Assembly: GCA_029215795.1 (NCBI GenBank)
Contig: JARDYH010000002.1
Location: 65,263,001 to 65,327,000, forward strand
DNA length: 64,000 nt
Reading direction: 5' to 3'
DNA from: Anniella stebbinsi
Lineage: Eukaryota; Chordata; Lepidosauria; Squamata; Anniellidae
Shown: positions 1-64,000 of the stretch, in pieces
How the letters are laid out: the number at the start of each line of letters is the position of its first letter
How positions within the stretch are numbered: the stretch's first letter is position 1
Program-made: the position numbers and the translations under genes
The notes under the pieces: generated by a model
Database searches by the model: none
The model's input: the letters and a program-made list of their open reading frames with translations, nothing else
What the model was told of the DNA's origin: nothing

Positions 1-924
1 ATATGCATGGCAGTTCAAGTGAATCAAATTAGCAATGAAAAGGTCTGCTTCTCAGTGTCAAAACGATTGCGAAAATAGTTCATGTTGCCAATATATAAAG
101 CTGGAAGAGCCAAATTGGCTGCAACAGACATTTTATTAACTTTTGAGTTAACAACTAATTTTCAACATACTTTCAGCTGTTGTATAGGGTTCACATCAAA
201 CTGTACTCCAAAAAGCATTGAAATATCCAAAATGAAGTAGAGTTTGAAGCCACAGTAACCCTATTGATTGAGTTCCTTTAAATTGTGCCTGGGGGAAAGA
301 TTCATCAAGTACAAAAGCAATACGATAATTAAGATGTAAATATCAGTAACAAATGCCGTCTGCTACCATCTCTTATGGCAAAAGACTGCCAAAGTCATCA
401 CTTGGAATGACAAGTTTTGTTCATCATCCTTTCTGATAGCAATTGCAGTTGGTGAGTGCCAACAGAATGCCATACCGAGAGACAATGACTGTCTGGAACA
501 CTGAACAGGAGCATTCCTGTTAGGAGGTAGGGCGAACTCAATGTTTTTTATCCTTACAATATTTTGTGCATTAGTAATGGGAGGAGTCTGCTGATGTGAC
601 ACAGAATGGACACGTGTGAAATGGGTTATTTTAAAAATACGGAGGAAGAGGAAGAAATTGCTTGAAACTTGAGTCCAAATTGAAGGTTTTCATTCTGTAA
701 TGCTCCCAGCAGTAAGATTGGAAACACAGTTATACCTGCAGACATCCCCAGCTCCTGTAGTGTGCTAGCCCCCTTCACCGCTGCTTTCTACTCCTTTCAA
801 AATGTCTTTGGTAGTGGCAGGAAGGGCTCATTGCAGGAGCCACTTGGGTCTTGAACAAGTTCATTCTTACTATCCAGTACATTTGTATCCTGTCCTTCCC
901 CCAAGGTACTCGGGGGGGTGTACA
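1..924. other. AT-rich stretch, no gene recognised
   Basis: Only short, unconvincing open frames occur on either strand. No repeat family, splice-bounded frame or RNA gene could be recognised. Confidence 0.5.
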
Positions 925-1092
925 TGATTCTCTTCCCCCACACCCATTTTATCCTCCTGTAACCCTGTGAGGTAAGTTATGCTGAGATAGCAACTGGCCC
1001 AAGATCTGTCTCAAAGTCAGTTTGTGACTGAGTGAGGAGTTGAACACCGGATGTCCCAGTCCTTGCTTATTACTCTACTGCCTACACCGCAC
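925..1092 (-). repeat. Degraded tRNA-derived SINE, minus strand
   Basis: Reading the minus strand, the segment runs from a worn tRNA-like head to the core seen in the better copies at 29573 and 62629: a 'tgacttt'-like block, then 'cctcacagggtt'-like and 'ggataaaatgg'-like blocks. The tail is lost and substitutions are many, so this is an old copy. Confidence 0.55.
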
Positions 1093-3084
1093 TTGCTCAT
1101 ACCACCAATTGCAATGTCTGAGAGATGAAAAAATAGATCTGCTACAGAACAGTGGGGCTGGCCCTACCATGAGGGAGAGTGAAGCAGTTGCATCAGGCGG
1201 CAGATGCAGGGTGGTGTGGAGGGGGCAGAGTCAGCATCACCCTGGCCACTTCTCTCTTTTGGCCGTCAGAAAAGTGTGGTCCATGTGACTTATGCTGCAC
1301 CCCTAAGCTAGTCTGCTGCCCTCAGGTACTGCAGTGCATGCTGTTCCACCACCAGCACTGAATTTCAACTGGCAGTCTGGTCAGCATCTGTATGTGGAAT
1401 AGAGTGGAGGTGCCGTCTTGTCCTTTGTCTCAGGCAGCAAAATGGCTTGGACTGGCCCTGCAGAACAGCAATTTGTAGCAAGTGCTGCAACTAGTATCTC
1501 CCAAATGACCAGCCTGATTATCAACTTCAGGATGTGTTGGCACAACTGGAGCTACATGAAGGCTTGAGAAAGAATGCCTAGTGGTAGCCAGGATAGATGG
1601 GGCATAAATATGGAATCTTTCACATGTGTCTTTTTTAAAGCTTTCTAAGCAAAGATCCAGGTATGAGGGAGTTCATGTGATAGAAGAAGTGACCAATAGC
1701 ATGCCTCTATGGCTTGAAGTAAGCATGAGAAGCTGCAAGGTTTATGGAACACATTGCACAACACTAGAACAAACTCTTCCCAGGGAGTCTGGATGAATCT
1801 TCTTTGTCCTGGTTGCACAACACAAGAAGAAGCAGGCTGTTTGACAGCATACTTAAAGGATCAGGCAATTCATCTCAATATTGTTTCCAATCAATTTGAC
1901 AAAAATAAATGCAGTTTTTAAATTCAAAGTGAAATAAAGTAACAGGCATTTGTTTCCAAGAATAACATTCACGTTAAGACAACATTTTACATTGGGCTTC
2001 TTCCCAGTTCACAATGCAATCAGTAAAAAGACCCATCATTGCTTTATTTTGCTACACCATTTCTCACTGCTATTTCCAGACAACATTGGAAACATACACA
2101 GCTGAAAGGGCTGATTCATCGGTGAGTCATCAGTGAAATTAAGTGATTAGATAAAACATAATTAAAGAGGGGTTTTAAATTTAGACCTAAATTGGGATTG
2201 TCTCTCTGGTAAATGAACATTCAGAGCTGATCTCCGAATTTCATGTGCATCCCTTGATTCAGGTGAAGCTTTGGTGATGCCAATAAAGGATTTGTTTGTG
2301 TTATTTAACTGAAAGAAATCAACTGAATTGGACTACAATTGTTTAGTTAATCAGTAAATGATTAAGAAGAAATATAGTTAACTGAGGCTGCAATATTAGG
2401 CACAATAAGAAAGCAACACTGAACAAAAAAGGCCGTTCTCCTCGTAGCCACCTGCCTCACTTCCTTTGGGCACAATCCTATGCTTGCTGAGGCATCCTGA
2501 GAATTGTAGGACTTTTTCTCCCTAAATATGGATAGGATTGCACCCTTATAATCACACTGTAAAGGTGCAATCCTATGTATGTTTAAATAGTAAAAAACAA
2601 ATCTAGCAAATCTTTTAAACTATGTTCTTACAAAATCTCAAATAACTCAATGAATTCGGAACATGCTGTGCAGCTTTAGAAAACCATGTCAGTTGGAAAA
2701 CAAAAATGGAAAACTGGGGTGGGGTGGGGCAGAGTATCCTGGAGAAGGGCATGGCTGGCTGGTGGGAAACATGAACTGATGCAGCCCTGTTAAATGGTGA
2801 GTATGTATTAGGGATGTCAAAGGAATCCATCTGGGGCATGGAGCTCATCAGCCCCCTGGAGTTCAGCTCATCTCTCTGTGAGCTGGCCTGACTCTGTGGG
2901 GGGGACTAGGAGCACAGGCTACCATACCCCCTTTTTCCTTCCCCTTCCTACCTGCCAGCTGCCTTCACACACCTTGCTCTGAGGGTCCTTCATGAAAGCA
3001 AAGCATTGGCAAGGAGGTGACCTTGAAAATTACCTGTGCTGCAGCAGCACCAGCAATCTCCATGGCTACCTCCATGCCAATGCC
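1093..3084. other. No gene recognised; short repeat fragment
   Basis: Mostly AT-rich sequence without a convincing coding frame. Around 2465-2590 the motif CAATCCTATG and its complement appear several times in inverted order, a pattern also seen near 51450 and 55200, which suggests a worn palindromic interspersed repeat. Confidence 0.4.
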
Positions 3085-3384
3085 TAGGGTGACCATATGA
3101 AAAGGAGGATAGGGCTCCTGTATATTTAACAGTTGTATAGAAAAAGGAATTTCAGTAGGTATCATTTGTATACATGCAGCACCTGGTGAAATTCCCTTTT
3201 CATCACAACAGTTAAAGCTGACCAGATACAAAAGAGGGCAAGGCTCTTGCAGTTTTAACTGTTGTGACAAGAGGGAATTTCACCAGGTGCTGCATGCATA
3301 CAAATGACCCCTGCTGAAATTCTGCTTCCAATACAACTGTTAAAGCTACAAGAGCCCTGTCCTCCTTTTCACATGGTCACCCTA
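3085..3384. mobile_element. Foldback MITE, TAGGGTGACC family
   Basis: The segment opens with TAGGGTGACCATATG and closes with GGTCACCCTA, and its two halves are inverted copies of each other, so the whole element is one long imperfect palindrome of about 300 bp. The internal marker GCATGCAGCACCTGGTGAA occurs in both halves. Copies of the same family lie at 9078, 12743, 53379, 57285-58374 and 60945. The termini resemble hAT-type elements. No matching target duplication is visible here. Confidence 0.8.
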
Positions 3385-5016
3385 CCTCATATTCAGAAGG
3401 ATGCCTTTGAGTGAAGGATGGTGTAACCTCCCCTGTCCTCGCTCTGAGCAAGGCATTGGGTGGGCAGTGCTCCAGGAAACTGCCTGGGTGCTCTCTTGCT
3501 GCATATGGTACAGCTCCCCAGACAGGCCTTACTCCGAGTGAGGCATAGGGTGGTGGCAGTGGCAGCTACAGCTGCAGCTGCTCTGTAGCGATGCAATGGA
3601 GCTGCAGCCAGTGGGGCTCACTTGAGCAGCTGTTGCCGCTGCCATCTTAGGCCTCACTTTCAGAGGCATAGGGTAGCAGCAGCACTGAGACCCACAACCC
3701 TTCCAGAGACAGGTCATGCAGAATCCACCAACCTTCCAGATCTGCCACCTTAGGCAGAGAATCCACCCTACCTCATGGGAGGGCTGGCCCTGCCACCAAC
3801 GTCTGTGCTTTGAGCATAGACATCTGTAAAGGAACCCCTGCCTGTGAGCAGCTGCTCATACATAGGAGCACCACGTAATTGGGACACCTGTATAATCAGT
3901 GGCCCAACTGCATGGATCCCCTATGAATGAGCAGCTGCTCATGTCTGGCAGTTCCTCTTCAGATAGCTGGGCTTAACGCCTTTGAGCTCAGAGGAAGGGC
4001 TAGCCTGCTTCAAAAAGTCTACAAAACTAATGTGTGTATTCCACATTCCATTCCACACTTTACATTCCACATTTTCTTTACCCCAAATCCTAGGCCACTG
4101 CCTATTTGCCCCATGAATGCTACCAGAGTTCCTTTCTGCTATATTCTCTATTAAAATTGAATTCAAGGGTATTTTAACCCACACCCACTTTTTTATTTAA
4201 TGGGAGAGAACAGCCTTAGCGTCAAAACATAATAATAAAGAGCAAGCAGTTTGCAGGTGGAACAGTTTTAAGAAACTAGATTTTTTTTATTACTTACATA
4301 TCTATATATTACATTTATTTCAGCATTCATGTGTGACACATTTCCAGCATGCTTTCTGTTCCTTTTGCTTATTAAAATTCATGAATGAAAAAGTACCATT
4401 CAAAATGCACCTTTACTGTGCCTTTATTTAGCACATATATCCTCCTTACTGCACAGACCAGCTTTCTGCCTTTCAACTGTTTTAGAATATGAAGAAACTT
4501 TTAGTAAGAAGTAATGGCTGAGATTCCTATCATAAAAAAGCAATTTGGATTCTTAGAAGACAGTTTTTCTGTGTCAGTTGTACTCTTCCTTGTTCAAATC
4601 AGCATTTAGAAGGACGTGACTTGCCTAAGCACTTTAAAGATCCTCCTGACTAAAGCAAAAGCACTGTGATGGCAATAAATCTCAACCAGGCAGGAAAAAA
4701 AGAGGGGGGAAATGGACTTAAAATTAAACAAACTCAGCAATCTTATAGTTGGGATCATTCTTGGCTAGATGGTGGTGGGTGAGTAGGACTAAGTCTCCAC
4801 TGTGTGATTTGAGCAGAATATTTTTCTCAAAAGTGGGGCAAGAATTGTGTGGTGCATCAGTGTGTATTCACAGTGAAATTAAGGATGCCCATACACATTT
4901 AAATGGGTGCAGCTGTTGTGTCTTCCTTTCCTATGGAGCTCTGGGAATTGTATGGGATGGATCAGAATCACTAGCAGGGAAACCTCAGTGCCAAAATAAA
5001 TTCAAAGTAAGAAACA

Positions 5017-5017
<1 letters not shown>
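3385..5017. other. No gene recognised
   Basis: 3385-3830 is moderately GC-rich and contains degenerate direct repeats ('gaggcatagggt'-like, CTGCAGC). The remainder is AT-rich. No convincing coding frame or known repeat was found. Confidence 0.4.

Positions 5018-5063
<46 letters not shown>
5018..5063. repeat. (AT)n microsatellite
   Basis: An uninterrupted TA dinucleotide run of about 45 bp. It produces Ile-Tyr open frames on both strands that are not genes. Confidence 0.95.
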
Positions 5064-5067
<4 letters not shown>

Positions 5068-5726
5068 TACAGAAGCTCCATTATTTCAAGGGCATAGTAA
5101 AAATCTAGTAAGATCAGAGAATGGCCAGAACTCGGTGGTACAGAAAATTCCAGGTACAACCCCAGTCAACTATTGTTAAAGGATCTTAAGGCCATGTTCA
5201 TGTGTCCGCCCCATCCATTTCTAGAAAGGGAGATGTCTAATTTTACAACAAGGTGATTGCTCTGGTGAAGGGATCAGAATATTCCCTTGCTTTATCTCCC
5301 TACACTATAGCACTGTAAGCTTTCTGCCCCTGCCCCCCAGCCCAGTTCCAATACTAGAAGTGGACCAGACTGGGGAGAAAACTGCTCAAAGCAATGGAGC
5401 AAAGAAGGGTAAGACAGGGGACAAGGGAAGGTTTTGATCCTTTCATTCTCTTGTTCCTTTTATTGCAAAAAGTTAAACCCTACTCTTTGTATTATACATG
5501 ATGGGTCAGAAACAACTGTGGCTGCCCCCATTACATTTAGGCTTTCCAGTAGTAGGGTGTTGAAAAACTGAGAAGAAAATTATAATCTTTGTAAACTGGC
5601 CAGAGAGTTTTGGCTATTGGGCAGTACAGAAATGATGGCTTATGGTTGACTTATGATGGCTACACAACTCAAATAAGAGCAGCAAACATTGGCATCTTCT
5701 GACAAAGATTCCACACTGTAGAAATT
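5064..5726. other. No gene recognised
   Basis: AT-rich sequence. Near 5598-5640 there is a worn 'ggccagagagttttggctattgggcagtacagaaatg' type tail (shown in pieces elsewhere), similar to the LINE 3' tails at 21276 and 49295. Confidence 0.4.
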
Positions 5727-6211
5727 ACCCCGTTTCTGCATATAAATATGCATGCAATTTGAGGGATGTACTTGTGAATAGCACATTGAGAGCTCCTCTT
5801 CCCTTAGTGCCCTCTAATATCAGTGGTGGAAAGATTGTGGGAAATTACCCTTGTGGAGAGTGGGGAGGTGGGAGGATTAGGGCTAGGGCCCTGCAAGTCC
5901 CCCTTCCCCCTCCCCACTTACCTTGATCGCTGCTGGGAAGGCTTCAGTACTGGGAAAGAGGCTGAGATCTTGCGAGATTTCCTGAGATCAGGGCCTCTTT
6001 CCCAGTACTGAAGCCTTCCCAGGCCGAGGCAGCAGCGATCAAGGTGAGTGGGGAGGGGGGACTTCTGACCGGCCTTGTGGGATCCCTCAGGACCCACTAG
6101 GGTGAGTCGCGGGGGGGGGGGGCAAGGTGCCACTGATTCTAAGACGCACCCCATTTTTACAGATGTAAACATGGGAGAAAAAGTGTGTCTTAGAATCGAT
6201 GAAATACGGTA
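5727..6211. mobile_element. Candidate TIR element with internal palindrome
   Basis: The right end reads GAAATACGGTA and the left end reads TACCCCGTTTC, which are approximate inverted copies, so a 485-bp TIR element is plausible. Inside, 5930-6045 is a strong palindrome whose arms share AGGCTTCAGTACTGGGAAAG and its complement. The right arm finishes GATCAAGGTGAGT and the left arm starts with the complement, giving donor-like splice motifs pointing outward on both strands. A poly-G run lies at about 6107-6122. The boundaries are tentative and no target duplication was confirmed. Confidence 0.45.
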
Positions 6212-7547
6212 GCACACACACTTCCCCCCCTTCACTCACTCAGCCAAATATCACACACATGCAAATCCACCATTCTTCCTGTCACTCATTTCTCTCTCAC
6301 TACAGAAATACTCACCATAAAATACAGAGTTATAAAAGGAACACATAACCATAACCACAAGTTCATTATATATGGATGTATAATGTCACACAATCCTTTG
6401 CATGTTTAGACGGGGGGGGGGGGGGGAATTCCTACAACATCCCTCAGGCAGACATGTCCTACAATCCCCACCATATCCCAGCCAGCGCCACTTGCAGAAG
6501 GGAATCTATGGGGTGCAATAATCACCCCATTGGTTATTACCCTATGTAGGATTCAGGCCTATTGTCCGTATTCACCTCGTGTTACCCTTGACTCATTTCC
6601 CCCCACCTCTGTCTGTTCTTTTTCTCACTTACATAATGTATATTGAAATCCCCTAGGGGGCAAGAACTTGACTTTTTTTTTGCTTGTTTACTGAAGTGTA
6701 TCCATGTTAGTTTATTGCACCAAAACCAACCAAGAGTCTTATTGCACTTTAAAGCAAACCCAAAATATCGTAGCATATTCTTTTCTTGATTAAGTAGACC
6801 GTAGTCCATGAAAGCCAATGTCATAATAAATTTGTTAGAATTTAAGGTGCCACAAGATTCCTTGTACATTACTTAGTAAACTGCTATGCAAGAAAATCAC
6901 AGTCAAGAAGTACAAGAGCTTCATCAGATGGTGGGGGGGATCGCAGTTCCCTACCACCTGCACTCCTATCCCACGTTACTTCCTTTCTTCCCAGAAAAGA
7001 AAGACGAAGTAAATAAAGACCACGTGGCCCATTCAAGGGCCATTTTTATCATGCTGCTTTTCCTGCACACAGCAGGAAATGGCAGCACATTCCATTTTTT
7101 TTTAAAAAGTCAGATTAAAAGGCGTCCATTTTGTGACAGAAAAAAGGCAAGAAGGAGCAGGAGGCACATGGGAGGTGGATGGTGGCATCTAAAGGACGTA
7201 CGAAAAACCGTGAGTGAGTAGTAGTGAGAGTGCGATAAACATTCATCTGATGAACCCCTAAGTAAATAAATGAATAAATAAATAAATAACTTTAGCATAT
7301 GCACTTACACACCCATTATATTATATGCAAACATACCCTCTGTATAGCAAGTCCGGTGGGAAATGAAACCATTCAAGGACTATTTCTTTTCATTGGTGGT
7401 CAACACAGGCAATGGAACCAAAGTATCTTTTGCCTTTTGTTTTCTTTTGTTCTTTAGTTGCATTGCATGTTTCTCAGATACACTTGCAAAGCAGAAAGAA
7501 ATCTCAATTTAGATTTAAACTTCAAGGGATTACATAGCAGCAATTTG
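6212..7547. other. No gene recognised; repeat fragments
   Basis: Contains a poly-G tract near 6413-6426, an interspersed-repeat fragment at 6690-6870 and an (AATA)n tract at about 7262-7290. No convincing coding frame. Confidence 0.4.
6690..6870 (-). repeat. Interspersed repeat fragment, class unassigned
   Basis: On the minus strand it contains CTTGTGGCACCTTAAA followed by TAACAAATTTATTATGACAT. I have seen this arrangement in dispersed reptile repeats but cannot place it in a class from sequence alone. Confidence 0.35.
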
Positions 7548-7779
7548 ATTTAAATAGACTGACCAGACGCCCGGATTTGTCCGGACATGGCAGGGAAATG
7601 GGGTGCAAATCCACATCCGGGCGGAAAAACCGTTTTGGGGGGCCAAATCCGGAAATTTAGCCCCCCAAAATGGTGACCAGGTGGCCCTGGGGCGAGCCGG
7701 GCCAACTGGGGGGCGGCGGGGGCAAACCGGGGCGGCGGGGGGTCACGCGGCGGTGGCGCGAGGCTGGCGGCGCGAGGCA

Positions 7780-8653
7780 CCTACCGGCTGGGGCGTCCGT
7801 TTCCCTCCGGTGCTCGGAATCTACTGAGAAACAGGCTTCGCGGCCTGTCCCTCAGTAGCGCGCCGGGTGATGACATCATCAGTCGGCGCACTGCTGAGAG
7901 ACAGGCCAGGAAGCCTGTTTCTTAGTAGATTCCAAGCACGGAGGGAAACGGACACCCCCAGCAGCAGCAGGTAAGGAGCGTGGGGCGGGGGGGGGCGGGG
8001 GGGCGCGGGGGAGTGGGGGGCGGCGCGGGTGCTCGCGGCAGGTGGGGGGCGGCGCGGGTGCTCGCGGCGGGGCACTTACCTGCTGGGGCTTCCCTCGGGT
8101 GCTCGGAATCTACTGAGAAACAGGCTTCACGGCCTGTCCCTACTGAGGGATAGGCCGCGAAGCCTGTTTCTCAGTAGATTCCGAGCACCGGAGGGAAGCC
8201 CCAGCAGGTAAGTGCCCCGTGCACCCGCGCCTCCCGCCCGCCCGCCCGCCCCGCGCTCCTTACCTGCTGCTGCTGGTGCTGGGGCTTCCCTCCGTGCTCG
8301 GAATCTACTGAGAAACAGGCTTCACGGCCTGTCCCTACTGAGGGATAGGCCGCGAAGCCTGTTTCTCAGTAGATTCCGAGCACCGGAGGGAAGCCCCAGC
8401 AGGTAAGTGCCCCGTGCACCCGCGCCTCCCGCCCGCCCGCCCGCCCCGCGCTCCTTACCTGCTGCTGCTGGTGCTGGGGCTTCCCTCCGTGCTCGGAATC
8501 TACTGAGAAACAGGCTTCACGGCCTGTCCCTCAGTAGCGCGCCGGATGATGACGTCATCACTCGGCGCGTTACTGAGAGACAGGCCAGGAAGCCTGTTTC
8601 TCAGTAGATTCCGAGCACGGAGGGAAGCCCCAGCACCAGCAGCAGCAGGTAAG
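7780..8653. repeat. Four GC-rich palindromic modules
   Basis: Palindromes at about 7780-7975, 8075-8212, 8259-8407 and 8454-8653 share arms containing AATCTACTGAGAAACAGGC and its complement. The second and third are almost identical with a 195-bp period. The fourth is centred on GATGACGTCATC, a perfect CRE-type TGACGTCA at 8550-8557; the first has the decayed TGACATCA. The inner modules are bounded by CTTACCTGCTG on the left and CAGCAGGTAAG on the right. Spacers are runs of G or C with quadruplex potential (for example 7981-8060 and 8660-8730). Confidence 0.8.
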
Positions 8654-8654
8654 G

Positions 8655-9077
8655 AGCGCGGGGCGGGTGGGGGGTGGGGGGGCGGCACGGATGTGCAGGG
8701 CGGGTGGGGGGGGCGGGGCGGGCACGAGACACTTACCTGCTGGGGCTTCATGTGCCACGTCTCCCTCTACCTCCCATGTGCTGCATTTCCCCTACCGTGC
8801 CTGCCCTGACCGCCTCTCCTATCTCTCACCTACCTCCCCATTGAGATTGCACTGTTGCTGCTGCTGCTGCCCCCTCCCACAATGCTCTAAGGAAGGACTT
8901 CCAAGAGTCAGGCATTTTGGCCTGTCTGAGGCACACAGGCTGCTTTTTACAGCCAGTGGAGTTTTTTCATAGAGACTGCCCCCCTCGCTCACCTTCTGAG
9001 GATCTTTGAGGAAAGCCATAGGGCGGGTGACTGCTCTGGGGAGCCCCACTGGTTATTCTTCCCCTTTGGCATTTGCT
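8655..9077. other. GC-rich to mixed spacer, no gene recognised
   Basis: A G-rich tract grades into mixed sequence with a short (GCT)n run near 8853-8872. There is no convincing coding frame. It lies inside the composite element. Confidence 0.4.
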
Positions 9078-9398
9078 TAGGGTGACCATATGAAAAGGAG
9101 GACAGGGCTCCTGTAACTTTTAACAGTTGTGTAGAGAAGGGAATTTCAGCTGGTGTCATTTGTATGCATGCAGCACCTGGTGAAATTCCCTCTTCATCAC
9201 TGTAGTTAAAGCTGCAGGAGCCCTGCCCGCTTTTGTACCTGGTCACTCTAGTATAGCTCCTGCAGCTTTAACTACAGTGATGAAGAGGGAATTTCACCAG
9301 GTGCTGCATGCATACAAATGATACCAGCTGAAATTCCCTTCTCTACACAACTGTTAAAGATACAGGAGCCCTGTCCTCCTTTTCATATGGTCACCCTA
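9078..9398. mobile_element. Foldback MITE, TAGGGTGACC family
   Basis: About 320 bp, opening TAGGGTGACCATATG and closing CATATGGTCACCCTA. The two halves are inverted copies with GCATGCAGCACCTGGTGAA in each. It sits inside the composite element 7555-11434, so it is either a later insertion or a constituent. Its flanks do not show a clean 8-bp duplication. Confidence 0.8.
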
Positions 9399-9751
9399 GT
9401 GTTTGAAGCTTTCAACTTTATAACCATATGGTCCAAACTTTTAGAAAAAGGAAGGGAACAGTGTATGTGTGTAGGTGGGGAGGGGGAAAGATTAAAAGGA
9501 ATGTATAGCTACCTATCCCAAGGAGAGATCACAAGGAGAGATCTGAAGACCAGGTTATGATGGATCCAGATGAAGGTTGAAAGAGATCTCTCCTAGAATC
9601 CAGGGTATAGAACTCAGCAAAGTCCAGGTAGGGAAAATTAAGCCACGTAGAGAGTGTAGAAAATATTTAAAAATGAAAAGATCAAAATCAAATAGAGGGT
9701 GAAAACAACACCAAGCTGCTCACACCCTAAGAAAACAACACCCTAAGATCA

Positions 9752-10070
9752 GTGGCCTTTTCAATGGTGACACCCCGTCTGTGGAATGCCCTCCCCAGAG
9801 AAGCTTGCTTGGTACCTATGTTGTGGTGTTTTCATCACCCAATTATTTTAATAAGTATTTTAGTGCTCTTCGCCCTATGCACCTTTATTTTCTGCTGGTT
9901 TTACTGTGCTGTTGTGTTTTTACTGTTTATGGCTGACTTCATTTTGGTTTTATTATGTGCTGTTTTTAATTATTGTTTTATTGTTTGTATGTTATTTTTT
10001 AATTATTGTACACCACACAGAGAAGTTGGGTTATTGGGTGTAATAAATAGAAAGCATAATGAATACATAA
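9752..10070 (+). mobile_element. LINE 3'-end fragment
   Basis: The text runs from a CTGTGGAATGCCCTCCCC block through a T-rich stretch to 'caccacacagagaagttgggttattgggtg'-type sequence and an ATAAATAGAA tail. The same layout is found at 21276-21545 and 49295-49683, where it ends in AATAAATAAATA. It is probably a CR1/L2-type 3' untranslated tail and is non-coding here. Confidence 0.6.
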
Positions 10071-11434
10071 ACAAGGAACACAATTAAAGTCCTATTGATT
10101 ACAATGAGAAATGCCCTATCCTGTGTCCAGCTTGTGATATCATTTTAAGGTTTTCTTTTATTGTCGTATGCTTGGAGAGAGAGAGAAAGCATGCACAGAC
10201 TGCTATCACTGTGCTTTAATTTCATGTATTGACAATGACAATGACATATCAACGTCCTCAGCTCCTTCCTGGAGACAGAGGCCAGCTCATGGACCAGCAG
10301 CTAATTACCTCAGAAGCTGTGGTTAGAGTTGTATTTTCATTGGAGTTCTACTGTTGAAAATTCTGACCAGCAAAATATCTCAATCTATGCCAATATGAGC
10401 GAGATTTCCTAAAACTTTTGCTGGGTCTCTCTTTTCCTCTTCCTTTTCTGCAACATTTTTGTTGTTAGGTATTGCTATGTCAATGAGGTAGTTGTGTTTT
10501 CCTTTTATATTTATGACTGTTCTTGTCCCAGAATTGTTCTGTCCCAGCATAGCATGGCTTAGCTTGAGTTTGAGTGTGTCTGGATCTCCTAGGCTCTGAA
10601 AGCATCTTTTTGGAGAGCACCTGCTGGTTGCATGTTCTCTGCACACTGAGGCAATGTAAATTCAGTATATACTTGGATAAAAGGAAGGAAAGATCCTTAT
10701 CTAGCGTTGTAATAATGGGCATCTGTTCTGGCCTATCTTTGAATTGTACTGACCATGGTCTTGTTCACATGGCTAATGAATCAGAGATATAATCACACAT
10801 TGTTAGATTAGTTTCTCACTGATCAACCAGAAGTTGAAACAAGCTAAGAGGCGAGAAGTGACTACAACAAGCCTTTAGTCCATTTTGTTCCATGGCTAAT
10901 GTTTGCAGGGTAATCATATTTTATACTCTTCCTGCATGCTAGGTTGCTAGTTTGTTGTACTAGATTTCTCTGCACTTGTCCACTGCTTCATTTGTTCAAT
11001 GGTAACAGTATGCTGAATCTGTGAGTATGGATATGAGAAAAATAATGGGGAAAGAGTGTTAAACGTTAGGAAAGTTTAGACTATTGTAATCCAGTGAAAG
11101 ATTTGCAGTCAGAAAAGATATTTGAGGGAAGGGGAGACTCTGTCACACAGAGTATAGTAAAAGCTTCAAAGAACAGCAAAAGCTACAAAAGTAGAAGTGA
11201 GTGAAATTAATTTCAGATACATTCAATGTCTCACTTGTTCTTTATTTCAGTGATTTTAACATTAAGATGTTGTGTAGAACAAGTTTGTCTTAATTGTATG
11301 CTGTGAAATCAGACATGTGACCAAGGCCATGTTTGGGTGGGCACGCCCCCTTGGGGATGGACATGTTGGTGGGCACGCCCCCTTGGGGCGGCCATATTGT
11401 CCTCCTTTTTGGTTTCCAAAATATGGTCACCCTA
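10071..11434 (-). repeat. Conserved AT-rich end of composite family, copy 2
   Basis: About 10400-11434, read on the minus strand, matches 54237-55620 block by block. The termini, the CACATGTCTGATTTCACAGC block and the 'ttttctgactgcaaatc' block agree. Short open frames in both copies share LDKRxERSLSS and VIMGICSGLSL, but each copy has different stops and flanking residues, so a protein is not supported. 10071-10380 is not shared. Confidence 0.65.
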
Positions 11435-11442
11435 ATTTAAAG

Positions 11443-12742
11443 CACCTAATTTCCTCTAGAGGTAGAGCTATCTCATTCCAATAGGAGTTAATGGAATATT
11501 AAAAGCTCCATTTAGGTTATTTGGTCTTTTTTAACCCATGTGTTTATTATTTACTATAGAACTTAATCTTGAAAACAATTGTTCTTACTCATCTGTAAAA
11601 TTATTTATTATAGAATTTAATATTGGAAAGAAATTATTTACATATTTAGCCCTTGTCCTTGAAAAAAGAAAATCAAATATTGTGTTGTATATTATTGCTT
11701 GATTAATCACATGCTATAATCTATAGCTATCCCATGAAAAAGGAGACTTCAGGCCTAGGTCTAAAATACCTGTAGGCTTTAGAATCAAGTATATTTTGTT
11801 CCCAAATTCACCATGTCCTTTGCCTAGAAAATTTCTCTTGCTATTAGTGTACAATTAGGTCCTAAAGATTAGGGCAATCGACTGGTCTGCCTCCTTTTTT
11901 AAAAAACCTTAGGGAGCTTTTAACTTTTATGCTATATAGTCCAAATAATATTCTCCTTGAACTTTTCTCCGAGATGCTATTAGTAAGACCAGACTCTCCT
12001 GCCCCACTTACTGGGCATAGCTATCCTGTCAGATAGGTGTAACGTTAAGGGGTGTAACGTTAGAGTAGGATACAAGTATGCAATTCAATGTACACGGGTA
12101 TGAATAGTGTGATCAGTATCCCATATACAATCCAGAAATTGGCCATATAATCTGGCTATGTCCTATTCAAATGTTACTCCCACGTATAGGCAATTGATGG
12201 CTTCAGAGGCATGGCAGGAGTACTGAAATGACAGGGAGGGAAAGTGTGCACTCACTCTCCCACAACACATCAGAGGCAAGTAGAAGAGGAATATCATCCA
12301 AAGTGGGCCTTATTATTGTAATTAGATTTCCTTTTAACCAGTTGCCTCAGAAATATTATGAAGTTACATCAATAGGACATAAATCAGACTGCAGTGTAAA
12401 TAGCTTAAGTGAGAGCAACTGAGCTATCAGAACAATTAGAATTGTTAACTTTTATTTAAGAGAAATGAGTTGTTCTGTAAACCCATGGGGGCATATAAAT
12501 GCCTATTTAAATAAAGACAACCAAGATCCTTGGCAACAACTCATCCCATCTGTGAATTAAGCAAAGCAGATATTTCACAACAAGTTAGTTAAGAAGATTC
12601 ACAATGAGCCTAAGTATGTTTGTGTGGGACACGTACTGGGCAGTGTGAATAGGTTTAATGCAACTTACTTTCAAGGAAGTGTTCTTAAGATTGCAGCCTC
12701 AGTCTAAGAACAAAAGAATACCCCTGCACGATCACTCCAATG
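11443..12742. other. AT-rich stretch, no gene recognised
   Basis: No coding frame of interest. About 12600-12700 is a worn fragment of the palindromic 'cctaagtatg...' type interspersed repeat. Confidence 0.4.
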
Positions 12743-13062
12743 TAGGGTGACCATATGAAAAGGAGGACAGGGCTCCTGTATCTTTAACAGGTGGATAGAA
12801 AAGGGAATTTCAGCAGGTATAATTTGTATGCATGCAGCACCTGGTGAACTTCCTTCTTCATCACAACAGTTAGAGCTGCAGGAGCCCTGCCTTCTTTTGT
12901 ATCTGGTTTCTCTAGTATAGCTCCTGCAGCTTTAACTATTGTGATGAAGAGGGAATTCCACCAGGTGCTGCATGCATACAAATGACACCTGCTGAAATTC
13001 CCTTTCTAAACAACCTTTAATGATACAAGAGCCCTGTCCTTCTTTTCTGTATGGTCACCCTA
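12743..13062. mobile_element. Foldback MITE, TAGGGTGACC family
   Basis: Begins TAGGGTGACCATATG, ends TATGGTCACCCTA, with inverted halves. The flanks CTCCAATG and CTTCAGTG agree at 6 of 8 positions, which may be a decayed target duplication. It lies immediately beside a minus-strand CR1 fragment. Confidence 0.8.
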
Positions 13063-13063
13063 C

Positions 13064-13850
13064 TTCAGTGATCCATCTAGTTCAGCATCCTGCTTCCTGC
13101 AGTGCCAAACCAGATGCCTCTGAGAAGCCCTCAAATGGGGCATGAAGATAATAGCACTCTCCAATAGTTGTTCCTTGGGAACTGTTGTTCAGTGACATAT
13201 AGGCTCAGTTCGGACAACATATTAAGCAACAGAGGGGTAAATAACATACTGACCATGCGTTAGGCAGGAGGAGCTCCACAGACGACATGCTGCAGCCAGC
13301 ACTGCTCGGAACCGGCAAACGCCTCAGCTACAAGGAACTTGCGGTGGCCATTTTGGTTGCAGCCTCTCCTCCGTGTGTCCCCCAGCCGTATCCCAGCATG
13401 CACCGTGAGTTCTGCAGGCTGCATAGAGCTGCCGGGTGTTTTTGGCTGCTCTAGGCAGCAGAACTCTATTCCGAAACAGAATAGTACACGGAGAGAGGGG
13501 GGGCAGAATTCGGACGACACTTTAAACAACGGGGCTTCAGGCTAAACAACGTGCAAGCCCGTTATTTCGCTCCGTTGTTTAAAGTGCCTGATTAACGTAC
13601 TGTCAGTTGTGTGTGCATTGTGTGTTGCCCTCCAGACGACACAATAAGCAACACAACTGACGATTGTTCCCCCCTCCTCCCTTGCCTAATGTGTCGTCCG
13701 AACTGAGCCAATGACTCTGATCTTGGAGGCAGCATTTAGCCATCATGACTAGTATATATTGATAGATCTATCTTCCATGACTTTGTCTACTCTCCTTTTA
13801 CTACCATCTATGATCGTAGCAACCCCAAAATCTTACAATGGAACTGAATA
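13064..13850 (-). mobile_element. CR1 LINE 3'-end fragment, interrupted
   Basis: On the minus strand, 13064-13202 and 13712-13850 read as one continuous CR1-type 3' untranslated region; the forward text contains GATCCATCTAGTTCAGCAT, then TCTGATCTTGGAGGCAGCA after the break. A TIR element (13203-13711) splits it. No reverse-transcriptase coding part is present. Confidence 0.7.
13203..13711. mobile_element. TIR element nested in CR1
   Basis: The ends GGCTCAGTTCGGACAACA and TGTCGTCCGAACTGAGCC are near-perfect inverted repeats bounding about 509 bp. The interior carries further copies of the 'aacaacg' and 'cggacgacac' motifs in both directions. No transposase frame is present, so it is non-autonomous. 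At most 3 bp of target duplication is visible, so the superfamily is left open. Confidence 0.7.
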
Positions 13851-15008
13851 ACATAGAATAAATATTTTGCCCTTTATTTATTTATTTATTTATTTATCTA
13901 TTACATTTTACATCCATTCATACAGCCTTTCTGTAGAAATCATGAAGGTCTTGTAAAAAATAAAAATAAAACCATATTATGTTATATTCAGTGTTTATGG
14001 AATGTCCTCATGTATATATTATATATACTGAATATAAATAATAAAGCATCACTGAACTATTCATTCCTTTAGAGACTTGTTCTTTATGGGACTTCTTTCC
14101 AGGATAGTTGTATTTACTGTTTTTTTATTCTCTCATGGATATTTGCTTATATCCTCAGATACAGGGAGCCTCAATGTAAAGAGAGTGTCTTTACATTGTA
14201 AGGTGAGAAACTGCCTGGAGTGCACCTTGAGGAGAACATAACTCAAAACTAATGACATAGAGTTCTTACATGGGTTTGCAGAAGTATCATTTGCTTCTGG
14301 CCTTTTATAAATAACAATGCTCCTGAGACCAGCAAACAAACACAACAGTTTTGCTTACCCATAACTTGTATTATATGCATTATAATAGTTATGAGTTTGA
14401 CTATCACAGTAAAAATGTGGTCTAATTCTTAACAAGTGAGAAATGTATGACTTCATGGTCCTTGTATGATTAGATGCTCCTCCATACCCCTCCTCAAACA
14501 TCTTCCATGTAGAAAACTAGATATTTGGGGGAAGGGGTTGGATCCACATTTATGCTGGATTAACTGTCCTGGCAAAAGTGGTTGTTATCCTCTCCTTCCC
14601 TCAGCAACCCCTCCAACCCCTGAAAATGCTACACAGAGAATCAGGAGACCCTATTGAGTGGATGGAGCTGTGTTGTGGGGGGGGGGGAAGGGTAAGTTCA
14701 TTATTACCTGAAAAAATAATAAGTTTGCCCATCACTGCTTATGATTGGATACATGTTCTTTGTCCATTCTTATTAACAGTCCTGATATTAAGTTGGCCAT
14801 CTCGGTCTGGGATGCTTCTGTTGAGAATGCTCCAAATCTCATAAAAAGCATGGATTTGTTGAGAAGTCAACATGTGTGCTTCCATAATTCTTCTTTCTTA
14901 AATGTATTCATTTCATTATGCTTTCAGGGACAGAATAGTCTCCATATCAGACAGGAGGATCATAATGTAATTTGTTAAAACAGCTTAGTTTAAGGCTTTT
15001 AATTAAAC

Positions 15009-15040
<32 letters not shown>

Positions 15041-15863
15041 ACAACAACATTATAGTTATTTAAATATCATTCTAATTAATGACATATATATTCATGCCTA
15101 AAAGGTAATCACAAATGAGTATAAAGGTTATTGAACTCTTATTATTATTTTTGGTGTGCAGAAAAATTGCGTAACTACAAATTCCTTTGTTTTTATTATA
15201 TAGTTATCCTTGTAGGCATAATTTATTACTGAATACCATAGATGCTAAGGCAGTTTGGATAACACCACTTTAATGCGTCAAAGGTTTTTTAAAGGCCAGT
15301 TCACAAAACTAATTGCCACAACTGGGAATACATTATAGGCACTTAGCATAAACAAAGGAAGGAACAAGGCATAAAACAAATTAGTGGCTTCTTGAATAAT
15401 AAAATACAGGTGGGAAGGTGCTTTGTGCCAAGTGAATTTTATTGGTTCCTCCAGGCAGGGACATTGGATCTTTCCTTTTTGTTATTATGCTTAGCACATT
15501 TGTGCTATGTGTAAATAACGGAGTGATTGATTAACTGTTGCTCTGCAACTGTAATCACCTCTATGTAAAGCACACCTTGGCAAAGAAACGACACAACCAA
15601 AATGGTAATATTATAGAAAAGTCTTCATTTGAAATATACATAATGTATACATATAAAGATTCAAAGTAACAACATTTTGCAATACCTGCAGTCATACAAA
15701 AGTGTGACATGTGTGTGTAAAGCTAGATCATGCATTCCTAGATCATACATGTGTGCCTAAAGCTAGATAATTCCAGCGAGATCAAACACACTCCCATTGC
15801 CCATTTTTTCCTGAATATGCCTACCCCTGTTTTGTCTCAATCTTGCCTCTAGGGGAGACTTGG
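13851..15863. other. AT-rich stretch with simple repeats, no gene recognised
   Basis: Holds a (TTTA)n tract at about 13868-13898, which may be a minus-strand LINE or SINE tail, and a (CAT)n microsatellite at 15010-15049. No credible coding frame. Confidence 0.5.
15010..15049. repeat. (CAT)n microsatellite
   Basis: A run of CAT trinucleotides grading into CAA. Confidence 0.9.
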
Positions 15864-16410
15864 GGGCTGTCTATACACCTTATTTGCCCCGCGGTGACTG
15901 TGCTGTGGCACTGCAACAGTTATACTACACAGCTGTCAACTTCAAACTGCTGCAGGGCTTTGCCCTGAAGCTGCACATTTAAAAAGTTGGGCATTTACCC
16001 CAACATTTCCTTTGAAGCGAGGTCATCATGGTCTTTCCACCATGTGACCTCACTTTGTCATCATGCTGGGGGCATTCCGGGGCAGACGATGACTGCTGAT
16101 AGGTCGCCGGAAGAGGGACAGAGGGCAGGCCCGACAAGCTGAATGGCCACTGAAAAGCCCATGCTCCCTGCTGCCATGGGGATTTCCTGCACCCACCCCC
16201 CAGCAGGTGGGGAGTGGCAAAGTGGTGCCATGAAGGAGTGGCAAAGCAGCACCATGAAGACACCCCCTTGGCAATAGCTATTAAACATTTTCCCATGTGC
16301 ATATACTTGCAGTAGGGCAGGAGTGTTGAAGCTCTTTCAGAATTCCATTTCAGAGAAGCACTCAGGGGGTGTTTTCCAGTGGTGGATGAGGTCAAAGGCA
16401 AAAAAGGGGG
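15864..16410. other. Moderately GC-rich segment, possible DNA element
   Basis: Begins with a TIR-like GGGGCTGTCTATACAC and contains a hairpin AAAAAGTTGGGCATTTACCCCAA that resembles the hairpin at 28857-28886. The minus-strand frame at 15979-16401 (140 codons) has no recognisable domain. No matching right terminus was found. Confidence 0.3.
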
Positions 16411-17167
16411 AGGACTAAAATAAAAAAAATACCAGCCAATTTTAACTTAAACTTCTTACTTCCTATAACAGCCTGAGGAGAGGCATTTCAACCTTTTAGA
16501 ATGGGCAAAAATCATGGAAAAGCTGGGAAACGGCCAAGCCCAGTGTGGAAACCACCAAGCTTAGTGTGGAAACTGCAATATAAGCAATCAGTTTGAGAAA
16601 AGCTAGCCCTAATAGGCCCTGTCTGGAAACAAACATATTTGTAAATAGGCCTGGATGGAGTATTTACACATGAAACAATAGTATACTTGTGAAACAGTAG
16701 CTGGGTTCCAGAGAAGCCTATGCATGTTTAGAAAGCATTTTATTGTATGCCTGGTGCGTGCATGTGTTGATTTTCTCTTCAAGTGGCATCCCCTTGGTGC
16801 TTTGTGTGGTGCCACTCTGACCTTTGGAGAAGCTTTAAAGGTTGCAACTGGGAGAGTTAAACCATCCCAAACACATGCAGAAGACCTTGCATGGCCCTTT
16901 AGGTCCCAGCCAATATTCTGCTGATGCAGCACATCAGCCTTCCCCATTCTAGTGTCTTCCAAATGTTTTGGACTACAAATCCTAGCATTCTTGACTATTG
17001 GCCATGCTGGAGGGGGCTGATTAGAATTTAAATCTGAAACATCTGGAGGGCATCAAATTGGGGGAGATGGCAAGACATTCACAATAGCAAGTATCTATGT
17101 GTCTAAAAATATCTATAGAATATTGCACCATGTGACAATAATGATAATACTATTGTCTTTAGTCTGT

Positions 17168-17204
<37 letters not shown>

Positions 17205-19597
17205 GAGGAGAGATCTTTCTACAAGAGCATAATGTAGCTGTTATTTTAAATTTTATGCTACTTGACAGCACATGAACTTTCACACAGCTCTTATCCGTTC
17301 ATTTCCCCTGACAGAGAGGAGAGTGTACAGCCGTCAGCAACTGAAAACACACAAACGTCACCTTTTGAAATGTATTATCCTCAGGATCCAATTGCTAATC
17401 CAGGCCTGTGAAGCTCACTTGAAAGAATAGTGGTCCCCTCAGAGAAACACCTAATCTGCGCCCTATAGACTTCAGAGAATTTATGTATGTACGTGTGTGA
17501 GGGTGGGTGGGTGGCCGGCTGGGTGAGTGAGTGTGATTAATTTCCCTCTTAAGCTTTACACCAAAGTTTAAGTCAAAGTCAAGCACAGTCACAAGAGTTT
17601 TAGCTAGCTAACTTTGCATCAAATAACTTTTCAAATAAAGGAGGCAGTAAATGTGCTAATGCTTCTAGCCTAGCATAAAGGAGCAGGAAACGTGAAAAGG
17701 GAATTGGTACAGAACAAAATCAAACATAAGTCTGTTAAAACGTGCTCTCTTTTCATGGGCTCCTGACTTCTCTGAAAAGCTAAGGGCAAACATTGGCCTT
17801 TCCTCTAAAGCTACCAAACTTTCTTCAGCATGGTTCTATCCTATCTATCCAATAAAAAAGAAGTATTTGGGAAGGCTGTGATGTGTGATGTCATCTAGAC
17901 TTCTACTTCATAGCAAAGCTGAATCACTTTTCACGTTGTCTCACTTCGTCGTACTTCTCTGAGCAAGGTATCTTGACCTGCTCTATTTCAAAATGGCAAT
18001 ATAATGTTCGCCTCACATTCATTTAATCACTACAAAGGAACAGAGTACTACTTGATTCGTAATACCTCTGACTATTATGAGCTGATCAAATTTGTATTCT
18101 GAACTAGGTGAAGTCCCCTGAACTACAAAAGAATTCCCCCTTTTCCCTATTATAGCATTATTCAGACATCTTTCCTTTGCCTAGCACTCTTTTCTGATCA
18201 AAAGAGACTAACAACACAACCCTATACATGTATAATCAAAAGTAATTCCAACTGAATTAAAGAAGAGTTACACCCAGGTAACTATATATAGGATTACAGA
18301 CAAATCTTATAAATAAAGTGATCCAGTCAAATCTGTTGTTGTACTTTTCATGGATTATAGTATATGGTTTTATGATTACACTGTATGCTGCTCCAGTTAC
18401 TTTTCCTAGAAGAGAGAATTTAAAGAAATAATCATTGTTACTGTTTTAATGACTTCCAATAAAATCCAGGCAAAATCTTCCGCCTACAGAGTTCATAGAT
18501 GTTCTTGTCTATAATTCAGGACTTAGCATCTTTAAAATCACTGCCTATTTCTACCTTGAAGTGAAATCCTCCTTTTCTACTTGCAGACATATTTTCCCCT
18601 TAGTATTATATGCACAAAAACCTAGAGATTTATTCTCCAGAGTTATCTGGGTTATTCCTAAGAATAAAACCAAAAGAAAATGCTAAAATGTCAAGAGGCT
18701 ATTTTGCAAATTTGCATTTAAGAACCTATCCATGCAATATTTTATTTTCAGTCAAGGCAGTGATATTTTTAGAAAAATATTGCACTTAAAGCACATACAG
18801 TGCAGCTGGACATTATTCCTGTAGTGGTTTCATAAGTGCAAAGTGGAAGCCTGTACAATCCTCCATGGCAGTTTTGTGATTGGTTCCCCAGTCTCAAAGC
18901 AATAAATAATGTAGCTAAGCTGGGGAAAGCTGGTACAACACTGTACCGGCTTTAGCACTGTAAAATGGAGGAATTCCCTATCTCTGTGACAAACAGAATG
19001 CACACATACACACAATGCTGCCATTCGATGAGGAAGAGCAGCTTGGGGCATACTGAGTTTGGGAATATTTAATGGGATAGGCATCTACCAAGACAGGCAC
19101 GTGCAAATCTGTCGAGCTTGATGTCACTCAGGTTCTCATTTTTTACAACGCTACATTCGTTCCATCCTGATTTCACATTGGACTGCATATTCATTTATTT
19201 TTAGCCCTCACAAAACCATGTACGTATTATTTGTGTATGTTTAAGATGCACATTTCATCCGTGTTTTTTTCAAAAATACACATTTTTTCAAGCTACTTTC
19301 CAATGAATAGAGCATTTTTGTATGTACTTTTTTAAAAATTTATGCATCTTGTGTGCAATTTTTTTCCCCAAACACATATTTTGGGGTATGCTCTTTTTTT
19401 CTTTTCTCTTTTTTTAAATGTATGCATTTCTCATTTTGGAAATGTATGGATTTCAATGGCAAACTGTTCTGGTACATGTTTTGATTTAGGAACTGCAAAT
19501 CTTGTAAGTTTGCACTGAAATGCAAATGAAAGAAATTTCTGACCCATTCCTACCACAACAACAAACTGGACCTCCCTATTTCGACCCTCATTTCTCA
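16411..19597. other. AT-rich stretch, no gene recognised
   Basis: About 16940-17065 is a palindromic repeat fragment ('ttttggactacaaatccta' and 'acatctggagggcat'), also seen near 29108 and 29480. A (CA)n tract lies at 17170-17202. The remainder shows no gene or clear repeat. Confidence 0.45.
17170..17202. repeat. (CA)n microsatellite
   Basis: A dinucleotide run of about 32 bp. Confidence 0.9.
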
Positions 19598-20141
19598 GAG
19601 GCCCTTTCTACACCTCCCAGCATTCCGTGAGAGAGTGGGGAGGCTCTCGCAATGTCCTGATCGTGAGAGCCTCCCCCAGTGCACATGCGCAACATGCAAC
19701 GTCCCCGGAGAAAGCAGGGACATCGCAGCTGCCATTTTGCAGGGGTTGAAGCAGCGGGGCCGGTTGTGCAAGAGTAAGGCCCTGCTCCATCGAAAAAGAT
19801 AGATACCCCCCGAAATTGAGGCCTTTACCCCCCCCCACCATCCCATGGATGATGAAAATGCAGCCCCCCTCTCCCCTGATGGGCATGGAGCAGTGCTGCA
19901 CAGCTCCATGGCCATTTCTGGTGCTGCACTTACTCACGAGTAAGCAGGTACCAAGCAGGTCTTGGGACAGTCCCGGGACCACTGGAAGATTTGGGTTTTC
20001 CCAGGGTTTCTTTATCCCTGGGAAAACCCGTGCCTGTCCCCCCCGCCCCCACCCCCAGGAGTCCCTGTGCATCATTTGGATGTACAGGGAGCACCCAGGG
20101 ACAACCCTGAGACAAAACGGCGGTGTAGGAACGGCCACAAT
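19598..20141. mobile_element. TIR element, GGCCCTTTCTACACC family
   Basis: The left end GGCCCTTTCTACACC and the right end GGTGTAGGAACGGCC are inverted repeats about 540 bp apart. An internal palindrome at about 19992-20030 pairs GGTTTTCCCAGGG with CCCTGGGAAAACC. The 184-codon minus-strand frame overlapping it has no recognised domain and follows the GC-rich composition, so it is not called a gene. A very short relative with the same terminus lies at 47260-47386. Confidence 0.55.
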
Positions 20142-21275
20142 CTGTACTGAGAACAACAACAAATGGAGCTCTCCCTTTCACTTTCCGCTCTGGGTCAGTA
20201 CTCTAAAAGAGCTGTCCAAGGGGCTGAACTATTTGGGTGATCGGGTTCAGCACCTTGGATATGTCCTTTACAGTTCTGGCTGGTTGTGACTGAAATCCAC
20301 AGTAGATCCACTGCCCCCTGACATCAGAGCCACCAGCCTTCATTGGTTTCCCCAGATGGCCACACACCCCCTTCCACTGGCCCCACCCCCTTTCCCCCAC
20401 CACTGATCATTTGTTAGCTTCCCGGCTTTTGTGCAGTTTTTCTCTTTTTATAAATGTAACTGGCAGTATGAACTTAATGCTAAAATATGCTGGCATTTTA
20501 GGCTCCACCCTTTTGCCATTGGCCCTGTCCCTTTTGCCTCCAGCCCCACCCACCACTCTCTAAAATGGAATTCAGCCCTTGGGATTAAAAGGTTTCTGCA
20601 CCTCTAACCTAGAGGGTTCAGAGAAGAAATCTGATACATTATTAACTGAAAATAGGAGATATTATACCATTTTAAAGAAAAACTGAAAACCCAGTGATTG
20701 AAATCGTCAGGGTTGACAGCACAGGTAAATGTGTTTAATTCATTTGTGCACAGCAAACAATCCCAAAGCACTCTCAATCCCGAGTTAAAAGACAGCATTG
20801 TAAATTGAAAGACAGCTGCTGGGTTCCTCTATCCTCTGCTTGACTTGCAGCAAAAGATACGCACACAACTCCATGTCTAACCATGGCTGCAGGTGAAGGC
20901 TTACACAAGACTGAACTCTCACCATTTCAAAACGTTCCCTGTTCACGACAAGGTAGGATAACAGGAAGTAGAGTTTTCGTGTAGCCTTCTCCTTGAAATG
21001 CAGGGAATTTTAAAAAGAAAATCAGATGAGAGCACTGAAATGTGCAATTGTTCCACCTGAAATCTGAAGTGCTACATTCTTGAGAGGAGAGTATCATAGG
21101 AGTCCTATTCTCACCTTCTTCATCATGTTCACTGAATGCATGATGAGAGAACAGGATTGTGCCCCAAGTCCTACCTCTGACCATGACTTGCACAGAAGAA
21201 GATGTGAATGGAGTGCATTCTCTCTCATGCAATTTTGCATGAATTGAGTTCCCAATCATGAGTCCAGAGCCTATG
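20142..21275. other. No gene recognised
   Basis: Mixed composition with short open frames only; no recognised repeat. Confidence 0.45.
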
Positions 21276-21545
21276 TACAGACCTTTTTATTCTCCCAGTA
21301 TTTTAACAGTGAAATTAACTCAATTTTAATCCTTGCTGTTTTAAATTTGTATTTTAATCTGTATTAATTCCTGCTGCTTGGTTTTATTCTGGTTGTGTTT
21401 TTATATTGTAAGTTATTTTGTGTTTTTAGATTGTGGCTTGTTTTATATTTTTAAAATTATTTCATGGTTTTAATTTTTGTGAACCACCCAGAGAGCTTCG
21501 GCTATAGGGCGGTATAAAAATGCAATAAATAAATAAATAAATAAT
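21276..21545 (+). mobile_element. LINE 3'-end fragment
   Basis: A T-rich block followed by GAACCACCCAGAGAGCTTC, a GGGCGGTATAAAAATGCAA motif and an (AATA)n tail. It has the same layout as 49295-49683 and is a non-coding 3' tail of a CR1/L2-like element. Confidence 0.65.
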
Positions 21546-23237
21546 TTATAGATGCACAGGTACCCCTTTACACCTTCCACTGTTTCCACAGCAATCAGGA
21601 ACAGGGTCAGGGGGCACAAAAAGTCTCCCCACTCCATGCATTCAGTGAATGTGATCCTGGGGGGTGAAGGGGGGGTTATAAATTTTAAAAATAAATAAAC
21701 ATGAGATCAGGTTTATAGTTTAACTTATATGTTCTGAGCCCCTTGCTAAGTTGTCAGCATCAGAAGCTTTTCTAGGGGCTGTCTTGATGGGGGGTTCCTG
21801 AGGCTTGGGTGCATGGTCAGGTCCTTTGCGACACATGACGTCATGGCCCGGGGACACCTAACAACCCACTACCACCTCAAAAAGTCACAGTATTGCAGAG
21901 TCATTTTACTATGTTCTTTTTAGTTGAAGTGGCTCCTGTGCACTTGTTCTGCGATGTACCCCTGTACGTCCACATTAAATCCTGGGCATGCCTCTGTGAC
22001 CTGGCTTTCACGTGGTCAAGGGGTGGGACTGCCCCTCCCCCATCACTCCTTCTCCTTGAGAGCTGTAATTAGGCACTTCCTTATTGCTGTCTACTTCACT
22101 TCTCTGATGTTGTGTTAATTAGTTTCTCTGATGCTGCGTTAGTTTGCTTCTCTGATATTTAGCTTCTCTGATGTTGTGTTATTTCACTTTGCTTCTCTGG
22201 TGTGATAATTAGGTTAGGAAGCTATAATTCAGTGACAGTTTGCTAGAAATTGGGATTGTGGGGTGCTCTCAAGGTGTGGGGTTGCCCCTTCCCCTTCCCC
22301 CCTCACTCCTTTTCCCAGCCTGTTCCATTGTTATTTAGCTGTGATGCTGCCTTACTTCACTTCTCTGCCATTTTAGTTCGCTCCAGTCCATATCCAAAAC
22401 TGTATTTCTGGAGGGAGCTGCTATTTTTTACTTTGTTCTTGCAAAGCTCCAATTTATAAAAACTGCTTATTTCTGGAGGGAGCTTTTATTCTTTACTTTG
22501 CTGTTGCACAGCTGCACATCTCCAGTTTGTAAAAAATAGAGGTTTATGGCATTAGTTCCTTCCCATTCTTATTCCAGTTTCTACAATGTAGCAGCAGTAG
22601 CCTGAAGAGGGGTGGGTAACAAACCTCTCTATTACCAATGATGTTGGCTCTACACCACCATCACCACCCACTGGGAAGTATGTTTTTCCTGGCACTGAAA
22701 AACCAGATTTTAAGGATGGATGGCTCCACCACATAACATTGACGGAGAAGAGCTGTTTTCAACATACAACAAAGAATAAGAGCAATGCGCTTTTCTCCCA
22801 TGCTCATCAAGATGAGGCCTTCTGATCTAAATTCTCATTGGTTCTGCCCAGCTTTCCTTCTGATTACCGATTCCCATTTCCAGGCAAAATGTTGACCTTT
22901 AAGCAGATCACTATTGAAGGCTTTGGGTATTCCATCTTCAGATCATAAATGGGTGGATATCAAGGAAGGGGCTTCTCAGTGATTGCAATCTGAGAAGGGT
23001 ATTCCCTCCCAGCAAAGGATCTCCAGAAGAAACCCTCCTGTTGGCTTCTTATCTTTTTGGCATCAGACACCTCCACTTTTTGTCTGTTTGTGGTTAAAAG
23101 GCTGTTGCTGATACTGACACTGAGGCTTAAATACTATACACGCTTACCTGGATGTCAGCTCCATTAAACCGAATAGAGCTTACTCCTAACTAGTTGTGTA
23201 AAGTGTTGCAAATTGCTTTTACTGCTGCTTGAGTCTG
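21546..23237. other. No gene recognised
   Basis: 22080-22210 has loose direct repeats of 'cttctctgatgttgtgtta'. The remainder has only short open frames. Confidence 0.45.
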
Positions 23238-23580
23238 GGTGCCTCTACAAGAGCAATTTAAAGGCCTTTCAAGGCACATTACAGATTTTACCTCTACAAG
23301 AGCGGAGCGCAAATCGGGGGTTGAGGCACTTTTTTCCTCCGATTATTCACATTATCGAATGCGCATTAAATAGCAACTTAAAATTTACTGCAGGAGTTAA
23401 AGCGCCTTATGGCCATGTAAACGTGATTCTCCGCATGTAAACAACTTTAAAGCCCATTTCATACAGCCCGTAATGCGCTTCACCGCCTCTCATGAATAGG
23501 TATTAGGAGTAAATGCGCTTAGCCGTATATGCGCATAATTGGGCAACCGGGCGTCAAAGCGAAATCTTGTAGAGGGGACC
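23238..23580. mobile_element. MITE with CCTCTACAAG ends, copy 1
   Basis: The ends GGTGCCTCTACAAG and CTTGTAGAGGGGACC are inverted repeats 343 bp apart. The interior is rich in TGCGCATTA-type motifs in both directions. It is homologous to 47518-47871. No transposase is present. The flanks here do not show a clear duplication. Confidence 0.75.
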
Positions 23581-24963
23581 TCAGATAGTGTTTTTTGAGC
23601 TTCTTTAAATGAGCGTTTTATAGCACGCTCCTGACCGGCCATTCACAGATGTTTGTGGGTCATTTTGACGATGGCATCACCCTACTGCATGTCTCCCGCT
23701 CCATTCCCCAGATTTAGCAGTAAAAAATTAACCTCAGAAAACCCAACTCTTCTGAGATTTATTGATATTTGTCAGATTTTCCTGCCGTTTACCAGCGAAG
23801 TTGCTCTACAAAATGCCTACTAGAGAGTGCTGTCCCATTGAATTGTATGGGCCATATGCTTGCTGCTCTCTTCCTCCTGTAATTAAAGCTCACTGCAAAT
23901 GCAGCAAAGCAGCAGGAAGCAGAGCCATGGTAAGGGAACACAATTCCCCCTGTCTAAAGGAGTTCTTTGTTACTGATGAGTGTATTTTATTGTGATTTCA
24001 CTTTTGTCTTTAGTGATTTTTCACTTCTGTGAGAGTCACCTTGAATGCCAAAAATGTGGTATAAAAACATTTTAAAGAATACACCAGGAAAATAGCTGTT
24101 TACAAGCCTAATTTAAAGCAAAAACCTAGTGCATGGGTTCCAGGTCTCTTATGAAAAAGGCTTTATTCAATGGGAAGAGGTGTCACCCATGAAGTACAAT
24201 TTAACCTTTTAATTCAGATTGTTAAAAAAATAGTCAATTTTTGAAAATGCTGAAATGCCAAGGATTACTGCTAAACCCATTACTGCAGTCAAATGCAAAG
24301 TTAATGAGCTACCGATTCTACCATTGTATTAAAGTAAAGAAATACAACAATATAACAAGAGCTTTCAGTCTGAGAAAATATATAATACATCTGCAAGAAT
24401 TCATTTGTTGAAAACTATAGTCAAGAATATTTCTAATAAACAGGCTATTGTATACTATTGTTGTTTTTCCTTATTTCACTAATGAAAAAAAATCCACTAA
24501 CTATATTCATAAATATAATTATTGTTAAATAATTTAGTGCTAGGACACCATCTTGTGGATAGAAGGACTAACTGGGACCCTTACCTCTTTTCCAGAAAAT
24601 AAACTGAAAAGAAAAAGAATTATCCCTTCCATAAGAATGACTCACAAATCTTTAGGGGCTAGTTTAAGTTATACACATGTTAGACAAAATGCTTGGACAA
24701 AATGTCTTAGGAATAGGATTAGAATGTATGGCAACAGTTCTAAACTCACCGGCTTCCTGATTTTCCATACATAACACAGACATGGATTCTAATTAAACAT
24801 ACTGAAACAAATGCAAATAATTGAAAACAAATGTATGCACTCATATGCTGAGACTTATTTTATTCATTATGTAGATTGGTAACCTGCTCTTCACCTTACC
24901 GTCCCATGCCAAGATACATATCAATAAATGCAAAACAACTTAAACCCAATATAAAAAAGCTCA
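23581..24963. other. AT-rich stretch, no gene recognised
   Basis: Short open frames only. No recognised repeat. Confidence 0.45.
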
Positions 24964-25325
24964 ATTCATATTAATGAACCTCCCTCTACACTACAATTGT
25001 CATCTGAGGCTCTCCTCCCTGTGTCTCCTCTGAGAGAGGATCAGAGGATGGCAACAAGGGAGAGGGCCTTCTCCCTGCTGAAGTCCACCTGGTGCCAGCA
25101 TTGGCATGCTTTTGGTGCCAGGTTAAGATTTTCCTCTATTTCAGGCATTTGATATATATATGATAAGGTTTTTTTTTAACTAGTTCCAAGATACTTCCTT
25201 TGAGTGTGTTATGCGTAAATTGTGTTTTATGTAAGTGGTTTTTATAGTCTGTTTTGTATTGTATTTTTAAGGTTTGAATCTTTTGTAAACTGCTTTGGCC
25301 ATTGGGCAATATAGAAATGTTAATA
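24964..25325 (+). mobile_element. LINE 3'-end fragment
   Basis: Contains AGGGAGAGGGCCTTCTCCCTGCTG-like text (given here only as a landmark near 25050-25080), then a T-rich region and TGTAAACTGCTTTGGCCATT followed by ATATAGAAATG. This is the usual order of a CR1/L2-type 3' tail. It abuts an oppositely oriented LINE fragment. Confidence 0.6.
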
Positions 25326-25720
25326 TTTATTGATTTATTTTATTTTATTTCTTACCCGCCTCTCCATCCAGATCGAGGTGGGGAACAACAATAAATATAA
25401 ATACAAAAATCATAAAATAGATAAATCATTAAAACAGATAAAACAAATACATTATTAAAAACTTCATAATAATAATAATAATAATAATAATAATTCAAAA
25501 CACAATTTCATGAAAAGTAAAAATAATACAATCTCATCCTTTATCCACTTCTCATGGCCCGGGTAAAGAGCTGCATTTTGACTTGCTAATGAAATACATA
25601 CATTGAAGAGACTAGACATACTTCAGAGGGGAGGAAATCCCATAACCTAGGGGCTACCACAGGAAAGGCCCTTTCATACATCAGTGCCCCATGACTCTCC
25701 AAGTGCAGTGGTATTAATAA
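25326..25720 (-). mobile_element. LINE 3'-end fragment, minus strand
   Basis: The forward text begins with a (TTTTA)n tract and CTTACCCGCCTCTCCATCC, the complement of the common LINE tail ending. It continues through an (AAT)n run at 25466-25493 to a block with CCTAGGGGCTACCACAGGAA. Non-coding. Confidence 0.55.
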
Positions 25721-28037
25721 TGGGACATCTCTTGCTGAGCTTGACACTTAGGGTGGTCTATAGGGGCCTAATGTTGGGGGTCAGCTTAGGGCCAGACACT
25801 GCCACTGTGATGTTTCAATGGTCCTATGCTATTTATCTGTAATGAAAATGCTGTTTAGACTTTGCATTGGTAAGGCTGATAAGTGGTTAATTCTGTTGGG
25901 AGGAAGAGTGAGTGAATAAAATGTTGGAGTGAATGCTGATTGGCTGTTAGATTCAAGTGTGTGAAGGGGAATGACAGTTAAAATCAGTTTGTAGTTAGTA
26001 GCTGGTGGATGGGAGTGAGAGAGAATTGGGGTTAGTCTATGAAGAAGATAGATTAGTACAGAGCCTGCAGTTTATTATTTTGGGAATAAGAGGGAGCAGG
26101 AGGAATTTGACTTTAGAGGTTAGAGTAAGCAAGGATACATGGTATATTTAATGTAACAACCAAGTACTAAAACAAATGAAACCACAAACCTGATCAAATG
26201 CGTGAACTTATTTCTTGTTAAATAAAAGTTATTTTGTTTCACACTGGATTGGATTTTTTAAGTACCTGAGTTACGTAAGGTACAGCATTACATGGTGGCA
26301 GTGGTAAAGTAAGAGGTAAATCAAAAGATACACAAAGTGCCAAGCTGGTTGCTATGGGACCAAGCAGGGTCAGAGAATCACAGAACCAGTGGGAGAATAA
26401 AAGGGTGATGCCCAGAAGTGGGAATAGAACGGAAAAATAATCCACTGAGTGGGCAGCCATATACCGACTGCGTTCATGGTTGGGATCCTTTAAAGAGAAA
26501 GGTAAAAAGGAGTCTCAAGGTGAGCGGGTAGTGACAGCCATATACACTAAACTGCTACCTATACTACTGCAATGGAAGTAGCTCCTTTTTTTAGCACTGA
26601 ATTACTGAGGTACTTAACCCTTGAATTGTTCATGTGCACAGATGATCAGTACCAGGTGAAACACATGCTGGTTTTATGAGCACCTGCTCTTTGACAAAAC
26701 CCTAAAACAATGGTTAATTTTTCTGAGATATTCATAAACTCCATATTTGTTTAATGTGCATCAGGAGAATGACTAAACAATAATGTTTATATTATTATTC
26801 AAACTAATCCTATTTTGTATGAGAAAAACAAAAACAAGTAAACCATTTTGTGGTCCAGATACTGGGAGTGTAAGGTAGCGATTATGTCAGATCTGTTCAT
26901 AGCCATCACAGGGGGGATCTACACTGTAGATTTAATATGTTAAGGAAGGGTTATGAACACTCATTGGGCCACATGACACACTCACTGTAACGTTTTATAG
27001 GAGTTGTTTATTATTACGCTATAATGAGTTATAATCCTTTTTTTATTAACAGAAATCGTTGTAAATAGAAAAATGTGTCATTCCTTACCATGTTATAGTC
27101 CATGATTTCAGATATCTGGTATCTATTTGAATTCCCCCGCATGCACTTTCAGTTTCAATTCTTCACTGAACGCAAGGGAGAGGGGGGGGGGCTTAGGAGG
27201 AAGTGGGCTTGAAAACTATGGTGCCTGGAAGGAACATAACAGAAAGAGATGCACAGAGGACAGTGAGACCTCATGGACCGCTTTGAAGACGTTTGAAAAT
27301 ATGTACTGAAACATAAGTAGATCATAATGTGGCCTAAGACGTAATAAACCATGGGAATATACAACATTTTAAACAGTACTTTAAAACTTTTCAAGCAACG
27401 GTATAGATCCCTTCACAGGTAAGTTGCTATTTTTTAATATTATTTACTGTCTGTGTCCCTGTCCTTTCAACAGAAACCTCATATACAAAAATCAGCAGGT
27501 GAAGCTTTTGCTAATGGAGATAAATGGTGTGAAAACTTTACCAGCTAAATCTCTGTGTGTCAGACTCTTATTTAAAGCACATAAACCGACCAGGAAAAAA
27601 ATGAAAAGCAAAAAAGTTAGCAACTTTAATCATAAGTGTGGTATTAACATGACAAAAGAATGTTGAACGGAGATGAAAAATGTGAACTTCATCAAAGAGG
27701 TCTGTAAAGAAATTGTCACAATCCTTTCCGTTTGCTGCAATGAAGCAGAGTAGAGAACGCCGCTTAGTCTGGTAAATATGTGTTGTTCTGACATGCCTGG
27801 AGTTACAGCAAAGGTGGTTAAGGATGATTTGCAACTGTAATTCCCCTCAAGGCCATGCAAAGAATATATAATGCTATGGAGAATGTCCAAAATTTGGTAA
27901 GCTCTGACACGCTTACATGCATTTCATGAATGCCTCAAAATAAATAGTCCTCACTTTTGAGACACACACCAATAAATGGTGACAGTCATATTAAGGCGAC
28001 TGTCGACATTCATATTTAATGAGGTTTCCTTCACAGA
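25721..28037. other. AT-rich stretch, no gene recognised
   Basis: 26931-27050 resembles half of the 'gatctacac' palindromic MITE seen at 48981. A poly-G run lies at about 27182-27190. No supported coding frame. Confidence 0.45.
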
Positions 28038-28180
28038 CTTGACAAGGCTTCTGTTTTATTGAAACGGTTTTAAGGTGTTTTACAGTTTGTCTACTGGTTT
28101 TTATATTGTATTGTATGTGCTTCGATGTAAAGTGCTTGGAGATCCTGGGATTTCAAGCAGTAGAGAAGCAGCTGAAATGA
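28038..28180 (+). mobile_element. Short LINE 3'-tail fragment
   Basis: T-rich text followed by 'gtaaagtgcttggagatcctgg'-like text and an AATAAATGAA tail, similar in layout to the other LINE tails in the window. Short and diverged. Confidence 0.4.
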
Positions 28181-29107
28181 ATAAATGAACCAACAAACTG
28201 ACAGACAGATACATATAGACAGACAGACACCTTGAATTCCTTTTTAAAAAATTTTTGGGTAGAAAGACAGGTATAAATTAAATACATAAATAATATAGGA
28301 TTGTACTGTTAAAGTGTTAAACAGCCAGGATCATTGGTTTGGGTTTTAGCTTCCATTCTCTGAATGGAAGGGAGCATTAGTCACCAAATAGGGCTTCCCT
28401 CCCTCTACAGCCCCTTCACACACACCCTGGCTGCCTCTTCACGGCGCCTCTATTGTGTTGTGCCGACGGCAGCAGCCGGCGCAACACACATTTGCATTCC
28501 TTCCAGCCAGCTACACCAGAAGCAACATCAGGGTGCTTTATCTTGCCGCCGCCGCACCTCTTGGAAAGGTAAGTTTATTTTATTTTATTTTTGTAAAATG
28601 GGGGGAGCCCTGCGGAGGCGCGGAGGGTAGTATTTTTAATTATTATTATTATTATTATTATTAATATTTGTAAACTGGGGGGTAGGTCCGGGGAGGCCCA
28701 GAGGTGGTGCAGCGAGCTTATGGCTCGTTGGACCACCCCCTTCCCTGCCCATCCCATGGCGACCAATCTGTGGCCGCCATAGACTTGGCACGCTTCCCAG
28801 AAGCGGCGGAGAAAAAGCGACAGATGGCAAATGCTGTCATCGTTTCACTCCAAACTAAAAAAGTCGGGCTAAATGCCCAACTTTTTTAATGCAGAGCAAA
28901 GGGCCTTTGCCCCTAGATGGCTTCACTCTGGCAGCAGCGTCATGTAACACAACTGCCGCCAGTGCGAAGCCATATCGACGGAAAGTGTCCATCTAGAGGT
29001 ACTCACAAATAACGAAGGGTAATGGAATGGCATGTTGTATTTGGGATTCTAGCAGAAAGAGGGACCAATAAAAGTCACACTGTTTTATAGATTTTTCTGG
29101 ATACATG
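28181..29107. other. GC-rich island with hairpin, no gene recognised
   Basis: 28400-28990 is GC-rich relative to its surroundings, with a (TAT)n tract at about 28636-28664 and a hairpin at 28857-28886 whose arms are AAAAAGTCGGGC and GCCCAACTTTTTT. A splice-donor-like GGAAAGGTAAGT occurs at about 28563-28574. It may be another DNA-element remnant; no coding frame is supported. Confidence 0.35.
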
Positions 29108-29479
29108 CTGCATTCACCTGACTCATGAATGCAGTACTGGGAATTATGGGAATTGCGGACCAACACATCTGGAGAATGCCAGATTGGGGGAAAGCTGCTC
29201 TAAGGATGATTAAGATGTGAACTCTGGCTACTTAATTGTGCATGTAAGTATTCTGCTTCCATGAACAGAAGGTTCTATCGGGTTTTCTTGGTGACATAAA
29301 TCACTTCCATGTGTATTTGAAAGCTTAGAGAAGGGGTCTACTAGCATGAACAGCACACTTGGGTCTTTGGATTGGTAGCACCAGGAGCCTTCCATCTGGA
29401 AGTACCCTGCATTCTTGTTTGTGAGCCCCCTTGAACTTTTATGAGGACATGCATGGTATAAATAATTCAAATTAGGGGA

Positions 29480-29845
29480 AAGTGTGGTCCTCCAGATATT
29501 GTTGGTCCCATCAGCCCTAGCCAGCATAGTCAAGGGATGATGTGACTTATAGTCCAACAACTCAATCACATTGACAGCCAGTGTGTTGTAGTGGTTAGAG
29601 TGCTGGACTGGGAGTCAGGAGATCCAGGTTCTAGTCCCTACTCAGCCATGCAAGCTGACTGGGTGACTTTGGGACAGCCACAGACTCTCAGACCAACCTA
29701 CCTCACAGGGTTGTTGTTGTGAGGATAAAATGGAGAGGAGGAGAATTATCTATGCCGCCTTGGGTTTCTTGGAGAAAAAAGGCACCATATAAATACAATA
29801 AATAAGAAATAAATAAATCTGGAGGGCCAAAGGTACCCTATCCCT
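29480..29845. repeat. Palindromic repeat interrupted by SINE
   Basis: 29480-29572 holds 'ggtcctccagatattgttgg' and 'tatagtccaacaactc', and the motif resumes as TCTGGAGGGCCAAAGG after the SINE at 29819. The order is that of a common reptile palindromic repeat with a SINE inserted in it. Confidence 0.5.
29573..29818 (+). mobile_element. tRNA-derived SINE (Sauria/Squam-like)
   Basis: The head reads as a tRNA-derived promoter with A box TAGTGGTTAGAGTG (29589-29602) and B box GGTTCTAGTCCC (29628-29639; consensus GGTTCGANTCC). The body contains GGGTGACTTTGGG, then CCTCACAGGGTTGTTG and GGATAAAATGGAGAGG. The tail is A/T-rich with AATAAATAA. The B box has lost the CG of the consensus, as expected for methylated CpG decay. 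This SINE type supports a squamate origin. Confidence 0.85.
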
Positions 29846-30104
29846 GTTTTAACCAAATAAAGAACAGAAGAGGGCCTCACATAACCCAATGCAAGACTTT
29901 GCTTGTGGCTGAGTTCCTTCCTCTATCACTGCACTGTTCATGCTAGTAGATCACTTGCCTAAGATGTTAAATTGTAGACACGTTATTGAAAAGAATCTAT
30001 AATCAGCCTTCTAAAAACCAGGAACTACTAAACAGCAGCATGGTTAGCTTGCATAATTAGATGAGGATTTCACATTGTACTCTGCAATTAAGTACGTCTA
30101 CGTA
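29846..30104. other. No gene recognised
   Basis: Short AT-rich interval with no recognised feature. Confidence 0.5.
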
Positions 30105-30738
30105 GGCCTCCATCACACCAGCGATTCACTGCACTCTCACCATGCGTGGTGTGTGGATTTGCAGCATAGTACTCACATGATGCTCTGCCTGTCCTGCTGA
30201 TACCCTGCCTCTTCTCCAGCCTTTCCTGGAACGCTAAAAGTCGGGATTATTTTCCCTAAATGCATTAAATCCGTGGTAAGCCTCTGTGTAGTTTTAAAGG
30301 AACGGGGGCTTGAATGGATTGCATCAGGTCCTGGCAGGGAAAAGCAATATCTCACAGCAGCCAGCTCCAAGCCTCAATATAAAACCCAAACCTTGAGACT
30401 GAGGCTCCAGAGCATTTTTTAAAATCATACAATGTCTGAATCTCTACAGAGACAGGATTGCACTCCCTCAATGCCCCCAAAGAGCCAGACTAAATCTTCG
30501 TTCCATTTTTGCCCGGGAGAAAGGCAGTCTGGTTGAAGTACTCATCTGCCAGGACCTGACTGGAAGGAGAATGAAAAGGGGAGGAGTGGAGCGGAGTGAA
30601 AAAGCAACGGAGCGAAGGACCTTAGGGCAAAAGAGCAGCTATTCAGGTGAAAGGGATCATAACATTGATGTGCATTTGCCTCAAAGTTAAAAATCACAGA
30701 GGCAAACCAGGTGGGGGTGTTTAGGTGTGATGAAGGTC
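30105..30738. mobile_element. Candidate TIR element, CATCACACC ends
   Basis: The left end GGCCTCCATCACACC and the right end GGTGTGATGAAGGTC are inverted repeats about 634 bp apart. The interior has no transposase frame. No target duplication was identified, so the boundaries are provisional. Confidence 0.5.
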
Positions 30739-32720
30739 ATAATCTCATGTTGATTAACCCGCAATATCTGTACACATAAGGGAGTCAGGAGAAACATTTG
30801 GAGAGGTTATGTGTCTTACAAAATATGCAAACACAGAAACAGATGAAGCAGGACATACATAATTATGTGCCTTTCAGTTACACCAGCACAGTCAGTGCCA
30901 ACGCGCCTTGGGAATCAGCCAAAGTTGTCATCAGAAGTGGGGTGATATGCTGATCAGCAGACCTAAAAAAAATGGCAAATCTTAGCCAATTAAGGGGAAA
31001 GGGAAAAGCAACAAAAAAATCAGGCATCGGGAGCTTAAAGAGGGATCAGTTTGGAGAAAAGAACTATGGAATATGTCTCTAGACAGAAATAAAATAGGCT
31101 AGAAATGAAATTGCCACAAAATCCTTTGACAAAAATGGCAGCAAAATTGATAAATTGTTAGCATAAAGGGAAACGATAATACCAACATTTTTTTAATGAA
31201 GTGAAGACATAAAGAGAAGGCATATATCATTTGTAATGAATACGAAACTCCTGTATTTTTAGAAAAACAAAACAAAATTTCACGAGCCTTCCAAAAGCAT
31301 TGTGACATCTTCTAGTCTACTAAATTATTTGGAGTTTGTTTTATGTCAAAGATGAAATCTGCTTGCTGAAACCCAATTGAGTGAATGAACAAAGCAGGTG
31401 GCTGCAGGCCGATGCTTTCATCTGGAGTGCCTCCACTTTGTGGTGGTACCCAGCACAATTTCTCAAATTACCAGATGTGCCCATGGGCCCAAAAAGGTTG
31501 CCTATTCCTACTCTAATGCTTAGATTTCACTACCTGGAGTTATTGTTTAGCCAATTTCTAAAACAAATATATCCTGAACTGAACTATCTCAGAATCACAC
31601 CCAAAAGAAATGACTGATCATATCAATAGTCAAGGGGCAGAATGAAATTGGGCACTTCTGCCCCACCGATTCTCTTATGCCCCCCATTGCATTGCACAAG
31701 CTGCCCCTACTGCTTGTGCAATGGCAATTTAGCACCCAAAACAAGTGCAAATGTTTATTTCTGAAAGGAGGCAGGTTGGTGGAGTTCACATAAGGGAGCT
31801 ACTTCCAGAAATGAGTGTTTCCATTCATTTCGGAGCTTCCTTTAGGAAGTGCTACATCTTCTTTGCATAAGTGGTGGGTCCCACTTGCACGACAGAATTG
31901 GCAGGACCCACCACTTGGGGAAGGGAATTGACAGGGTGGGAAAGGATCAGTGGGGGCATAAATACACCATTGGATTCTGCCCATCGTTTCCATATGTTGC
32001 TGATTTATTTGTATTTGTTTTCAAATGCTTTCTCTGATGTCTATTCCCATAGACACTTTTCTTGAGTATCTAAGGATGGAAAGGCATTCCACACTCTCCA
32101 GAATCCAAGATGGAAGCACATCTAGTGAGGCCAAAGGATTTCTGGAGCAAGCCCAGTAACTGCTGCTTCCCAGAAGGTTCCAGGCCAGCTCTGGAAATAA
32201 ACAGAGACTTCATGTATAGGGAGATAAAATATTTTGCTTTGCTTTCCTCCATTGAAGGCAGGGGTGTTCCCCACATGCAGTGATGCTCTCTGATACAGAA
32301 AAGGGAAAGTGCTTTACCACTCCTCTTTCTCTGGATTGGAGGGCTTCGGATGAATTAATCTATTTCTGGTCCATGACAGTTTCTCATTCATGCGATCATA
32401 GTTCTGCTTCATCCAATTTCAGTATCAGTGTGCATTTTAAAAATTCCATTTATTTTCATGCACAATTTCCCCTATTGTACACATTGTGTATGCAATTTTC
32501 TCTACTATACACATTTTTCCAGGCAATATTTGAATGGAGAACTGTATTGCAAAATTCAGAGAAGTGTGCAAAATCAAGAATAACTGTATTCTGATCCTCA
32601 AATTAGTTTGAAAAGTGGTAATTAGATTCGTTCACTTTAAAATGTAGACCAAACTCAATTCCCGCCCCCATCCCTACGTCAGAGGTCTGATTCTCAAAGT
32701 GAAGCCCTCTGACCTAGCAA
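30739..32720. other. AT-rich flank of the giant hAT, no gene recognised
   Basis: No supported coding frame. 32280-32690 is T-rich with repeated 'tacacattt' motifs and resembles 19130-19470 in style. It is the left flank of the insertion at 32729. Confidence 0.45.
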
Positions 32721-32728
32721 GTTTTTAA
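32721..32728. repeat. 8-bp target-site duplication, left copy
   Basis: GTTTTTAA directly precedes the TAGGGGTGTGCA terminus and is repeated exactly at 46652-46659. It fits the hAT target preference nTnnnnAn. Confidence 0.9.
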
Positions 32729-32739
32729 TAGGGGTGTGC

Positions 32740-32882
32740 ATCGGATCGGATCCGATCCACGATCCGAATCCGATCCGCCCCAAAAATCGGAAAATCCGAT
32801 CCGATCCGATCCGATACACCATCCGATCCGATCCGATCCGATCCGGCGAGGTCCGATCCAGATCGGATCGGATCGGCGGATC
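32740..32882. promoter_or_regulatory. Subterminal GATCCGATCC array, left
   Basis: A dense run of CGGATC / GATCCG units in both orientations just inside the terminus. The right end has the same motif but in a different arrangement. Clustered subterminal repeats are known transposase-binding sites in hAT elements; a BED finger would be the natural reader here. That role is inferred. Confidence 0.55.
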
Positions 32883-33504
32883 GGACGCCATTTTAAATGC
32901 GTTTTTCCCATAGCAAAGTATTGTTGTTTTACAAAAACGCCTATAACTTTTTCATTTTTAACGACAGAAGGATGAAACTTGGGCACATTGTACACTTGTT
33001 AGGGATAGGTATCTGTGAGAAATTTCAGAAAGATTGGTGCATGCAGTTTGTGGCAATTAATTTTTTAATAAATAACATGGAATGCCTATAACTCGGTCAT
33101 TTTTAAAGTTACACACATGAAACTTTGCCACATTGTAGGTGGAACCTTGGGACCCACGTGTGTGAAATCCCAGAACCGTGGGTGCTTGCCTGGTGTGGCA
33201 ATGAATTTTTGAAAAATGGGTAGTAGTGGGGTAAATGCAGTTATGCCTCCCATGTTTTTATTTTTAAAGATACAAACAGGACACTTCGGCACATTACAGG
33301 GAACACTTCCCTTGATATGTGTGTAAAATTTCAGACAGCTAGCTCCAGGCATGTGTTGGCAATGAATTGTTGAAAATTGGGTAGCAGTGGGGTAAAATAC
33401 AGTTTTGCCTCCCATTTTTTTATTTTCAAAGATACAAACGGGAAACTTTGGCACATTGCAGGGAACACTTCACTTCAAATGTGTGTGAAATTTCCGGAAG
33501 CTAG

Positions 33505-33958
33505 GTGCAACATTTTAGTGGGAAACGAACGTTTATTCATGGCATTTCACATGGGATTTATGGGTTGGTTTTAAGAGCTACAAACCTCTAACTCGCTCAC
33601 ATGGCACAGGACCTATGCCCGCTCAAACGCTGGAAATTTAACAAACTTTGGTGCAATGCTTTAGTGGGAAAACAAAGGTTTATGCATGGCATTTCACATG
33701 GGATTTATGGGTTGGTTTTAAGAGCTACAAACCTCTAACTCGCTCACATGGCACAGGACCTATGCCCGCTCAAACGCTGGAAATTTAACAAACTTTGGTG
33801 CAATGCTTTAGTGGGAAAACAAAGGTTTATGCATGGCATTTCACATGGGATTTATGGGTTGGTTTTAAGAGCTACAAAACTCTAACTCGCTCACATGGCA
33901 CAGGACCTATGCCCGCTCAAACGCTGGAAATTTAACAAACTTTGGTGCAATGCTTTAG
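33505..33958 (+). repeat. 147-bp tandem repeat, three units (left arm)
   Basis: Units start at 33505, 33651, 33798 and 33945 (the last partial), each opening GTGCAATGCTTTAGTGGG (first copy diverged). Units contain AACTCGCTCACATGGCACAG. The right arm has four units. Confidence 0.9.
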
Positions 33959-34084
33959 TGGGAAAACAAAGGTTAAACTTTATTATTTTAAACCTTCAGG
34001 AAAGGGAGGGGGAGGCTGTGTTTGTGTGTGTGTGTTTGACAGCTTGATCCACCAATTGTGCTTTAGAATACATGACTGAATCAC

Positions 34085-34147
34085 CCAATCCTGTGAAGAC
34101 TTTCTTCAGCCTCCAATCGCAATGCTGGAGGAGGGCACCAGTATATA
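34085..34147 (+). promoter_or_regulatory. Putative transposase promoter
   Basis: CCAAT at 34085-34089 and 34113-34117 precedes TATATA at 34142-34147, with the transposase start 470 bp downstream. The order and spacing fit an RNA polymerase II core promoter with initiation near 34170. The start site is inferred. Confidence 0.5.
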
Positions 34148-34616
34148 TTCTCTCAGCCCTGCCCTTCTGGCTCTTTGTGGGTTGAACGTGGAGGAGATTA
34201 GGGAGTGTTTTGGAGCTGTGTTGGAGAGACTGTATTGATTTGATTGTATTTGGAGGTGGTTTTGAGGAGTTTCTGATCTTTTACTTCAGCTTTTCTTGTT
34301 CTCTCTCTTGGCTTTCCTTTCTCTCTTGCCTTTCCTTTCTTAGATAGCACGTTTGTTTGTCTGTGAGTTCAGTTTGTCTTTGCAGTGAGTGTGTTTGTTT
34401 GTTCTACTTTCGCTTTCTGAAAAAAACCCAAAAAAATAATAAAAAAATATTTCTATCCTCTCTCTCTCTCTCTCTCTCTCTTTCTCTGTGTGTGTGTGTG
34501 TGTGTGCGCGCTTGTGAGTGAGTGTGTGTTGCTGGGCTGTGTAGCCTGCTGCTACAAACACAAAAAAAGTCAGCAAAGCACACACTTACACAAAAATAAA
34601 TAATAATAAAAATAAA
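34148..34616 (+). other. Transposase leader with (CT)n and (GT)n tracts
   Basis: T- and pyrimidine-rich leader with (CT)n at about 34459-34482 and (GT)n at about 34487-34506. An in-frame stop lies just upstream of the ATG, so the coding region does not extend further 5'. Confidence 0.6.
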
Positions 34617-37142
34617 ATGAAGCGTGGCACTCAAAGGGGGGGTGCTCCCAAGGCAGCATTTGGGAGAGGCCGCTCTGGGCATGGCGCTGCTGCTGCTGCT
34701 GCTGGGACCAGCAGCAGGCAGCCTACTTCCACACCCCCAGTTAAACTGAGGCGTTCTCCACTGGGGCAGCAGAAGCAGGCAGAGGCAACTCAAAGTAGTG
34801 CCTGCAGGGCACTCTTTCAGCAACATGAGGCAGGTGCTGGGAGCAGCAGTGGGCATGAAGAAGGAGCACTATATTATCCAGCTCCTTCTTTGGTGGGTGA
34901 GCCTGTGAACCCGCTGACTGATCTTTTCCCAGATCTTGTGGAAGTCAGCGAGGTTCAGAGTGAGAAGGAGGACTCTGATGTGGGGCAAGAGGAAGAGCAG
35001 GCAGCACCAGAGACTTACTCTCCACAATCCGTCCTCTCTTCCACTCATTCCCTTGCTCCTGAGGTGACACCACAGAGCGAAGGCGCCGGCAGGCCGTCTG
35101 TGTCACCCCAGAAGCGACAGGCAAGCAAGGTGTGGGACCACTTTGAGGTGGCAGTGGATTCCCGCTTTGCTGTCTGTCGCCACTGCAAGATGTCAGTGAG
35201 CAGGGGAAAAATGCCAGGCCACTTCACCACCACGAACCTCACCCGCCACATGCAGAGGCACCACCAGTCTGTTTTGCTTGGGACCGAGGCGGGCACCTCG
35301 CAGCAGACTGGTGCTAGCGGCAAGGGCAAGCAGAAGGCTCCTGCAACTTCTGCCAGCTCTCGACCTCCCATCCCCAAGAGGCTTCGCCAGGCCACCATGG
35401 AAGAGATGGGGTGGGGGAAGTATGGAGCCACAAGGTGGCGTTTTCCAGCGCCCAACCAGATCACCAATTGCATCGGTGAGATGGTGGCGTTGGATGACCA
35501 GCCATTCAGCCTCGTCGAGAACGCAGGCTTCAAGAGGCTGATGGCTCTTGTGGTTCCATACTACAAGCCGCCGTGTCGCACCACCCTGAGCAGGCGTGTG
35601 GTGCCCTCCCTGTACCAGGCATGCAGGGAGTTAGTTCTGGGTCGTCTGTGCCAGGCAGAGGCACAGAAGGTGCACTTCACTTCGGACATCTGGTCCAGCG
35701 AAGGAGGAGTGCACGCTTACCTGTCCCTGACGGCTCACTGGTGGGGAGCCTCAGGGCAGGAAGCACCCAGGACTTCTGGGACTGGGAAGGAGGGCTGCCG
35801 CTGGGCCCTCCTTCATACCGCAGTCATGGACCAGTCCCACACGGCGGAGGAGATTACGGAGGCCATGAACCGCATGGTGGCAGGGTGGCTGGGCGGGCAC
35901 CAGCACACCCGCGGTTACATGGTCACGGACGGGGGAGCCAATATGCTGAAGGCGGTGCGCGATGGCGGATTTGAGGGCATCCGCTGCATCGCGCACGTCT
36001 TCAACCTGGTCGTCAGGGATGGCCTTGGAGGCAGCAAGGCCCCTCTCCCTCCCCAAATCCGTAATCTCCTAGAGAGCTGCAGGAAGGTGGCTGGGCATTT
36101 CCACCACAGCGTGAAGGGCAGTCGGTTGCTGCGGGAGAAGCAGCAGGAGCTGGGACTTCCGCAGCACCGGCTAGTGCAGGACGTGGCAACACGTTGGAAC
36201 TCCACCTACCACATGCTCGAGCGTATGGTGGAGCAACAGCGTGTTGTCCACGAGATGTTCAGGGTCGGGGACATTGGCATCCAGGCCCCACTGTCCAGGC
36301 AGCAGTGGGAGGCCATGTCCCAGCTTCTGGTGGTCCTCAAGCCGTTCCTTGAGGCCACCGAGACCCTGAGCAGCAGCACTGCCCTTCTCAGCCAGGTGCT
36401 CCCCGTGGCCAGGCATCTCCAGAATCAGATGGGCGAGTTTCTGGAGGCCGGGGATGCCGTCACCGGCAGGCGCTTCCTGCCAGAGGTGCGGGAAGTGGTG
36501 ACGAGGCTGAGGGAAAGCCTATCCCGCCGGGTCCAGCCTCTCTACAACGAGAGGCAGTACATGTTGGCCACCATGTGCGACCCGCGCATCAAGGATGGGT
36601 TATGTGGGCAGACTTCCCGGGCAGGTTGGGTGGAAATGCTGGTGACGGACGTTCGGGCGGCCCGGGATGCCAGGATTGGGCAGGCAGAGGAGGAGCCCAC
36701 CGAAGCCCAGGCGCTAAGTCCGCTGAGCACCACCAGCAGCGGCGGCACCACCACACCCAGCAGGGGGACAGGCCAGGGGTTTTGGGACAAGGCTTTGCAG
36801 GCTGCGGTTGGGCATAGAGGCACTCAACCCAGCCGCCGCCAGGATGACGCTGCAGCAGCAGTGCAGCGTTACCTGGCGGAGCAGATGGAGGACGGCTCCA
36901 TCGAACCCCTGGCCTACTGGTCATCTCGGCGCCAGATGTGGCCTGATCTGGCGCGGGTGGCCATGGACAGAATCAGCTGCCCACCGTCCAGCGTTCCAAG
37001 CGAGCGGGTGTTTTCCATGGCGGGCGACGTGGTCACACCCCACCACTCTCGCTTGGACGCTGAGATTGTGGAGCAGCTGGTCTTCCTCAAGGTCAATCTG
37101 CCCCTGCTGGGATACCCCACCCTCATGCCCGCGGGGGAGTAA
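34617..37142 (+). CDS. hAT transposase with BED zinc finger
   Basis: 841 codons, uninterrupted, catalysing cut-and-paste transposition in the nucleus. Residues 1-160 are low-complexity (poly-Ala, Gln/Ser-rich, an acidic patch near 95-125). A BED finger follows: aromatic VWDHF at 172-176, Cys187, Cys190, His211, His215 (C-x2-C-x20-H-x3-H), which would bind the element ends. The RNase H-like core shows FTSDIWSS with Asp357, VTDGGANM with Asp438, CIAHVFNLVV, and VATRWNSTYHMLERM. The C-terminal dimerisation segment has PSSVPSERVFSMAG with Glu796 as the likely third catalytic residue, completing D-D-E. The long spacing between the second Asp and Glu matches the helical insertion of Hermes-like hAT enzymes. 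All expected motifs are present, so activity is plausible. The gene is intronless and GC-rich compared with the AT-rich arms. No AATAAA was seen soon after the stop. Confidence 0.95.
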   Translation: MKRGTQRGGAPKAAFGRGRSGHGAAAAAAGTSSRQPTSTPPVKLRRSPLGQQKQAEATQSSACRALFQQHEAGAGSSSGHEEGALYYPAPSLVGEPVNPLTDLFPDLVEVSEVQSEKEDSDVGQEEEQAAPETYSPQSVLSSTHSLAPEVTPQSEGAGRPSVSPQKRQASKVWDHFEVAVDSRFAVCRHCKMSVSRGKMPGHFTTTNLTRHMQRHHQSVLLGTEAGTSQQTGASGKGKQKAPATSASSRPPIPKRLRQATMEEMGWGKYGATRWRFPAPNQITNCIGEMVALDDQPFSLVENAGFKRLMALVVPYYKPPCRTTLSRRVVPSLYQACRELVLGRLCQAEAQKVHFTSDIWSSEGGVHAYLSLTAHWWGASGQEAPRTSGTGKEGCRWALLHTAVMDQSHTAEEITEAMNRMVAGWLGGHQHTRGYMVTDGGANMLKAVRDGGFEGIRCIAHVFNLVVRDGLGGSKAPLPPQIRNLLESCRKVAGHFHHSVKGSRLLREKQQELGLPQHRLVQDVATRWNSTYHMLERMVEQQRVVHEMFRVGDIGIQAPLSRQQWEAMSQLLVVLKPFLEATETLSSSTALLSQVLPVARHLQNQMGEFLEAGDAVTGRRFLPEVREVVTRLRESLSRRVQPLYNERQYMLATMCDPRIKDGLCGQTSRAGWVEMLVTDVRAARDARIGQAEEEPTEAQALSPLSTTSSGGTTTPSRGTGQGFWDKALQAAVGHRGTQPSRRQDDAAAAVQRYLAEQMEDGSIEPLAYWSSRRQMWPDLARVAMDRISCPPSSVPSERVFSMAGDVVTPHHSRLDAEIVEQLVFLKVNLPLLGYPTLMPAGE

Positions 37143-37716
37143 TTGGCAGGCACCCCCCATCCATCCCACACCTTTGGGCAGGCACCGGCAGGCCCTTGAT
37201 TTTTTAATTCTTATTTTCGGTTAATTAATTTTCTTTACTTTAATTTACTGGCTGTGTTGTTTACAGCTCAGTAACTCAACTCTGAACGATGGATCCCGAA
37301 GGGATCTAGTTTCTTCTCCTAGCCTCTTACATTGAGGGGATGCACAAGCATCTCACACATTCTATGTTGTTTGACTTGAACCAATGTGCTTGCACGTGTG
37401 CCTCTGAAATTGGACTCCGATGGCTCCCTCCAGGCCTTCTGTAAGGTCCCACACTTCCATGGGCGTTTCTTCTTGTAAGACCACGTCAGAGGCTCATGAG
37501 AACTTTGGATAAGAAGAAGGCTTAATTTTATCGCCAAGGAACGCATGCACCTCTCTGACTATGAACGAAGGACGCGATAGGATTCCTCTTCCAGGCTCCT
37601 ACATTGAGTGGATGACAAGCAGCATCCCACACTGTTTCTGACTGTGTCTTTTGGACTTATGTGGCAGCCTTGCAGGGCTGTCACTGTGTGTTGTGTTTAT
37701 TTTGGCTATATGATTT
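37143..37716. other. Transposase 3' region with diverged duplication
   Basis: About 37290-37360 and 37560-37640 are diverged direct copies: both have GAACGA, then CTTACATTGAG or CCTACATTGAG, then GCATC(T/C)CACAC. No coding frame and no AATAAA were seen. Confidence 0.5.
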
Positions 37717-39302
37717 AAAAAACTGCCTGCCCGCCTGCCCGCCTGCTAGGTTGCCGCCATTGTGAAGTAGCCGGAATGCGTGGGCTGGTCTCACGGTTTC
37801 ATTGCTTACTTGTGCAATGCGCAAGCGCCTGGCATCATGCCCGCCTCTGCCTCTGCCTCTGCCTGCCTGCCTGCCCGCCTGCTAGGTTGCCGCCATTGTG
37901 AAGTAGCCGGAATGCGTGGGCTGGTCTCACGGTTCTATTGCTTACTTGTGCAATGCGCAAGCGCCTGGCATCATGCCCGCCTCTGCCTCTGCCTCTGCCT
38001 GCCCGCCTGCCCGCCTGCTAGGTTGCCGCCATTGTGAAGTAGCCGGAATGCGTGGGCTGGTCTCACGGTTCTATTGCTTACTTGTGCAATGCGCAAGCGC
38101 CTGGCATCATGCCCGCCTCTGCCTCTGCCTCTGCCTCTGCCTCTGCCTGCCTGCCTGCCCGCCTGCTAGGTTGCCGCCATTGTGAAGTAGCCGGAATGCG
38201 TGGGCTGGTCTCACGGTTCTATTGCTTACTTGTGCAATGCGCAAGCGCCTGGCATCATGCCCGCCTCTGCCTCTGCCTCTGCCTGCCCGCCTGCCCGCCT
38301 GCTAGGTTGCCGCCATTGTGAAGTAGCCGGAATGCGTGGGCTGGTCTCACGGTTCTATTGCTTACTTGTGCAATGCGCAAGCGCCTGGCATCATGCCCGC
38401 CTCTGCCTCTGCCTCTGCCTCTGCCTCTGCCTGCCCGCCTGCCCGCCTGCTAGGTTGCCGCCATTGTGAAGTAGCCGGAATGCGTGGGCTGGTCTCACGG
38501 TTCTATTGCTTACTTGTGCAATGTGCAAGCGCCTGGCATCATGCCCGCCTCTGCCTCTGCCTCTGCCTGCCTGCCTGCCTGCCCGCCTGCCCGCCTGCTA
38601 GGTTGCCGCCATTGTGAAGTAGCCGGAATGCGTGGGCTGGTCTCACGGTTCTATTGCTTACTTGTGCAATGTGCAAGCGCCTGGCATCATGCCCGCCTCT
38701 GCCTCTGCCTCTGCCTGCCTGCCTGCCTGCCCGCCTGCCCGCCTGCTAGGTTGCCGCCATTGTGAAGTAGCCGGAATGCGTGGGCTGGTCTCACGGTTCT
38801 ATTGCTTACTTGTGCAATGTGCAAGCGCCTGGCATCATGCCCGCCTCTGCCTCTGCCTCTGCCTGCCTGCCTGCCTGCCCGCCTGCCCGCCTGCTAGGTT
38901 GCCGCCATTGTGAAGTAGCCGGAATGCGTGGGCTGGTCTCACGGTTCTATTGCTTACTTGTGCAATGTGCAAGCGCCTGGCATCATGCCCGCCTCTGCCT
39001 CTGCCTCTGCCTGCCTGCCTGCCTGCCCGCCTGCCCGCCTGCTAGGTTGCCGCCATTGTGAAGTAGCCGGAATGCGTGGGCTGGTCTCACGGTTCTATTG
39101 CTTACTTGTGCAATGTGCAAGCGCCTGGCATCATGCCCGCCTCTGCCTCTGCCTCTGCCTGCCTGCCTGCCTGCCCGCCTGCCCGCCTGCTAGGTTGCCG
39201 CCATTGTGAAGTAGCCGGAATGCGTGGGCTGGTCTCACGGTTCTATTGCTTACTTGTGCAATGTGCAAGCGCCTGGCATCATGCCCGCCTCTGCCTCTGC
39301 CT

Positions 39303-39333
<31 letters not shown>

Positions 39334-39734
39334 CTAGGTTGCCGCCATTGTGAAGTAGCCGGAATGCGTGGGCTGGTCTCACGGTTCTATTGCTTACTTG
39401 TGCAATGTGCAAGCGCCTGGCATCATGCCCGCCTCTGCCTCTGCCTCTGCCTGCCTGCCTGCCTGCCTGCCCGCCTGCTAGGTTGCCGCCATTGTGAAGT
39501 AGCCGGAATGCGTGGGCTGGTCTCACGGTTCTATTGCTTACTTGTGCAATGTGCAAGCGCCTGGCATCATGCCCGCCTCTGCCTCTGCCTCTGCCTGCCT
39601 GCCTGCCTGCCTGCCCGCCTGCTAGGTTGCCGCCATTGTGAAGTAGCCGGAATGCGTGGGCTGGTCTCACGGTTCTATTGCTTACTTGTGCAATGTGCAA
39701 GCGCCTGGCATCATGCCCGCCTCTGCCTCTGCCT

Positions 39735-39765
<31 letters not shown>

Positions 39766-39892
39766 CTAGGTTGCCGCCATTGTGAAGTAGCCGGAATGCG
39801 TGGGCTGGTCTCACGGTTCTATTGCTTACTTGTGCAATGTGCAAGCGCCTGGCATCATGCCCGCCTCTGCCTGCCCGCCCGCCTGCCTGCCT
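37717..39892 (+). repeat. Satellite, 15 units of 136/144/148 bp
   Basis: The core GGTTGCCGCCATTGTGAAG...GCGTGGGCTGGTCTCACGG recurs with the same point in each unit at 37780, 37916, 38052, 38200, 38336, 38484, 38632, 38780, 38928, 39076, 39224, 39368, 39512, 39656 and 39800. Length differences come only from the (CTCTGC)n and (CCTG/CCCG)n tracts joining the cores. Cores are nearly identical; from 38484 on, a shared GCGCAAG to GTGCAAG change marks a later-expanded subset. Open frames across it are artefacts of periodicity. Each core has a YY1-like complement ATGGCGGC and a C/EBP-like TTGTGCAAT. Confidence 0.95.
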
Positions 39893-41050
39893 GGAGGTGC
39901 CCATGCAGCTGTGACTTTGCCTCTGCCAGTGGGACTTTGCCTCTGCCACTGGGACTTTGCCTCTGCCACTGGGACTTTGCCTGGAGGGAGCTGTGCCAAA
40001 CTGTGACTTTGCCTGGAGGGAGCTGTGCCAAACTGGGACTTTGCCTGGAGGGAGCTGTGCCAAACTGTGACTTTGCCTGGAGGACCCTGTGCCAATGTGA
40101 CTTTGCCTGGAGGAGCCTGTGCCACTGGGACTTTGCCTGGAGGGAGCTGTGCCAAACTGTGACTTTGCCTGGAGGGAGCTGTGCCAAACTGGGACTTTGC
40201 CTGGAGGGAGCTGTGCCAAACTGTGACTTTGCCTGGAGGACCCTGTGCCAATGTGACTTTGCCTGGAGGGAGCTGTGCCAAACTGTGACTTTGCCTGGAG
40301 GACCCTGTGCCAATGTGACTTTGCCTGGAGGGAGCTGTGCCAAACTGTGACTTTGCCTGGAGGACCCTGTGCCAACGTGACTTTGCCTGGAGGAGCCTAT
40401 GCCACTGGGACTTTGCCTGGAGGACCCTGTGCCAATGTGACTTTGCCTGGAGGGAGCTGTGCCAAACTGTGACTTTGCCTGGAGGACCCTGTGCCAACGT
40501 GACTTTGCCTGGAGGGAGCTGTGCCAAACTGTGACTTTGCCTGGAGGACCCTGTGCCAATGTGACTTTGCCTGGAGGGAGCTGTGCCAAACTGTGACTTT
40601 GCCTGGAGGACCCTGTGCCAACGTGACTTTGCCTGGAGGAGCCTATGCCACTGGGACTTTGCCTGGAGGACCCTGTGCCAATGTGACTTTGCCTGGAGGG
40701 AGCTGTGCCAAACTGTGACTTTGCCTGGAGGACCCTGTGCCAACGTGACTTTGCCTGGAGGAGCCTATGCCACTGGGACTTTGCCTGGAGGACCCTGTGC
40801 CAATGTGACTTTGCCTGGAGGACCCTGTGCCAATGTGACTTTGCCTGGAGGGAGCTGTGCCAAACTGTGACTTTGCCTGGAGGACCCTGTGCCAATGTGA
40901 CTTTGCCTGGAGGGAGCTGTGCCAAACTGTGACTTTGCCTGGAGGACCCTGTGCCAATGTGACTTTGCCTGGAGTAGCCTATGCCACTGGGACTTTGCCT
41001 GGAGGAGCCTGTGCCACTGGGACTTTGCCTGGAGGAGCCTATGTGCCACT
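39893..41050 (+). repeat. 30/32-bp minisatellite with 184-bp higher order
   Basis: Units begin ACTTTGCCTGGAGG and end either GAGCTGTGCCAAACTGTG (32 bp) or ACCCTGTGCCAATGTG / AGCCTATGCCACTGGG (30 bp). From about 40337 the same ordered set of six units repeats every 184 bp (landmarks 40337, 40521, 40705). Long frames on both strands here are by-products of the repeat. It ends in a unique stretch leading to AATAAG|GTAAGTG at 41085/41086. Confidence 0.9.
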
Positions 41051-41249
41051 GGAGTCCTCCGATCCACAGCCGCCGCACGAATAAGGTAAGTGTGTGCAGT
41101 CAACGCAGGGACACCTGAGAGTGTCCAGAAGTGGGGCAGTGTGAGATCTTACTTCCGAGTAAGCAAGCAGACTGCCCATCTGCCCCAGCCACGGCCGCAT
41201 GGAGGTGGCCCCTCGATTCACGTCGCCCCTACGACTCAGGTAAGAGTGC
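41051..41249 (+). other. Candidate 5' exon edge and truncated exon B
   Basis: A consensus donor AATAAG|GTAAGTG lies at 41085/41086. At about 41178-41239 there is a 62-bp 3' part of the exon B sequence (ACTGCCCATCTGCCCCAGCC onward), ending ACTCAG|GTAAGAG at 41239/41240. Its upstream junction joins intron sequence (GAGTAAGCAAGCAG) directly to mid-exon sequence, so it is a recombinant, lacking the normal polypyrimidine tract. Confidence 0.55.
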
Positions 41250-41427
41250 AGGCAGAGTGGCCATATAGAAAAGAAGGCAGGGCCCCTGCACCTTTAACTG
41301 TTGTGATGAAGAGGGAATCTCAGCAGGAACTAATTCCATACAAATGACACTGGCAGAAATTCCCTTTTCTCTACAACTGCTGAAGTTAGGAACCCTGACC
41401 TGGATTTGATCTGGTCAGCCTAACGTA
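41250..41427 (-). mobile_element. Half of a TAGGGTGACC-type MITE
   Basis: Runs from GAGTGGCCATATAGAAAAGAAG to GATCTGGTCAGCCTA. It matches the right half of 53379-53698 (GTTGTGATGAAGAGGGAAT, AATGACACTGGC). It lies inside the giant hAT, so it inserted into or was captured by an ancestor of that element. Confidence 0.6.
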
Positions 41428-41743
41428 GGGTGCTATTAGGAGTGAATGAATAACCCAAGGACAAAAGAAATGGTGATTCTCTAATGATCCGGTAAGCTGT
41501 GTCCTGCCAGACACAAAAGGATAGCCAATCCCTCTAACAATGGGCTCAGAAGAGTGATTTAGAAAGGGAGGGGTGCAGGAGAAAGAGGATTGCATCACAA
41601 ACCAGAGAAGTGTGCCGGTGGGAGACTAGTTACTAGGACTTGCATGTATTAATTAATACAAATCTTTATTTATTTTCCTTTCTTCTTTTGCAGTATAAAA
41701 GTATTTATGTAATATTCATTATCCCCCTCCTCTTCTTTTGCAG

Positions 41744-44700
41744 CCTATGGCACTCTCACTGCCACAGTGCCCGGGAAAGGAGAGACTTTGCCCATTACAT
41801 GCCAGCCTGCCCGCCCGCTGCTGATGCCGCCTGCCGCCTTCCAGATCGTTCCTGCGAGGCGGGCCAGCCGCCTTTCTTGCACAAGCCATGGGACTAGGGG
41901 TCCTCCAGGAGAATCTCACCGAGTCCTCAACGCCCTCAGGACTATGGTAAGTGTTCTGTGAATGGGGGGGGGCACCTTCCACCTAACTGAAGGTTGGCTG
42001 TCTGCCTGCTAACTTCCGAGTGAGCAGGCAGCCCCGTGTGCCTACTGGGGCGTGGGCACTCAGGACCGGGCAGATGCCAGTCCTGGGTGAGAGGGAGCCA
42101 ATGGTGGAAAAGTATGATTTATCTCATGTTAATTCTTTTCCCCCCCCCCCTCCTTCTTTTGCAGCCTATGGAACTCTTCGCCACTGCGCAAAGCGTACCC
42201 GTGAATCCAGACTGCCCATCTGCCCCAGCCACGGCCGCATGGAGGTGGCCCATCGATTCACGTCGCCCGCACGACTCTGGTAAGAGCCTGTCAGAGAGCT
42301 TACCCACGAGTAAGCAAGCAGGCAGCCCCGTGTGCCTGCTGGGGCGTGGGCACTCAGGACGGGCACATGCCAGTCTTGGGTGGGAGGGAGCCAGTGGTGG
42401 AAAAGTATCATTTTCCTCATATTCTTCCCCCCCCCCTTCTTCTTTTGCAGCCTATGGAACTCTTTGCCACAGTGCCCAGGAGAGATGGTAATGCAGACTG
42501 CCCACCTGCCCGTCACTGCCCGCCTGGAAGTGGCATCTTATCAACAACGCCCTCAGGAGGACTACGGTAAGTGTTCTGTGAATGGGGGGGCACCTTCCAC
42601 CTAACTAAAGGGTGGCTGTCTGCCTGCTAACTTCCGAGTGAGCAGGCAGCCCCGTGTGCCTGCTTTGGCGTGGGCACTCAGGAAGGGCAATCCTGGGTGG
42701 AAGGGAGCTGGTTGTGTTAAAGTGGTCAACTAATATTCATTCTTTTCCCCCCCCCCTCCTTCTTTTGCAGCCTATGGAACTCTTCGCCACTGCGCAAAGC
42801 GTACCCGTGAATCCAGACTGCCCATCTGCCCCAGCCACGGCCGCATGGAGGTGGCCCATCGATTCACGTCGCCCGCACGACTCTGGTAAGAGCCTGTCAG
42901 AGAGCTTACCCACGAGTAAGCAAGCAGGCAGCCCCGTGTGCCTGCTGGGGCGTGGGCACTCAGGACGGGCACATGCCAGTCTTGGGTGGGAGGGAGCCAG
43001 TGGTGGAAAAGTATCATTTTCCTCATATTCTTCCCCCCCCCCCTTCTTCTTTTGCAGCCTATGGAACTCTTTGCCACAGTGCCCAGGAGAGACGGTAATG
43101 CAGACTGCCCACCTGCCCGTCACTGCCCGCCTGGAAGTGGCATCTTATCAACAACGCCCTCAGGAGGACTACGGTAAGTGTTCTGTGAATGGGGGGGGGC
43201 ACCTTCCACCTAACTGAAGGTTGGCTGTCTGCCTGCTAACTTCCGAGTGAGCAGGCAGCCCCGTGTGCCTACTGGGGCGTGGGCACTCAGGACCGGGCAG
43301 ATGCCAGTCCTGGGTGAGAGGGAGCCAATGGTGGAAAAGTATGATTTATCTCATGTTAATTCTTTTCCCCCCCCCTCCTTCTTTTGCAGCCTATGGAACT
43401 CTTCGCCACTGCGCAAAGCGTACCCGTGAATCCAGACTGCCCATCTGCCCCAGCCACGGCCGCATGGAGGTGGCCCATCGATTCACGTCGCCCGCACGAC
43501 TCTGGTAAGAGCCTGTCAGAGAGCTTACCCACGAGTAAGCAAGCAGGCAGCCCCGTGTGCCTGCTGGGGCGTGGGCACTCAGGACGGGCACATGCCAGTC
43601 TTGGGTGGGAGGGAGCCAGTGGTGGAAAAGTATCATTTTCCTCATATTCTTCCCCCCCCCTTCTTCTTTTGCAGCCTATGGAACTCTTTGCCACAGTGCC
43701 CAGGAGAGACGGTAATGCAGACTGCCCACCTGCCCGTCACTGCCCGCCTGGAAGTGGCATCTTATCAACAACGCCCTCAGGAGGACTACGGTAAGTGTTC
43801 TGTGAATGGGGGGGGGCACCTTCCACCTAACTGAAGGTTGGCTGTCTGCCTGCTAACTTCCGAGTGAGCAGGCAGCCCCGTGTGCCTGCTTTGGCGTGGG
43901 CACTCAGGAAGGGCAATCCTGGGTGGAAGGGAGCTGGTTGTGTTGAAGTGGTCAACTAATATTCATTCTTTTCCCCCCCCCCTTCTTCTTTTGCAGCCTA
44001 TGGCACTCTCACTGCCACAGTGCCCGGGAAAGGAGAGACTTTGCCCATTAAATGCCAGCCTGCCCGCCCGCTGCTGATGCCGCCTGCCGCCTTCCAGATC
44101 CTTCCTGCAAAGAGAGCAAGCCGCCCTCCTCGCACAAGCCATGGGACTTGGCATTCGCCCTCAAGGAGAATGTCACCCAGTCCCCAAAGCCGCTGTTGGA
44201 CTTTGCCCATTAAATGCCAGCCTGCCCGCCCGCTGCTGATGCCGCCTGCCGCCTCCCAGATCCTTCCTGCAAAGAGAGCAAGCCGCCCTCCTCGCACAAG
44301 CCATGGGACTTGGCATTCGCCCTCAAGGAGAATGTCACCCAGTCCCCAAAGCCGCTGTTGGACTTTGCCCATTAAATGCCAGCCTGCCCGCCCGCTGCTG
44401 ATGCCGCCTGCCGCCTTCCAGATCCTTCCTGCAAAGAGAGCAAGCCGCCCTCCTCGCACAAGCCATGGGACTTGGCATTCGCCCTCAAGGAGAATGTCAC
44501 CCAGTCCCCAAAGCCGCTGTTGGACTTTGCCCATTAAATGCCAGCCTGCCCGCCCGCTGCTGATGCCGCCTGCCGCCTTCCAGATCCTTCCTGCAAAGAG
44601 AGCAAGCCGCCCTCCTCGCACAAGCCATGGGACTTGGCATTCGCCCTCAAGGAGAATGTCACCCAGTCCCCAAAGCCGCTGTTGGACTTTGCCCATTAAA

Positions 44701-44916
44701 TGCCAGCCTGCCCGCCCGCTGCTGATGCCGCCTGCCGCCTCCCAGATCCTTCCTGCAAAGAGAGCAAGCCGCCCTCCTCGCACAAGCCATGGGACTTGGC
44801 ATTCGCCCTCAAGGAGAATGTCACCCAGTCCCCAATGCCGCTGTTGGACTTTGCCCATTAAATGCCAGCCTGCCTGCCCGCCTTCCAGATTCTGCTGTGG
44901 AAGGAGAAATAAATAA
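41744..44916 (+). CDS. Candidate spliced gene, tandem exons; no homology recognised
   Basis: Proposed exons: A 41744-41946, B1 42165-42279, C1 42451-42566, B2 42771-42885, C2 43058-43173, B3 43390-43504, C3 43675-43790, D 43997-44916. Every exon starts CCTATGG directly after a C/T-rich tract and TTTTGCAG; every donor is G|GTAAG. Introns are 170-218 bp. B is 115 bp and C 116 bp, so B+C is 231 bp (77 codons). Taking B in the frame YGTLRHCAK, C in LWNSLPQCP and D in YGTLTATVP, the frame is open from B1 to the TAA at 44914 for 536 codons; the first ATG in it is 42239, giving about 512 residues. The predicted protein is Pro/Arg/Cys-rich with 54-residue repeats at the C terminus. Exon A has a TAG (41895) in the linking frame and would be untranslated. 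A second path (A, B, D) is also open, and C exons contain a GTAATG that could act as an internal donor. The function is unknown. This could be a captured host gene fragment. Confidence 0.5.
41947..43996 (+). repeat. Exon-intron tandem array, 1,225-bp higher-order unit
   Basis: Exon B, intron b, exon C and a following intron form a unit of about 610 bp. The following intron is of two alternating types: type 1 at 41947 and 43174, type 2 at 42567 and 43791. The array is therefore a near-exact duplication of a block of about 1,225 bp. Copies differ mainly in the length of the poly-C part of the acceptor tract. Exons A, B, C and D share their first 20 or so bases and acceptor, implying older duplication of one exon. 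Confidence 0.85.
43997..44880 (+). repeat. 162-bp in-frame repeats in terminal exon
   Basis: The stretch TTTGCCCATTAAATGCC recurs every 162 bp (for example 44040, 44202, 44364), giving just over five units, each exactly 54 codons. Each encodes LPIKCQPARPLLMPP and CWT at its ends. Units differ by rare substitutions such as Phe or Ser in AAFQI/AASQI. Because the unit is a multiple of three, the minus strand also stays open (286 codons), so openness alone does not prove coding. Confidence 0.85.
44908..44916 (+). terminator. Poly(A) signal overlapping stop codon
   Basis: AATAAA at 44908-44913 is followed at once by TAA (44914-44916), the stop of the terminal-exon frame. A cleavage site near 44930-44940 is expected. 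I saw no other plus-strand AATAAA between the transposase stop and this point. Confidence 0.6.
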
Positions 44917-44935
44917 TACTAGGTGCTGCAAGAGA

Positions 44936-45246
44936 CCATGTGGATTGGCTCTACATCAAAGCAGCCTTCTGGTTTAGAATTACATAGTACACAAGAAAAG
45001 AACAATCACTTATCCTGCAAGATCCCTTCCCAGGCTAGGATCTGAATAATAGCTATTAGCTAGGATCTGAATAGCTATTACCTGGGATTAGCTACTAGTG
45101 CATTTGGTAGCATTCCTGCAACCAACACCTGTCTTGTCATGTAAATGTATGGGTCCCTAAAGCAAATTACAATCACTTTACATTTTACAAATGAATAAGT
45201 GAAACTTTCTTCCCTCATTACCAATCCACACCAGGCAGGCAATGTC
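44936..45246. other. Spacer before right TIR, no gene recognised
   Basis: AT-rich. A short local duplication (GCTAGGATCTGAATA twice, 45033-45075) is the only structure seen. Confidence 0.5.
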
Positions 45247-46651
45247 CCCTTCCTGAAGGTTTAAAATAATAAAGTTTAACCTTTGTTTTCCCACTAAAGC
45301 ATTGCACCAAAGTTTGTTAAATTTCCAGCGTTTGAGCGGGCATAGGTCCTGTGCCATGTGAGCGAGTTAGAGGTTTGTAGCTCTTAAAACAAACCCATAA
45401 ATCCCATGTGAAATGCCATGCATAAACCTTTGTTTTCCCACTAAAGCATTGCACCAAAGTTTGTTAAATTTCCAGCGTTTGAGCGGGCATAGGTCCTGTG
45501 CCATGTGAGCGAGTTAGAGTTTTGTAGCTCTTAAAACCAACCCATAAATCCCATGTGAAATGCCATGCATAAACCTTTGTTTTCCCACTAAAGCATTGCA
45601 CCAAAGTTTGTTAAATTTCCAGCGTTTGAGCGGGCATAGGTCCTGTGCCATGTGAGCGAGTTAGAGGTTTGTAGCTCTTAAAACCAACCCATAAATCCCA
45701 TGTGAAATGCCATGCATAAACCTTTGTTTTCCCACTAAAGCATTGCACCAAAGTTTGTTAAATTTCCAGCGTTTGAGCGGGCATAGGTCCTGTGCCATGT
45801 GAGCGAGTTAGAGGTTTGTAGCTCTTAAAACCAACCCATAAATCCCATGTGAAATGCCATGAATAAACGTTCGTTTCCCACTAAAATGTTGCACCTAGCT
45901 TCCGGAAATTTCACACACATTTGAAGTGAAGTGTTCCCTGCAATGTGCCAAAGTTTCCCGTTTGTATCTTTGAAAATAAAAAAATGGGAGGCAAAACTGT
46001 ATTTTACCCCACTGCTACCCAATTTTCAACAATTCATTGCCAACACATGCCTGGAGCTAGCTGTCTGAAATTTTACACACATATCAAGGGAAGTGTTCCC
46101 TGTAATGTGCCGAAGTGTCCTGTTTGTATCTTTAAAAATAAAAACATGGGAGGCATAACTGCATTTACCCCACTACTACCCATTTTTCAAAAATTCATTG
46201 CCACACCAGGCAAGCACCCACGGTTCTGGGATTTCACACACGTGGGTCCCAAGGTTCCACCTACAATGTGGCAAAGTTTCATGTGTGTAACTTTAAAAAT
46301 GACCGAGTTATAGGCATTCCATGTTATTTATTAAAAAATTAATTGCCACAAACTGCATGCACCAATCTTTCTGAAATTTCTCACAGATACCTATCCCTAA
46401 CCAGTGTACAATGTGCCCAAGTTTCATCCTTCTGTCGTTAAAAATGAAAAAGTTATAGGCGTTTTTGTAAAACAATAATTTGCTATAGGAAAAAGCATTC
46501 AAAATGGCGTCCGATCCGGATCGGAAAATCCGATCCGCGGATCGGAATCGGATCCGATCCGATCCGACACACGATCCGATCCGATCCGACCCCCCAGGTC
46601 CGATTCCGATCCGCTATCCGATCCGATCCGGGGGGTCAGTGCACATCCCTA
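45247..46651 (-). repeat. Right long terminal inverted repeat
   Basis: The inverted counterpart of 32729-34004. It has four 147-bp units (ends at 45454, 45601, 45748 and 45894), one more than the left arm, then the diverged 150-bp units, and a GATCC-rich array at about 46509-46637. Over about 500 bp (45825-46313) it encodes the same open frames as 33086-33574 without a residue change, so the arms are homogenised or young. Confidence 0.92.
46509..46637. promoter_or_regulatory. Subterminal GATCCGATCC array, right
   Basis: CGATCC units in both directions just inside the right terminus, in an order different from the left array and interrupted by short C or G runs. A transposase-binding role is inferred from position. 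Confidence 0.5.
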
Positions 46652-46659
46652 GTTTTTAA
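46652..46659. repeat. 8-bp target-site duplication, right copy
   Basis: GTTTTTAA, identical to 32721-32728. Confidence 0.9.
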
Positions 46660-47259
46660 TCATGTATCTCCTTGCTGGATTTCAGAGCTTAGCTTTAGGG
46701 ATGGAAAGTAATAAAGGCTCTGTATATCATCCCTGAATCAAAGCCCTCTAAATTAGTGAAGAAGAGCAGTTTTTGATGGCCTTCCACACAGTCATGGCCT
46801 TCCACACAGTCATGGAACAAGTAATTGATTAAAGAACAGGAAGCAAAGAGTAAGAATAAATGGTAAAATCTCAAAATGGAGGGAAGTAAACAGTGTGGTC
46901 CCACAAGGATCTGTATTGGGGCCAGTGCTTTTCATCTTATTTATAAATGATCTGGAATTAGAAGTCAGCAGTAAGGTGACCAGATTTGCTGATTATTTAG
47001 GGTGGTTGAAACAAAAAGGGATTGTGAAGCGCTCCAAAAGGATATCTCCAAACTGGTAGAATGAGCATCAAAATGTCAACTACAGCTCAACATAAGCAAG
47101 TGTAGTGTGTTGGGTAAAACATCCCAAAATCATGTACCCGCTGATAGGTTCTGAAATAGCAGTGACTGACAATGAAAGAGATCTTGAGGTTGTGGTAGAA
47201 AGCACAATGAAAGTGCCAGCCATGTGTGGCTGCCATGAAAAGGCAAATTCCACACATAA

Positions 47260-47386
47260 GACCTTTCCACACCAGGCTTTTTGCCTGGGATGGCCCCTGG
47301 CTGCTCCCTGTGCGCCGATGGTGTGTATTAGGTACTTCTGGGATCGCCCTCCCTCCCTGTACACCTCTATGGTGTAGAAAGGGCCT
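47260..47386. mobile_element. Short MITE, GGCCCTTTCTACACC family
   Basis: The right end GGTGTAGAAAGGGCC is the exact complement of the terminus at 19598; the left end ACCTTTCCACACC is similar. The interior has a small hairpin (AGGC...GCCTGG). It interrupts the CR1 frame. The exact borders are uncertain because CR1 has similar text here. Confidence 0.45.
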
Positions 47387-47517
47387 TAGAATACTGGATA
47401 CAATTCTAGTCACCACACCTTAAAAAAAAATATTATAGAGTCAGTAAAAGTGCAGAAAAGTTTGACTAAAGTTATCAAGGGGGTGGAGCAACTCCCCTGT
47501 GATGAAAGGTTACAATG

Positions 47518-47871
47518 GGTGCCTCTACAAGAGGCATTTAAAGCTCTTTCAAGGCGCATTAAAAAAATTACCTCTACAAGAACGGAGCGCAAATCGGGCA
47601 TAGAGGCGCGTTATCTACCCGATTATGCGCATTATCGAATGCGCGTTAAATCGCGAGTTTTATTTTGCTCCGGCCGTTAAAGCTCATTTTGACTGTGTGA
47701 ATAAGTGCTTATGCGCATTAACTACTTGTAAAGCGCATTTTGGACATCTGTTAATGCGCTTCGCCGCCTCTCGCCGCCACTCGTGCAGAGGGATTAGGCG
47801 TAAATGTGCTTCTGCGATTATGCGCATAATCGCCTAACCAGGCGCAAAAGCGAATCCTTGTAGAGGGGACC
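47518..47871. mobile_element. MITE with CCTCTACAAG ends, copy 2
   Basis: The ends GGTGCCTCTACAAG and CTTGTAGAGGGGACC enclose 354 bp full of TGCGCATTA / TAATGCGC motifs. It is flanked by AATG on both sides (CAATG if one terminal base is shared). Removing it restores the CR1 text GGTTACAATGTCTGGG, which confirms the borders. Homologous to 23238-23580. Confidence 0.85.
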
Positions 47872-47951
47872 AATGTCTGGGACTGATTAGCTTGTGGGGG
47901 GAGGCAAACAAGGGGAGTCATGATAAAGGTGTACAAATGTATGCATGGTAT

Positions 47952-48470
47952 TGTCATGACTCCCTATCCTCTTGTGTTCATTGAAGTCAATAAAGAGGTC
48001 TCTTAGGAAAGCAATCAACCTTTATTTAGGCAAATGACCCATTCCTTCAGCTGAAGGGAGTTTAAAAGTAGAAAGCGTTTTCCCCCAAGGCGTAATTTAG
48101 CTAAGCAAACAAAACAGTTGATCCATTTAAAAGAAAGAGAGAGTCACTCCGCAGATGGACTCAAACCAAGCTTTTTCTGAGCGCCGCCTTCTGACCTCCC
48201 TGGTCTGCGCGCGCTTTTCTTTTCTACAGAATTTGGCATCTCTGAGATTGCTCACACTCTCTCCATCCAACGAAGAGGGGAGCTTCTCAGCCTGAGGTTT
48301 CTTTACATCACCAGAGATAAGCTCTATTCGCAGCTAAGAAAGAGCTTATGGGAATTAACCCTTCCCCTTCTAGTATGGATTGGAATGTCTGTTCGAATTC
48401 AGAATCAGATTCTCAATTAATGTCTGACATCCCTTCGCCCTGCACAAGGGGAGGGAGATTAGACACAACA
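47952..48470 (-). mobile_element. Solo LTR, 519 bp, nested in CR1
   Basis: Begins TGTCATGACTCC and ends AGACACAACA, so it has TG...CA termini, and is flanked by GGTAT at 47947-47951 and 48471-48475. Removing it restores the CR1 text GCATGGTATGGAGAAAG. On the minus strand an AATAAAGG signal lies about 90 bp before the 3' end, and CTCTTTATTGAC follows, which sets the orientation. No internal coding region is attached, so it is a recombined solo LTR of an endogenous retrovirus-like or other LTR element. Confidence 0.88.
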
Positions 48471-48980
48471 GGTATGGAGAAAGTAGATAGGGAGATTCAA
48501 GACAGATAAAATAAAGTATCTCTTCCCATGGTGCACAGTTTAACTATGGAATTTGCCACCAAAAGAGGTAGTGATGGCCACCAATTTGAATGGCTTTAAA
48601 AGGGGATTGGACAAATTCATGGAGAACAGGGCTCTCAATGGTTACTAGTCTGAGGGCTATATGCTACCTCCACTATCAGTGCAGTATGCCTATGTACACC
48701 AGCTGCTGGGCCATATGAATGGGAGGGTGCTATTGCACTCATGTTCTACTTGTTGGTTTCACACAGTCAGTTCGTTAGCCACTGTGAGGACAGAAAGATG
48801 GACCTTTGGTCTTATCCACCATGACTCTTCTGAGGTTCTTAGGACTGGAGGGCTTAGCTTTGTGTTGCAAATTGCAATGAGGACTCAGGCCATGAATTGC
48901 ATAATGCTGAGCTAGGCATCCCCATACATCAGCTGCCAACTGACAAAGTCTACTGATAAGATCACTGGAACCTCATCCTG

Positions 48981-49111
48981 GGCCAGATCTACACCAAGCA
49001 GGATACAACACTTTGAAAACGTTTTGAAAACTGTATATGGAGTGTGTCCTGGGCCCCAACAGTTGTCACTACTGTTATAAACCATTTTAAAGCAGTCGTG
49101 TAGATCCTGGC
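48981..49111. mobile_element. Palindromic MITE, GATCTACACC ends
   Basis: The left end GGCCAGATCTACACCAAGC and the right end GTGTAGATCCTGGC are inverted; the centre has GGGCCCCAACAGTTGTCA. A split copy of the same family surrounds 60650-61265. Confidence 0.65.
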
Positions 49112-49294
49112 GTGTTCATTCTTACTCACTGGCAGCACCCAATACTTCCCACCATACCATCTCACTAGCTGCCACTTGAACTGATGGGTATGGGATTTTG
49201 TTGTTGCTGCTGCTGTTGTTTAAATTTCATTCATGTTCCATACAATGTGTTGTTATCCTTCAATTTGTAGCTATAAATAGGATGCCTCTGAATT

Positions 49295-49683
49295 TATTGT
49301 TATCAGCCCCTGCCAAAGGTAGTGAGGTGGGTGGCTACCAGGAGGAGGGTCTTTTCTGCTGTGGCACCTGGCTGTGGAATGAACTCCCCAAAGAGGTTCA
49401 CCTGGCACCTACATTATGCTCTTTCTGACACCAAGTGAAGACCTTTTTATTTCCCCAGTATTTTAACATTTTACCATCCTAGACTTTTAACTTGCTGTTT
49501 TAAATCTGTATTTTAAATCTCTGCATTGCTGCTCAGTTTTATTCTGGTTGTACTGTTATACTGCAGTTTTATATTCTGGTTTAAATTTTATACCTAAGTT
49601 GTATTGTATGGTTTATTTTTTTGTGAACCGCCCAGAGTGCTTCGACTATTGGGTGGTATAGAAATGCAGTAAATAAATAAATA
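49295..49683 (+). mobile_element. LINE 3'-end fragment
   Basis: Contains GTGGAATGAACTCCCCAAAG, then a T-rich block, GTGAACCGCCCAGAGTGCTT, GGGTGGTATAGAAATGCAG and an (AATA)n tail. It is the fullest of the 3' tails of this type in the window. Non-coding. Confidence 0.7.
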
Positions 49684-50718
49684 GATCAGTACATTACAAA
49701 ATTACATGCTATTCTTGCTATTGACTGTCATTTCACAAAAATCACACCCAGGACCCAGTCTCGAGGAAATCCATTAAAGTGGAAATCTCAAATATTTGAC
49801 CAGTGCTAGTTTAGTGTCTTACTCTCCTGAGCCAAATAAATCAGAGTATAAATTGTTCATGTTTTCACAAGTAGAAACTGTTTATGGGTGGAATAATAAT
49901 CAGGCTTGCATCCACTGCAGAAAATCCTACTCACTTATCCCATAAGACTCATTAGAAAAATGGAATATGAGTAGTTACTCATCCATATTCACAAGTAACA
50001 GGCATATGTTCAGCAAGGACCTATAATTTCCTGCAACGGTGCTATAGTAGCTATAACATAACGTATCATTTAGAAGCTCAGTGAAGAGCCAGAAATGTTA
50101 TGGAACATAAAACTGTAATGAGCATAATTTATGAGAACATTTGTCCTACAAAGGTGAATGTGTCTCTTCATCATATGTTTTATCTGGTTTTAATCTGGAG
50201 TTGGCTTTAGCAGATAACCTGTGCATGCAGTTGTCTTACAGAAGATACACATCAGCAAAAGCTTCCCTGAAAGGAAGAATAATTTGTCGTATGTCTCCCA
50301 GTGTTCAGTGGGGACATTTGTCCTTCTTCAGAGCAGTGCAGTTTACGCTGTGCTAATATAGCTCCCAGTGGCCCCTTCAACACTGGCTGACATCTCAGTG
50401 AGCTGTCTAGTTTAATTCCTTGTGACTGACATAATTTGTAATCACATGTAGCTTGCCTGTTAACTCAATCCTATTAACTAAATTAATCCTATTCATTTCC
50501 CTGCTAATCTCTTAGCATTTAGAGTACAGTTAGGAATGTGAGAAAGTTTCCCATTTATGTACACCTCTGCCTTGGTGAACAGAGTCATCACATACTGAGG
50601 ATACTTAGCAGCAGATGCAGCAATGTAATTCTTATGAAGGGAATGTTCTTATAACTGTACATGATTCCTTATAATAAAGCACAGATTTGCATTATTTGCA
50701 TCAGGTGGAAGTACTCTG
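49684..50718. other. AT-rich stretch, no gene recognised
   Basis: Short open frames only. Confidence 0.5.
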
Positions 50719-51205
50719 ATAGCCTTAGAACATAAGAGTATATAAGAAGAGCCATCTAGTCCAGTACTCTGTTCACACAGTGGCCAACCAACTGTCATGC
50801 AGAGACCAACAAAGCAGGACATGGTGCAACAGCACCCTCCCATTCATGTTCTCCAGCAACTGGTGCATACAAGATTACTGCCTCTGATACTGGAGGTAGC
50901 ACGTAACTATCAGGGCTAGTAGCCATTGATAGCCTTCTCCTCCAGGAACTTATCCAACCCCCTTTTAAAGCCATCCAAATTGGTGGCCGTCACCACATCT
51001 TTTGGTAGAGAATTCCATAGTTTAACTATACACTGTGTGAAGAAGTACTTCCTTTTAGATGACCCCAGGTTCCAGTATTATAGGAGAGGGAGAAAAAATG
51101 TCTCCCTATCCACATTCTCCAGGCTGTGCATAATTTTGTTCACCTCTATCATGTCTCCCCTTAGCCTCCTTTTTTTCAAGCTAAACAATCCCAGCCTTGC
51201 AGGGT
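50719..51205 (-). mobile_element. CR1 LINE 3'-end fragment, minus strand
   Basis: The forward text carries GAACATAAGAGTATATAAGA at the start, then GCCATCTAGTCCAGTACTCT, CCTTTTAAAGCCATCCAAAT and AGAATTCCATAGTTTAACTA, the complement of the CR1 tail seen in plus orientation at 48540-48842. Well preserved compared with the copy at 13064. Confidence 0.85.
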
Positions 51206-53378
51206 TTTTTTAAAAATTGTTAATTAAGTATTTTTTTACAGAAATACATGTGTACATTTTTCAACTTCTTAATTTCCCTAATTGTGTTTTTTTAATGGGG
51301 ACAAATGTCTGTCAGTTCTTCCTTTCCTTTCCTTTTTAAATGTAACATTGTGGATATTTGCATGCCCGCCCCATGTCCTGGGAATAGAATAAGATACTGA
51401 CCATAATGAATACAATAAATAACCAGTTCTTAATATTTTACTGATAAAGGCTGCAATCCTATGCACACTTACCTGGGAGAGCTTCATTGAACACAGTGAA
51501 ACTTGCTTCTAAATAAACATGCACAAGATTGACCCAAGAGTAAGGCAACTGCCACAAGCCCCACTGAACATCACAAGCCCCACTGTGAATTAGGTTTGGG
51601 TAAACATGCATAGGATTTCCTCTTAAGATGTTAAATGAGCATGCTTCATTGACATCAATGTTCATCAAAGAGTGTTTGATATAAAAAAGAAACCTATTTG
51701 TGCAAATTTAACTGAAAAGAATAAAAAAACTTTGGGTATTTTTAAACACAGTGCTACTAGCAAATCTGTAAACAATAGAAATATACCATTGGTTTTTAAT
51801 GATATCATTACTATGTTGACTAGAGATAGAATTAAAATGTAAATGTTGATTAGAGATAGAATCAAAATGTAAATGCACATGATTAGATATTAACATAACC
51901 AGATACTTGCAAGACATTTCTTGCAATTAAATTGACATTATGTGGTATAGCAAATACTTTCCCTGAAAGAGAACATAATGGATTGTTGTGGTTGTTGCTA
52001 TTTTTAATGCCAAGTATAAAACTTCAAATGTATATAATAGTGAAAACATAAAGATACTTCACACCTGAATGCAGTTCTTAAAATGATTAACTGCCTATAG
52101 GCAACTTCTGAGAAAACATTCCAACAACTGCCTCTATATTTTCAATGTATGGTGCCCAACACAATGAATTTTTCTACATACGTATGCGTCCAATGCAAGT
52201 AGACAGCGAGATAAATGTTTCCCCATTCTAATTTTCATCATGGCTTTTCTCGGCAAGTGTACTCCCAAGACTTTTAAAAAAAATACTGATGGAGTCATAA
52301 ACTAATGCATTGAACTAACAATTGTCTACAAAGAGCATTTCAGGTAGAGTGGATGCAACTGGATGGCCATACACTATTTGCAGCAGTAACTGAAAAATTC
52401 CAATATGGAAAAAAGGATTCTTCCCCCATTCTGTTATCATTGTTTTGTGGATTGGCTCTGTGTTCCTACCTTCTGCTTTCTATTACAGGATTTCTAAAAT
52501 AATTTTGGAACTGGCACATGTGCAGTTTGATGCCATTTTCAATTCATGTCCTTTTCTTTCTCATGTTACCAATGATCACAAGCATATGTGTTCATTGAAC
52601 ATCAAGCAAAAAGGATGTGATCATGTACATTGGTAACCAGCACAGGATGTGGGGAGAGGGAACTATGAGGCCTGAGCACTACAACAAACTGCATATGCAC
52701 AGAAGTCGGGGGGGGGGGGGGAGTCAGATGGAAATAAAGCAAGATCAGATAATTTGAAGTCCCAAATTTCAAGACAAATTTATAAGCATCTTTGCCTTCC
52801 CCTAACCCATTTTGTAATTATTAGTAGTAGCATTTCTATTCTGTCCTTCTTCCAAAGAACTCAATGAGCTTCCTGATTTAGGCCATGTCTGCACCAGCCG
52901 TTTATTCCAGGATAATATTGAAGTCGTCCCTACCTGGCCACATGACATACAGCTGATTACGCTGTGATCTCAGGTCTGTTAGAGTTATGTTTTGTTTGGT
53001 AAATTTACAGTTGTGTAGCTATAGCATGTAATTGGTGCAAGGCAAGGCTATAGAAAGAAACACACTCACACTGGTACTTTTTGGTTAAAAGATAGCATTG
53101 TTAAGAGCCTATCGCTCCTGGGAAAACAAAAGTACTTTTTAGAGAGAGAGTTGAGTGCAGCCATTAAGGTTGCATCCGTCAGACAAAGAAGGAAGCTAAC
53201 TAACCGAGAAGAAGGAGGATGGAAGGAAGTGAAGCCTAAGAGTTGCATCTATATCAACAGATAGATACGAGAAGGAACAAGAGGAGGAAAAAACAGGTTC
53301 CCTTTCTGTCTATCGTCCCCACTAGTTCAGATAACGTATCATAAGCGTTGTTGCTCCACTCCAACAAGGTTGACCGTC
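51206..53378. other. AT-rich stretch, no gene recognised
   Basis: 51445-51625 contains 'gctgcaatcctatgcacac' and 'aaacatgcataggatt', a common reptile palindromic repeat in two partial copies. A poly-G run lies at about 52708-52721. About 52895 has a TIR-like GGCCATGTCTGCACC without a matching partner. Confidence 0.45.
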
Positions 53379-53698
53379 TAGGGTGACCAGATAAAATCCA
53401 GGTCAGGGCTCATGTAACTTTAACAGTTGTAGAGAAAAGGGAATTTCAGCCAGAGTTATTTGTATGCAATTAGTTCCTGGTGAAATTCCCTCCTCATCAC
53501 AACAGTTAAAGTTGCAGGCACTATACTAGAGTGACCATATACAAAAGAAGGCAGGGCCCCTGCAACTTTAACTGTTGTGATGAAGAGGGAATATCACCAG
53601 AAACTAATTGCATACAAATGACACTGGCTGAAATCCCCTTTTCTCTACAACTGTTAAAGTTACATGAGCCCTGACCTGGATTTTATCTGGTCACCCTA
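53379..53698. mobile_element. Foldback MITE, TAGGGTGACC family
   Basis: Begins TAGGGTGACCAGATAAAATC and ends GATTTTATCTGGTCACCCTA, 320 bp, inverted halves meeting near 53525. A variant subfamily (AATTAGTTCCTGGTGAAATT) shared with 57128, 60945 and 41250. Confidence 0.85.
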
Positions 53699-54227
53699 CC
53701 ATTAGAGCAAGCTGTATTTTCTCTAGAGTTCTGAATTCACAATGGCTTTGTTTTGCTTCTTTAAAAAGGAGCATCCTGCTGTTGATGTAGATGCTTTTAA
53801 CACATGATATTGATCAGGCCTCCTCTGATCAAGATTATCCAGCAAAGTCTGCAATGTTTTGTAAGCCTGATAAGCTGTGCAAAGCAAAAGCTTTAAACCC
53901 CTAAAGTATCCTTACCACAAGGGGGTTCACCCCTTACCACACGCCAATTGGTAAGGATAGAGGCGTACTGTGTTTCCTGATAAAATACAACTGCAGTGCC
54001 TGTGGATTCCCTGAGTCAGCTTTTCTCAACTCAATATATTCATTTTAAATGAAAAGAGAAGGGGAGGTGTCAGGAAACTACCGCGTTTATACAAAGGGGA
54101 TGTTTAGCGGCGCTCACAATGTTTCTGTGGAAGTGTTATATAGTAAAATAAGCTCCGTTTTTGACTGCTGATTTTATTTGGAATTGCTGCATTGATTTAA
54201 TTTTACTGTGTTTTATCTTGTATATCA
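53699..54227. other. No gene recognised
   Basis: AT-rich sequence with short direct repeats (CTTACCACA twice near 53912-53940). No recognised feature. Confidence 0.45.
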
Positions 54228-54278
54228 CATTGGGAGTAGGGTGACCATATTTTGGAAACCAAAAAGGAGGACAACATG

Positions 54279-54405
54279 GCCGCCCCAAGGGGGCGTGCCC
54301 ACCAACATGGCCAGCCTCCAAGGGGGCGTGCCCACCAATATGGCCGGCCTCCAAGGGGGCGTGACCACCAACATGGCCAGCCCCCAAAGGGACGTGCCCA
54401 CCCAA
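54279..54405 (+). repeat. 33-34 bp subterminal tandem repeat, four units
   Basis: Units read ATGGCC...CCAAGGGGGCGTG.CCACCAA four times. Copy 2 has two units at about 11325-11395 in the opposite orientation. The position just inside the terminus suggests binding sites for a transposase. Confidence 0.8.
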
Positions 54406-55675
54406 AGATGGCCTTCGTCACATGTCTGATTTCACAGCACACAATTAAGACAAACCTGTTCTGCATAACATCTTCATGTTAAAATCACTGAGACATTCAG
54501 TGTATCTGAAATTAACTTCACTCCTACTTTTGTAGCTTTTGCTGTACTTTAAAGCTTTTGCTATACTTTGTGTGATACAGTCTCCTTTTCCCTCACATAT
54601 CTTTTCTGACTGCAAATCCTTCACTGGATGACCGTAGTCTCACCTTTCCTAACATTTAACACTCTTTCCTCATCACCTTTCTCATATCCATACTCACAGA
54701 TTCAGCACTAAACAAATGAAGCAGTTGACAAGTGCAGAAAAATCTAGTACAGGAAAATCTAGTACAATAAATGAGTAATGTAGCATTCAGAAAGAGTATA
54801 AAATACTATTACCCTACAAACAGTCATGGAACAAAATGGACTAAAGGCTTGTAGCAGTTATTTCTCACTAGCATCTCTTAACTTGTTTCAACTTCTGGTT
54901 TATCAGTGAGAAACTAATCTAAAAATGTGTCATTATATCTCTGGTTCATTAGCCATGTAAACAAGCCCATGGTCAGTAGAAGTACAAAGAAAGGCCAGAA
55001 CAGATGCCCATTATCACAATGCTAGACAAAGATCTTTCCCTCCTTTTATCCAAATGTCTCCTGAATTTACACTGCCTCAGTGTGCAGAGAACAGAAATCC
55101 CAATCAGAGAGTTTAATACTTTACCCAAAGAAAACTGAGTAGCAGATAACTCAGAAGCTATCATCTCCCTATGTCCTATCATACAATGCTATCCTATGAC
55201 AACTCAGGAATAAGTCCTGTTGACTTCAATAAACCGTATTCCCAGATACATATGGGATTGCAGCTTCTTCACATTTGTTCACCTTAATATAGCAAGTGCA
55301 AGCCCCTCCTGTCAAGGAAAACTGTGCACTCACCAGAACCCGGCCTCGTGGATCATGCAACCAGCAGATGCTCTCAGAACGATGCTTTCAGAGCCTAGGA
55401 GTCCCAGACACAGTCAAACAAGACAAGACAAGCCACACTATGCACTCATATATTATCTTGCTGGGACAGAACAATTCTGGGACAAGGCAACACTTTGCTA
55501 TCAACCAGACATAACAGTCATAAACAAAAATGAAAAACACACTACTTCATTGACATAGCACTACATAATGACACAAACGTTGCATTAAAGGAAGAGGGAA
55601 AGAGAAAACTATACACCACTGGCTATGTAAGTTAAAGAACTATGGTAACAGGAAAAAAGTTACAATTATTCCATT

Positions 55676-55855
55676 AGTTAGAGTGATTATGGAAAGGAGG
55701 ACAGGGATCCTGTATCTTTAATAGCTGTATTGAAAAGGGAATTTCAGCAAGTATCATTTGTATGCATGCAGCACCTGGTGATATTCCCTCTACATTACAA
55801 CAGTTAAAGCTGCAGGAGCCCATCCTAGTATGACCAGATACAAAAGAAGGCAGAC
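55676..55855 (+). mobile_element. Half foldback MITE
   Basis: 'gagtgattatggaaaggagg' leads into GCATGCAGCACCTGGTGA and GTTAAAGCTGCAGGAGCCC, matching the left half of 57285-57605. The right half is replaced by the A/C-rich block. Confidence 0.7.
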
Positions 55856-56440
55856 ATACACACCCCAGGAAAGATCAGCAGTAGCAGCATCCACGCACAC
55901 CTCATGCTCACTAAAGGCAATAAAAATTAAAATTTACATACCCCTGCACACTTGCCCAAAGTGGGGGAAAACTCCACATCCTCCTGAAAGCAATTTAAAC
56001 AACAACAACCTCCACACATACACTTAACTGGAAGGGGGGATAAAAATCCACCCCCACGCTCTCCAAAGGCAAAATAATAATGACAATATTAATAATAAAC
56101 CACCCACACAATGCAAAATAAAACAAAAACATGCACACACCCATTGCAATAAAATAATATTAAAAATACAACACTCACCCACATACCCACCCAAGGAAAA
56201 ATAATAAAAATCCAGACAAGCACCAAGGCAAAAAACAACCAACAGAACAAATACACACACTCACCAAGACTGAAAATACAATAAATATCCACACACACCA
56301 GCATACTCACCCATGGCAAACCTAATAATAATTTTAAAACACACACACATGCACCACCCCAATTAATTCATCAAAATATATCAAAAATATTAAAGAAAAG
56401 TTCACTAAACAGTAGCAGCACCCAACGATAAATGAAATCA
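55856..56440. repeat. A/C-rich degenerate tandem repeat
   Basis: The plus strand is dominated by A and C, with G and T rare. Loose units of about 50-65 bp alternate a CACAC(A/C)C block with an AAAATAATAA block. No coding frame is credible. Confidence 0.6.
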
Positions 56441-57123
56441 CATCCAGGCAGCCCCAGCCCCGAGTGCCAGGCCAGGCTAAGACGCCTGCACTCCCGACTG
56501 GGCCAGGCCACCCCATGGGCTTGAAGTCCAGCGTGTCACACTCCAGGCCAGGCCAGACTGCCCCACACCCGGCCAGGCTGTGCTGGGCCGGGTTGCCCTG
56601 CGCTGGGCCAGCTGCAACGCTCACCATGATGCCCCGGTGTGCCAGGAATGCCCCAGGACACCGGGTGAGGATGCTCCCCCACTGCGCCGCCCCATGGGTC
56701 ACACTGGGTCAGGCTGCACTGGGTCAGGCTGCACTGTGCCAAGCTGTGCTGCCCGCACGCCATGCCAACTTGCGCGCCGTGCCAGGCCGTGCCACCCTGC
56801 ACTGGCCCAGCACCCGTCCACCCCGCTTCCGCCTCGTCAACCCCACGCCCGCCCATCTCGCATGACCTGCACACTTGCCCGCCGCACCCTATGCCCGCCC
56901 CACCCACCCCGCAACCAGCAGCTGTGCACCCCACAACCACTCCACCTGCCTCACCTGCAGTTTGCCTGCCCACCCCGCACTCCACCCCCGCGCACCCGCT
57001 AGCCTCGCCCCACGCCCACCCCACAACTGCACACCCCACAACCGCACACCCCACAACTGCCTCATCCCACCCCACAACCCACTTGCCCCACCTGCACTGT
57101 ACTCACCCCGCGCCCACCTACCT
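56441..57123. other. GC-rich, C-skewed block, no gene recognised
   Basis: 56441-56800 has many GGCCAGGC, CTGGGCC and GTGCCA motifs. 56800-57123 is a degenerate repeat of CCCCACAACTGCACA-type units. Frames of up to 179 codons occur on both strands, but they follow base composition and carry no recognised domain. Confidence 0.5.
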
Positions 57124-57127
57124 AGGG

Positions 57128-57284
57128 TAGGCTGACCATCTGAAAAGGAGGACAGGGCTCCTCTAACTTTAACAGTTGTAGAGAAAAGGGAATTTCAGCC
57201 AGTGTCATTTGTATGCAATTAGTTCCTGGTGAAATTCCCTCTTCATCACAAAGTTGCAGGGGGCCTGCCTTCTTTTGTATATGG
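57128..57284 (+). mobile_element. Half foldback MITE
   Basis: TAGGCTGACCATCTGAAAAG to CTTTTGTATATGG, of the same subfamily as the left half of 60945-61264, joined directly to the next MITE. Confidence 0.7.
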
Positions 57285-58374
57285 TAGGGTGACCATATGA
57301 AAAGGAAGACAGGGCTCTTGTATCTTTAACAGTTGCGTAGAGAAGGGAATTTCAGCTGGTGTCCTTTGTATGCATGCAGCACCTGGTGAAATTCCCTCTT
57401 CATCACTGTAGTTAAAGCTGCAGGAGCCCTGCCCGCTTTTGTACCTGGTCACTCTAGTATAGCTCCTGCAGCTTTAACTACAGTGATGAAGAGGGAATTT
57501 CACCAGGTGCTGCATGCATACAAAGGACACCAGCTGAAATTCCCTTCTCTACGCAACTGTTAAAAGTTACAGGAGCCCTGTCCTCCTTTTCATATGGTCA
57601 CCCTAATTTAAATGGAATTTGCTTCCTTCCATGCACTTAAGCATGCTTAAAGAAGCAAATTCCATTTAAATTAGGATGACCATATGAAAAGGAGGACAGG
57701 GCTCCTGTAACTTTTAACAGTTGCGTAGAGAAGGGAATTTCAGCTGGTGTCCTTTGTATGCATGCAGCACCTGGTGAAATTCCCTCTTCATCACTGTAGT
57801 TAAAGCTGCAGGAGCTATACTAGAGTGACCAGGTACAAAAGCAGGCAGGGCTCCTGCAGCTTTAACTACAGTGATGAAGAGGGAATTTCACCAGGTGCTG
57901 CATGCATACAAAGGACACCAGCTGAAATTCCCTTCTCTACGCAACTGTTAAAAGTTACAGGAGCCCTGTCCTCCTTTTCATATGGTCACCCTAATTTAAA
58001 TGGAATTTGCTTCCTTCCATGCACTTAAGCATGCTTAAAGAAGCAAATTCCATTTAAATTAGGATGACCATATGAAAAGGAGGACAGGGCTCCTGTAACT
58101 TTTAACAGTTGCGTAGAGAAGGGAATTTCAGCTGGTGTCCTTTGTATGCATGCAGCACCTGGTGAAATTCCCTCTTCATCACTGTAGTTAAAGTTGCAGG
58201 AGCTATACTAGAGTGACCAGGTACAAAAGCGGGCAGGGCTCCTGCAGCTTTAACTACAGTGATGAAGAGGGAATTTCACCAGGTGCTGCATGCATACAAA
58301 GGACACCAGCTGAAATTCCCTTCTCTACACAACTGTTAAAAGTTACAGGAGCCCTGTCCTCCTTGGTCACCCTA
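57285..58374. repeat. Three tandem foldback MITEs with palindromic linkers
   Basis: MITE copies at 57285-57605, 57672-57993 and 58060-58374 are separated by two identical 66-bp palindromes (57606-57671 and 57994-58059) that begin and end with ATTTAAAT and contain GCACTTAAGCATGC. The period is 388 bp. The middle copy is flanked by ATTTAAAT on both sides. The last copy lacks part of its terminal arm (CTCCTTGGTCACCCTA). Confidence 0.88.
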
Positions 58375-58617
58375 AGGAAGCCCCAGCAGGTGCCCCGCGC
58401 CCCCACGCCGCCCCCACGCCGTGCGCCCCCACGCCGCCCCCCCGCCCCGCGCCCCCGCACGGCACCCCCACCCGCGCCGCCCCCCCGCCGTGAGCACCCG
58501 CACCGCCCCCCCACCGTGAGCACCCGCGCCGCCGCCCCCCACCCACCGCGAGCACCCGCACCGCCGCCCCCCACCCACCGCGAGCACCCGCGCCGCCCCC
58601 CCACCCCCCACGCGCTC
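58375..58617. other. C-rich spacer with quadruplex potential
   Basis: Runs of CCCCC separated by GCG or ACG on the plus strand. No coding frame is credible. Confidence 0.6.
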
Positions 58618-59282
58618 CTTACCTGCTGCTGCTAGGGCGTCCGTTTCCCTCCGTGCTTGGAATCTACTGAGAAACAGGCTTCTTGGCCTGTCTCTCAGCA
58701 GTGCGCCGAGTGATGACGTCATCACCCGGCGCGCTACTGAGGGATAGGCCGCGAAGCCTGTTTCTCAGTAGATTCCGAGCACCGGTGGGAAGCCCCAGCA
58801 GGTAAGTGCCCCACGCCCCCGCGCCGCCCCCCCGCCGTGCGCCCCCGCGCCGCCCCCCCCGCCCCGTGCCTCCCCCACACCCGCCGTGCGCACCCGCGCC
58901 GCCCCCCCGCCGCGCGCACCCGCGCGGCCCCCCCCCGCCGCAAGCACCCGCACCGCCCCCCCCGCCGCGAACACCCCCCCCGCCCCCCCGCCGCGAGCAC
59001 CCGCCCCGCCCCCCCGCCGTGAGCACCCGCCCCGCCGCCCCCCACCCACCGCGAGCACCTGCGCCGCCCCCCCACCCCCCACGCGCTCCTTACCTGCTGC
59101 TGCTGGGGCGTCCGTTTCCCTCCGTGCTTGGAATCTACTGAGAAACAGGCTTCTTGGCCTGTCTCTCAGCAGTGCGCCGAGTGATGACGTCATCACCCGG
59201 CGCGCTACTGAGGGATAGGCCGCGAAGCCTGTTTCTCAGTAGATTCCGAGCACCGGAGGGAAACGGACGCCCCAGCCGGTAG
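58618..59282. repeat. Two palindromic modules with CRE centres
   Basis: Palindromes at about 58618-58806 and 59089-59282 have arms AATCTACTGAGAAACAGGC and complement. Perfect TGACGTCA sits at 58714-58721 and 59185-59192 inside TGATGACGTCATCA. CTTACCTGCTGCTGCT bounds the left; the first ends CAGCAGGTAAG and the second CAGCCGGTAGG. Spacers are C-rich. Confidence 0.82.
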
Positions 59283-59517
59283 GTGCCTCGCGCCGCCAGC
59301 CTCCCGCCACCGCTGCGTGACCCCCCGCTGCCCCGGTTTGCCCCCGCCGCCCCGCGGTTGGCCCAGCTCGCCCCAGGGCCATCTGGTCACCGTTTTGGGG
59401 GGCTAAATTTCCGGATTTGGCCCCCCCAAACGGTATTTCCGCCCGGATGCGGATTTGCACCCCATTTCCCGGATATGTCCGGACAAATCCGGGCGTCTGG
59501 TCACCCTACATTGGGAG

Positions 59518-60567
59518 GGTTCCACCCTAAAAGATGGCAGCTAGGAGCCTGGGTACCAGGATTTAGAACACAAGGGCAAATGTGGACAAAACTCAAATAA
59601 TTCCTCCTATCTCCACTGAAGAAAAATGGAGTTCATATGGCCTATTCTGTAATACGAATTCAAGAAACGTTTTTCAGGGCATGAAGAGTTCACGGCCAGA
59701 CTAGATATGAAGTTAATTGTGTAAAGGCAATAAACATGCACTTTTTTAAAAATGTAAAGAGCAAGCAGACTTGGGGAAGCCTGAACAGACTCGGAACTGT
59801 GGAGGATGGGGAGTTTCTCTCCCTGCTACAGTCCTGAAGCTGCTCTCCGAAGCTGCTATTTGCATTTCTAGAGCACCAATGTGAAATTCCTTGGACATGC
59901 AAAGAACAATTTTTGTTTGGATCCTGGTAAGAAAGAGAAAAAGACAAATTCCTCTTTTGAACTCCCCACAGTTCTGGCTGTTCTGCAGCAACTAATTACA
60001 TAATGTTCAAACAATCAATGTTGTGTTTTGTTTGATGCTCACATTGCAGATAGCCAGGCTGGGAAGCCTTAATGTCCAGGCATCCTTCTTTTATATATTC
60101 ATGGGCATCTGTACCTGATGACCTAATTTCTTGAGCAGAGGCTCTGCTTTCCATCTTGAAGATAAAAGGAAGGTAAACAAAATAGCTGTGAATGATGCCT
60201 GTTGCTGACATTTCATATGTTCTGGTAAATTCTGAGCAACAGGGGAAAAACGTGAATTTCCATCAATTTTTTTGGTAGGGAGGAAATGAAATTTGAGGGT
60301 GGGAGGAGGAACTGAAATGTATGATAAAATACATCCTTATAAAATGCATCCTAAATTGTATTTGCTGGTTTAATAACATGATATCTATTATGCATAACTT
60401 AATTAGCAATGAGCATATAAAGTAGTATGCTTTGGTATATTTGTGGAATTATGTGTGTTCTTTTACATTTATTCAAGCAACAATGATAACTATGCTCAAT
60501 GCTCCCAATATGGAGCTATAAACTGCTACGCCTTCAGGCTTAGTGTGGAACAGAAGTCAGATTCAGG
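59518..60567. other. No gene recognised
   Basis: AT-rich. Minus-strand frames of up to 85 codons have no recognised domain and no supporting splice or promoter context. Confidence 0.45.
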
Positions 60568-61332
60568 CAGGATCTACAGTACTGTTTTATAATGGTATTG
60601 AAGTGCACTGACAACTGTTGGGGCCCATGACACATTCCATATAGGCCATTATCACACGGGCGGTTTTAAGCACACCCACCTCGACTTTGATCCACTTCTT
60701 CAGTGCTGGACTTGCACAATGTCGTCCCCCTCCTGCTGCTCTCTCACCCTGAAGTCACAGTTTTTAGTTTCTTTTTAGATTTATCCCTGAACGGGCAAAG
60801 TTCAAAACAGGCAAAGTTCAATAGGCCAAGCTGAGGTATCGCAGCAATACTGACCACGTGTGATTCAAAGTGCTAGACTCGCATAGGAAATGAAGGGGGA
60901 ACCCACAGAAGCAACCTGGGGGGAAAATAGTAGGTGTCATAAAATAGGCTGACCATCTGAAAAAGAGGACAGGGCTCATATAACTTTAACAGTTGTAGAG
61001 AAAAGGGAATTTCAGCAAGTGTCATTTGTATGCAATTAGTTCCTGGTGAAATTTCCTCTTCATCACAAGTGTTAAAGGTGCAGGCACTATACTAGAGTGA
61101 CCATATACAAAAGAAGGCAAGGCCCCTGCAACTTTAACTGTTGTGATGAAGAGGGAATTTCACCAGGAACTAATTGCATACAAATGACACTGATTGAAAT
61201 TCCCTTTTTTCTACAACTGTTAAAGTTATATGAGCCCTGTCCTCCTTTTCAGATGGTCAGCCTACATAAAGACCATACTGTTTTTAAACTGCTTTCAACG
61301 TGTTATATCCCACTTGGTGTAGATCTGGCCTA
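60568..61332. repeat. GATCTACAC MITE split by nested insertions
   Basis: 60568-60650 (GGATCTACAGTACTG ... ACACATTCCATATA) and 61273-61332 (ACTGCTTTCAACGTG ... GGTGTAGATCTGGCC) are the two halves of the palindromic MITE seen at 48981. Between them lie a 'ggccattatcacacgggcgg' segment and a foldback MITE. Confidence 0.5.
60945..61264. mobile_element. Foldback MITE, TAGGCTGACC variant
   Basis: Begins TAGGCTGACCATCTG and ends CAGATGGTCAGCCTA, with inverted halves meeting near 61093. CATAAAA and CATAAAG abut the two ends, a probable target duplication. Confidence 0.85.
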
Positions 61333-61771
61333 AGAGGAAGAGCAAGGTAGTACAGCTTACTTTTCAGTTTTGTCCCATACCAGCTACCATTCCAGAAGAA
61401 GAGGGTGTGCTGGCTCATCTACTTGCTCATTCCTTCCCTTCCTCCTTTCAGGTGAGGTGAAGAACGAGAAGATGTGGTGAGGATAACAGAGCAGACTGGC
61501 TATGAAAAGGCTGTGGCAGTTGGGGCATGGAGCTAGCTAGACTAGCCAAGAAAATATTGCCTGTCCACACTTATTATCTCCTTCAAAGTTCCCTATTGCT
61601 GTCCTCGTCGTTGCACCTCCTTGCACCTAGTCACAGAAGTAGGAGCTCTTTGTTCGTATGTGTGTATATGCATCTAAGCAAGCAGGGTGAAGAAGAAGAA
61701 GAATTGGCTGTGCTTCTACCTGTGTGAATGTGCTAGAATGGGATGCTAAGTGTGGTAGGGTTGGGTGGTAG

Positions 61772-61807
<36 letters not shown>

Positions 61808-62628
61808 TTATGTTGATCTGGAACTAATTAACTCTGCATGTGATTTGTGTGCCAGTCATGTATGCGAGCCTTGTAATGTGTGCTTGTGGGGGGGAGTAAG
61901 GAAAATCTTGTTGCCTGTTCTCAAACTCTTGAGAGGAGGGGGTCACACTCTTCTTTGGTATTATTGCTTTATGCTACAGCTAAGACCCGTCAGTCAAAAG
62001 GATTCTGGAGCTAAAGCTACAAATTAAATCCTACCTCAATGTCCTATCTCAATTGTCGAAGAAATGGAGGAGCTGGGTGAGCTACACACTATACAAAGTG
62101 TATTGTACAATGCCAGTGCCATCCTGTTCTAGAGTTATCTTGTGGAATTCTGTGACTTCTGTGTTCTCCAACTGTAAAATGGAGCCAATTGTGATGTAGG
62201 AAAACTTGTGCTTAAAAATTCCCTGACTGGCGTTGGGGATGTCTTTTATTTCAGGGCCTCTGCATTCATCATCTGCAAAATGGAATAAATTGTATGCGGA
62301 TGTATGAGTCACAGAGAGGGGGGGAGACAGACAGACAGACAGACAGAGAAAGAGTGAGAGAGAGTAGGAACTGTATGAAGCTATGAATAATCTAGCACAG
62401 ATACACTAACTGAATTTGCAAGCCATTCTTAGCTGCAAGTATAAAATAAAAAGAAGTAATGAATAAGGTGCTGTGATTATGAATTCCTTGTTATGAATTT
62501 ACTGTGGCCTTTGGCTAGTCACATAGTCTGCAACTACAAAAAGGGACAAATATATTCTACAATGTAGAAAGTCTGATATATGATATAATACAGTACATGT
62601 ACATATGTGGCAGAGTCAAATGTGTACA
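61333..62628. other. Mixed sequence, no gene recognised
   Basis: Holds a (GT)n tract at 61775-61803 and a (GACA)n/(GA)n tract at about 62325-62365. No supported gene. Confidence 0.5.
61775..61803. repeat. (GT)n microsatellite
   Basis: A dinucleotide run of about 29 bp. Confidence 0.9.
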
Positions 62629-62860
62629 TTTATTTATTTATTATTGCATTTATATCCCGCCTTTTTTCCTCCAAGGAACCCAAGGCAGAGTTCATAATCC
62701 TCCTCTCCATTTTATCCTCACAACAACAACCCTGTGAGGTAGGTTGGGCTAAGAGTCTGTGACTGGCCCAAAGTCACCCAGTGGGTTTCCATGGCCAAGT
62801 GGGGACTAGAATCCAGATTTCCTTACACCCAGTCCAACACTTTAGTCACCACACCATACT
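62629..62860 (-). mobile_element. tRNA-derived SINE, minus strand
   Basis: The forward text starts with a (TTTA)n tail, then ATATCCCGCC, CCATTTTATCCTCACAAC, CCCTGTGAGGTAGGTT, GTCACCCAGTGGG and GGGACTAGAATCC (the complement of the B box). Same family as 29573-29818, less decayed than 925-1092. Confidence 0.82.
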
Positions 62861-64000
62861 TTACCATGGGGATTGACATCGCTGTGGCAAATTTCCCACA
62901 TAAACCCCAGAAGTATCATGAAACAGGTCGGACCATGTGAAATCATCATACAATGAGTTACAGTTCATATTTTGTGGGCATGGGAAGCTCCTATACAGCA
63001 TGTGTGTGTGAGTATGTGTGTGTGTGTGTAGTTTTATTTTAGAAAGCTTCGTGTTCCCTTTTTGAATACAGATTTTCTCTATAAAACACAGTACATCATT
63101 TTAGACAAGATAATTTATCATTAAATTACATTATGCACACATTTCTTGCATAATCCGGAATCATAACTCTTAATCATCCATGCAGCTCACACATTATAAA
63201 CAACAGCTATTAAAGGCATTTTGAGAATGACTCTCATTACTAGGATGTCAAAAGCAAGGATAAATTTATTTCCAAATTTCCTCTTGTGAAGAAGCACGAA
63301 GTGCACTTAGTGTACATATTCACAAGGGAGAATAAAATCTTTATGGAAATCAAATTATTTTCAAGACGTGTTTTATTTGCTTGAACTAAACCACTTCTTG
63401 CCAAACTATAGTGTATGAACTGCTAAGGGATTTAGAAGCTTGGATAGGAGTAGAAAAATATGTGCATGCCCCATGAACTCCTGGCTCTTAGGAAATGTTT
63501 TTTTTCCCCTTGAGGACAAGCTGGCTAACCTGGACAACCTGAGAGGCAGAGAATTAACTTCAGGGACACACACTGACGTGAAGACTCACACTGATGTGAT
63601 AGAAATTCATCTGCTATCATAGAATATGATGATCCTGGATCAAAAGGACATTGTATCAAGCAAAAAGAGAAATGATCTCTTAAAAGGGACCAATTTCTCA
63701 GATGATGAGGTGAAATCTTCTCATGCCAAGGAATGCCCATGGTATGGGGTAGGAGTTGGGATTTGAGAAAAGGGTTTGTGTTGGGTGTGTTGACCACATG
63801 ATAACTTGGCCTCTTCATGCAAAGGTTGTAGGCATCATTGTCAAAGCATTAGATCCTCCATTGGCAGATGTAGAGCAAAGGGTTGAACTATAATCTGAAA
63901 ATGTAGACCAAGGGGTTAAACTATAATCATGGGAAAACACACAGTAAACTGAGAATCAAGGCCCTAAACAGGCTGATATAATTTATTGCATTTTTAATTT
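62861..64000. other. AT-rich stretch, no gene recognised
   Basis: A short GT-rich tract lies near 63002-63030. No supported coding frame or recognised repeat was seen up to the window end. Confidence 0.5.

Follow-up and report, generated by a model that had tools for sequence, protein, structure and literature searches.

The window (the whole stretch of Anniella stebbinsi DNA that was analysed, 64,000 nucleotides) contains a hAT DNA transposon of 13.9 kb. An identical 8-bp target site duplication, GTTTTTAA, is present at both flanks of the element, and its inverted arms of about 1.1 kb, which consist in part of 147-bp tandem repeats, are 99.3% identical over 1,098 nt (a second comparison gives 1,055 nt at a rounded 100%). 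The transposase frame is uninterrupted and of full length. Pfam matches over the cut-off were obtained for Dimer_Tnp_hAT (53.8 bits) and zf-BED (40 bits). Identity to ten aligned relatives is 38-49%; the eight of these ten that carry a source name are ZBED4-like or BED-type proteins of caecilians, frogs and lizards. An earlier note on this DNA had placed the exon-like array inside a hAT transposon, which the target duplication and the BED/hAT transposase confirm. 3' of the transposase the element consists for the most part of tandem arrays. The GCCGCCATTGTG motif repeated in the 148-bp array is one that we take to be YY1-like. The main features of the element are as follows (a slash within letters marks an exon border).

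32729..46651, + strand: hAT DNA transposon, 13.9 kb; termini and target duplications read directly
34617..37142, + strand: transposase frame, 841 aa, with BED zinc finger and hAT dimerisation region (Pfam; ten relatives aligned)
37723..39893, + strand: 148-bp tandem array with 15 presumably YY1-like GCCGCCATTGTG motifs (repeat and motif scan)
39909..41051, + strand: 20/30/62-bp tandem arrays; the end of the predicted first exon lies just 3' of them
41085..41086, + strand: first strong donor, AAG/GTAAGT, last exon base 41085; seen in 30/30 copies
41168..41239, + strand: remnant of exon A0, donor only, the acceptor gone by deletion
41694..41701, + strand: TATAAAAG, right behind an additional acceptor-like tract; possible promoter in a rival model
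41744..44913, + strand: exon-like array
44037..44881: 162-bp array

Anatomy of the exon-like array

Eight segments start with TTCTTTTGCAG/CCTATGG (41744, 42165, 42451, 42771, 43058, 43390, 43675 and 43997), each start being preceded by a pyrimidine tract and TTTTGCAG, as the earlier note had described. Its statement that all eight segments end at G/GTAAG holds for seven; the eighth has no donor and extends via 162-bp repeats to AATAAA at 44908. The segments are named here as exons of four cassette types.

41744..41946, + strand: exon E, 203 nt
42165..42279, + strand: exon A1, 115 nt
42451..42566, + strand: exon B1, 116 nt
42771..42885, + strand: exon A2, 115 nt
43058..43173, + strand: exon B2, 116 nt
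43390..43504, + strand: exon A3, 115 nt
43675..43790, + strand: exon B3, 116 nt
43997..44913, + strand: terminal exon T with five 162-bp repeats and AATAAA at 44908, lacking a donor

The predicted introns measure, in order, 218, 171, 204, 172, 216, 170 and 206 nt. The short and uniform introns of the earlier note (170-218 nt) are thereby reproduced, and the junctions 42279/42451, 42566/42771 and 43790/43997 that it proposed are correct in the sequence. There is no difference between A1, A2 and A3 and one variable site among the B copies; cassettes E, A, B and T have the start and the acceptor in common. Matched GT..AG borders, pyrimidine tracts and a branch-point-like yTnAy motif, the last 26-44 nt 5' of all eight exon starts, are present as in a spliced unit. 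The earlier note thus correctly recognised tandem duplication: the segments are duplicated exon-intron units with matched strong splice sites. Upstream of exon E, additional GGTAAG donors occur at 41085, 41239 and 41491, and an additional acceptor at 41694.

Introns of types a, bI and bII are merely 80-88% alike. Across the acceptor, a run of 19 columns is invariant among the diverged cassettes (five rows), and G/GTAAG is invariant in five donors with differing surroundings. The invariant acceptor run extends seven letters into the exon and is therefore not confined to splice signals. Intron a has a better fold than any of 200 shuffled versions (z -3.17). Rfam gave three matches at E <= 0.5, all under the gathering score, and a structured RNA family was rejected on this account. 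A search of viral contigs for the exon-start pattern gave no exact match.

Splice sites in the window and in other copies

Splice sites were scored with a matrix drawn from general knowledge of vertebrate sites, on which the bit scores depend. On the + strand of the window, nine of the 11 acceptors of at least 10 bits fall in 41000-44000; donors of at least 5 bits number 10 in this interval and 21 in the rest of the window. The matrix scan gave no donor of at least 4 bits in 34100-40999 and no acceptor of at least 7 bits between 34344 and 41694, and strong splice sites are missing from the 148-bp and 30/62-bp arrays of the element. Eight exact matches to the 24-letter start pattern occur in the window, and none in 100 shuffles at up to three mismatches. 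When the A, B and E units were shuffled 5,000 times each, an acceptor of at least 10 bits together with a donor of at least 5 bits arose in 1, 2 and 0 cases, respectively (2, 3 and 9 with acceptors of at least 8 bits allowed). Matched pairs of this kind are thus unexpected for each unit (0-2 per 5,000 shuffles), as the earlier note had held; the units are nevertheless tandem copies (A1-A3 identical, B differing at one site), and the eight pairs are not independent.

The genome (1.89 Gb, 91 contigs) was searched for other copies with 200 bp of exon E. The sample comprises the best 40 of 917 first-look candidates, each 100% identical over 200 bases and all located on contig C1; with the window, which lies on contig C2, 41 arrays were compared. 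From each copy 4.2-5 kb was taken, about 1 kb of it 5' of exon E. Selection by exon E identity biases the sample to young copies, and the exon finder relies on a recognisable exon head, so that a cassette with a wrecked head would escape it.

Fourteen architecture strings were found among the 41 arrays, one of them distinct only through a shortened B. The string A-E-A-B-T accounts for 17 arrays and E-A-B-T for seven; others reach eight exons, and B-B, A-A, E-B and E-E neighbours occur among the rarer architectures. Counted from the last exon E on, 10 orders are present, with E-A-B-T in 26 of 41 arrays. All introns are GT..AG (183/183), with no splice dinucleotide destroyed, and the short introns (n=158) measure 166-221 nt. 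Among the 183 exons of types A, B and E, 182 are of standard length and end in the tail of their own type, with a foreign tail in none (0/182); the exception is one B of 106 nt. The first donor, ACGAATAAG/GTAAGTGT, recurs in 30/30 copies. Exon A0 is complete in 20 of 30 copies, with its acceptor about 618 nt before E; a deletion of this acceptor is common to 10 of 30, and the window has the same deletion. The AATAAA context of T was found in 41/41 copies; the length of T ranges between 264 and 1,398 nt and, two copies apart, changes by steps of 162 bp. Copy L032, the only one readable that far upstream, has the left arm and transposase upstream of the array at 99.6% over 4,005 nt, with no stop across the 804 transposase codons read.

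Variation was determined per segment from 38 of the 41 arrays (those ending A-B-T). It amounts to 0.25% in A, 0.20% in B, 0.08% in intron a and 0.23% in intron b; the lowest value of all, 0.066%, belongs to the first 160 nt of T. Variation among the copies is too low to show any selection on splice sites, and the intact sites may reflect the youth of the copies. No processed (spliced) copies were found in the genome: neither the A/B junction nor a fusion of E or B to any cassette gave a match.

In every short intron the donor half corresponds to the type of the upstream exon. The acceptor half follows the downstream exon: type a before B (64/64), bII before T (41/41), and before A either bI (49/52) or bII (3/52). 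Hybrids of the form b5..a are seen in ten B>B and four E>B introns, and one of the form a5..bII in the single A>A intron; every hybrid intron in the 41 arrays is complete. The simplest reading of the hybrids is that whole exons were shuffled by exchange inside introns. Unequal exchange within mutually similar introns would lead to gain or loss of whole exons while the introns stay complete. As a sequence structure the array is real and unusual, and its arrangement changes between the copies of this multicopy hAT element.

Coding potential of the array

The earlier note had proposed a protein product. It is improbable that the chain A-B-A-B-A-B-T codes for a repeat protein that the transposon carries as cargo. 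One frame is open through A1..T in the window, the chain from A or B to T (without E) is open in 35 of 41 copies and closed in 6, the lengths of A+B and of the T repeat (231 and 162 nt, respectively) are divisible by three, and T, over its first 160 nt, varies least among copies. However, an equally open chain is given by 172 of 2,000 shuffles in which exon lengths and first letters were kept, the chain with exon E is closed in 39 of 41 copies, and homologous A and B starts fall in different frames along the chain. Eight of the 41 copies have frame-shifting neighbours (B-B, A-A, E-B, E-E) or the shortened B exon, and the frame is not conserved over exons and copies as would be expected of a cargo gene. 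Codon changes between paralogous segments comprise 12 nonsynonymous and 3 synonymous ones (one T-repeat change being counted twice), against a nonsynonymous share of 75% expected by chance; in the two remaining frames the corresponding ratios are 10:5 and 12:3. The codon changes in the array look neutral, and the A and B exons are no less variable among copies than the introns.

No homologue of the predicted protein was found at E <= 10 among 5.8 billion proteins in length-limited searches, one of which scored the 7,999 candidates sharing most words and the other 23 candidates in total. Neither a homologue nor purifying selection speaks for a cargo gene. Pfam and NCBIfam scans of the conceptual peptides gave no Pfam match and no support for a protein. 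On raw repeat frames, Hap4_Hap_bind exceeded its curated cut-off solely as a sum over repeats, and tRNA_int_end_N2, PPTA and Peptidase_S66 (opposite strand) stayed under theirs. Taken singly, none of the stretches matched by these four families reaches the cut-off, and all four were set aside as repeat-driven. A protein product of the array is not supported. The earlier note had wished to see whether other copies have destroyed splice sites and lack frame constraint: in the 41 arrays no splice dinucleotide is destroyed (183/183 GT..AG), but frame constraint was not seen.

Transcript models and known systems

Neither AATAAA nor ATTAAA occurs in 37143-43996, so that T, with ATTAAA six times before 44908 (from 44047 on) and AATAAA at 44908, provides the first standard signal after the transposase stop. 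This absence of hexamers is not unusual for so G+C-rich a stretch; AATAAA is missing from 37143-44907 in 135 of 200 shuffles, and both hexamers are missing from 37143-43996 in 84 of 200. None of nine tested variant polyadenylation hexamers was found between the transposase stop and 41655. With no tested hexamer up to 41654, transposase and array may be one transcription unit, and the second gene of the earlier note need not be a separate one. The stretch between 34344 and 41694 has no acceptor of at least 7 bits, so the segment bounded on its 3' side by donor 41085 is predicted to be part of a first exon.

The array is likely to be spliced and untranslated, judging from the sequence. Our preferred reading, held tentatively at a probability of roughly 0.4, is that it consists of tandem exon-and-intron cassettes that are transcribed and spliced, probably as an untranslated tail of the transposase transcript and not as a second protein. 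A transposase transcript with no earlier hexamer would continue into the array, with splicing from 41085 on. If one transcript spans both, the predicted first junction is 3,943 nt 3' of the stop (stop 37142, donor 41085), and up to eight exon junctions would sit 3.9 kb and more past it. Junctions that far past the stop would mark the mRNA for nonsense-mediated decay, and the cassette number could tune transposase output per copy. The concentration of strong sites in the array, their invariance among diverged cassettes, the GT..AG borders of all introns, the lack of earlier hexamers, the AATAAA context of T, the exon frame that is not kept and the position of the transposase 5' of the array in L032 are in favour of an untranslated tail; the lack of processed copies, the ordinary chance of missing hexamers at this G+C content, ATTAAA within T, the youth of the copies and the possibility of a promoter of its own (TATAAAAG, YY1-like array) are against it. 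The more far-reaching proposal, that the modular exon array reshuffles itself by intron recombination and that each copy's own spliced noncoding tail sets its own transposase level via splicing-dependent decay, we regard as unlikely at present.

The array might instead be a separate noncoding gene, spliced and independent of the transposase mRNA, with TATAAAAG at 41694 or the 148-bp YY1-like array as its promoter. The element has no TATAAAAG other than that at 41694, the + strand of the window has two in all, and the 15 GCCGCCATTGTG motifs of the 148-bp array occur nowhere else in the window on either strand. Yet TATAAAAG stands behind an acceptor copy 50 nt before exon E and may be incidental, a start at 41694 leaves the donors 41085, 41239 and 41491 and exon A0 without use, and there is no tested hexamer to end a transposase mRNA before 41655; a gene of this kind is doubtful. 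A passive minisatellite, in which one ancestral intron-exon piece was amplified and splice-like sequence is kept by youth and homogenisation with no splicing, would suit an element full of tandem arrays, copies that differ by only about 0.1-0.25% in these segments and a genome with no processed copy, and tandem arrays in the 3' regions of transposable elements have precedent (Ogre PisTR-A, PMC9659126). It accounts poorly for sites that persist in cassettes whose introns differ by 12-20%, for the completeness of all hybrid introns in 41 arrays and for the 148-bp and 30/62-bp arrays, which have no strong splice sites, and we consider it rather improbable as well.

If the array is spliced, as the reading as a transposase tail has it, the copies would form a natural series of near-identical transposons differing in intron number past the transposase stop. 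Such a series would directly test self-regulation of a selfish element through splicing and mRNA decay, and would show how introns permit a change of exon number that leaves splicing unbroken.

A literature search over titles and abstract openings, with subscription journals largely outside its scope, returned no case of a hAT element in which duplicated, splice-competent exons form an array downstream, and hAT is absent from the main text of a review of giant transposons (PMC6431247). The 8-bp duplication and the BED and hAT dimerisation domains are shared with hAT elements such as BuT2 and with ZBED4-like transposases; in hAT transposases the dimerisation region is C-terminal and a BED finger is common. 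With 13.9 kb and arms of about 1.1 kb, the element departs from the usual hAT size of 2.5-5 kb and TIRs of 10-25 bp (PMC3942097), values that are typical and not defining. Introns are known in hAT transposase genes, and in BuT2 five exons lie within the transposase gene (PMC3942097), whereas the splice sites described here belong to a tandem array that lies 3' of a transposase frame without interruptions. Ogre PisTR-A likewise carries tandem repeats in a hypervariable 3' untranslated region (PMC9659126), but it is an LTR retrotransposon for which the accessible text mentions no splice sites, while the repeat unit of the array is an exon with introns. Exon junctions at least 50 nt after a stop can elicit decay (PMC6173133); the array resembles such targets with introns in the 3' untranslated region in having junctions far past the stop, here as predicted from sequence. 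In the CACTA elements En/Spm and Tgmt, a second, TnpA-type multi-exon product is spliced from the transposase unit (PMC2613891). Like these, the present element would be a DNA transposon unit with multi-exon spliced products beside the transposase mRNA. It belongs to another superfamily, its exons are tandem duplicates, and the array is known from sequence and has no credible protein, whereas RNA and a DNA-binding protein are reported for En/Spm and Tgmt. By analogy, En/Spm and Tgmt would be the nearest functional likeness of the array.

Copies elsewhere in the genome

The 200-bp query from exon E, a predicted exon at window positions 41744-41946, was matched at 100% identity at at least 40 places on another contig of the A. 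stebbinsi genome assembly (C1, L001-L070), these being the 40 listed of 917 first-look candidates. Because these places are identical over the whole query, the sequences point to a very recent burst of the hAT element.

Array and predicted introns

The 148-bp array (37723-39893), which might act as a promoter or enhancer, has a CpG observed/expected ratio of 0.57 and contains 15 copies each of GCCGCCATTGTG, a YY1-like motif, and of CCGGAA, an ETS core. The predicted RNA fold of intron a (42280-42450) beats 200 of 200 shuffles (z -3.17), and its poly-C tract is paired in the predicted structure. Within the predicted intron between exon remnant A0 and exon E, positions 41254-41425 are taken up by a dispersed repeat, roughly 171 bp long, that has 78-90% copies elsewhere in the window on both strands.

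G+C-rich clusters and element termini

The G+C-rich repeat clusters at 7800-9450 and 56900-59500 are related, sharing segments 87-97% alike in both orientations; donor sequences CAG|GTAAGT lie at 8207 and 8402, inside a 195-bp tandem repeat. The arms of the hAT element (32729-33990 and 45240-46651) are inverted, about 1.1 kb long, contain subterminal 147-bp tandem repeats and have tips rich in ATCCG, whereas usual hAT TIRs are far shorter.
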